Positions 1 to 38,145 are shown, counted from the stretch's first letter. The stretch is DNA of 38,145 bases from Spirochaetes bacterium ADurb.Bin133 (GCA_002070605.1 MWDO01000027.1:1-38145); one strand, 5' to 3'. Notes: generated by a model not told the origin, from the letters alone. Numbers and translations are program-made.

Positions 1-260
1 CATATGTGTCAATTTTTTCATTGAGGGGCGACGCGTCCCATATGTGTCAATTTCTCATCAGGGAGCGACGCGGCGAGTATGTTACTCCATATGTGTCAAT
101 TTATTCATCGGGGCGCGGCGAGACGCATGCAGCTCCATATGTGTCAATTTCTCATCAAGGAGCAACGCGGCGCATATGTGTCATTTTTTTCATCGAGGAG
201 CGACGCATATGTGTCAATTTCTTCGTCAGAGCGCGGCGCGTATGCGTCAAAAAATAATTA
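1..260 (+). repeat. Array of CATATGTGTCAATTT tandem units (element A, left end outside window)
   Basis: Six clear units start with CATATGTGTCA at 1, 39, 88, 136, 173 and 206, and a degenerate one at 239. Spacings are 38, 49, 48, 37, 33 and 33 bp. After the core comes a GC-richer tail close to CATCGAGGAGCGACGCGGCG; the longer units carry an extra ~12 bp. The same unit recurs at 22834-23234, 33225-33297, 34114-34362 and 35188-35325. No inverted end is seen on the right, where the array fades into A/T-rich sequence just before the stop codon at 283. The unit lacks stop codons when read in this direction, so long overlapping open frames here are not evidence of genes. Confidence 0.9.
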
Positions 261-282
261 TTTACGCAAAGTAAAAAACTAC

Positions 283-1854
283 TTAGGGCAAATTCTTAGC
301 GCCGGGCTTATACATAACGTCCCTGTTGCCTATTTCTATCCCGTAAACTTCCTTATAGAACGCTACAAAGCCCTGCCATCCGCCGGCTACGGCGCCCCAA
401 AGCCCGCCGGCAAATACCGCGCTGCTTGATAAAAAGAGATTCGACAAAATCTTAGGCGTCATTCTATTCATACCGTAATTATCCGGCGTTTGAGCGATAC
501 CGCATATAGGATATTTCGAGCCGTATTGAATGTAAGACGCCGGCGTATAAGCGAGAACGTTCTTAATCGGAGGATTCTTCTTGAATATAGGCTCTACCTC
601 TTTGATAATCTCCAAATACTTTTCGGCCATTTTATTTTTTTCTTCCGTATATTGTTTATAATCCTTCGCTCTAAGGTCGATCCACCAATCAATTTTCTCC
701 TGACTCTGCTCGGTCATAACGCATTCCATTATGTAATACTTGTCGTTGTAGACCCTTGGTGGAATCCATAAAGCCAACTTCCAATTTGTCGCGTCTCTTC
801 CCTCAGGAAGTTTATAAATATGATACGCAAATTCCGTTAATACCGGATTCTCGTCGACCGTTTTTTTATCTATAAGGTAGTAACAGTAATAATCTGAGTT
901 GGGATTTTGAAGTTTATCAATTTTTTTAATCAAACTTTTTACTTTAGGTATATGCGAACCGGCTAAAATCAACGGTTTTATAACGTCCTGAGCCACGGAA
1001 AGAATAACGTTATCGGATTTGATAAATTCCCCGCCTACGACGACTCCGACCGCCTTATTACCCTCAAATTTTACGCTATCGACTCTCGTATTCAAAATCA
1101 GCTTCCCGCCAAGCTCTTCAAAACGTTTGGCGAAGTTATCGGCGAGCGTCTGAAACGTATCGTCTCCCGCAGGTTGAACGGAGTTTTCCTGTAAAAAACT
1201 CTGTATCATACACATTTCGCCCATAGCCGATACTTTATCGACGTCGACCCCCATAAACGCTTCGGGAACGCAAAGAATCTCCTGAATAGTCTTGGTTTTA
1301 ATTCCAAGTTTTTTTATCGTTTTTAAATAAGGCTTATCAAACAACAGACTAAACACCGTTCCGGGAATGGTAAACATCATCTTCAGCGCTTGAAAGAGAG
1401 TCGGCGGAAGATGGGCTTTATACATCAAATCGTTATAAAAAGAATTTATTTTATCAAAAAACTTTTTTAAACTTTTCGCCTCCTTGTCGTTACGCGCAAG
1501 TTTCAAAATATCAAGATAACCTTTTTTTGTAAATGGAAACGGTTTATCATTTTCAGGATGATATAAAAAGAAATTCTCCACCGCTCTCCAATTAATATTT
1601 TTAACTCCCATATACTTCATAAGTTTATCAAACGGAGCCCCTTCGGAAAAATCGCCCGTAATAAGAGGTATATTCACGGTATAAACAATTTTTTCACCGT
1701 TATGAGTCGTCGCTTTCTGATATGCGTTGCAAAATCCCCCCGGATGTTTGTTGGCGTCGTAAATTACAACTTCGTCGTCCGGTCTCGCTTTTTTCAACAT
1801 TATTCCCGTCGTCAAACCGCCTAATCCGGCTCCGACAATTATCGTTTTATCCAT
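283..1854 (-). CDS. FAD-dependent oxidoreductase, phytoene desaturase/retinol saturase-like
   Basis: The 523-residue product opens with a Rossmann dinucleotide motif (VGAGLGGL, residues ~7-14) and then a strand with an acidic residue and HPGG (VVIYDANKHPGG), the usual FAD-binding layout of the CrtI/amine-oxidase superfamily. The C-terminal AGGLWGAVAGGWQGF matches the second FAD-contact region of such enzymes. Length is typical of CrtI-like and retinol 13,14-reductase-like proteins. The substrate cannot be read from sequence, and no carotenoid genes lie nearby. The start is supported by GGAG about 8 nt upstream on the minus strand. It is monocistronic in this window; downstream is repeat array A. 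Family assignment is firm, reaction unknown. Confidence 0.85.
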   Translation of the reverse strand: MDKTIIVGAGLGGLTTGIMLKKARPDDEVVIYDANKHPGGFCNAYQKATTHNGEKIVYTVNIPLITGDFSEGAPFDKLMKYMGVKNINWRAVENFFLYHPENDKPFPFTKKGYLDILKLARNDKEAKSLKKFFDKINSFYNDLMYKAHLPPTLFQALKMMFTIPGTVFSLLFDKPYLKTIKKLGIKTKTIQEILCVPEAFMGVDVDKVSAMGEMCMIQSFLQENSVQPAGDDTFQTLADNFAKRFEELGGKLILNTRVDSVKFEGNKAVGVVVGGEFIKSDNVILSVAQDVIKPLILAGSHIPKVKSLIKKIDKLQNPNSDYYCYYLIDKKTVDENPVLTEFAYHIYKLPEGRDATNWKLALWIPPRVYNDKYYIMECVMTEQSQEKIDWWIDLRAKDYKQYTEEKNKMAEKYLEIIKEVEPIFKKNPPIKNVLAYTPASYIQYGSKYPICGIAQTPDNYGMNRMTPKILSNLFLSSSAVFAGGLWGAVAGGWQGFVAFYKEVYGIEIGNRDVMYKPGAKNLP

Positions 1855-1941
1855 CTTATATCTCCGTTAATATTCAATCTTTACTTGTCCATTATACTAA
1901 AATAATATTTTAATGTAAATTTATTTTTTTACAAATTACTT

Positions 1942-1973
1942 AATCAGTCGGTTTTTTGGGGAATAACAAATAA
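1942..1973 (+). repeat. Solitary end of the interspersed element (element B)
   Basis: The sequence carries GTCGGTTTTTTGGGGAATAAC, the terminal motif also found at 22844, 33225, 34114, 35188 and 37913, preceded by TTAATCA as at the right end of element G (reverse complement TTAACCG). No CATATGTGTC core lies beside it. It abuts the stop codon (1974-1976) of the minus-strand J-domain gene. It may be a remnant, or may serve as that gene's 3' end. Confidence 0.65.
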
Positions 1974-2672
1974 CTATATTGTAGTATATATTTTTAGATT
2001 ATGTTTTCTGTTCTCTTCAAGCAATTTATTAATTTCATTTTGAGAAAGGTAATTTTGTTCGACAAAATATCTACCAATCGGCTTATCAAGTCTTTTTTGG
2101 TTTCCAATAACTATATTAAGTTGAAATTGAGTTAATAATCCCATTCTAAGGCACGCTTCGCCAAATTTTTCGCTAAATCTCATATTCTTAATAACCTCAA
2201 TAACGGCTTCCCTATCCAAAAAGTTCATCTCAACGGCAATTTCGCCGATTCTGGGTCTTTGCCGATATTGCCACGCAAGAGCTTCAATTATCGACTTCCA
2301 TGGAATAATCCCGCTGTAATAGAGATACTCGGCAAAACGCAATTTTCGTTTCGGCATAACTCCGCTATAAACGTTATCAAGTTTGGCAGACCTCCGCGCA
2401 TGCGTCTGAGTTCCCGATAAAAGATCAAGTTTGATCGCTTTCATTATAGACAGATAGGCTTCGTTTATCTTTTTAAATTCTTCGCAAAGTTGCGATTCGT
2501 TTATGCCGAGGATTTCGGCTCTATCGGGGTGAAATTGTTTAGCTCTCTTTCTAAATTGTTCTTTAACTCTTTTAGGATTGATATTTTTTATTTTATCGTA
2601 AGAAATTAGAAAAATATCTGCTCCGAAAAGAGTATCTATCGCTCCTTCAATGTTAATAAAGCCGGCGTTCAT
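1974..2672 (-). CDS. J-domain (DnaJ-like) protein
   Basis: The 232-residue protein has a divergent N-terminal J domain (residues ~20-80) with the diagnostic HPD tripeptide at 48-50 (KQFHPDRAE), which in known J proteins stimulates the Hsp70 ATPase. No Gly/Phe region or zinc finger is present, so it is not canonical DnaJ. The C-terminal part (residues ~105-225) contains two or three repeats of the type 'LGEILVEMNFLDxxxVxxVI' (IGEIAVEMNFLDREAV, FGEACLRMGLLTQFQL, IGRYFVEQNYLSQNEI), resembling the N-terminal repeats of type II secretion and pilus ATPases. It probably recruits Hsp70 to a specific client, which is inference. No signal peptide; cytoplasmic. Confidence 0.75.
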   Translation of the reverse strand: MNAGFINIEGAIDTLFGADIFLISYDKIKNINPKRVKEQFRKRAKQFHPDRAEILGINESQLCEEFKKINEAYLSIMKAIKLDLLSGTQTHARRSAKLDNVYSGVMPKRKLRFAEYLYYSGIIPWKSIIEALAWQYRQRPRIGEIAVEMNFLDREAVIEVIKNMRFSEKFGEACLRMGLLTQFQLNIVIGNQKRLDKPIGRYFVEQNYLSQNEINKLLEENRKHNLKIYTTI

Positions 2673-2822
2673 CGTATTTCCATTATAATTATTTATCGTT
2701 ATAGTATCGAGTTATATTCTCATAATAATGACATTTTTAAAACAATTTTTCATTTTTTATTGATTAATTATCAATATCGTATTAATATTGTATCAAATAA
2801 ATCAGCGGTTAAGAGAATAAAT

Positions 2823-3440
2823 ATGCTTTCGGTATTTTTTGATAATTTAAAATGGATGGGGTGGAATCTATTTTTAGCCGTGATCCCTTTTCTTATTTCG
2901 CTTGTAGTATTTAGGCGTAAATTCTGGGAAAAACCGTCTATGATCAGACTTCCGCTGGCTCTCGGCATTGCGCTATTCTACTTTTTTCTTCCAAACGCGC
3001 CTTATGTTTTAACCGACATAATTCATCTGGTAAGACAGATCAAGGATTACAGATACTTCAAACTCACGGATAACGATATTATTGTCTTTCTGATACCTCA
3101 ATTCTTTCTTTTTATATTCATAGGATTTAGCATGTACGTTCTTGCGTTTCAGAATATGATACGTCTTTTGACCGAATTTCGCTGGAATTCAATAATTATT
3201 TTGATAATAAAAATCCTTAATCCTTTTTTTATGTCGATCGGTATATTTCTAGGGAGATTCTACCGATTTAACACATGGGATATCATATCAGATTACGAAA
3301 ATATAATATTATCCACCATTAAGGAATTTTCTAACTTTTACTTTATAATGTTTGTAATAATTATTTCAGTCGTCCTATTTGTCGGATTTGAAATTTTATC
3401 TCTATTTTATAAATCATTATTTATGAGAAAAAAATTATAG
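2823..3440 (+). CDS. DUF1361-type integral membrane protein
   Basis: The product has about six hydrophobic segments and the hallmark FLPNAPYVLTDIIHL of the DUF1361 family; its function is not established. I chose the ATG at 2823 (MLSVFFDNL, leading straight into the first membrane segment). An in-frame TTG at 2760 would add 21 residues of hydrophilic sequence that look non-conserved, so the start is uncertain. The 3' end overlaps the convergent fumarase-alpha gene by 6 bp, and no terminator is visible between them. The product is about 205 residues, typical for the family. Confidence 0.75.
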   Translation: MLSVFFDNLKWMGWNLFLAVIPFLISLVVFRRKFWEKPSMIRLPLALGIALFYFFLPNAPYVLTDIIHLVRQIKDYRYFKLTDNDIIVFLIPQFFLFIFIGFSMYVLAFQNMIRLLTEFRWNSIIILIIKILNPFFMSIGIFLGRFYRFNTWDIISDYENIILSTIKEFSNFYFIMFVIIISVVLFVGFEILSLFYKSLFMRKKL

Positions 3441-4280
3441 CTCTATCGAGCTGTGTCTGCATGCGTGGCAACAGTAATTGTAAGCTACCGGAAGTCCGGC
3501 TATATGAGTCGGATAAGTCAAGATTTTTACTCCCAGACAGGATACCGCTCCGCCAAGTCCCTGACTGCCGATTCCGCTCGTATTAATTTTCCGAAGTATC
3601 TCCCTCTCCATTTCTGCGTAGTAAGGATCCGGATTTTTAACGTTTAAAGGCAGTAAGAGCGCCTTCTTTGAGAGATACGCGGAGTATTCGAAAGTTCCTC
3701 CTATTCCTACTCCTACGACCGACGGAGGACACGCCTTGCCCCCCGACGCAATAACTCCGTTTGCAACAAACTCTATAATATCGTCCGTCGAAGAGGTCGG
3801 AGTCATCATTTTCTGCTTGGATTGATTTTCCGCCCCAAATCCTTTCGGCATAACGGATATTTTTAGTCTATCCCCCTTTGCCATTTCGGTATATATAACC
3901 GGCGGGAGATTGGTATTACTGTTCTCCCTTCTCAACGGATCTGCGACGACTGATTTTCGAAGATACCCCTTGTCGTAAGCCCGCCGGACCCCCTCGGCAA
4001 TAGCGTCATTAATAAAACCGCCCTCGATCTCTACGTCGGCCCCGATCTCAAGAAAAACAACCGCCATGCCGGTATCCTGGCATATCGGGTAAATCCCCTC
4101 CTCCGCTATCTCGTAATTTTGTTTAATAATCCTTAGTATCTCTTTAGCTCTAGCGTCCGTTTCAATATTTATCGACTCGTCAATTTTGTCCCTAACGTCG
4201 CGAGAAAGTATATAGTTTGCCTCGATAAAAAGTTTCTCAACGCTCTCTTTTATTAAGGAGAATTTGATAATTTTTCTCAT
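3435..4280 (-). CDS. Class I fumarate hydratase / L-tartrate dehydratase, alpha subunit
   Basis: At 281 residues this is the size of the N-terminal (alpha) half of two-subunit, oxygen-sensitive [4Fe-4S] hydro-lyases. Candidate cluster cysteines are at 67 (ICQDTG), 184 (KACPPSVVGVGIGGT) and 270/271 or 274 (CCHACRH); all three motif blocks are intact. The enzyme would interconvert fumarate and malate, or dehydrate tartrate; sequence alone does not choose. It lies downstream of rpiB with a 4-bp ATGA overlap, so the two are probably translationally coupled. The beta subunit normally encoded next to alpha is absent here: the neighbour is a convergent DUF1361 gene. Confidence 0.9.
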   Translation of the reverse strand: MRKIIKFSLIKESVEKLFIEANYILSRDVRDKIDESINIETDARAKEILRIIKQNYEIAEEGIYPICQDTGMAVVFLEIGADVEIEGGFINDAIAEGVRRAYDKGYLRKSVVADPLRRENSNTNLPPVIYTEMAKGDRLKISVMPKGFGAENQSKQKMMTPTSSTDDIIEFVANGVIASGGKACPPSVVGVGIGGTFEYSAYLSKKALLLPLNVKNPDPYYAEMEREILRKINTSGIGSQGLGGAVSCLGVKILTYPTHIAGLPVAYNYCCHACRHSSIEL

Positions 4281-4723
4281 AAACTACTGTTTTTCTCAAG
4301 GGAGCTGATTTTATCTACCCTTTTTTGATGTCTTCCCCCTTCAAAACCGGTAGTCAAGAACGTATTTACGATACTTTTTGCTAACTCTACTCCGGTAGTC
4401 CTGCCGCCGAGAGCGAGTATATTTGCGTCGTTATGCTTTCTGGTCATCCGAGCCGAGTACTCCTCCGAACAAAGCGCGCATCGAACGCCGTTTATTTTAT
4501 TAGCCGCTATCGATATTCCCACTCCCGTCCCGCAAATTAATATGCCTACGCCGTTTTTCTCCAAAACGCTCTTAGCTACAACCTCCGCAATGTCCGGATA
4601 ATCTACCGAATCTTTCGAAAAACACCCCATATCGGTTATATCAAGCCTCATTTCGCCCTTAACGTAGTTATAAATCTCCATTTTTAATTCATATCCGCCG
4701 TGATCGCAACCTATAAATATCAT
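4277..4723 (-). CDS. rpiB: Ribose-5-phosphate isomerase B (RpiB/LacA family)
   Basis: The 148-residue product matches RpiB throughout. It has the N-terminal GCDHGG phosphate/substrate loop (Asp7, His8), the catalytic cysteine loop CGTGVGIS (Cys64), and EEYSARMTRKHNDANILALGGR. It interconverts ribose 5-phosphate and ribulose 5-phosphate in the cytosolic pentose phosphate pathway. A related sugar-phosphate isomerase activity cannot be excluded, since LacB and allose enzymes share these motifs. It is the first gene of a two-gene minus-strand unit; its stop overlaps the start of the fumarase-alpha gene. Confidence 0.92.
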   Translation of the reverse strand: MIFIGCDHGGYELKMEIYNYVKGEMRLDITDMGCFSKDSVDYPDIAEVVAKSVLEKNGVGILICGTGVGISIAANKINGVRCALCSEEYSARMTRKHNDANILALGGRTTGVELAKSIVNTFLTTGFEGGRHQKRVDKISSLEKNSSL

Positions 4724-4909
4724 AACGCCGCCCTATTTTCAATTCTATAAATCAAATTCCATCGAAAGATACCGCCGTTTTAAAAACCGCAGACATACTT
4801 TCAAGACCCGAGTATATAATATTGATAATAAATTTCAAGATTTATTTTATAATGCATAATAATATTTTAATTCTAACCGAATATTAATAAAAACGGAAAT
4901 TGAGAAATT

Positions 4910-5566
4910 ATGAACAAAATATTGCTTCTATTAATAATACTTGCCATCTTTTTTAGTTGCGCGTCGAAAGAGAACGTTGTAGAACCTACGACTACAACAT
5001 ATGCGTCAATTACTTCTACTTCCGCTTCGACAACGACTACGACGATAGAGACTACGACGACATATGCGTTAATTACTACAACTTCTACTTCGACTTCGAC
5101 AACGACGACCACTACGACGACTACAATAAGGACGGGATTCAGATACGACGTTCCCGAAGATATGGAAGAGTCCCCAAACGAAGCCCGTTCGTATAAGTAC
5201 GATAATATGATCGTAGAAAAAGGGACTTCGGCTTTTACAAGCCCGTTTATTATTGCGATTAGGCACAACGACGATTATCCAAACGCCAAATTAAAAGATT
5301 TTGCCGAATTTGATCAGGAAATCTTAAAAAGTCAGGTAAAAATAAGATACGACGAAAAATGGACGCCGTTTGGATTTGAAGATAAAAAAATCGAATTCAT
5401 TTCGTATCAATTTGCTTACAATTACGGCAAAAACAACATCTTTCAAAGATCCGTTTATCTAAAATGCGATAGCAGAGTTTATATAATATCGATGAGCGGC
5501 AGATACAAGGGACTTATCGTCAATAATAAAAACGACGCATTCTGGAACAGCGTAAGAATTGATTGA
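4910..5566 (+). CDS. Putative lipoprotein with threonine-rich repeat linker
   Basis: The 218-residue product starts with a lipoprotein signal (hydrophobic run ending FFSC, Cys17). Residues ~27-73 are an almost pure Thr/Ser tract built of two ~21-residue repeats (TTYASITSTSAS... and TTYALITTTSTS...), probably an extended surface linker. The C-terminal ~140 residues are a soluble domain I do not recognise; YDVPEDMEES leads into an alpha/beta-looking region ending FWNSVRID. The repeat DNA contains CATATGCGTCAATTA, the core of the intergenic repeat family. The ATG follows an A-rich leader with only a weak Shine-Dalgarno (GAAATTG). Membrane-anchored and surface or periplasmic; function unknown. 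Confidence 0.75.
   Translation: MNKILLLLIILAIFFSCASKENVVEPTTTTYASITSTSASTTTTTIETTTTYALITTTSTSTSTTTTTTTTTIRTGFRYDVPEDMEESPNEARSYKYDNMIVEKGTSAFTSPFIIAIRHNDDYPNAKLKDFAEFDQEILKSQVKIRYDEKWTPFGFEDKKIEFISYQFAYNYGKNNIFQRSVYLKCDSRVYIISMSGRYKGLIVNNKNDAFWNSVRID
4997..5125 (+). repeat. In-gene 63-bp tandem repeat carrying the CATATGCGTCAATT motif
   Basis: CATATGCGTCAATTACT starts at 4998 and CATATGCGTTAATTACT at 5061, 63 bp (21 codons) apart, each followed by a run of ACT/ACG/TCG codons. The frame is the one that gives YVSI-type translations in the intergenic arrays (TAT-G(C/T)G-TCA-ATT). The match to the repeat core is 13-14 of 15 bases. The rest of the unit (the GC-rich tail) is replaced by Thr/Ser codons. 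Confidence 0.7.
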
Positions 5567-5638
5567 TTTTTTTATAAAAAAAAATTATTATTACGTATCC
5601 GGCGGTTTTCCGCGCAGCGCAATGTTTGGAGTAATATT

Positions 5639-6361
5639 GTGGACGATTTTGAAAAATTCCTCGAAACCCTGACTTTAGACCGATCCGGTCTGAATATTCA
5701 ATTTTTAAGTCTCGCTTCCATTATAAACGTAGCTCTTTCCTTATTAACCGGAGCGATTATATCATTAATCTATATTTTAAGCGCGGAAAGATCAAAAAGG
5801 GATGTTACTTTGACCCAGATTATACCGGCGCTTTCGGTATTAATGACCGTAATAATGAGAATGCAGGGGGGAAGAGTAGCGATCTTTTTCGGTATATTCG
5901 GCGTGCTTAGCATCGTTCGATTTCGCTCGATTTTGACCGATCAAAAAGGGATAACGTTTATTCTTTTCGCAATTATCAACGGGCTTTTAATCGGATTAGG
6001 CAATTACGTATTATCCGCTATTTCGATATTTTTTATTACCGCAATTTTTATCTCGACAAAAAGGTTTATAGATAAGCGCAAAAAAATACGCTTAACCGTA
6101 AAAATTTCGGAAAATTTTATAACCTCTAAGGAAACGGTTGAACGGTTTTTCGCAGAAAAAGGTATCAAACACAGCTTTTTGGTATCGACCTACAAAAGCG
6201 ACTTAAACAAAATGGGAGCTTGCGAAGAGGTTAGGAAACTTGAATATTTGATATATTATAAACAGGATAACGAACTATTAAATATTTTTGAGGCGTTTTC
6301 GACAAAATTTAAAGGCGATACGATAAATTTTGAATTTAAGATTGTTGAGAATAATGTATAA
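5639..6361 (+). CDS. DUF4956 membrane protein
   Basis: The 240-residue product has about four membrane segments (residues ~26-48, 57-75, 80-94 and 104-140) and the conserved FGIFGVLSIVRFRS stretch (~85-98) of the DUF4956 family. A cytoplasmic C-terminal domain (~145-240) follows. It begins at GTG; GGAG at 5628-5631 with 7-nt spacing supports this start, and no ATG is suitably placed. The family often sits beside polyphosphate-related VTC genes or exported proteins, but none is seen here; the next gene, 54 bp on, is an MCP-like protein. Function unknown. Confidence 0.8.
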   Translation: MDDFEKFLETLTLDRSGLNIQFLSLASIINVALSLLTGAIISLIYILSAERSKRDVTLTQIIPALSVLMTVIMRMQGGRVAIFFGIFGVLSIVRFRSILTDQKGITFILFAIINGLLIGLGNYVLSAISIFFITAIFISTKRFIDKRKKIRLTVKISENFITSKETVERFFAEKGIKHSFLVSTYKSDLNKMGACEEVRKLEYLIYYKQDNELLNIFEAFSTKFKGDTINFEFKIVENNV

Positions 6362-6415
6362 TTTTTTTTTACTTATACCGATAATTAATTAAATATGTAA
6401 TCTGGAGACAAATTA

Positions 6416-7759
6416 ATGAGCAATATACAGGACGGAATGTCGTTTAACCCCGGCGATGAAGAAGATTTTATTAGACAGTTGCAGGCTCAATTAGCCGAGG
6501 AAAAATCTGAAAAAACCGAAGAGCGCTCCCCTCTTGCGCTTGAAGAAGATTCGCCGAAAGAGGAAAAAAAAGAGCAAAAATCGAAGAAAAACGGCGGTTC
6601 TAAAGAGATAAAAAAAAATACGAAAACTTCAAAAATAAAAAACCGGATTGTTGTTTTTTTGAAATACGGATTGCTTCCGATTCTTATTTTTTCCGCCTTG
6701 TATGTTTTATCTTTTTTTATAAGGAATTTGATTATTATTATTCCATTCTACCTGATTTTTGCCTTAATTACCTCGTTTTACGTATATATCGTCTCGGTTG
6801 TCGATTCAAATTCAAAAATCAAAGGGGCGGAGAGCATACTATATGAAATAGCAAAGGGCAAGTTGTCTTTTGATATTCAAAACGACGAAGAGCTAAAAAA
6901 ATCTCTGGGACCTCTATCTAATCCTATCGATAGAGTTATAAAAGAGGTGTCCGATATGGTAACAAGAGTAGAACTTTCCGTTCTGGATATGGTAGGCAAT
7001 TCGGACGCTCTAAGCTATTTTGCGTCGTCTATGGCAAATAAAACGGATCAACAGGAAGACGCCGTAATAAAAATTGACAGATCGGCGACTTCTTTGAACG
7101 AATCTATGAAAAACATTAAAAATAACGTTGAATCGGCTTATGAGAATACAAAAACCTCAATAATGGAGGCGGACAACAGTTCGGTTGAGATATTACTGCT
7201 TATCGAGGAGATGAATACTATTAATGAGATGTCTGAAAAAATTATCGCAACTATGAATTTTATAAGCGATATTGCCGACGAAACAAACTTACTGGCTCTC
7301 AACGCGGCTATACAAGCGGCTCACGCAGGCGAAGAAGGGAAAGGATTTGGAGTCGTTGCGTCGGAAATCAGAAACTTAGCGGAATCCAGCTCCAAAGCGA
7401 CAAAAACAATATATCAAACGGTAGAAACTACGGTAGAATCGATAGCAAAAGGGGTAGAAGCGAGCGAGAAAGCTAAAAAAGCGCTGGCTAAAATTGTATC
7501 CTCTATCAAGTCTACGGAAGATATAATGTCGAATATAAATCACGATATTAACGCTCAATCGGATACGACGACAAGTCTAAAAGATAGCGTTAGTAAAATC
7601 GACGACTTAACTAAAAATATAAACAGCGACACTCAAAATATGAAAGAGGCTATAGCAAACTTATCCGGGCAGGCTCAGATACTTAACGGTCTCATCAAAG
7701 GATTTGAAATTCACGCCTCCTCTATTAAATCGGACGTTATATACGGCGTCGACGGATAA
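6416..7759 (+). CDS. Methyl-accepting chemotaxis-like signalling protein without a periplasmic sensor
   Basis: Residues 1-75 are highly charged (Glu/Lys-rich) and cytoplasmic. Two membrane segments follow (~78-102 and ~104-128) with almost no loop between them. The rest is a long coiled-coil MCP signalling domain whose hairpin tip is intact at ~284-325 ([26 protein letters not shown]), the part that contacts CheA and CheW in known receptors. No ligand-binding domain and no clear HAMP are visible, so it may sense from the membrane or cytoplasm or through a partner. GGAG lies about 9 nt before the ATG. It follows the DUF4956 gene at a short distance. Signalling role is solid, stimulus unknown. 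Confidence 0.88.
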
Positions 7760-7851
7760 AAATTTTATAATAATACTACAGCCTCGTCGGGGCTGCGAGA
7801 AACTGCATACTTAGCCAATAATATATAACGCTGAATCAACAGACGAACTTA

Positions 7852-10755
7852 TTACGCTATTTGTCTTTTCGCCAGTTCGGTAAAAAAACCGTTTTGCGCG
7901 ATTAACTCTTCGTATGTTCCCTCTTCGACAAGCGCTCCGTTTACCAAAACAAATATTTTATCGGCGTTGATTATCGTGCTTAGGCGGTGAGCGATAACGA
8001 CTCTCGTACAGTTAAGTTTCTCAATACTTTTGCTGATTAGCGCTTGAGTTTTATTATCGAGAGCGCTTGTCGCTTCGTCAAATAATAAGATTTTCGGTTT
8101 TTTTACGATTGCGCGGGCGATTAATAGTCTCTGTCTTTGTCCGCCGGAGAGAGTTCCGCCCCCTTCGCTAATAACGGTATGCATCCCCATCGGCATTTCG
8201 CGAATATCGTCGGCTAGACCGGCCGTCTCCGCGGCGCTCCACGCATCGTCTAAAGTCAGGTCGCTTGACGAACCGACGATATTCGAATAAATATCGTCCG
8301 CAGTTAATTTGCCGTTTTGAAGAACGGCCCCAGTCTGCTTTCTTACTTTTCTTAAGTCGATAGTGGAAATATCCTGTCCGTCGAACGCAATCGACCCGGA
8401 TTCGGCTTTCTCAAATCCAAGAATTAATCTCATCAAAGTAGATTTTCCGCTCCCGGACGGTCCGACTATCGCTACAAACTGACCGCTTTTTATTTTTAGC
8501 GAGATATTTTTGATAATCGCGGGAGAAGCGCTCGAGTATCTGAAAGTTACCCGATTAAAATCAATATTTCCCTCCAGAACTCCCGGATCGGACTTCGTTT
8601 TATCTCTCTCCGGAATTGTTTCAAGAATAGGCAGAGCTCTTTCATATAGAGGAACGATAGTTAAACTTTTGATAAAATTCCTTGATAACTCCAACAAAGC
8701 CGAAAGAAACATATTATACGAGGCGACGAACGCTATAAAATTGCCAACGGGCATTTTATCAAGACCGCCGATCGAAACAAAAAAGAACAAAATCGTCGAA
8801 ACTACCAACGGAAATATAATGTTAAGAATACTAACGTAAGAGAGAATATTATCGGATTTATATTGAAATTTTCGTTTTTTAGCAAAATCTTCAGCCCAGA
8901 GCGCAAAAGCTTTCTCTTCAGAATGAGACGTTCTAAATTTTGCTATACCGTTAATTATCTGCAATAATTTACCGGAGATTTTACCTTCGTATTCGACAAT
9001 TTTTCTCAAATATGCGGTGGATTTGATTCCCAAAATCAAAGTAACGAATATTAAGATTACGGCTAATAAAACGGCAATCCATGCGAGTTTTGAGTCGTAG
9101 AAAAAAAGTAAAATCAGATTAAATATTGAGAAAAATACCGCCAAAACGGAGGTTATTGCTCCCCCCGATACGGCGCGTCTTATCTCGCCGATACCGTTGG
9201 CTCTTTGCGCAAGATCCCCCGAAGTAAATTTTTTGAAAAAATCCGTCGGAAGATTTATCAATCTATCCCATACCGCCGCTTGTAAAGAGGAATCCATTTT
9301 GGTCTCGATTCGCAACATCGTAAAAACTTTTGTAATTTGAAAAATCATCCCCGAACAAATACAGACAAAAAGTAGAATTCCTACGTAAATTAATCCGCTC
9401 CTGTCGGCTCTGGGAATTATCGAATTAAACAACGCGCCGGTTATTATCGGGAAAATAACGCTTAATATTCCGCCGAAAACTCCGGAAAGCGCCATAACCA
9501 TGAGATCATACTTCCACACCCCTTCGAATGCGTATAAAAACAGATCCTTAGTCGTTAGTTTTTTATCCGGCAACGGCTTATAAAACATATACGCGGTTGA
9601 TTTTAGCGAATGCGCCGTTTGAGCGTCGACTTTTACGGTTTTACCGGTCGAATGATTATAAATCTTGTAACAGCCGCGAGCGCTCGGTATGAGAGCGACG
9701 GGAACATCTTGATTTTCAGTCTTTGAAGCGCCGTAAGCCGAATCGAGAAATCCGACTAATAGCCCGTTGTCCGACGTATGCCATTTATCTTTCAAAACAA
9801 CCTTACGGATTTGCAGATTCGACGCCGCGGCAAGCGAATTTAAATCAATTTTTACGCCGGGCGGGATCTTAAAATCCATATTTAAACGTCTACAGACGAC
9901 CTTCATAACGCCGATTATATCTTCGTCGTTATCGAGCTCCCGGCTATCTTTACGAGGATTCATAACTTCCGATAGAGATTTTAGCGAACTTTGCAATATC
10001 TGCTTTTCCAGATCAATTTTTTTCTGAATTCTCTCTCTCTCTTCCTCGTCGTCCATCCTGCTCTTATTTAAAAACCAAATAAGAATTTTGACAAATACCG
10101 ATAGTATTCTATCGATAAAAGCGTTATCGGCGATCGTCTCGTTCGTATTTTGGAGAATAATCGTCGAATCCGCCATACATTTAATGTAGTATGAATGAGG
10201 TATGGGAAAAAAGTCGTCGCCCGTCTTAAAAGAGACGTCGTCCGCGCCTAAAAGGCGCGATTCGCCGGAGGTATGCTTTATCCATTTTACCCCCTCTTCT
10301 ATCAAGACGATTTCCTCTTTCTCCAACTCCATCGTTTGCGCGCCGTCGAGAGTTCTATATTTTTTTTGATCTTTATTTTTAACGATCTGACAATATAATT
10401 TGATAATAGTATTATCAATAAACTTCGATACAAAGTCATTTTTCTCGGCGTCCGCAAACTTTTGAGCGCTATCCCTATCTATTTCCGCTATTCTTGCGTC
10501 GCGAGAGCCTACGCCGATCAAAGAGTATTCTTCGCCGCGCTCTATCGAAGAATATCCGCAAATAAAACTATTCTCCTCGAGCGTGAAAAGATATTTGCGG
10601 CGTCCGTAGGCGACTCCCTCTTTTATTTTTACTAAAAATATATCGATTTTACCTTTTATAATAAACCATATTTTAAAAGAATCGTTAAAAACAACCGGAT
10701 TATCGACGTTATTTGCTTTCGTATTAAAAAAATCGCTAATTTTTGTGTTTTCCAT
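7852..10755 (-). CDS. NHLM-type peptide export ABC transporter, permease/ATPase with N-terminal cNMP-like domain
   Basis: At 967 residues this is far longer than a plain ABC half-transporter. The N-terminal ~200 residues resemble the cyclic-nucleotide-type beta-roll found in the non-peptidase ABC subunit of NHLM (nitrile hydratase leader microcin) export systems. The middle (~420-700) is a six-helix exporter membrane domain. The C-terminal ATPase has Walker A GPSGSGKST (~764-772), signature LSGGQRQR (~867), Walker B ILLFDEATSALD (~890) and H-loop IAHRL. It has no C39 peptidase; the partner gene 8 bp upstream carries that. The pair probably forms the inner-membrane pump for a GG-leader peptide. 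It is the third gene of a minus-strand operon. Confidence 0.9.
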   Translation of the reverse strand: MENTKISDFFNTKANNVDNPVVFNDSFKIWFIIKGKIDIFLVKIKEGVAYGRRKYLFTLEENSFICGYSSIERGEEYSLIGVGSRDARIAEIDRDSAQKFADAEKNDFVSKFIDNTIIKLYCQIVKNKDQKKYRTLDGAQTMELEKEEIVLIEEGVKWIKHTSGESRLLGADDVSFKTGDDFFPIPHSYYIKCMADSTIILQNTNETIADNAFIDRILSVFVKILIWFLNKSRMDDEEERERIQKKIDLEKQILQSSLKSLSEVMNPRKDSRELDNDEDIIGVMKVVCRRLNMDFKIPPGVKIDLNSLAAASNLQIRKVVLKDKWHTSDNGLLVGFLDSAYGASKTENQDVPVALIPSARGCYKIYNHSTGKTVKVDAQTAHSLKSTAYMFYKPLPDKKLTTKDLFLYAFEGVWKYDLMVMALSGVFGGILSVIFPIITGALFNSIIPRADRSGLIYVGILLFVCICSGMIFQITKVFTMLRIETKMDSSLQAAVWDRLINLPTDFFKKFTSGDLAQRANGIGEIRRAVSGGAITSVLAVFFSIFNLILLFFYDSKLAWIAVLLAVILIFVTLILGIKSTAYLRKIVEYEGKISGKLLQIINGIAKFRTSHSEEKAFALWAEDFAKKRKFQYKSDNILSYVSILNIIFPLVVSTILFFFVSIGGLDKMPVGNFIAFVASYNMFLSALLELSRNFIKSLTIVPLYERALPILETIPERDKTKSDPGVLEGNIDFNRVTFRYSSASPAIIKNISLKIKSGQFVAIVGPSGSGKSTLMRLILGFEKAESGSIAFDGQDISTIDLRKVRKQTGAVLQNGKLTADDIYSNIVGSSSDLTLDDAWSAAETAGLADDIREMPMGMHTVISEGGGTLSGGQRQRLLIARAIVKKPKILLFDEATSALDNKTQALISKSIEKLNCTRVVIAHRLSTIINADKIFVLVNGALVEEGTYEELIAQNGFFTELAKRQIA

Positions 10756-10763
10756 AAATATTC

Positions 10764-12920
10764 CTACTGCGTCTTAATTAATTCGGCGTATTTTCCGTCG
10801 ATTTTCATCAATTCTTCATGCGTTCCCCTCTCTACGATTACCCCTCTATCCATAACTATTATTTCATCGCAATCCCGTATGGCGCTCAATCTGTGAGCGA
10901 TAATTAAAAGCGAACACCCTCTTCTTCCGACGTTTTCGTTTATTATTTTTTCCGTTTTTGGATCGAGCGCGCTGGTAGCTTCGTCCATGATGAGAATTCT
11001 CGGATTAACGGCAAGCGCCCGGGCAATTTCAAGCCGCTGTTTCTGACCGCCGCTGAAATTTCTCCCCCCCTCTTCGATCATATAAGAGTACCCGCCCGGT
11101 CTTTGTAGAATATCCCGGTCCATTACCGCGTCCTCCGCCGCCCTTAGGATATCCTCGTCCTTAATCGTAGTATCCCAAAGCGATATATTATCCTTAATCG
11201 TCCCTTCAAACATCGATATATCCTGATCTACCATAGCGATCGAAGCGGATAAAACGTCTTTTGATATAGTTTCGGCGGGTATTCCGTCAAAAAGAATCTC
11301 GCCTGACCACTGTTTGTATAAGCCGGAAATTAATTTCGATACGGTCGACTTACCGCTACCGGAGCCGCCGACAAGCGCTATACTGGAGCCGGCTTTTAAA
11401 GATAACGAGAAATCCTTAATTAATGGCTCTTCAAGAATATTATAGCCAAAAGAGACGTTTTTAAGCTCCAAATTTCCTTCTAATTTGTCATATTTATCTA
11501 AAGCATGATCCTTAATTTCGCGAAAACTTTCGTCGGTTTTATGGTTCAACACGTCGTTCACTCGATTGATATCGCCGGTTAATTCTTGAAAATCGACGGT
11601 TAATCCGACAATGCGGTTGATCGGCGCAAGAAAACTCGACATAAGACTTTGATAAGCGACGAGAGCTCCGAGAGTCATAAGCCCGTCGACCACTCTAAAG
11701 CCGCCGAGCGTAAGAATAACGGCGGTATTCAACATCGCCAAAAGCTGAGGGACGGATAAAAATATCAAATTAAACCTCTCCAACTCCTGTTCCGAATTTA
11801 ATAATTTTGTCTGATATCCCGACCATTTCTGGAAAAAATCGTTTTCGCCGCCGCCGGCTTTTAGAGTCTCTATCGTTTGTAGTCCCCCCATCGACACTCC
11901 GATAACTTTCCCCTTATCTTGTAATAATTTCAGATTACCGATTTTTAGTTTTTCCGACGAGATTTTCAAAAATATAACGTTTATCGACGCTATAAATACG
12001 CATATTAAGGTTAAAGATATATCGTATGATAGAAGTATTGCCAAATAGAATAAGATCGTTATGCAATCGATAATCGAACCGAGCAATTCTCCCGTCAGGT
12101 TGTCGGCAATATTATCGTTGGTCTCTACCCTATCGACTATCTCGCCTGCATATCTTTGCGAGAAAAAATTTATCGGCAGCCTAAGCGTCTGCCTTAAAAA
12201 CTTTGCCGATCCCGATAACGCCAGTTTAGTTTTTAGTTTTACTAAAAACGATTTTTGAAAATACGCTAAAGCCCCTCTGACTAAAGCGGTAAGCGTCATA
12301 CCAAACAGTAATGGAATTACCCAACCATTTAGATTTCTAAGGAGTATATTGTCGATAAATATTTTTGAAAAAACGGGAACGGCTATTCCCGGTATTATAC
12401 ATGCGAGTCCGGCGCAAATAATAAATAAAAGAGTTGTTTTTGAGCCGGAAAGAATTTTAAATATCGATTTAGCCGGATTTTCTTTTATTCCGAATCGTTT
12501 GAAATTTTCCGATTTTGAAAAAGTCAACGCCACTCCGGTAAACGACTGATCCAGCTCCTCCGTCGATATTATTCTTCTGCCGTAAGCCGGGTCGTTTAAA
12601 TAGACTTTATTCTTTCTAAAACCCTCTAAAACGACAAAATGATTGAAATTCCAATGAATTATTGCCGGAAACTGTATTTTCCTCAGCGATTCGGGCTCTT
12701 TTCTGTAACCTTTTCCGATTAAACCGAATTTATTAGCCGCTTTTAAGATATTGCTTGCTTTCGAGCCGTCTCTTGATACGCCGCACTCCACTCTTAACTG
12801 TTCCAAAGGGATATAGACTCCGTAATATGAAAGAATCATAGACAGAGACGCCGCTCCGCATTCAACGGCTTCCATTTGAAGAATAGTCGGAACTTTTACT
12901 AATTTTGACTTTTTGCTCAT
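10764..12920 (-). CDS. NHLM-type bacteriocin ABC transporter with C39 leader peptidase
   Basis: The 718-residue product is a PCAT: an N-terminal C39 peptidase, then an exporter membrane domain (~160-440), then an ATPase. The C39 catalytic set is complete: Cys21 (VECGAASL), His94 (FNHFVVLEG) and Asp110 (LNDPAYGRR). ATPase motifs are Walker A GGSGSGKST (~514-522), signature FSGGQKQRLEIARAL (~620) and Walker B ILIMDEATSALD (~640). In this family the peptidase cuts after a Gly-Gly leader while the protein pumps the core peptide. The likely substrate is encoded on the other strand at 14609-14761. It is co-transcribed with the HlyD-like gene (35-bp gap) and the second ABC gene (8-bp gap). Confidence 0.93.
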   Translation of the reverse strand: MSKKSKLVKVPTILQMEAVECGAASLSMILSYYGVYIPLEQLRVECGVSRDGSKASNILKAANKFGLIGKGYRKEPESLRKIQFPAIIHWNFNHFVVLEGFRKNKVYLNDPAYGRRIISTEELDQSFTGVALTFSKSENFKRFGIKENPAKSIFKILSGSKTTLLFIICAGLACIIPGIAVPVFSKIFIDNILLRNLNGWVIPLLFGMTLTALVRGALAYFQKSFLVKLKTKLALSGSAKFLRQTLRLPINFFSQRYAGEIVDRVETNDNIADNLTGELLGSIIDCITILFYLAILLSYDISLTLICVFIASINVIFLKISSEKLKIGNLKLLQDKGKVIGVSMGGLQTIETLKAGGGENDFFQKWSGYQTKLLNSEQELERFNLIFLSVPQLLAMLNTAVILTLGGFRVVDGLMTLGALVAYQSLMSSFLAPINRIVGLTVDFQELTGDINRVNDVLNHKTDESFREIKDHALDKYDKLEGNLELKNVSFGYNILEEPLIKDFSLSLKAGSSIALVGGSGSGKSTVSKLISGLYKQWSGEILFDGIPAETISKDVLSASIAMVDQDISMFEGTIKDNISLWDTTIKDEDILRAAEDAVMDRDILQRPGGYSYMIEEGGRNFSGGQKQRLEIARALAVNPRILIMDEATSALDPKTEKIINENVGRRGCSLLIIAHRLSAIRDCDEIIVMDRGVIVERGTHEELMKIDGKYAELIKTQ

Positions 12921-12955
12921 TTTACTCCCGCGCCTCTTATCCTACTAACAATAGC

Positions 12956-13798
12956 TCATTTTAATATAGGGATAACAAAAGAAATCGGACGTTTTTTTTC
13001 GACAATAACGTAACCGGAACAGATCGTTCCCCCCAATATTTTCGTATCGGGACCTTTTTTAGACGACCATGCGTAACCGCTTGGAGCGCTGGCTAAAGTA
13101 AAGAGTTCGACTTCCAACGCGATAACAGGTCCCGACGACGATAGGCTCTTTACAATGCTTTCATTTCCAAAGATTTTCATCATTCCTTGAAACGTCGCCG
13201 GATACGACGAAACGCTGGATACTTTTCCAAGCAGATACCCGTACTCCTCTTTTTTTACCGTCGAGGGCGATATATAAGCGCTCATACCGACCTCTATATT
13301 TTTACCTTCTGAAATAGGTATATAAATTATCGCTCGAATATCTTTGGGGTTAGCGGTTTGGTTGGCCGGCTCGACGCTGGCGACGACTTCTCCTTGCAGA
13401 ATAAAACTTCCCCGATTTACCATTACTTCTATAATTGTCCCGGAATATGGGCTGACAAAATTTGACGTAGGGGCGTCGGCCTCTTCAATCCGTTTAATTT
13501 TAGCGATAACGTTCCCTTTGTTAACGTAATCTCCGGGAGATATATTTATCTCTTCGATTATGCAGTTGGAAATATTCTTAATATTCATAACGCCGCCCGC
13601 TTTCATCAACATTCCGTTGCCTTCAATCTCTACCGGAATTTCTCCAAAAAAACTCCATATAATAACAAACGCTAATATCAATAATATTCCAAATAAGGAA
13701 ACCCAAGCGTACGGATTTGTTATATACAAAAGTTGGTCTATTTTCTCAGGCGAAGAGAGCCGCTCAAGAGACACCTTTCTGAAAATTGATTTATCCAT
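12956..13798 (-). CDS. NHLM-type secretion adaptor, HlyD/membrane fusion protein
   Basis: The 280-residue product starts FRKVSLERLSSPEKIDQLLYI, which matches the opening of NHLM secretion proteins well. One membrane anchor follows (~32-52), then a short biotinyl-lipoyl-like module with SPGDYVNKGNVIAKI, and a beta-rich C-terminal part. It lacks the long coiled-coil hairpin of full HlyD proteins, which is usual for this subfamily. It would link the ABC pair to an outer-membrane exit; no TolC homologue is in the window. The start is supported by AAGGAGT just upstream. It is the first gene of the export operon. Confidence 0.9.
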   Translation of the reverse strand: MDKSIFRKVSLERLSSPEKIDQLLYITNPYAWVSLFGILLILAFVIIWSFFGEIPVEIEGNGMLMKAGGVMNIKNISNCIIEEINISPGDYVNKGNVIAKIKRIEEADAPTSNFVSPYSGTIIEVMVNRGSFILQGEVVASVEPANQTANPKDIRAIIYIPISEGKNIEVGMSAYISPSTVKKEEYGYLLGKVSSVSSYPATFQGMMKIFGNESIVKSLSSSGPVIALEVELFTLASAPSGYAWSSKKGPDTKILGGTICSGYVIVEKKRPISFVIPILK

Positions 13799-13848
13799 AA
13801 ACGACTCCTTGATCGTATAAACTCGAGTTGTTTTATTAGAGTTATTTT

Positions 13849-13878
13849 ATTATCGGATACTAACGACAATATTTTCAA
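13849..13878 (-). promoter_or_regulatory. Candidate promoter of the NHLM export operon
   Basis: On the minus strand TTGAAA (13878-13873) is separated by 18 bp from GATAAT (13854-13849), putting transcription start near 13841, ~43 nt before the HlyD start codon. The match to a sigma-70 promoter is moderate in an AT-rich region. Confidence 0.4.
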
Positions 13879-13965
13879 ACCCTTTTTCTAAATTTATTTT
13901 GCATTATTTAATAATCCGTATTTACTCTGCCAATATAGCATTATTTTTAGAAAAAATTAATAAAA

Positions 13966-13994
13966 TTGTTGAAAAAAATTTAAAATAGTATTAT
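13966..13994 (+). promoter_or_regulatory. Candidate promoter of the cNMP-protein/precursor unit
   Basis: TTGTTG (13966-13971) and TATTAT (13989-13994) are 17 bp apart, upstream of the ATG at 14018. With the opposite promoter at 13849-13878 this makes a divergent regulatory region of ~220 bp. Matches are imperfect. Confidence 0.35.
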
Positions 13995-14017
13995 CCTTAA
14001 ACTAGAGGGGCGCTATT

Positions 14018-14554
14018 ATGAAAAAAGTTTTGTACATTTTCGGTCAATTGGACGACAAAGACGTGGAGTGGCTGATAAATAACGGCGATAACGAAAAAAT
14101 CGGACCGGGCAAAATTCTGATAAAAAAAGGAAATCAGGTCAAATATATATATATAGCGCTGGATGGTAAATTTTCCGTTTTAACCGGAGAAAATGAAGAT
14201 AAGAAAATTGCCGAGCTGTTGTGCGGAGACTTCATCGGCGAAATGTCGTTTGTCGATTCGACTCCGCCGAACGCAACGGTTAGGTCTGAGATGAACTCGT
14301 CCGTTTACTCCATATTAAAAACTAAACTTGAAAACAAGATAAAAGTGGATCAAGGATTCGGGCATAGATTTTACAAAGCGATATCGATTTTTCTTGCAGA
14401 CAGATTGAGAACTATGACCGCGCTTTTAAACGGTATAAAGGAAGAAGACATGGACGAAGAGATCAACTTAGAAAATAATATGATGTTTTTTGAAAACGTG
14501 TCTATGGCGGGAGACAGATTTCACAGAATGTTGACTAGAATGCAAAATAAATAG
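14018..14554 (+). CDS. Cyclic-nucleotide-binding-fold protein, no DNA-binding domain
   Basis: The 178-residue product is one cNMP-type beta-roll (residues ~10-115) followed by helices. The phosphate-binding cassette region reads FIGEMSFVDSTPPNATV (~72-88). The Gly-Glu pair is kept, but the Arg that grips the cyclic phosphate in CRP aligns with Pro84, so cAMP binding is doubtful. No helix-turn-helix follows, so it is not a CRP-type regulator. Stand-alone proteins of this kind are common beside NHLM export genes. It lies divergent from the export operon and 54 bp upstream of the precursor peptide. A regulatory or assembly role is inference. Confidence 0.82.
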   Translation: MKKVLYIFGQLDDKDVEWLINNGDNEKIGPGKILIKKGNQVKYIYIALDGKFSVLTGENEDKKIAELLCGDFIGEMSFVDSTPPNATVRSEMNSSVYSILKTKLENKIKVDQGFGHRFYKAISIFLADRLRTMTALLNGIKEEDMDEEINLENNMMFFENVSMAGDRFHRMLTRMQNK

Positions 14555-14596
14555 AATCTAAATCTAACAAGCGTCGCTTGTTTGAAATATAATTTT

Positions 14597-14602
14597 AAGG
14601 AG
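14597..14602 (+). promoter_or_regulatory. Ribosome binding site of the precursor peptide
   Basis: AAGGAG ends 6 nt before the ATG at 14609, a near-ideal Shine-Dalgarno that marks this short frame as translated. Confidence 0.8.
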
Positions 14603-14608
14603 CTATAT

Positions 14609-14761
14609 ATGCTAAAAAAAGACCAAGAAAAAAAATGCGAAGATAAGAAAAGTAAGATTATCGAGGAGCAAAACGAGGAGTTAGACGAGAAAAAACTTGA
14701 CGACGTGTCCGGCGGAGTGGGCGGCATGAAAAAACCCCCGTCAAATCGTAGATCGGAATAA
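14609..14761 (+). CDS. Double-glycine leader precursor peptide (putative NHLM-exported bacteriocin/RiPP)
   Basis: This is a 50-codon frame with a strong Shine-Dalgarno (AAGGAG, 6 nt upstream). Residues 1-36 form a charged, helix-prone leader ending LDEKKLDDVSGG, the classical GG-leader pattern recognised by C39 peptidases such as the one at 10764-12920. Cleavage after Gly36 would release the 14-residue core VGGMKKPPSNRRSE; a second GG at 38-39 would leave 11 residues. The core has no Cys and two Ser but no Thr, so lanthionine bridging is excluded. It carries four basic residues and PP. No tailoring enzyme is recognisable within the window. A large hairpin terminator follows at 14784-14840. 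Leader identification is strong; the biological activity (antimicrobial, signal or other) is unknown. Confidence 0.85.
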   Translation: MLKKDQEKKCEDKKSKIIEEQNEELDEKKLDDVSGGVGGMKKPPSNRRSE

Positions 14762-14783
14762 CTCCGAACAACAAAATTCAACC

Positions 14784-14840
14784 GCGGCTCTGTTTCTATA
14801 CCGTTAGAGAGCGCCGTTATAGAATAAGAGCCGCTCTTTT
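14784..14840 (+). terminator. Hairpin terminator after the precursor gene
   Basis: GCGGCTCT (14784-14791) pairs with AGAGCCGC (14827-14834), and inside it TTCTATA (14794-14800) pairs with TATAGAA (14818-14824). TTTT follows at the 3' side. It could end the precursor transcript, or partly attenuate read-through into the three exported-protein genes and keep peptide mRNA in excess. Confidence 0.7.
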
Positions 14841-14872
14841 CACAGATTAATACGCATCAAGGAGAACAATGT

Positions 14873-15349
14873 ATGTCAAAATTTTTATATCTCTTTATCG
14901 TTTTCGTTTTTGTTTGCAGTTGTTCCGTCGAGAAAACTCCGGATTCTATGAGCAAAATTAACGATACGACAAAGGTAAAAACCGTTACTATCAAAAGCGG
15001 AACCAATTATACGGTACACAAAGTAAACGAACATAATCTTGTAACAAATAGTTCCTACGTCGATAAAAGCGGCGCTTTAATCGAAAGAGAATATATTTAC
15101 GGCAACGACAAAGACTTAGCGACCGTCGTAAAGACAAATTCGATAACGGGAACAGAAATAATCGGCATTACCACGACCGAAACCAGAGCCGGCGATAAGG
15201 TCGTTAAAAAGATTAAAACAAGATCTGATTCGAGAGGTAAAAACTCGGTCTTAACGGTAGATTACTACTACGACAGCGACGATAACGTAGTCGGCGTAGT
15301 TCAAACGGACTCGTACGGAAATATTATAGCAAAGGGGGTTGACAAATGA
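14873..15349 (+). CDS. Small putative lipoprotein with YD-like repeats
   Basis: The 158-residue product has a lipoprotein-type signal (hydrophobic run ending VCSC, Cys near 16-18). The mature part is beta-rich with repeats of the form YxDxxGxLIEREYIYG / YYYDSDDNVVGVVQTDSYGN, reminiscent of YD/YwqK-type hairpins. GGAG lies 9 nt before the chosen ATG. The stop overlaps the next gene by 4 bp (ATGA), so the two are coupled. It follows the GG-leader peptide and its terminator. I do not recognise a family; it could be an immunity or surface partner of the peptide, but this rests on position only. Confidence 0.65.
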   Translation: MSKFLYLFIVFVFVCSCSVEKTPDSMSKINDTTKVKTVTIKSGTNYTVHKVNEHNLVTNSSYVDKSGALIEREYIYGNDKDLATVVKTNSITGTEIIGITTTETRAGDKVVKKIKTRSDSRGKNSVLTVDYYYDSDDNVVGVVQTDSYGNIIAKGVDK

Positions 15350-16620
15350 GACTTTATAACAAAGTATTAGTATTTTTAGTAGTTTTATTATCAATTCCAT
15401 ATTTTGCATCGGCATATTCCGGTTTTCGAGATACCATAGTCGATTTCAACAATAACGTTATAGACTTCAGAGAAGACGGATTGATGGACAACGTTAGAAG
15501 CGGAGTTCTCGTCCATTACTCGCCTCTTGATCTAAAAGTCGGCAGTATCTTCATAGACGTCGACGGAATAGCTAAAAAAGTAGTAGGAATCCAGGTAGAC
15601 GGCGACGAAATTTTTATCGATACGGTACAGCCGCTTTTAAGAGAAGTTTTTGAATTCTACGATATTCCGACGCAAACTATATATTTTTCGCAAGAAAATC
15701 TTTTACCCGAATCTCTCCCTGAGGGAGCGACCGTATCGCCTCTTGACAGAGAGGGAGAAAGGGTCAGCGTAGGTTTAGAAAAAGTAATTACTCCGGCTAA
15801 AAATATGAAGCTTACGCTAGTCGCCCAAGCAAACATTGACGCCGGACTCAGTATAGGGGGGAGACTTCCATACTCATACCTTGACACTAAGGGGACGTGG
15901 AAATGGTGGAAATGGGAATGGCGATACGTACAGGGTTACGCCAGAGGGCATTTATGGTATGATATAAGATTGAACGGTACAGTCAAAGCGGAATTTGAGA
16001 AAACATGGGAATCGAAAGCGATACCGTTAGTCGCTTACGGTTCGCCTAGTCCGGGATTTAACTCCAGCGCCGGACTTTATACAAAAACTATCGTAACAGG
16101 CGCTCTGACTTTAACCGATGAATTGTACATCAGAATTGACGGAAACGCCGGCGCGGAGTGCGGTCTCGACGGTTTTACGGTCGTATGTTGGCCCGTTAAC
16201 GCCAGAGGGTGGTCTACGACGAACTTCGAAATCAACAACAAATTGACGCTTGAAGCCGACGTTAGATTCAAACAAAAACTATACCTGGGAGCTTCTGTTG
16301 AGCTATTCGGCTTCAATATATTTGAAATGGAAGCCGGCGGAGGACCTTATCTGCGATTTAACGCCAAATTAGCGGCAGGGTTTAACTACTCGACTAGAAA
16401 TAATCCAAGATTCAGCATGTGGGGATCGGCGGAAGGTTCGGGAAGTATCGGCGTTTTTGCAGAGGGAGAAGCCTCGTTGCTTAACGGAAAGTGGGAGAAA
16501 GAGCTTTTCTCGAAAGAATTCCCGATATACGAATTGTCAGGCAGAGCGTACGGCTCTAGAGCGAATGTTAACGATTCTTATTTGAACTATTCTCCGAATT
16601 CTGACTATATAATTCAATGA
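15346..16620 (+). CDS. Exported beta-rich protein of unknown function
   Basis: The 424-residue product has a Sec signal peptide with a likely cut after SAYA-like residues (FASAYSG, ~22-24). The mature protein is rich in Gly, Tyr and Trp with alternating hydrophobic strands and a striking Trp/Lys cluster near residues 183-196 (WKWWKWEW). The C-terminal half has repeated amphipathic strands with GEAS/EGSGSIG turns. That could be a beta-sandwich or barrel, but it lacks a terminal aromatic residue typical of outer-membrane barrels. Translation is coupled to both neighbours (ATGA upstream, closely spaced gene downstream). I do not recognise a family. The three-gene unit with a GG-peptide upstream suggests a shared envelope role. 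Confidence 0.65.
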   Translation: MRLYNKVLVFLVVLLSIPYFASAYSGFRDTIVDFNNNVIDFREDGLMDNVRSGVLVHYSPLDLKVGSIFIDVDGIAKKVVGIQVDGDEIFIDTVQPLLREVFEFYDIPTQTIYFSQENLLPESLPEGATVSPLDREGERVSVGLEKVITPAKNMKLTLVAQANIDAGLSIGGRLPYSYLDTKGTWKWWKWEWRYVQGYARGHLWYDIRLNGTVKAEFEKTWESKAIPLVAYGSPSPGFNSSAGLYTKTIVTGALTLTDELYIRIDGNAGAECGLDGFTVVCWPVNARGWSTTNFEINNKLTLEADVRFKQKLYLGASVELFGFNIFEMEAGGGPYLRFNAKLAAGFNYSTRNNPRFSMWGSAEGSGSIGVFAEGEASLLNGKWEKELFSKEFPIYELSGRAYGSRANVNDSYLNYSPNSDYIIQ

Positions 16621-16634
16621 TAAAGGAGAACGAC

Positions 16635-17750
16635 ATGAAAAGAGTAACGATTTTTTTTATTACTATTGCGCTATTAACGACGATACTATTGAGTTGCCCG
16701 CCTCAACCCGAGGAAAATACCGATAGTCCGTCGCCGGCTAGTACGACGTCGGACCCTTTTAAAGAGAGTCTGATCGAAAGATATATCGAAAAATACGACG
16801 GAACTACCGACTTAAATATTGCTTCTTGGTACTATCTCGCCGACGGAACATTGGGCGAATATTCAGTTTACTATTACGACGAACATGGTAGAGATACCGA
16901 GGTTCTCTCTTACAGCTCAGAGACGACGAGCGACTCCTCCTATCAGGGCAAGTACAAATATACTTACGACGCCAGTATCGTAGATTCCAACGACCCCCGT
17001 TTTCGATGTATTATTAAAGGGGAAGTTCTCGATAAGAACAACGTTGTTTTGCAAAGTTATGACGCGACTTATAACGAAAAAGGCAACTATCTGACGTTCG
17101 TTTTAAAAGATTCCGCCGAAGAAGTTTTAGAGAGCAGAACTTCGACTTACGACGCAAGCGGCGACCATTATATAAAAGAGACGTACTATAACAGCGCCGA
17201 ACAGATAGAAGCGAACAAATTTGAGGAGTATACCTGTACATACAACCCGGCAATACCTGGACAATATATAGAAGAGATAAAGTACCATAAGGTATCCGCC
17301 GATTATACCGATGCTACTATGGATTACCCTGATTATGAAACTACTATAACCTATAAGTTTTTCTGGAGGAACGACTCCGATAAAATGCACTATTTACAGC
17401 AGAGTTTTGACGTTTCCGGAGATCTTTGCGATATGATACAGTATCAGTTCGACTCCAATGGAAACAAAACAATGAGATCGGTTTATTCCGGCGGTAAAAC
17501 TCAATCGTACAGAACATATGCTTACAACGAAGATAATAATCTTATTAACGAATCCATATACTCCATGAGTCTCGGCGATAAACTGGAAAATAAATTTTTA
17601 TACCGTTACTACGGTACCGAGACCGAATTTTACCGCGAAGAGACGTCTTATAGTTACAGCTATCCGGAGGATAGTAGAAGCTTAAAAGGCTCGGCTCTTA
17701 CTAAAAAGAACTTTATAACGCCAAAATCTAATCGGATCTGCAATCCGTAA
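16635..17750 (+). CDS. Putative lipoprotein with YD-like repeats
   Basis: The start at 16635 is preferred over the in-frame ATG at 16617 because AAAGGAG (16622-16628) sits 6 nt before it and the product then begins directly with a lipoprotein signal (MKRVTIFFITIALLTTILLSC, Cys21). The mature ~350 residues hold at least six imperfect repeats of Y(D/N)xxGxxxxxxxY (YYDEHGRDTEV, YNEKGNYLTF, YDASGDHYIKE, FDSNGNKTMRS, YNEDNNLIN), as in the first lipoprotein of the unit. Such hairpin repeats occur in surface and toxin-associated proteins, but here no toxin domain is seen. A strong hairpin with T-tract follows at 17757-17794. Confidence 0.7.
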   Translation: MKRVTIFFITIALLTTILLSCPPQPEENTDSPSPASTTSDPFKESLIERYIEKYDGTTDLNIASWYYLADGTLGEYSVYYYDEHGRDTEVLSYSSETTSDSSYQGKYKYTYDASIVDSNDPRFRCIIKGEVLDKNNVVLQSYDATYNEKGNYLTFVLKDSAEEVLESRTSTYDASGDHYIKETYYNSAEQIEANKFEEYTCTYNPAIPGQYIEEIKYHKVSADYTDATMDYPDYETTITYKFFWRNDSDKMHYLQQSFDVSGDLCDMIQYQFDSNGNKTMRSVYSGGKTQSYRTYAYNEDNNLINESIYSMSLGDKLENKFLYRYYGTETEFYREETSYSYSYPEDSRSLKGSALTKKNFITPKSNRICNP

Positions 17751-17756
17751 GGAATC

Positions 17757-17794
17757 AAAAAAAAGTCCGGATTTTTAATTCGGACTTTTTTTTA
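17757..17794. terminator. Bidirectional rho-independent terminator
   Basis: AAAAAGTCCG (17761-17770) pairs with CGGACTTTTT (17782-17791) around an AT loop, with A-run upstream and T-run downstream. It ends the lipoprotein unit on the plus strand and is also well formed on the minus strand, although the minus-strand SBP gene ends 115 bp away. Confidence 0.85.
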
Positions 17795-17820
17795 TTTAAA
17801 CGCCTTTTTAATTTTACCGT

Positions 17821-17850
17821 TTGATTTCTATCGCGTTGATTTCTATCGCG
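17821..17850. repeat. Perfect 15-bp tandem duplication
   Basis: TTGATTTCTATCGCG occurs twice head to tail (17821-17835, 17836-17850) in the gap between two convergent genes, then runs into CGCGCGCG. No coding potential; probably replication slippage. Confidence 0.8.
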
Positions 17851-17908
17851 CGCGCGGTCTCTTTCTCCGTCGCTCTAATGAGACTGTAAATACGCAAAAT
17901 TATAACCG

Positions 17909-18964
17909 TTATTTAATCGACTCAAGCATAAACGAACCTTCTACGACTAAATTCGGATCTATAGCGTAATCCTCCGGTAATTTTTTTTCGCTTTCTTTAT
18001 ACAGGCGCGCGGATATATTAAAAATGTTATATGCCGAAAACTGTTCGTTACTATCAAAAAATCTTTTATTCTCCTCCTTTCCGGCGACCGTAACGTCGTT
18101 AAGCATCAGAGCGACCTCTTCCGCTCCCCCTTTTATACCAAAAAGGTCGGCAATTTGACCGGCGACTTTCTCTTTATTTTGCAGGAATATATCGTAACCG
18201 TCGATCATAGCTTTTGTGAAGTTCTTGATAATTTCGGGATTTTTCTCTACAAAATCAGCTCTCGCCAGATATATATCCGCAATAAGCCCGTAATATGGAT
18301 ATTCGTCCGCGGTCGAAGCTATAATCTTAGCCCCTTCTATATACGACTCTTTTGTATTGTCCGTCAGATCGTAAATAAAAGGCGACCAGGTTACGCAAAC
18401 GTCGACGTCTTTTTGGGTAACAAACGCGTCTTTCGCCAAAATAGCGTCGCCGACGTATATCATGTTAACGTCGCCGGCTTTAAGACCAAATTTATCCAGA
18501 TAATACAGTATAAAGTAGTGCGAAGGGGTATATTGAGCCGTAACGATTTTCTTACCTTTGAGATCGGCGCCGTCTTTGATATCTCCCCGCGCTATAATCC
18601 CGTCCCCTCCCCTGGAATAGTCAAAAAGTCCGATTACCTTTGGAGAAGTTCTCTTATCTTTGCTGAGTTCAAGGTAATGTATCGGAAGCATATCCATCGT
18701 CGACCAGATGATAGGATAGGCGCCGCCGGCAAAACCTATAAGCTGATTAGTAGGATTTTCTTCCTGAATCAGTTCTACTTTAAATTTGCCGTATTTATAA
18801 AACAACGAATCCTCGCTTGGACTAGCGCCGCCGTTAGCTGCAAACAAAGCGGCGTAACCGCCCCACGTTACGAGCGGAATTTTTATCGTTATATCGCTCT
18901 CTTTTTTACAACACGGCGATAATAAAAGAGTAATAATAACTACGAAAAGCGCTATCTTTTTCAT
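17909..18964 (-). CDS. ABC transporter solute-binding lipoprotein, NMT1/SsuA-like
   Basis: The 351-residue product has a lipobox (LLLSPC, Cys18) and a type II periplasmic-binding fold. WGGYAALFAANGG opens the first lobe, and ADLKGKKIVTAQYTPSHYFILYYLDKFGLKAGDV is the typical NMT1/taurine/nitrate-type hinge block. VDVCVTWSPF, then ARADFVEKNPEIIKNFTKAMIDGYD, is typical of the family. Substrate is unknown; sulfonates, nitrate, thiamine precursors or similar are used by relatives. No permease or ATPase gene is adjacent, so the cognate transporter must be elsewhere. The gene is flanked by a terminator region and divergent pyrG. Confidence 0.85.
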   Translation of the reverse strand: MKKIALFVVIITLLLSPCCKKESDITIKIPLVTWGGYAALFAANGGASPSEDSLFYKYGKFKVELIQEENPTNQLIGFAGGAYPIIWSTMDMLPIHYLELSKDKRTSPKVIGLFDYSRGGDGIIARGDIKDGADLKGKKIVTAQYTPSHYFILYYLDKFGLKAGDVNMIYVGDAILAKDAFVTQKDVDVCVTWSPFIYDLTDNTKESYIEGAKIIASTADEYPYYGLIADIYLARADFVEKNPEIIKNFTKAMIDGYDIFLQNKEKVAGQIADLFGIKGGAEEVALMLNDVTVAGKEENKRFFDSNEQFSAYNIFNISARLYKESEKKLPEDYAIDPNLVVEGSFMLESIK

Positions 18965-19054
18965 TTTTAGCTCCTAATTAAAAAAAAATATAATTTAGTA
19001 ACAAAGTTATATAATATCAATAATACGTCTTATATTCAAGTAAAAAATTATATG

Positions 19055-19102
19055 TAAATTTGATATAAAAATATTTAAAATTTTCTTTAAATTTGATATA
19101 AA
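19055..19102 (+). repeat. Two 15-bp direct repeats upstream of pyrG
   Basis: TAAATTTGATATAAA occurs at 19055-19069 and 19088-19102, 33 bp apart (about three helical turns) in the divergent gap between the SBP gene and pyrG. The spacing would place two bound proteins on one DNA face, but low-complexity AT sequence may explain it. Confidence 0.5.
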
Positions 19103-19131
19103 GGTAAATCTTATTTTTTTGGATAAACGTT

Positions 19132-20739
19132 ATGAAAAGCGTCAAATTTATTTTTGTTTCGGGCGGCGTATGCTCGTCGTTAGGAAAAGGGATAGCAAGC
19201 TCGTCGATCGGAGCTTTACTGGAAGGATGCGGATATAAGATAGCGATGACAAAGGTAGACCCGTATATTAATGTCGACGCCGGCACGATGAGTCCATACC
19301 AGCACGGCGAAGCGTACATTACGGACGACGGCGCCGAGACCGATCTTGATCTGGGCAACTACGAGAGATTCACAAAGACGCTTCTTTCCAAAAAAAATTC
19401 TATTACTACTGGACAAGTTTACAAAGAGGTCATTAGAAGAGAGAGAGAAGGAGATTATCAGGGGAAATGCGTTCAGGTTATTCCTCATATAACGGACGAG
19501 ATCCGTAAAAGAATCAAGTCTTCCGCCGACAAAGACACCGATATATCCATAGTAGAGATCGGCGGAACCGTCGGAGATATCGAGTCCATTCCGTTCCTTG
19601 AAGCGGCTAGACAGTTTATTACCGACGTAGGCAGAGACAACGTGATTTTTGTTCATCTCACTCTTGTTCCCAAGATAACCGCCGCCGACGAATTCAAAAC
19701 TAAGCCGACGCAACATAGCGTTCAAAAACTGCGCGAAATAGGTATTCAACCGGATATATTGCTCTGCAGGATAGACGGCGAGATGGATCAGATGATGAAA
19801 AAAAAGATAAGTCTCTTTACAAACGTCGAGGAGGAGGCGGTTATCGAATCTGTAACGGTAAGTTTATCCATATATGAAATACCCGCTCTTTACGATGCGA
19901 AGGGATTGACTAAGATTCTTTTAAAAAAACTCCGTCTGCCTTACGAGGGGGTAAAAACAAATTTAAAAATCTGGTACGATCTCGTAGATAAAATAAAAAA
20001 TCCAAAATATACTTCAAAAATTGCGGTCGTCGGAAAATATATAGAACTTCAAGACGCTTACAAATCGATTTACGAGGCGTTAGATCACGGAGGACACGCA
20101 AATTCGACCAGACTTGAGATAGTAAAAATTCAGAGCGACAATATAAATGAAAACAACGTTTCTGAAATATTGAAAGACGTAGACGGGATTCTCGTTCCGG
20201 GCGGGTCTGTAGAGAAGGGAATAGAGGGCGAACTATTATCGGTAAAATATGCCAGAGAAAACAAAATTCCGTTTTTTGGAATTTGTCTGGGTATGCAAGT
20301 TATGGTTATAGAATACGCCAGAAATGTCCTAGGACTAAAAGACGCAAATTCTACCGAATTAGAATCAAAAACCCCCTACCCCGTCGTTAGTCTCCTTGAA
20401 GAACAGGAGGGCGTCGACAACAAGGGCGGCTCTATGAGACTCGGCGCTTACGACTCGACCGTTATCGAAGGGACAAAACTTCACGCGGCGTATAATAAAA
20501 CTAAAATTTCGGAGAGACACAGACGCCGCTACGAATTTAATAATAAGTTTAAGGAAGATTTTGAAAAAGCGCGTCTTGTTATATCTTGTAAAACGGAGGA
20601 AGACAATCTCGTCGAAGCGGTCGAATGGCCGGATCACCCCTTCGGCGTCGGAGTACAGTTTCATCCGGAATTCAAATCAAAACCGATAGAGCCGCATCCG
20701 TTGTTTAAGATGTTTATTAAGTCGACCTTGAAAAAATGA
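19132..20739 (+). CDS. pyrG: CTP synthase
   Basis: The 535-residue product is full-length PyrG: UTP + ATP + glutamine to CTP. The N-terminal synthase domain has the P-loop region SSLGKGIASSSIGALLE (~13-29), DPYINVDAGTMSPYQHGE and the DDGAETDLDLGNYERF block. The C-terminal class I glutamine amidotransferase has the nucleophile elbow FGICLGMQ (Cys385) and the VQFHPEFKS histidine-glutamate pair. Its stop overlaps the start of lptC by 4 bp (ATGA), so CTP synthesis and lipopolysaccharide export genes are co-transcribed, a linkage seen in other Gram-negative lineages (CTP feeds CMP-Kdo). Confidence 0.97.
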   Translation: MKSVKFIFVSGGVCSSLGKGIASSSIGALLEGCGYKIAMTKVDPYINVDAGTMSPYQHGEAYITDDGAETDLDLGNYERFTKTLLSKKNSITTGQVYKEVIRREREGDYQGKCVQVIPHITDEIRKRIKSSADKDTDISIVEIGGTVGDIESIPFLEAARQFITDVGRDNVIFVHLTLVPKITAADEFKTKPTQHSVQKLREIGIQPDILLCRIDGEMDQMMKKKISLFTNVEEEAVIESVTVSLSIYEIPALYDAKGLTKILLKKLRLPYEGVKTNLKIWYDLVDKIKNPKYTSKIAVVGKYIELQDAYKSIYEALDHGGHANSTRLEIVKIQSDNINENNVSEILKDVDGILVPGGSVEKGIEGELLSVKYARENKIPFFGICLGMQVMVIEYARNVLGLKDANSTELESKTPYPVVSLLEEQEGVDNKGGSMRLGAYDSTVIEGTKLHAAYNKTKISERHRRRYEFNNKFKEDFEKARLVISCKTEEDNLVEAVEWPDHPFGVGVQFHPEFKSKPIEPHPLFKMFIKSTLKK

Positions 20740-21290
20740 GAATAGCGATATTTTTTGTTATATTAATTTTGAGTTGTTCTTACGACCGATCAAAATACGA
20801 TAGAGACGAGACTGTCGAATATCCCGATATGATTCAGGATATATACGTTCATTATATTTATAAAAATAACAAAAAATACCTCAAAACCGAAATAACAAGG
20901 GCGGAATTCTACGAAAAATCCGGAAAAATACGGTGCGACGGTCTAAAAACCGATATATTTAACTCGAAAGGCGCGCTAACTACGGAGATATTTGCCGATA
21001 AAGGAAATATAGATAAAAACGATAAACTCGTTATATTTACGGGAAACGTTAGGATTAAGACTTTTGAATCAAAATCTACAATATTTACCGAGGAGTTGTA
21101 TCTGGATTATAAAAACAACAAGTTGTTCTCAAACGTTCCGGTAAGTATAAAAAAAGACGACGGCTCTTATCTTAACGCGTCTAGTATGGAGTCGGATATT
21201 AAAACGGAAGAGTCCAGTTTTCAAAATATGGAGATCAAATATTTTTACGAAGCGGACGACGAAGGAAAAAATGTTAAAAAGAAAAAGTAA
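20736..21290 (+). CDS. lptC: LptC-like LPS export bridge protein
   Basis: The 184-residue product has a lipoprotein-type N-terminus (FFVILILSC) and a single OstA-like beta-jellyroll: YLKTEITRAEFYEKSGKIRCDG..., EIFADKGNIDKNDKLVIFTGNVRIKT. The order of strands and position before lptA identify LptC. It would link the LptB2FG pump to periplasmic LptA. Canonical LptC has a membrane anchor; a lipid anchor is a variation. The start overlaps pyrG by 4 bp and its 3' end overlaps lptA by 20 bp. Sequence conservation in LptC is low, so the symbol rests on context as well. Confidence 0.82.
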   Translation: MRIAIFFVILILSCSYDRSKYDRDETVEYPDMIQDIYVHYIYKNNKKYLKTEITRAEFYEKSGKIRCDGLKTDIFNSKGALTTEIFADKGNIDKNDKLVIFTGNVRIKTFESKSTIFTEELYLDYKNNKLFSNVPVSIKKDDGSYLNASSMESDIKTEESSFQNMEIKYFYEADDEGKNVKKKK

Positions 21291-21933
21291 ATTTCTGAAA
21301 ATTATAGTTATTTTATTCATATCGGCGGCGTCGTTAAACGCAAAAATTGACGAGTTGAATCTAAAATCCGACCACGGCTCGTATAACGAAGCCAAAAAGA
21401 TCTTCTTCGCCCAAGGCAACGCTCATATAATAATAGACAACAACGAGATATTTTGCGACGAAATGGAGATCCATTTAACCAAAGACGACAACGTTGAAAA
21501 AGCTATTTTTAAAAGAAATATCCGCATTTTTCAGGAAAAAGAGAAGATACAAATCGGCGGCGAATACGCCGAATACTATAAAAAGGATAAACAGTTCGTT
21601 ATCAGGGACAACGCCTTTTACGCGGACGTAGAAGAGGAGGTCGCGGTATTCGGAGATTCTATATACAATTACGATAAAGAAAAAATCGCAATAGTGCAAG
21701 GAAACGCTCGCATCTATCAAAAAGATATATACGCAAAAGGCGCAAGCGTAAAATATACAAGAAAAGATAAACTTATGGAAATCAGCGGTTTTCCGACCGT
21801 TGAAAATCAGGGCTCGACTTATAACGCAAAAAAAATAATAGTCAACGTCGAGGCAAACACTTTCTATCTGGAAGGAGGGATCGACGCTATTATTCTAAAT
21901 GAAGAGAAAGAGGAAGATAAAAAAGCCGATTAA
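21271..21933 (+). CDS. lptA: LptA/OstA-family periplasmic LPS transport protein
   Basis: The 220-residue product has a Sec signal (FLKIIVILFISAASLNAK) and repeated OstA beta-strand units: KSDHGSYNEAKKIFFAQGNAHIIIDN, FCDEMEIHLTKDD and NARIYQKDIYAKGASVKYTRKDKLMEISG. LptA oligomers form the periplasmic bridge that carries LPS to the outer membrane. It lies between lptC (20-bp overlap) and lptB (24-bp gap). The C-terminus ends in a charged EKEEDKKAD tail. Confidence 0.88.
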   Translation: MLKRKSKFLKIIVILFISAASLNAKIDELNLKSDHGSYNEAKKIFFAQGNAHIIIDNNEIFCDEMEIHLTKDDNVEKAIFKRNIRIFQEKEKIQIGGEYAEYYKKDKQFVIRDNAFYADVEEEVAVFGDSIYNYDKEKIAIVQGNARIYQKDIYAKGASVKYTRKDKLMEISGFPTVENQGSTYNAKKIIVNVEANTFYLEGGIDAIILNEEKEEDKKAD

Positions 21934-21957
21934 AAAAATAACTGTTCAAGGTAGATT

Positions 21958-22833
21958 ATGGAGAACGATTTAGAAATTACCGAAAAGACGGATACTCAAA
22001 TTGAAGATATTCAGAATATTGGCGAACTCGACGCAAATATTCCGGATAAGACAGATATTGTTGAAGACGCCGCGAACGTCTCTTCGCAAACGGAAGAAAC
22101 CGAAGAAGAACTTTCTATCCTTGAAGTAAAACATCTTATCAAAAAATTCGGAAGTAAAGTAGCCGTAAACGACGCCTCCTTCTCAATGAAGCAAGGCGAA
22201 ATCGTAGGACTGCTCGGACCAAACGGCGCCGGCAAAACGACAATTTTTTATATGATAGTAGGATTTATCAAGCCGACCAGCGGCGATATATTTCTAGACC
22301 GCCATAAGATCACATATCTGCAGATGTATCGCAGAGCAAAATTGGGGATCAGTTACCTCTCGCAAGAGGCTTCGGTCTTCAGGAAACTAACGGTTCAAGA
22401 AAATATCGACGCCGTATTAGAATCGCTAGATATATCGAACGAAGAAAAAAAAAGGCGAAAGGACGAGGTCATGGAAGACCTCGGCATAACGCGGCTGTCG
22501 AAGCAGAAAGCCTATTCCTTATCGGGCGGAGAGAGAAGAAGAACTGAGATAGCGAGAGCCCTTGCGCTCAAACCCAAGTTTCTTTTACTCGACGAGCCTT
22601 TCGCCGGCGTCGATCCGATCGCCGTCTCAGATATACAGAGTATTATCGGCAGACTGCGTCAAAAAAATATCGGCGTTTTGATTACCGATCACAACGTTCG
22701 AGAAACTCTTAAGATTACAAATAGAGCCTATATTATTAATTTGGGCAATATTTTCAGAGCGGGAAACGCCGAAGAGCTGGTAAACGATCAGATGGTCAGA
22801 AAGTTGTATCTCGGAGAAAATTTCTCGTTTTAA
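21958..22833 (+). CDS. lptB: LPS export ABC ATPase LptB with acidic N-terminal extension
   Basis: Residues ~52-291 are a complete LptB ATPase: Walker A GPNGAGKTTIF (~86-96), Q-loop LSQEASVFRKLTV, signature LSGGERRRTEIARAL (~188), Walker B FLLLDEPFAGVDPIAV and switch His in ITDHNVRETL. The FAGVDPIAV and SYLSQEASVFRKL stretches are typical of LptB and of no other ABC branch. The first ~51 residues are unusual: acidic, hydrophilic and probably disordered (many Glu/Asp, no Lys-rich run). They are not present in E. coli LptB. It is the fourth gene of pyrG-lptC-lptA-lptB. The LptF/G permeases are not in this window. Confidence 0.95.
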   Translation: MENDLEITEKTDTQIEDIQNIGELDANIPDKTDIVEDAANVSSQTEETEEELSILEVKHLIKKFGSKVAVNDASFSMKQGEIVGLLGPNGAGKTTIFYMIVGFIKPTSGDIFLDRHKITYLQMYRRAKLGISYLSQEASVFRKLTVQENIDAVLESLDISNEEKKRRKDEVMEDLGITRLSKQKAYSLSGGERRRTEIARALALKPKFLLLDEPFAGVDPIAVSDIQSIIGRLRQKNIGVLITDHNVRETLKITNRAYIINLGNIFRAGNAEELVNDQMVRKLYLGENFSF

Positions 22834-23234
22834 CGGCGCCAATTAGCGCCCGTCGGTTTTTTGGGACGGAGAAATGGACGCATATGATGTTGAGAATAAA
22901 ATTGACACATATGGGACGTAGAATTCTTGAGAAGAAAATGGACGCATATGCGACGCGATAAAAGCGGGAATTCCCGTTTTGAATATACTAAAACACTAAA
23001 TCGCCCTTTATATCGGAACCTTATCGGGACTCGCGCCGCGCCCCGACGAAGAAAATTGACACATATGCGTTGCATAACCGCCGCGGCTACTCCCTGATAG
23101 AATTTGACACATATGAGCTACATAACCGCCGCGGCTACTCCCCGATAAAAATTGACACATATGGGACGTAGAATTATTGGAAGAAAAATGATGCATACGA
23201 CGCCGGCGAATCCCCCAAAAAATCGACGGCGCGC
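22834..23234 (-). repeat. Complete interspersed element with inverted ends (element D)
   Basis: The left end has GCGCCCGTCGGTTTTTTGGG (22846-22865) and the right end CCCCAAAAAATCGACGG (23213-23229), which are inverted copies. Between them six CATATG cores (22881, 22908, 22945, 23062, 23110, 23158) lie mostly as AAATTGACACATATG, i.e. on the minus strand. Two 48-bp tandem units are nearly identical (CATAACCGCCGCGGCTACTC). The element fills the whole gap from lptB's stop to the promoter at 23255. No transposase is present, so it resembles a non-autonomous (MITE-like) or structural repeat. Minus-strand open frames here lack ribosome binding sites and are treated as repeat translations. Confidence 0.85.
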
Positions 23235-23254
23235 TCAAAATTATTTCAACTTTT

Positions 23255-23283
23255 TTGACAAAGTCTACGTATTTTGGTATAAT
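23255..23283 (+). promoter_or_regulatory. Consensus sigma-70 promoter
   Basis: TTGACA (23255-23260), a 17-bp spacer and TATAAT (23278-23283) form a perfect vegetative promoter. The ATG of the next gene is at 23289, 5 nt after the -10 box, so the transcript would begin at or inside the start codon (leaderless). Confidence 0.85.
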
Positions 23284-23288
23284 CAGAT

Positions 23289-24188
23289 ATGCTTGGTAAA
23301 ATTATTTCAAACAAGGACGTTTCGGAGTTAGTCGTTTCCGGCGCGGTTGACGGCTCGTTTACGTCGGATTTGCCTTATAAAAGCGAGATTTTTAGAAATT
23401 TAAATCTCGTATGCAACAATAGCGGTAAATTTTATTTATTGATCGACAACAGGGCGGAATTCTCCGTATATTACGACGCGCCGCTTTGCGATAGCGTGAA
23501 ACGTTTTATTACCGATTTTCTCGAAATGAAACAGAACGACTTGAGAACTTCGTATAGGTTGATAGATATATCCCTCAAACTTGGTTTAGAAAAAGGCGAA
23601 ATTGAGGATATTTTCAAGATAATACGCTGGAAGGCGGGAGATACGGGCTGGGAATATTATAATAAAATCGGGACTTTTTCGCAAAAATTGAAAGACCTTG
23701 TCTTTGATAATAAAGTATCGTTAAATTACGCTCTTCTTTTTGTTAAAATATTTGAGAACGACGCTTACGATGATTTTTTAAATATCGTTCCCGATACTAT
23801 AACGTTTTCGGAAAGGAATTTGATTTTAGAACGAGTAGCGGAAATATCGCTCAAAAACAACGCCTCTTTGGACGAAATTATCCGAATAGTCCAAAAATCA
23901 AAAGAAAATATCGTCGACACAATCTATAATATTAGAAATCCATTATTTGCAAAAATTAGCTCAATTTTCAACGTTTTTCTTAAGAAATTAAAACTTACAA
24001 ACAAAGTAGTTTACGATAAATATTTTGAAAATGAAAATTATAAACTCGAAATTCATTTTAAAAACATCGATAATCTAATGAATTTGCTTGAAAAGCGAAA
24101 ACTAGACCTCGAAAACTACGTTAATAACGGCGGCAAAGACTATTTCATAACTTCAAATCTTTTTTCGGATAGCGCTTCTGATGAATAA
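23289..24188 (+). CDS. Conserved hypothetical protein, first gene of SPL operon
   Basis: The 299-residue product has no signal peptide and no family I recognise. It is largely alpha-helical, with an initial beta-containing region (SELVVSGAVDGSF..., FYLLIDNRAEFSVYYD) and long charged helices at the C-terminus (LKKLKLTNKVVYDKYFENENYKLEI). Translation cannot begin upstream because an in-frame TAA lies at 23280-23282. The ATG at 23289 has no Shine-Dalgarno and sits 5 nt past a perfect -10 box, pointing to a leaderless mRNA. It overlaps the radical SAM gene by 8 bp. It may be an accessory factor to that enzyme; this is inference. Confidence 0.6.
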   Translation: MLGKIISNKDVSELVVSGAVDGSFTSDLPYKSEIFRNLNLVCNNSGKFYLLIDNRAEFSVYYDAPLCDSVKRFITDFLEMKQNDLRTSYRLIDISLKLGLEKGEIEDIFKIIRWKAGDTGWEYYNKIGTFSQKLKDLVFDNKVSLNYALLFVKIFENDAYDDFLNIVPDTITFSERNLILERVAEISLKNNASLDEIIRIVQKSKENIVDTIYNIRNPLFAKISSIFNVFLKKLKLTNKVVYDKYFENENYKLEIHFKNIDNLMNLLEKRKLDLENYVNNGGKDYFITSNLFSDSASDE

Positions 24189-25272
24189 AATAAAAAATAC
24201 TTTTAATAATATTTTTATAGAAACAAAATTTAAACGGCATTATAAAACGCTTGAAATACTTGACAATATAGTTGAAAATCAAGAGATAAGATATATAGAC
24301 GATATTTTAAGTTTTATGAAAGACAACGACGGGGCGATAAATCCCGACGTCAGAAGCAAAACGCTATTTTTAGGGGGCATGAGAGGGGAAATTCTACGAA
24401 AATGTCCCGGATCGTACGGACACATATGTTGCAATTACTCCGTTATAAATTTATATATCGGCTGCCCGATTAACTGCTCTTACTGCATCCTTCAATCGTA
24501 TCTAAATCAGCCGGCTACTATTATAAACGTCGATATCGAAAATATATTTTCCAATCTGAGAAATATTTTTAGCGCTTCAAAGGACCGGCTTTTTCGAATC
24601 GGAACAGGCGAACTTGGAGATTCTTTAGTTTACGACGATATAACTAACTATTCTATTGATTTTGTAAATTTTTTTACGGAATTTGACAACGCAATATTTG
24701 AATTCAAGACAAAAACAGATAAAATCGCTAATTTACTGAAAATTGTTCCAAATAAAGGGAATATCGTGGTCGGTTTCTCGGTAAATCCGGATATTATCAT
24801 AAATTCTGAGGAAAAAAATGCGGCGGCGTTAGACGACAGAATTAATGCGATGCGCCTTCTTATACAAAAAGGATACCTTATCGCCCTTCATTTCGATCCG
24901 TTGATTTTAATAGACAATTTCGAATACGAATACGAAACTGTAATAAAAAAAATATTTTCGCAAATCGAATCTAAAAAAATCCAATGGATAAGTCTCGGAG
25001 CGTTTAGATATACGACGGATCTAAAAAAAGCGATACAATCTAACTATCCCGATACGAAAATATTAGCGGAAGAATTCGCTCTGTGCGAGGATAAAAAATT
25101 CAGATATTTGAGACCGGTTAGAGCGCAATTATATAAATTCATACTAAATACTCTAAAATCCGCGCGCTCGGACGTCCCGGTCTATTTCTGTATGGAGAGT
25201 CCGCAAATATGGAACGAATTGAAACCTCATAACGATCAAATCAAAAAAATTGTTTTTGGAGATAAAATTTGA
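24181..25272 (+). CDS. Spore photoproduct lyase (SPL) family radical SAM protein
   Basis: The 363-residue product has the radical SAM cluster motif CPINCSYC with Cys95, Cys99 and Cys102, preceded by GHICCNYSVINLYIGC. Downstream it has the SPL-type DDRINAMRLLIQKGYLIALHFDPLI block and WISLGAFRY. Characterised SPL repairs a thymine dimer in spore DNA, but non-spore-formers carry relatives of unknown substrate, so repair is only a possibility. A conserved extra CC pair at ~83-84 may contribute to catalysis or cluster binding. It sits between two unknown genes with overlaps of 8 and 4 bp, so all three are probably co-transcribed. Confidence 0.85.
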   Translation: MNKIKNTFNNIFIETKFKRHYKTLEILDNIVENQEIRYIDDILSFMKDNDGAINPDVRSKTLFLGGMRGEILRKCPGSYGHICCNYSVINLYIGCPINCSYCILQSYLNQPATIINVDIENIFSNLRNIFSASKDRLFRIGTGELGDSLVYDDITNYSIDFVNFFTEFDNAIFEFKTKTDKIANLLKIVPNKGNIVVGFSVNPDIIINSEEKNAAALDDRINAMRLLIQKGYLIALHFDPLILIDNFEYEYETVIKKIFSQIESKKIQWISLGAFRYTTDLKKAIQSNYPDTKILAEEFALCEDKKFRYLRPVRAQLYKFILNTLKSARSDVPVYFCMESPQIWNELKPHNDQIKKIVFGDKI

Positions 25273-25964
25273 TGAAAAAAGCGTTTATATTTTTATTACT
25301 TTGCGTATCCAATATTTTTGCTTCGGAGAACGTTTTTTATGAAATTCTGTATGAAAACAAAGATTTTGTCCAATTTTCAAAAAATAACGACATTTTTTTT
25401 TATAATCTAAGCAAAAACGGCTCTACGGTGTTGATAAACTCAAAGCTGAATAAAGAAAAAATTACCTCTATAGAGACCAATAAAAACTCTTATATGGAAT
25501 TGAATTATAAAAACGACAGACTTGAAATATCAAATATTATCGGAGAATTTTCTATATACAGCTACAACTCGCATATATCGACATTTACAAAATTCGCCGG
25601 TATAATAATTGATAATTACGTCTCTAATTACCATATTCTGGTTTTGCCAAAACGGCTTGTTTATATATTTGTCGACGAAGGAAAGATCAAAATAAACCGC
25701 GATAGAGATAACGTTATTTTGATCGCCGGCGAATCTCTCGTTATAGAAAACGGCAAATTTTCTTTATCGGATTACCCCGATTATTTGACGGGAAAAAACA
25801 TAATGTTCAATAAAATCCTTATAGACTATAAAAATCAAGTCGAGAAATTAGATAAGCGCTATAAAGCAAGTAATTTCGACAATCCGAAACTATTTTCCGA
25901 CAGAAAATATCTTGAATACGTTTATTTAAAAAACATCTATAAAAACGACCCTTTTTCTGAATAG
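25269..25964 (+). CDS. Exported protein, weakly FecR-like
   Basis: The 231-residue product has a Sec signal (KAFIFLLLCVSNIFAS). A beta-rich stretch LPKRLVYIFVDEGKIKINRDRDNVILIAGESLVIENGKFSLSDYP resembles FecR-type modules, where Ala-Gly-Glu turns end a short barrel. The tail is helical and ends in a charged region. It overlaps the SPL gene by 4 bp (ATGA). Coupling of a periplasmic protein to a cytosolic radical SAM enzyme suggests operon membership by convenience rather than a complex. The FecR resemblance is weak. Confidence 0.55.
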   Translation: MMKKAFIFLLLCVSNIFASENVFYEILYENKDFVQFSKNNDIFFYNLSKNGSTVLINSKLNKEKITSIETNKNSYMELNYKNDRLEISNIIGEFSIYSYNSHISTFTKFAGIIIDNYVSNYHILVLPKRLVYIFVDEGKIKINRDRDNVILIAGESLVIENGKFSLSDYPDYLTGKNIMFNKILIDYKNQVEKLDKRYKASNFDNPKLFSDRKYLEYVYLKNIYKNDPFSE

Positions 25965-26026
25965 TTATCAAATAATCTTGACAATGTCTGTAGATTTTAT
26001 TAATTATAAGGTATTTAGGAGGCTAT

Positions 26027-26383
26027 ATGAGTATAAAAGCGTTAATTAAACATAATATTTTAAACCTAGAAAAAATCCCCTATTCGACGCATAACGACGA
26101 CAATAGCGCGGTATTTATAGGTTCTCCAATCAAGCACCCTTACGAAAACGATAAATTCATACTTATTTGCGATCCGCTTACAGACCACGCGATGTTTATC
26201 GAATTCCAAAAGTCAGATATACTTTTTATGAAAGAGCTCCCCTCTTTAGCTTCAGACGACGGAGAAAGCGTAACTATCGCTAAGATTTTCATCAAACTAG
26301 GCGCGTCGGCGATCAAATACGAGCCTTTTGTAGTTACAAAAACAAAAGATATACTTCACAACAAATTTCATTGGGCTAAATAG
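26027..26383 (+). CDS. Small conserved protein, short Ppa-labelled family resemblance
   Basis: The 118-residue product is soluble with a compact pattern FIGSPIKHPYENDKFILICDPLTDHAMFIEF...KELPSLASDDGESVTIAKIFIK. I associate this with short proteins that databases sometimes label inorganic pyrophosphatase Ppa, although the true pyrophosphatase Asp motif (DxDxxD) is absent; the match is from memory and weak. A strong AGGAGG lies 7 nt before the ATG. It appears monocistronic: an unrelated operon ends 62 bp upstream and a convergent sigma factor lies downstream. Confidence 0.55.
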   Translation: MSIKALIKHNILNLEKIPYSTHNDDNSAVFIGSPIKHPYENDKFILICDPLTDHAMFIEFQKSDILFMKELPSLASDDGESVTIAKIFIKLGASAIKYEPFVVTKTKDILHNKFHWAK

Positions 26384-26446
26384 CGCCTGCTATCGCCGAC
26401 TTCCGTATAAGTTTAAACAGTTCAAAAATTATTGCTTTATTTGACA

Positions 26447-26473
26447 TAAAAAAACGTCGCCGACGGCGACGTT
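26447..26473 (-). terminator. Terminator of the sigma-factor gene
   Basis: On the minus strand AACGTCGC and GCGACGTT (26453-26460 with 26466-26473) form an 8-bp stem with a 5-nt loop, followed by a run of seven T (plus-strand A 26448-26454). It lies 17 bp past the sigma-factor stop. Confidence 0.8.
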
Positions 26474-26489
26474 AGCAACAAGGAGGTAA

Positions 26490-27326
26490 TTAATAAATCA
26501 GATACTCTTTTAAATGGGGATAGTTTTCTCTAATTTTTTTTATCGCTTTTATCTCTATCTGTCGAACGCTCTCGGGGTTGATTCCAAGTTTTTTCGCGAT
26601 AGATTTTAAAGTCTCTTTTTTTCTGTCGTCGAAAGCAAATCTCTGCTTTAATATCTCTTTCTCTTTAATTTTCAAACTTTCGAGTATCTCTTCAGTCAGT
26701 TTTTTTAAGTTATCTTGACTTAAGATCCTTTCCGGGCAATACTTCTCGTCGTTTAAAAAATTGAGAAAAACAAACCCCTCTTCGTTTACTTCCGAATCGA
26801 TGCTTACAAAATTCTCGGTAATATTTTTCAGATTGATAATATCGATCTCTTTATAACCGACCTTATCGGATATTTCTTCGACAGACGGGCTTCTGTTTAA
26901 CTCTTGCGTCAATTCGCTTATAGTTTTATTGATCTTTTTCAATTTTTCTTCTTTTCTATGAGGCAGTCTGATAATTCTTCGTTTGTTGCTGATAGACCTG
27001 ATAATGGCTTGTTTTATCCACCACGACGCGTATGTCGAAAATTTTACTTTCTTCCTATAATCAAACTTCTCTGCGGCTTTCATGAGTCCGATATTACCTT
27101 CCTGTATCAAGTCGCAAAGTTGCCATTCGGGCGTCATATATCTCTTAGCGATCTTCACTACAAGTCTCAAATTGCATCTTATCATTTTATCCAGCGCCAA
27201 GGCGTCGCCTTTTTGTATTCTTTTAGATAACTCTACTTCCTCTTCCGGAGTCAGTAAATTACCAATCTTTATTTGATCAAAATAATATTTTAAACTATTA
27301 TCATTATAACCTTTATCCTTAGTCAT
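26490..27326 (-). CDS. RNA polymerase sigma-70 family factor, compact (no region 1.1)
   Basis: The 278-residue product contains region 1.2/2 (NLRLVVKIAKRY; DLIQEGNIGLMKAAEKFDYRKKVKFSTYASWWIKQAI), the 2.4/3.0 part (NKRRIIRLPHR), region 3 (LTQELNRSPSVEEISDKVGY) and region 4 with a helix-turn-helix (LKSIAKKLGINPESVRQIEIKAIKKIR). Such size is typical of RpoS/RpoH/SigA-like alternative group 2-3 factors. Class 2.4 residues cannot separate RpoS- from RpoH-type safely. It starts with GGAG and AAAGGAGT upstream. The ~284-bp gap upstream to the next gene may hold the regulatory region. Confidence 0.88.
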   Translation of the reverse strand: MTKDKGYNDNSLKYYFDQIKIGNLLTPEEEVELSKRIQKGDALALDKMIRCNLRLVVKIAKRYMTPEWQLCDLIQEGNIGLMKAAEKFDYRKKVKFSTYASWWIKQAIIRSISNKRRIIRLPHRKEEKLKKINKTISELTQELNRSPSVEEISDKVGYKEIDIINLKNITENFVSIDSEVNEEGFVFLNFLNDEKYCPERILSQDNLKKLTEEILESLKIKEKEILKQRFAFDDRKKETLKSIAKKLGINPESVRQIEIKAIKKIRENYPHLKEYLIY

Positions 27327-27610
27327 CTCCTACTCCTTTCACCATATATGAAGCAAAATACGCGCCATTTATAAAAACAACCTTTTAAAGGCGTATTCGA
27401 TGTATTTTTTATGTTATTTATAGCTTTTAGAGACACAAAACAAAAGGATTGTATACTTTTTTATACACTTTTATTATAAATTGAATATTTTCCCCATTTT
27501 TATTTTCTTTATTATAAATTTAAGTTTATAATTACAGTATGACGAAAAATGATAAAGATTACTTTAAAATGTAATTGAAACGTTAAAAATTTATTTTTTG
27601 AGTTAAGACT
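27327..27610. other. Divergent AT-rich intergenic region
   Basis: The 284 bp hold no gene I can support. They contain AATACGC/GCGTATT at 27358-27405 as a weak stem, a GTATAC hairpin near 27455, and two TTTATTATAAATT copies (~27470 and ~27508). TATAAT-like -10 boxes occur on both strands, but none has a clear -35 partner. Confidence 0.4.
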
Positions 27611-29176
27611 ATGTTATTGATTGGATTTTTCACCTATATCAAGTATATCCTTACCGGAAATAATTCGGAATTGGAAAAGATCAGACTTTTAAACGCCATA
27701 TACAAAACTTTTAAAAGCTCAAAATATAGATATATCGGAAAGGACAAAATAATTACCAATCTTTTCCTCTCTAAAATATACGCTTTGTATCAATTGACGT
27801 TAAGTTACAAGCCGGCGCTCGAATCCACAATATTTAGTTTGGATGAAAAAAGAGCCCAGCTTTTTTTGCATTTTATCATCGAGTCCAATCTCCCCAAAGA
27901 AATGGCCATAAAAAAAGATAAATTTACAAGAGAAGCTATATGGCAAAAAATTATGGAAGGAGAAAATCCTCGCAAAACGATCAAAGCTCTTGAGGGCGAA
28001 TTTAATACGTATAAAAATTATTTTAGCAGATATAATATGCCAAAATTTGAAATCGAATATCACGCGCTGTATAAATTTTACAATTTGGCGACTTTTAATT
28101 TTGAAGCGTTTTTTTCAAAATTTGACGCCGGATACAGCAAGTTGTCCAGCTCCGCGCCGAGTTATACTCCTGTTAACGGAGCGGATATATTAAACGATCT
28201 CAAAGATATCTACTTTCTTATCGCCTCGCTTCCTCAAAAAGTAGATACTTCAAACATACTATCCAAATTGTTTGAAAGAACTACCGATAGCGACGCAAAA
28301 ACGATGACTAAAAACGCCGTTAATTCTATCAACTCGATATATAAAATGGCTCTTGACGATCTTTCGCCCGATAAAATTATGAACCTCTGCAGGTTTATCT
28401 CGGAGGATATCCGTCTTAAGATCAACGTCGAGCAAAAACAAGCCAGCATTCTAGATAAATTCAGAAAAGAGATAGAAGACAGATTTTCAAAAACCAAAGA
28501 CATAGTTCTTGAAAAATATTCGGAACAGACTCTTTTGCAAGATATAAAAGCGTTATTCAAAGGTCAAGATTTACTGAAAATAAAAGGTTACAGCGAGGAG
28601 ATCTCCAACTCGCTGGACGCAAACAACTACGTCTCTATCGCCGGAATTCAGGCGTTCAGAATAACCAAAACTTTCATTATGGTCAACTACGAAACTAACA
28701 TAAAAGAAACCGTCAATACCTTGATATTAGAAGGTTTTTTTACCGAAAAAGAGTATCAAACCCAATTTTCCAACATTTTTTTCGCAATCAACGAACTGAA
28801 AGAGAGTTTCCTGGAACAAGAGGAGATAATAGCCAATTCGGGGAGTTACTCTCTAAGAAATTTACAGATGTTTTTGACAAAAGCGACGTCGTCTAACGAC
28901 GCTAAAGTAATCAAAACAATCGAGAATATTAATGAAAGGATACGCGGCGTAAACAAAAAAGTCGGCGAACTCTTTTACAACTTCGGCAATAAAATATTTG
29001 AAATTCTGCAAGATTATAAATCTCAAAAACCGCTGCGAATAACAAATATTAAGACTTTAAAAGGAATGCAAAATAAAGAATTTATCGGAAGATTGGTTAA
29101 TTCTTACAACGATATCGCAAAATACATAAAAATTATTAAAACCTACGTAGTAATAAACTCTGACGCAAAAAAATAA
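27611..29176 (+). CDS. DUF5312-like spirochaetal protein
   Basis: The 521-residue product is soluble and mostly helical, with long coiled-coil-like stretches in the centre (~260-330) and C-terminus. The N-terminus (SELEKIRLLNAIYKTFKSSKYRYIGKDKIITNLFLSKIYALYQL) recalls the DUF5312 family, known to me only from spirochaetes; this match is from memory. Function is unknown. It is monocistronic, preceded by a large AT-rich gap and followed by a lipoprotein gene 123 bp on. If correct, it is the best lineage marker in the window. Confidence 0.6.
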   Translation: MLLIGFFTYIKYILTGNNSELEKIRLLNAIYKTFKSSKYRYIGKDKIITNLFLSKIYALYQLTLSYKPALESTIFSLDEKRAQLFLHFIIESNLPKEMAIKKDKFTREAIWQKIMEGENPRKTIKALEGEFNTYKNYFSRYNMPKFEIEYHALYKFYNLATFNFEAFFSKFDAGYSKLSSSAPSYTPVNGADILNDLKDIYFLIASLPQKVDTSNILSKLFERTTDSDAKTMTKNAVNSINSIYKMALDDLSPDKIMNLCRFISEDIRLKINVEQKQASILDKFRKEIEDRFSKTKDIVLEKYSEQTLLQDIKALFKGQDLLKIKGYSEEISNSLDANNYVSIAGIQAFRITKTFIMVNYETNIKETVNTLILEGFFTEKEYQTQFSNIFFAINELKESFLEQEEIIANSGSYSLRNLQMFLTKATSSNDAKVIKTIENINERIRGVNKKVGELFYNFGNKIFEILQDYKSQKPLRITNIKTLKGMQNKEFIGRLVNSYNDIAKYIKIIKTYVVINSDAKK

Positions 29177-29299
29177 ATCCTTTAATACGGCTTATCCCAT
29201 AAAACGGCCAATGTGTAAATTATATTAAAAATTCCTTTATTTAAAAAGCAATTATGCTATAAATATTATCAACCGAGAACATTCAAAACGGAGATATTT

Positions 29300-30391
29300 A
29301 TGAGCTTAAGAGCTAAGGTTCTAACAACGTTAACGGTAATTATACTTGTATTATCGACAGTCGACTGTCCGCTTCCGCGCGACCGGGAAACCGAATACCC
29401 CCCTTCAAATTTTATCGGCGGTTTTTCAGCCCCTAGAAAATTGGCGTTAGCGGGCGACGAGCTTTTTGTTCTCGATTCGACAAACGGCATATACAAATTA
29501 GATCTAACTAAGATAGACCTTTCATCGGACTCCTCGATAAACTCCGGTTATCTTATTTACAACTCCGACGAATCCGGCGACGCTCAGGATTTTGATATCG
29601 AAAACGGCTTATTATACTCCATATTATATAGGTCGGACTATTATATCATGATTTACGACCTTTCAAACGATACAAAAAACATTTTTGCTATTCCCGACGG
29701 TCTCCCGGCTTTCAATATCGACGTCGCCGGCGACTATATATTCTTTACCGGAAATATGAATATGTCTTTGGGGGTTATCAAAACCGACGGAACCGCCGGC
29801 TACGCATTTGATCAAACGAACGATTTTTTCTACTCAAAAGAGACTCTCAATCCTAAAGACCTCTTTGCGACGGGGGGATCGGGCGTAAAATATATATACG
29901 TTTCCGCTAAAGGCGAAAGCGATAGCGGTATCGACCTTTACAGCTTTTCAGACGCTACTCCGGATAAAATTGACCCGTCGCCGGATTGCAAAAGATACCC
30001 TTTTACTTTTTCGTATTTCAATCAATACTTACACTGCTCGACTCTAAATAGAGTCGACGTTTACGACATTACTACCGATAACGCCGCGCCGAAGTTTGTA
30101 AAGGAGATAGCGGTCGGCGAAAATATCGGTATATACAAAACTCTTCAATATAACGATAAAATCGCGGCGCTTTACGGGTACGAAATAACTTCAATTAACG
30201 CGGTTGCGGGCGAATACGGTATAGTTCCTTACCGGTCGGGGGTAAAAATAATCGCTAATCCGTACGCAACGCCGGTAATAGAAAAAAACATCGCTATTAA
30301 AGGCTGGGCGACGGACGCCGTTATTTATGGAAACAAATTAATCTCCGCCAATCAGTCGAAAACCAACTTGACTATCAGCAATCTTGATTAA
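29300..30391 (+). CDS. Exported beta-propeller-like protein, putative lipoprotein
   Basis: The 363-residue product has a signal peptide ending LSTVDC (Cys23); the Asp before Cys makes the lipobox atypical. The mature part has blade-like repeats (KLALAGDELFVLDSTNGIYKLDL; FNIDVAGDYIFFTGN; VYDITTDNAAPKFVKEI), consistent with a YncE/NHL-like propeller. It ends 2 bp before the M14-VanY gene, so the two are almost certainly co-transcribed. It may scaffold or dock the peptidase at the envelope. Function unknown. Confidence 0.65.
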   Translation: MSLRAKVLTTLTVIILVLSTVDCPLPRDRETEYPPSNFIGGFSAPRKLALAGDELFVLDSTNGIYKLDLTKIDLSSDSSINSGYLIYNSDESGDAQDFDIENGLLYSILYRSDYYIMIYDLSNDTKNIFAIPDGLPAFNIDVAGDYIFFTGNMNMSLGVIKTDGTAGYAFDQTNDFFYSKETLNPKDLFATGGSGVKYIYVSAKGESDSGIDLYSFSDATPDKIDPSPDCKRYPFTFSYFNQYLHCSTLNRVDVYDITTDNAAPKFVKEIAVGENIGIYKTLQYNDKIAALYGYEITSINAVAGEYGIVPYRSGVKIIANPYATPVIEKNIAIKGWATDAVIYGNKLISANQSKTNLTISNLD

Positions 30392-30393
30392 AT

Positions 30394-31854
30394 ATGAAGA
30401 GACTCCCTCCGCTTTTCTATCTACTGGCTCTAATTGTAAGCGTTTCGCAAGCTCAAGAGATAGACACGATCGGTTATTCTCTGAAAAATCGCTCTATCAA
30501 AGTTTATAAATTTGGAATAGGCGACGAATTAATATGCGTCGTCGCGGGTATTCACGGAAACGAGTCCAATACGACCAAAACGGCTTATGAAATAATTGAA
30601 CTTATAAAAAATAGAGTTATCGACGTATCGGATAAATCAATTTGGATTATCCCAGAGGCGAATCCCGACGGATTAGCCAGAGATAGAAGGCTAAACGATA
30701 ACGACGTCGATCTAAACAGAAATTTTGAAACGGATAAATGGAAACCAACGTATGTTTTTTTTAATAACGTTTTATCGGCAGGGTCCGCTCCGTTTAGCGA
30801 GCCGGAATCGATATGTCTAAAAACGTTTTTTGAGTCGATAAAAGAAAAATATAAAATAGTCGCGCTAAGCGTTCATTCCAGAGGCGACGCGATAATTCCC
30901 GGCGACAACTCTAAATTTAATATGGAATTACTCGAAATATTGAGAAAAAACTCGTCATATCGCAATACTAGTCTTAATTACGATTCCTACGGCGAATTAA
31001 CGACATGGTTATCAAGCAAACATCATATCGCGTCGGCTACGATCGAGTTAAAAACAAAAACCGACGCGGAAACGAGCGAAATAAAAAAGATAATAGAGTC
31101 TCTTGTAAAAGTAAACTTTGCCTCTACTATTTACGGCTCGAGTTTTCTTGATTTAATTTTTCAATGCGACAATAAAGACGACAACCGCAAGAAAATCCTC
31201 GATACTCTGCCCGACGCGGCGAGAAATAATATCAAAAATAAAAAAGATAAAGAGCGTTTCTTTAAAGCTCTCGACGTTATAAAACAAGATCAAGAGCTGG
31301 TTTTACTTGTAAATAAAACTAATTTACTTCAGTCAAATTACGAGCCGAACGATCTGGTAATATTGACTAAGGAATTCCCGTCAAATAAAGAATCTTTTCA
31401 ATTAAGAAAAATACTTCTCGACGATCTTTACGATATGTTTTTCGACGCCGAGGCGGAAAATATTAAACTATCGATTATATCGGCTTACAGATCGTATTAT
31501 ACTCAAAAATCCGTTTATAACAATTGGAAGAGAATACTAGGAGTCAAACAAGCCGATAGAGTAAGCGCAAAACCGGGAGCTTCGCAACATCAATTAGGAA
31601 CGGTTATAGATTTTAACCAACTTGACGAATCTTTCGGAAAAACTAAAGAGGGAATATGGCTTTATAATAACGCCTATAAATACGGTTTCATCCTATCGTA
31701 TCCGGAAGGTATGGAGGCAAAAACCGGTTACGCTTACGAGCCGTGGCACTATAGGTATATCGGAAAAGAAGCCGCTTTTGTCGTTTACAATTTCTTTGAA
31801 AACTCTTTAGACGATTTTCTAAATTGGTATTGGAATAATTCATTAGATTATTGA
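30394..31854 (+). CDS. Exported fusion of M14 carboxypeptidase and VanY-type (M15B) peptidase
   Basis: The 486-residue product has a signal peptide (residues 1-20). Domain 1 is an M14 zinc peptidase with complete ligands: His54 and Glu57 (GIHGNE), His161 (SVHSRG) and the catalytic Glu218 (ATIELK); NPDGLARDRRLNDNDVDLNRNF (~90-111) carries the substrate-binding Arg/Asn. Domain 2 (~335-480) is M15B/VanY, with SQHQLGTVIDF (His399, Asp406) and EPWHYRY (Glu449, His452). Both families cleave peptidoglycan stem peptides (M14 as L,D/gamma-D-Glu endopeptidases such as MpaA, VanY as D,D-carboxypeptidase). One protein could therefore trim the peptide at two bonds. All key residues are intact in both halves. 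Confidence 0.88.
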   Translation: MKRLPPLFYLLALIVSVSQAQEIDTIGYSLKNRSIKVYKFGIGDELICVVAGIHGNESNTTKTAYEIIELIKNRVIDVSDKSIWIIPEANPDGLARDRRLNDNDVDLNRNFETDKWKPTYVFFNNVLSAGSAPFSEPESICLKTFFESIKEKYKIVALSVHSRGDAIIPGDNSKFNMELLEILRKNSSYRNTSLNYDSYGELTTWLSSKHHIASATIELKTKTDAETSEIKKIIESLVKVNFASTIYGSSFLDLIFQCDNKDDNRKKILDTLPDAARNNIKNKKDKERFFKALDVIKQDQELVLLVNKTNLLQSNYEPNDLVILTKEFPSNKESFQLRKILLDDLYDMFFDAEAENIKLSIISAYRSYYTQKSVYNNWKRILGVKQADRVSAKPGASQHQLGTVIDFNQLDESFGKTKEGIWLYNNAYKYGFILSYPEGMEAKTGYAYEPWHYRYIGKEAAFVVYNFFENSLDDFLNWYWNNSLDY

Positions 31855-31879
31855 CTTTTTTTCTCAAATATATTATAAA
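31851..31879 (+). promoter_or_regulatory. Promoter of yebC-ruvC
   Basis: TTGACT (31851-31856), 17 bp, TATAAA (31874-31879). The -35 box overlaps the stop codon of the M14-VanY gene. It would give a leader of ~110 nt before the yebC start at 31996. Confidence 0.6.
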
Positions 31880-31940
31880 TTCTCATTGCTTATAATATAC
31901 GGAGCGGTAATTTGTTGATATAGCGCTTGGATTTGTTAAT

Positions 31941-31970
31941 ATACCGCAGCGTATTTTTTATACGCCGTAT
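31941..31970 (+). other. Hairpin in the yebC leader
   Basis: GCGTAT and ATACGC (31949-31965) form a stem around TTTTT. The outer bases extend imperfectly (ATACCGC against CCGTAT). It precedes the ribosome binding site AAAGGAG by ~15 nt. It may protect or regulate the leader; no riboswitch class was recognised. Confidence 0.4.
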
Positions 31971-31995
31971 CGCATAGTTTACAAAGGAGTTTTTT

Positions 31996-32736
31996 ATGTC
32001 CGGACATAGTAAATGGGCAAATATTCAGCATAAAAAGTCGGCTAACGACGCAAAAAGAGGTAAGATCTTTACTAAGATAATCAGAGAGCTCTCTATCGCC
32101 GCAAAAACGGGCGGCGGCGACCCTGAAAACAACCCCAGACTAAGGGCGGCGGTTATTAAAGCAAAAGAGGCAAATATGCCTAAAGACACTATGGAGAGAG
32201 CGATAAAAAAAGGCGCCGGCGAGCTCGATAACGTCGTATATGAAGAGTTTTATTACGAAGGCTACGCCCCCGACGGAGTCGCGATCCTTATGGAAATAAT
32301 GACGGACAACAAAAATAGAACCGCAGGCGAAGTTCGTTCCACAATGACAAAAAACGGCGGCAACTTGGGCGCTTCGGGATGCGTTTCATATATGTTTAAT
32401 AAAAAAGGACTCATAACTTTCGAAGCCTCTCAGATATCCGAAGAAAAGGCGATGGAAATAGCTATAGACGCCGGAGCGGAGGATATTGTCTCTGAAGATG
32501 GCTATATTTACGTTTACACAACCCCGGAGAATTTTGAAGACGTATTAAACGCTTTTAACGATAAAGATATTGCTCACGATTCGGCGGAGATCTCTATGAT
32601 ACCGGACAGCTACCAAGAAGTTCCGGCGGATAGGGTCGAGAAAGTATTAAATCTCATAGAAAAACTGGAAGACCTCGACGACGTTCAAAACGTGTACAAT
32701 AATATGAAGATTCCAGACGATTACGACGTAACGTAA
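31996..32736 (+). CDS. yebC: YebC/PmpR family protein
   Basis: The 246-residue product is a full-length YebC: MSGHSKWANIQHKKSANDAKRG opens, then NPRLRAAVIKAKEANMPKDTMERAIKKG, EGYAPDGVAILMEIMTDN and a terminal acidic region. Members act as transcriptional regulators or ribosome-associated factors easing poly-proline stalls. AAAGGAG stands 7 nt before the ATG. Its stop (TAA) shares its last base with the ATG of ruvC, the usual yebC-ruvC pairing. Confidence 0.97.
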   Translation: MSGHSKWANIQHKKSANDAKRGKIFTKIIRELSIAAKTGGGDPENNPRLRAAVIKAKEANMPKDTMERAIKKGAGELDNVVYEEFYYEGYAPDGVAILMEIMTDNKNRTAGEVRSTMTKNGGNLGASGCVSYMFNKKGLITFEASQISEEKAMEIAIDAGAEDIVSEDGYIYVYTTPENFEDVLNAFNDKDIAHDSAEISMIPDSYQEVPADRVEKVLNLIEKLEDLDDVQNVYNNMKIPDDYDVT

Positions 32737-33227
32737 TGCTGACCATCGGCGTCGATCCGGGACTTGAAAGGATCGGAATCGGTATTGTCGAGCATAACGG
32801 TCCAACGTTACGCCTTAAGTTCGACAAACTGATAAAAACAAGTTCAAAATTAACTACGCCCGAAAGATTGCTGGTCATAAGCGAAGAAATGTCGCAAATT
32901 TTATCTCTATATAAATTTGATTTTGCGTCGGTTGAAAAACTGTTCTTCGCCAGAAACGTTACCAACGCTCTTTTAGTATCCGAAGCGCGCGGCGTAATAC
33001 TATTAGAACTACAAAAAAGAGGCATACCTATCTTCGAATATACGCCGCTTCAAGTCAAACAAGCGCTGATCGGATACGGAAAAGGGACAAAAGAACAGAT
33101 ACAAAGTCTGGTAAAGATTATACTAAATCTGGATAAGGCGCAAGAGCAAGACGACGTCGCGGACGCCATAGCCTTGGCGATAACGCACATTAATACAAAT
33201 AAAACTATGCAAAAACTTAGAGGATAG
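32736..33227 (+). CDS. ruvC: Holliday junction resolvase RuvC
   Basis: The 163-residue product has all four catalytic acids of RuvC: Asp7 (GVDPGLERIG), Glu67 (SVEKLFFARN), and Asp140 and Asp143 (DDVADAIALAITH). It resolves Holliday junctions with RuvAB, which are not in this window. It is translationally coupled to yebC (1-bp overlap). Its stop codon TAG coincides with the first bases of repeat element E (TAGCGCC...GTCGG). Confidence 0.96.
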   Translation: MLTIGVDPGLERIGIGIVEHNGPTLRLKFDKLIKTSSKLTTPERLLVISEEMSQILSLYKFDFASVEKLFFARNVTNALLVSEARGVILLELQKRGIPIFEYTPLQVKQALIGYGKGTKEQIQSLVKIILNLDKAQEQDDVADAIALAITHINTNKTMQKLRG

Positions 33228-33297
33228 CGCCTCGTCGGTTTTTTGGGGAATAAAAAATTTTTGCTCCATATGCGTCATTCGGGTTACAGAGGATAAC
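33225..33297 (+). repeat. Partial interspersed element (element E)
   Basis: It opens with TAGCGCCTCGTCGGTTTTTT (33225-33244) and GGGG, then one CATATGCGTCATTC core at 33267. No right end is seen before the fabG stop at 33298. It spans the entire gap between the convergent ruvC and fabG genes, with the first 3 bp being ruvC's stop. Confidence 0.75.
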
Positions 33298-34032
33298 CTA
33301 AGTTAAAAGTCCGCCGTTCACAGGTATAACCTGACCGACTATATACGAAGCTTTTTCGCTAATCAAGAATTCTACGACATTTGAAATATCTTCGGCGGTT
33401 GCCAAACGTCTGAGAGGGATACTCTTTTTAATATCTTCGTATCTCTCTTTCAAATCGGCGGTCATTTCAGTTTCAACAAACCCCGGAGCCACAATATTAA
33501 CGTTAATGTTTCTTCTGGCAAGCTCTACCGCAAGCGACTTGGCGGCTCCGATTATGCCAAATTTAGACGAGCAATAATTGACCTGTCCAGTCATACCGGT
33601 CTGACCCGAAGTCGAACTCATCACGACTATCTTACCGTATTTGTTATGAAACATAGACGTCGCTATCGGTTTGGCTATATAATAAAAACTTTTGAGGTTG
33701 GTATCTACGACGCTCTCCCACTCCTCGGCTTTCATTACGGGAAACAGAGCGTCTTTTCGTATCCCCGCGTTTAATATTAATACCTCTATCTTTCCGTTTG
33801 TTTCTATCTCTTTTTCGATGATAGCCTGAGCGTTCTTAAAATCCGTAATATCAAACTTAAGTAAAGTACATTTGACGTTATACTTCTCAATCTCGCTCTT
33901 TGTCTGCAAAGCGGCGCTCTCGTTGCTTCTATAATTAACGATAACGTCGTACCCGTTTCTGGCAAGCATAAGACAAACCGCTTTACCGATACCCCTGCCG
34001 CCGCCGGTAACAAACGCTCTTTTGTTTGACAT
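33298..34032 (-). CDS. fabG: 3-oxoacyl-ACP reductase, SDR family
   Basis: The 244-residue product is a classical short-chain dehydrogenase with Gly-rich TGGGRGIG (residues 9-16), NAG (88-90) and the catalytic tetrad Asn112, Ser140, Tyr153, Lys157 (YCSSK). The C-terminal part, PGFVETEMTADL and GQVIPVNGGL, fits FabG: NADPH reduction of 3-ketoacyl-ACP in fatty acid synthesis. A related SDR role cannot be excluded, but fabH lies in the same window. A lone gene between elements E and F. Confidence 0.9.
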   Translation of the reverse strand: MSNKRAFVTGGGRGIGKAVCLMLARNGYDVIVNYRSNESAALQTKSEIEKYNVKCTLLKFDITDFKNAQAIIEKEIETNGKIEVLILNAGIRKDALFPVMKAEEWESVVDTNLKSFYYIAKPIATSMFHNKYGKIVVMSSTSGQTGMTGQVNYCSSKFGIIGAAKSLAVELARRNINVNIVAPGFVETEMTADLKERYEDIKKSIPLRRLATAEDISNVVEFLISEKASYIVGQVIPVNGGLLT

Positions 34033-34113
34033 ACTCTAACCCCTAAATCGCTTTATACCAATTATCTTACTATATATTTTTTTTAAAATCAATAATAATT
34101 ACGCCGTTTCAGG

Positions 34114-34362
34114 TAACTTGTCGGTTTTTGGGGAATTAAAAATATTTGACACATATGCGTCAATTTTATGAGGAGCGCGCGCCCCTCGATTTCCCCTCGC
34201 ATACGCGCGGGACGCGAAATCGCGGGTTCAGTGGATGAGCATATGTGTCAAACCAAAAACACATATGTGTCAATTTTGTTTTTACCCCATATGTGTCATT
34301 TTTTTTTCAAGAATTCTATACATCATATGCGTCCATTTCCCAAAAAACCGACGGAGCGCCTA
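34114..34362 (+). repeat. Complete interspersed element (element F)
   Basis: The left end is TTGTCGGTTTTTGGGGAATT (34118-34137), the right end CCCAAAAAACCGACGG (34339-34354), inverted to each other. Inside are five CATATG cores at 34152, 34240, 34262, 34288 and 34324, all read in the plus direction, with short or missing tails. The first lies in the 16-bp near-palindrome TGACACATATGCGTCA (34148-34163). A ~70-bp GC-rich stretch (34170-34230) resembles no other copy. The right end abuts the stop of the TIM-barrel gene (34365). Confidence 0.85.
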
Positions 34363-34364
34363 TT

Positions 34365-35093
34365 TTATAATAATTTATTGTAATGGATTATATCCATAAA
34401 ATATTTTAGAGACCTTTCATTACCGCTCCAGTGTTCGATAACATAGTATTCGGGTTTTACATTAGCGAACAAATACGGCGCGACTATCTGATAGTCAATA
34501 TCTCCTCTATCGAGCGATTGGTGAGTGTCGGATATCTTATCGTTATTATGAAGATGAACGGAGAGCGCTTTTATATTATTTTTAGATAAAAGTTCGCAAT
34601 ATTCGATCGGATCGTAACCATTAATCGCGCAGTGACCTATATCCAGGGTCGAATAAACTTTGTATTTTTTGGAGCAAATACTCATAAAATCAATATAATT
34701 TATATCATATAAAGAATGCCTATCCGGAATGACATTTTCTATTGATAAAGCTGTTTTTTTAAGACTTTTGATAAAATATTCCATTATCTCATAGGATAAT
34801 AAATTGAAATGAACCGTCAGATATGTCGCTTTGATATCTATACAAAATTTTATAATTTCGTCTATATAATCCTCTTTTTTTATATAACTATAAATCGGGC
34901 TATGAACGGAATATTCCAACCCCCTCCTTTTATATCTGATTATAGTTTCCAACTCATATTTTGAGAAATTTGACGGCAACGAATCGTCAAGAAATATTTC
35001 AAAATTCTTAAGCCTGTATTTATTGGAGTAATCGAGCTCCTGAACAATAGAAAGTTCGTTATATTTTGACGTTTGAAAACCAATTTTAACCAT
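34365..35093 (-). CDS. TIM-barrel sugar phosphate isomerase/AP endonuclease-2 family
   Basis: I start at 35093 (MVKIGFQTSKY; minus-strand GGAGAGAG just before), giving 242 residues. The in-frame start at 35177 would add a leader with no ribosome binding site. The barrel has VHSPIYSY, YLTVHFNLLSYE, SIENVIPDRHSLYD, YSTLDIGHCAINGYDP and LSVHLHNNDKISDTHQSLDRGDID, where His, Glu, Asp and His residues stand at the metal positions of endonuclease IV/xylose isomerase-like barrels. Substrate is unknown: sugar isomerase/epimerase or AP endonuclease activity are both found in the fold. It sits alone between elements F and G. Confidence 0.78.
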   Translation of the reverse strand: MVKIGFQTSKYNELSIVQELDYSNKYRLKNFEIFLDDSLPSNFSKYELETIIRYKRRGLEYSVHSPIYSYIKKEDYIDEIIKFCIDIKATYLTVHFNLLSYEIMEYFIKSLKKTALSIENVIPDRHSLYDINYIDFMSICSKKYKVYSTLDIGHCAINGYDPIEYCELLSKNNIKALSVHLHNNDKISDTHQSLDRGDIDYQIVAPYLFANVKPEYYVIEHWSGNERSLKYFMDIIHYNKLL

Positions 35094-35187
35094 CTTTCTC
35101 TCTCCGCGATAAATAGAGTTACATTTATACTCGGTAAAAATAATCAATAATAACAATATTTGATTAAAATTTAACAACTTTTCAAGT

Positions 35188-35325
35188 TAGCGCCCCGTCG
35201 GTCTTTTGGGGAATAAAAAATAATTTACTGATTAAAAATATTTGTTCCATATGTGTCAATTTTTCATCAAAGAACATTGCGGCGCATATGCGCTATCTCC
35301 CCGCCCCAAAAAACCGACCGGTTAA
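35188..35325 (+). repeat. Complete short interspersed element (element G)
   Basis: The left end has TAGCGCCCCGTCGGTCTTTT (35188-35207) and GGGG, the right end CCCCAAAAAACCGACCGG (35304-35321), inverted. One full unit core (CATATGTGTCAATTT at 35248 with CATCAAAGAACATTGCGGCG tail) and a second core CATATGCG at 35285 lie inside. This is the shortest complete copy and shows that one unit between two ends is enough. Confidence 0.85.
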
Positions 35326-35363
35326 GTTACAATATATAGCGCTTTCGGAATTTATCCAATAAT

Positions 35364-36752
35364 TTATCCGCCTTTTATCAAACTTGATACGTCTAAAAAG
35401 GCAACCATAATTGAAAGCGTTATAAGAATTGCAAATCCGACGAAATTAATAACAGATAATACCTTCAAACTTATCTGTTTGCGCGTTAAGATTTCATAAA
35501 TATTCAAAATTATATGTCCGCCGTCAACTGCCGGAAGCGGCAATAAATTAAAAAACGCTAAAGCCAAAGATATATACGACACGATAGAGAAAAAATTGCG
35601 CAAACCGTTCCATATTCCGTCTTTAAAACCTTCGTAAGTCAATTTGCCGATAATCTCCCCTATGCGTATAGGACCGCCGACTTGTTTGCTAAAATCTTTT
35701 TTAGGTTTGAAAATCATAGAATAGAGCCCAATCGCAGAGATAGAAATTATCTCGTTGCTACTTCGAAATCCGTCCGCTATCGCCCCAAATATATTTTTAC
35801 CTCCGACGACGACTTCCGGCAACTGAAAATCAAGATAACACTCTTCTCGAGTTAGGTAGCGGTTTAGTTTATTAAACTCTATTATTACGTCGATGTTCTC
35901 GTCGCCCCTTTTTACGCGTAAAATGGCGCTCTTTTTCAAAGCAAAGTTGGTCTGTAAAAAATTATTAACAACGATATCCGTAATATGCTCGTAATCGTCG
36001 TCTATACCGATTATTTTATCGTTATCTTGCAATTTTAGATAATTAGCAAGAGCTTTGTCGGTTTTAATTTTAATTACCGGATCAAGATAATAATACACCC
36101 CGACGATCGCTTTCATCTGAGACGGGTCCCATTCGGGATTAACAGTAAATTTCTCAAAATTTCCGTCCCTTTCGACGGTAATCTCAACGGGCTTTTTACC
36201 GTTAAATACCATATACTTATTAATATCTTCATAGGATTCGATTTTTTTGTCGTTCATCTGAACAATAACGTCTCCGCTCCGCAGTCCGCCCCTTTTTGCC
36301 GGAGTTTCGAGTTCGACGACGCCGAATTTACTGAGATAATCTTCAACGAGCAATATTTTATTTGGAATTTTTATCTCTTTATAACTTCCCAGAGACATCA
36401 AAGATAAAAAAATCACGGCAATGATATAATTCATAAAAGGACCGCTAAAAGCGACTAAAAGCCTTTTTACCGGCGATACTCCGTAAAAACTGTCTTTATC
36501 TCTGGCTTTTTCCTCAAAATCCCGCGACATTTCATCGCCTTTGAATTTACAAAATCCTCCGATCGGAAAAACGCTTAACTGATAGTAAGTCTCTTTCCCT
36601 TGAAAACCAACTATCGCGGGTCCCCAACCTATGGCAAATTTTTCAACCTTGATCTTAAAAAGCTTTGCGGTCAAAAAATGTCCTAATTCGTGAAAAAAAA
36701 CGAGAATGCCAAAGCCCAAAACGGCAATAACGACTACTAAAAATAACTCCAT
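35364..36752 (-). CDS. rseP: RIP metalloprotease RseP (site-2 protease)
   Basis: The 462-residue product has the HELGH zinc site at 21-25 in the first membrane segment (LVFFHELGHFLTAK), one or two PDZ domains in the middle (TPAKRGGLRSGDVIVQMNDKKIESYEDI, ~153-180), and the second site VDGGH in LLPLPAVDGGHIIL near the C-terminus, which provides the third metal ligand. RseP cleaves anti-sigma factors or signal-peptide remnants within the inner membrane. It follows fabH on the same strand with a 91-bp gap. Confidence 0.95.
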   Translation of the reverse strand: MELFLVVVIAVLGFGILVFFHELGHFLTAKLFKIKVEKFAIGWGPAIVGFQGKETYYQLSVFPIGGFCKFKGDEMSRDFEEKARDKDSFYGVSPVKRLLVAFSGPFMNYIIAVIFLSLMSLGSYKEIKIPNKILLVEDYLSKFGVVELETPAKRGGLRSGDVIVQMNDKKIESYEDINKYMVFNGKKPVEITVERDGNFEKFTVNPEWDPSQMKAIVGVYYYLDPVIKIKTDKALANYLKLQDNDKIIGIDDDYEHITDIVVNNFLQTNFALKKSAILRVKRGDENIDVIIEFNKLNRYLTREECYLDFQLPEVVVGGKNIFGAIADGFRSSNEIISISAIGLYSMIFKPKKDFSKQVGGPIRIGEIIGKLTYEGFKDGIWNGLRNFFSIVSYISLALAFFNLLPLPAVDGGHIILNIYEILTRKQISLKVLSVINFVGFAILITLSIMVAFLDVSSLIKGG

Positions 36753-36843
36753 ACAATCCTTTAACGACGAAAATATTATACTATTTTATTCGCAATATAT
36801 CATTCAAAATTCGCGTCAAGCGGCAAAATAGAGACAGCCTCGA

Positions 36844-37821
36844 TTACCATTCAATCAAAACTCCGCCCCAGCTCAGCCCTCCGCCAAAACCGACCATTAT
36901 TACTTTGTCGCCGTCCTTTATTTTACCGACCCTAACGGCTTCGTCTAAAGCCAGAGGAATAGAGGCGGACGAGGTATTGCCGACCTTTTGTATATTAATT
37001 ATAAATTTGTTAACAGAAATTTCTGTTTTTTTTGCAACAGACTCTATGATTCTGATATTAGCCTGATGAAGTATGACCCAATCGACCTCCTCTTTTTGTA
37101 TCCCCGCCTTTTGGACGAGATCCTCGACGACCGCCGGAACGGTCATAATAGTAAACTCGTATACGTCAAGACCGTTCATTTGAAAAAAATAATCTTCTCT
37201 ATTATAATTTTTTTCATAGTGAACCGGATTATTGCTTCCGCCTACATGAATTTTAATAAGTTCGGCGTCTTCTCCCTTAACTCCGTAGTTGTAACTCAGT
37301 ATCCCTCTCTTCGAAGCGTCCCTGCTCAATACGACCGCGCCCGCGCCGTCCCCGAATATACAACAGGTCGTCCTATCCCTCCAATTTAATATTCTGGAAT
37401 AAACGTCGCTTCCAATAATAAGACAATTTTTATAAAACCCCGAACAAAGAAATCCAGCGGCGGTAATTAATGCGTAAGCAAAACTCGAACATACCGAGTT
37501 TATATCAAAAGCCGGAATATTGCCGCAACCGAGTTTATACTGAATAATAGGCGCCACCGCCGGCAAAGTATAATCGGGAGTAGAAGTTCCCACTACCAAT
37601 ATCTCAACGTCTTGAGGCGCTAACCCGGCGGCTTCAAGAGCTTTTTTAGCGGCGTTTACCGCAAGATCGCTGTTTGTCTCGTCTTTATCCGCTATCCTTC
37701 TCTCGCTTATCCCCGTTCTATCTCTAATCCATGCGTCGGTGGTATCCACAATCTTTTCAAGATCAAAATTCGTCATTATCTTCTCGGGCAAGTAACTACC
37801 CGTTCCTATTATCTTAAACAT
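36844..37821 (-). CDS. fabH: Beta-ketoacyl-ACP synthase III
   Basis: The 325-residue product is KAS III: acetyl-CoA + malonyl-ACP to acetoacetyl-ACP, starting fatty acid synthesis. Catalytic triad: Cys111 (INSVCSSFAYAL), His in ILHQANIRI and Asn in VGNTSSASIP. The glycine-rich end GFGGGLSWG is intact. The promoter at 37859-37887 stands upstream. It belongs with the minus-strand rseP gene downstream. Confidence 0.96.
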   Translation of the reverse strand: MFKIIGTGSYLPEKIMTNFDLEKIVDTTDAWIRDRTGISERRIADKDETNSDLAVNAAKKALEAAGLAPQDVEILVVGTSTPDYTLPAVAPIIQYKLGCGNIPAFDINSVCSSFAYALITAAGFLCSGFYKNCLIIGSDVYSRILNWRDRTTCCIFGDGAGAVVLSRDASKRGILSYNYGVKGEDAELIKIHVGGSNNPVHYEKNYNREDYFFQMNGLDVYEFTIMTVPAVVEDLVQKAGIQKEEVDWVILHQANIRIIESVAKKTEISVNKFIINIQKVGNTSSASIPLALDEAVRVGKIKDGDKVIMVGFGGGLSWGGVLIEW

Positions 37822-37858
37822 ACGTATCCCGCTTAAATATTTTCATAATCTAAACTCA

Positions 37859-37887
37859 CTTATATAAAAAAATATAAATTATGTCAA
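37859..37887 (-). promoter_or_regulatory. Promoter of fabH
   Basis: On the minus strand TTGACA (37887-37882), a 17-bp spacer, and TATAAG (37864-37859); transcription should begin near 37851, ~30 nt before the ATG. Confidence 0.75.
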
Positions 37888-37912
37888 TCGACAAAATAAA
37901 AGTTTTACGTAT

Positions 37913-37950
37913 CCCATCGTCGGTTTTTTAGCGGAATAACGCAAATAATT
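37913..37950 (+). repeat. Solitary element end (element H)
   Basis: ATCGTCGGTTTTTTAGCGGA (37916-37935) matches the left end of the family, followed by AATAACGCAAATAATTTT, but no core or right end follows. It stops at the stop codon (37951-37953) of the minus-strand gene cut by the window edge, as element B does beside its gene. Confidence 0.6.
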
Positions 37951-38145
37951 TTACGTATATCTGGGGTAATTTTCTATTACGAGCTCGTATAATAGCTGTT
38001 TTCTAGCGGTTATATTTAACAGTTGTGTCATTTTACCCAAAAAGTCATTTTTCAATTTATCAATCCTTAGTTTCTTACCAACAATCTCAAGAAATCCTTC
38101 CAACCCGTATTTCATAACGCCGTTATAGAAAAACAAGATAATATC
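37951..38145 (-). CDS. C-terminal fragment of an unknown gene, truncated at window edge
   Basis: The frame is open from the edge to the stop at 37951, giving at least 64 residues (helical, ending LLYELVIENYPRYT). ATG at 38115 and TTG at 38136 lack a Shine-Dalgarno, so the gene probably begins outside the window. No family is recognised from this fragment. It is followed by element H and the fabH promoter. Confidence 0.5.
   Translation of the reverse strand, partial: DIILFFYNGVMKYGLEGFLEIVGKKLRIDKLKNDFLGKMTQLLNITARKQLLYELVIENYPRYT

Follow-up and report, generated by a model that had tools for sequence, protein, structure and literature searches.

NHLM exporters are usually read as exporting modified, bacteriocin-like peptides that carry long NHLP or Nif11 leaders. 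ComC/CSP and EntF-type systems are found in Gram-positive bacteria and have adjacent two-component receptors. The export of class II microcins uses TolC, and in HlyD-type adaptors it is the coiled-coil hairpin that contacts TolC. In the spirochaete Treponema denticola, TepA1-B1 and bacteriocin-type signal domain proteins are secreted as cargo with Gly-Gly (GG) leaders, and no bactericidal activity was detected for them; cargo of this type consists of proteins of 167-614 residues with the GG at residues 17-18 (PMC11879956). Among the papers searched, there was none on NHLM systems in spirochaetes. The locus described here combines NHLM export genes, a very short GG-leader peptide and three surface proteins, and the recurrence of this set as one cluster in distant spirochaetes points to a putative, unstudied short secreted peptide system.

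The window, that is, the whole stretch of DNA analysed, is a contig of 38,145 nucleotides (C27; MWDO01000027.1) from Spirochaetes bacterium ADurb.Bin133, whose genome comprises 2.99 Mb in 103 contigs and is 95.6% complete. Relatives were gathered with the C39 transporter as the query, and their flanking genes were then read. By this protein, the closest named relatives are the Spirochaetota MAGs Go_SlDig_bin_318 (89%) and GWE1_32_154 (65%). Five loci are compared throughout with that of the window, and all are together called the six loci: L106 (genome G004), L107 (G007), L108 (G006), L052 (a Treponema MAG) and L068 (a Spirochaetales MAG). The original prediction, made from the window alone, described three NHLM export genes divergent from a gene with a cNMP fold and from a 50-codon frame. 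The first four of these genes are the following.

7852-10755, minus strand: NHLM second ABC permease/ATPase (TIGR03797), by profile score and motifs
10764-12920, minus strand: NHLM C39 peptidase/permease/ATPase (TIGR03796), by profile score and Gln15/Cys21/His94/Asp110
12956-13798, minus strand: NHLM secretion protein (TIGR03794), HlyD-like and without the coiled-coil hairpin, by profile score and architecture comparison
14018-14554, plus strand: cNMP-binding-fold protein, TIGR03896-like, by its cNMP-binding domain; directly upstream of the precursor on the same strand

All three export genes lie above the curated NCBIfam cut-offs, with 864 versus 709 bits for TIGR03797, 1048 versus 853 bits for TIGR03796 and 272 versus 156 bits for TIGR03794, in which the central hairpin is missing. 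Walker and signature motifs are both present in the NHLM ABC genes, and the C39 gene, the sole one in its own genome above the TIGR03796 cut-off, has Cys21, His94 and Asp110 exactly where they had been claimed, as well as Gln15. In the 967-residue TIGR03797 protein, about 280 N-terminal residues lie beyond the profile match (window 9904-10755); its counterparts in G006 and G007, at about 720 residues, are about 245 residues shorter. The divergent gene does encode a cNMP-binding domain, and its match to TIGR03896, the family of bacteriocin-transport-associated cNMP proteins (E 1e-35), reaches 123 bits, under the cut-off of 161, and spans profile positions 140-316 only. Homologues of this gene are present in L106, L052 and L068.

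The 50-codon frame was also found as predicted, with its AAGGAG and a leader ending in LDDVSGG, and leads into a 14-residue core.

14597-14602, plus strand: Shine-Dalgarno sequence AAGGAG, with 6-nt spacing to the ATG
14609-14761, plus strand: GG-leader precursor peptide of 50 residues (leader 1-36, predicted core 37-50, VGGMKKPPSNRRSE), from the sequence and from homologues in L106, L107, L108, L052 and L068
14717-14758, plus strand: predicted mature core of 14 residues, net +3, no Cys, GRAVY -1.66
14784-14834, plus strand: terminator-like element downstream of the precursor, a stable hairpin (-25 kcal/mol, z -4.4) and then TCTTTT; not among the calls of a simple terminator scan

The frame runs from an ATG at 14609 to a stop ending at 14761, with Gly36 encoded at 14714-14716, and reads MLKKDQEKKCEDKKSKIIEEQNEELDEKKLDDVSGG/VGGMKKPPSNRRSE (leader/core). 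The leader ends and cores of its homologues are ...ELNTENLNEVSGG/TGAGSNSGRRFKRPDSNHHSE in G004, ...ELKDQDLEDVSGG/AGPSNRHRD in G007, ...ELNEQDLENVSGG/VGPRHSHRD in G006, ...ALDDSALDEVSGG/AKGVTRNTGTTGGHHSR in the Treponema MAG and ...ELNMDDLENASGG/GYVPGSGSGMNKPGPSHHHENP in the Spirochaetales MAG. All six are preceded by a strong Shine-Dalgarno sequence, and each adjoins the cNMP gene or the gene for the small lipoprotein introduced below. In G006, translation probably begins at an internal GTG, which gives a peptide of 33 residues. At 33-58 residues, these precursors are small enough for annotation to miss them at times.

A profile was built from the six precursors, the window's row included. In the window's own genome it matched the 50-residue frame (E 1.4e-19) and nothing else at E<=1. 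Across 11 genomes it gave one strong match per positive genome (n=6; E 1e-12 to 1e-24), always at the NHLM locus. These matches are the rows that built the profile; independent of it are the position they have in common and the lack of any further match. The next best match in any of the 11 genomes had an E of 0.03, and there was no match in G002, G003, G005 or G008. When 19,370 small ORFs from the collected loci were scored, members of the family came out at E<=5e-13 and all others, including the GG boxes of other NHLM precursors, at E of at least 1e-5. The search of NHLM-bearing genomes that the original prediction had proposed thus found homologues in five other spirochaete genomes, and only at NHLM loci. 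The frame is almost certainly a real gene.

The leader has the anatomy expected of a C39 substrate. Leu-12 and Leu-7 are found in all six precursors and Val-4 in five, the exception being Ala in L068. In the C39 domain of LahT, the residues at -4, -7 and -12 sit in a hydrophobic groove (PMC6363468), and the predicted GG box of the precursor matches the C39 substrate rules, with hydrophobic residues at -12, -7 and -4. None of the six precursors matches TIGR03793 (NHLP), and their best match to TIGR03798 (N11P) has an E of 0.11, with no Nif11-like leader domain. The leaders match only generic GG families, including those of the ComC and EntF pheromone precursors, and all below cut-off; such matches show only a common type of GG leader. 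Conservation, operon context and the anatomy of the leader give strong support to the first proposal, that the peptide is the GG-leader cargo of the NHLM exporter, and the 50-residue peptide is very probably what the C39 transporter carries.

Candidates for a second cargo did not hold. The only other match in the genome to a narrow L-D-x-V-x-G-G DNA pattern lies inside a frame of more than 950 residues, and the precursor profile gave no further match. A match, G554, in the family of the Treponema MAG proved to be a cluster of other GG peptides, outside the precursor family. Another short-core case is found outside spirochaetes: an NHLM locus of Clostridia (L037, 4928-5089) encodes a GG precursor of 53 residues with a 12-residue core, YPETPPPYGKSN. 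This locus also encodes a Peripla_BP_6 protein.

The original prediction ended the locus at 14761, which is too early, since a triad of genes (14873-17750 in the window) is part of it in each of the six loci.

14873-15349, plus strand: small lipoprotein (lipo) of weak YD/RHS/MORN-like repeat character; kept in 6/6 loci
15346-16620, plus strand: secreted beta-rich protein (p424) with a Sec-type signal peptide by sequence; kept in 6/6 loci
16617-17750, plus strand: lipoprotein of repeated beta-strands (p377); kept in 6/6 loci

The genes of the cluster all point the same way, as in an operon, in four genomes (G004, G006, G007 and the Treponema MAG), and in G007 and G006 they follow the order precursor, lipo, p424, p377, HlyD, ABC1, ABC2, with most gaps of a few bases. 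In the Treponema MAG, a clostripain-family (C11) peptidase is encoded between p377 and HlyD (L052, 7537-9054), and it could perhaps trim an Arg-containing core. None of the triad proteins could be matched with confidence to a Pfam or NCBIfam family or a PDB sequence: lipo belongs to no significant Pfam family, and p424 matches nothing in any of the three libraries. For the AlphaFold model of p377 (pLDDT 76), Foldseek finds local similarity, at low TM, to Rhs/YD-repeat and porin-like folds. The best matches of the p424 model (pLDDT 71) are barrels and pore-formers at a TM of about 0.1 and an E of at least 0.02, and are not meaningful. Homology between lipo and p377 was rejected, as the match covers only 17 columns, and a search for p424 on plasmids or viral contigs found none.

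p424 is present in 5 of 393 Spirochaetota genomes, all of them among the 14 with a close NHLM C39 transporter; this co-occurrence is inflated by shared ancestry, and the Treponema and Spirochaetales loci, which represent other lineages, pair likewise. In 49 NHLM-bearing genomes of other phyla, there was a single partial p424 match, to part of a protein secreted by Paenibacillus. This protein has 782 residues (L162, 91-2439), and its C-terminal region resembles an F5/8-type C domain. Further triads with no precursor nearby are found in G004 (two), G006, G007 (at a contig end) and G002 (diverged).

L130, 7524-10407: paralogous lipo-p424-p377 triad without a nearby GG precursor
L131, 8365-11949: paralogous triad without a nearby GG precursor; p424 has F5/8-type C and Flg_new domains
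L133, 6913-9650: paralogous triad without a nearby GG precursor
L132, 2232-3468: paralogous triad without a nearby GG precursor, cut by the contig end
L134, 1757-5518: paralogous triad without a nearby GG precursor, diverged

The triad can therefore occur without an adjacent peptide gene. An extracellular module is suggested by one p424 paralogue, in which F5/8-type C domains and Listeria-Bacteroides repeat domains are present. In addition, the C-termini of p377 proteins (e.g., TPKSNRICNP; window 16617-17750) look like the tails of the peptide cores (PPSNRRSE). The likeness exceeds that of shuffled controls (22/2000 and 45/2000) and was noticed before being tested. As a case of mimicry it was rejected, because cognate pairs are no more alike than non-cognate ones (p 0.25), and it is a weak lead only.

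Conservation of the frame wherever the export genes are kept was one of the points on which the original prediction could fail: the frame is retained in five other genomes, and the only loss is in G002, of the same genus, on a 4.1-kb contig with 6x coverage. The C39 transporter of G002 is kept at 89% identity, and its contig joins HlyD (window 13664) straight to lipo (14929) at a short similar sequence.

L026 (= L010), about 390-450: HlyD-lipo junction of G002

The start of HlyD, the cNMP gene and the precursor are missing together across this junction, and neither a close cNMP homologue nor the precursor is found elsewhere in G002. The junction may be either a real 1.3-kb deletion, in a degrading locus, or an assembly chimera. 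As the HlyD gene of G002 is itself beheaded, either case gives no proof of a working exporter without the peptide.

The locus had also been described as complete for processing and export. This is overstated, because the coiled-coil hairpin is wholly absent from HlyD in five of the six loci (about 100 residues of it are kept in G004) and a Pfam/NCBIfam-type scan of the genes in the window's cluster found no TolC gene. The adaptor here cannot reach TolC in the usual way. Of the two marks of type I secretion with TolC, an adaptor hairpin and an outer-membrane channel, neither was found within the cluster; three TolC-type (OEP) proteins are encoded elsewhere in the host genome. Downstream of the cluster, at 19132-21933, are housekeeping genes for CTP synthase and for LptC-like and LptA/LptD-N-like proteins, a set consistent with a diderm envelope. 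The loss of the hairpin suggests delivery to the periplasm or another exit route, and crossing of the outer membrane is left unaccounted for by an adaptor without a hairpin and a cluster without TolC.

In the C39 tree, the short-peptide loci other than L068 group together at 99 SH-aLRT. A single short-peptide clade that includes L068 is not rejected (p-AU 0.76), and its likelihood is above that of the free quick tree. Most other spirochaete NHLM loci form a separate clade, mostly with a long HlyD; in these loci the adaptor mostly has 371-461 residues, and one has 165. Loci L135-L143 represent a separate NHLM lineage in the phylum. Peripla_BP_6 lipoprotein and OEP (TolC) domains were confirmed in L137 and are presumed from look-alike sequences elsewhere in L135-L143. 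Several of the other spirochaete loci carry long-leader precursors that are Nif11-like in appearance.

The observed genes and motifs, their conservation and co-localisation, and the adaptor architecture form the basis of a proposed mechanism. The precursor would be made with a leader ending in L-D-D-V-S-G-G. From what is known of the family, the C39 domain of the TIGR03796 transporter would grip Leu-12, Leu-7 and Val-4 and cut after Gly36. The 14-residue core would then cross the inner membrane via the C39 transporter, the second ABC subunit and the short, hairpin-less HlyD, and its place of action would be beyond the cytoplasm. There it would most likely serve the co-encoded triad of surface proteins as a signal, a ligand or a partner. 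The identity of the cargo is well supported; its function is what we infer. On balance, we favor a dedicated NHLM-type exporter of diderm spirochaetes for one very short, probably unmodified peptide that serves as a signal or ligand with the surface triad. Taken by itself, the idea that the core works with the triad as a signal or ligand, within the envelope or at its surface, has a little less than an even chance of being correct; no pheromone kinase or receptor was recognised among the scanned neighbouring genes.

A peptide that carries no information between cells should also be considered. It might be a structural or assembly factor that remains periplasmic, binds the triad (e.g., p424) through its conserved tail and aids assembly at the surface. 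This is unlikely, though it would fit the co-occurrence of peptide and triad in six loci, the periplasmic delivery that the hairpin-less HlyD suggests and the weak likeness between core tails and p377 C-termini. The likeness, however, is not specific to cognate pairs, and paralogous triads have no adjacent peptide.

The cores themselves bear on whether the peptide kills. The predicted cores of the six precursors have 9-22 residues and are hydrophilic and Cys-free, with few Ser/Thr. For their C-terminal tails, the anchored sum-of-pairs score was reached in 0/3000 within-core shuffles; shuffling leaves shared ancestry in, and the score therefore reflects homology or constraint, undistinguished. 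A small class II-like bacteriocin directed at neighbours, with the lipoproteins as immunity proteins, is hard to reconcile with cores that are strongly hydrophilic and have no hydrophobic or amphipathic stretch, with tails conserved across orders, with one copy per genome and with further triads that have no toxin gene. In its favour are the usual annotation of NHLM and GG-leader systems, which is bacteriocin export, and the weak matches of the leaders to bacteriocin GG families. Overall, this reading is improbable.

Comparably doubtful is a RiPP proper, in which an unlinked or unrecognised enzyme modifies the core. Haft et al. took NHLP precursors to be peptides that undergo post-translational modification and are exported by the same transporter family (PMC2887384), and the enzyme search took in neighbouring genes only. 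Nevertheless, no peptide-modifying (tailoring) enzyme was recognised among the scanned proteins of the window and its neighbourhood, and Cys is absent and Ser/Thr scarce. Because no enzyme was recognised nearby and cores are as short as 9 residues, the core is judged probably unmodified. Finally, short GG-containing ORFs do arise by chance and G002 has no frame, but a chance ORF or remnant, with the true cargo elsewhere, is made very improbable by the conserved leader, tail and Shine-Dalgarno sequence of five homologues at corresponding positions and by the lack of any other precursor-like match in the genome.

The signal or ligand reading can be extended, at less than even odds, to an undescribed system of diderm spirochaetes in which an NHLM C39 exporter whose adaptor has no hairpin would deliver an unmodified, tail-conserved peptide of 9-22 residues to the periplasm or cell surface, where it would control a novel three-protein surface module, with one peptide possibly serving several copies of the module per cell. 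The interest of the locus is a lineage whose single tiny peptide is apparently unmodified, is conserved across orders of spirochaetes and is tied to a surface triad that is uncharacterised. Confirmation would add spirochaetes to the bacteria with short GG-peptide signalling or assembly, in a compact, testable set of eight genes.

Among known systems, NHLP/Nif11 (N11P) export (PMC2887384) shares with the window the TIGR03794/03796/03797 families and the GG-box logic, and the window's cNMP neighbour is TIGR03896-like, although below the cut-off. In contrast to it, the window's precursor is short, single-copy and devoid of a nitrile-hydratase-like or Nif11 leader domain, and its locus has no modification enzyme nearby, a surface triad and a hairpin-less HlyD. 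The ComC/CSP and EntF pheromone precursors are similar in having a short GG leader and a short core for a C39 ABC transporter, as the sub-threshold profile matches reflect, whereas the present system is found in a diderm, with NHLM-type transporters, a surface triad and no kinase among its neighbours. Class II microcin export likewise pairs a C39 ABC transporter with a HlyD-family adaptor in diderms, but the TolC-docking hairpin is absent in five of six loci here and the cargo is far shorter. TepA1-B1 (PMC11879956) is also spirochaete GG-leader cargo encoded beside lipoproteins and a putative bacteriocin ABC transporter, although that cargo consists of large proteins and the precursor in the window has 50 residues. 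The exporter is of a known kind, while the precursor family, the triad and their pairing with a hairpin-less adaptor are undescribed in the libraries and papers that were searched.
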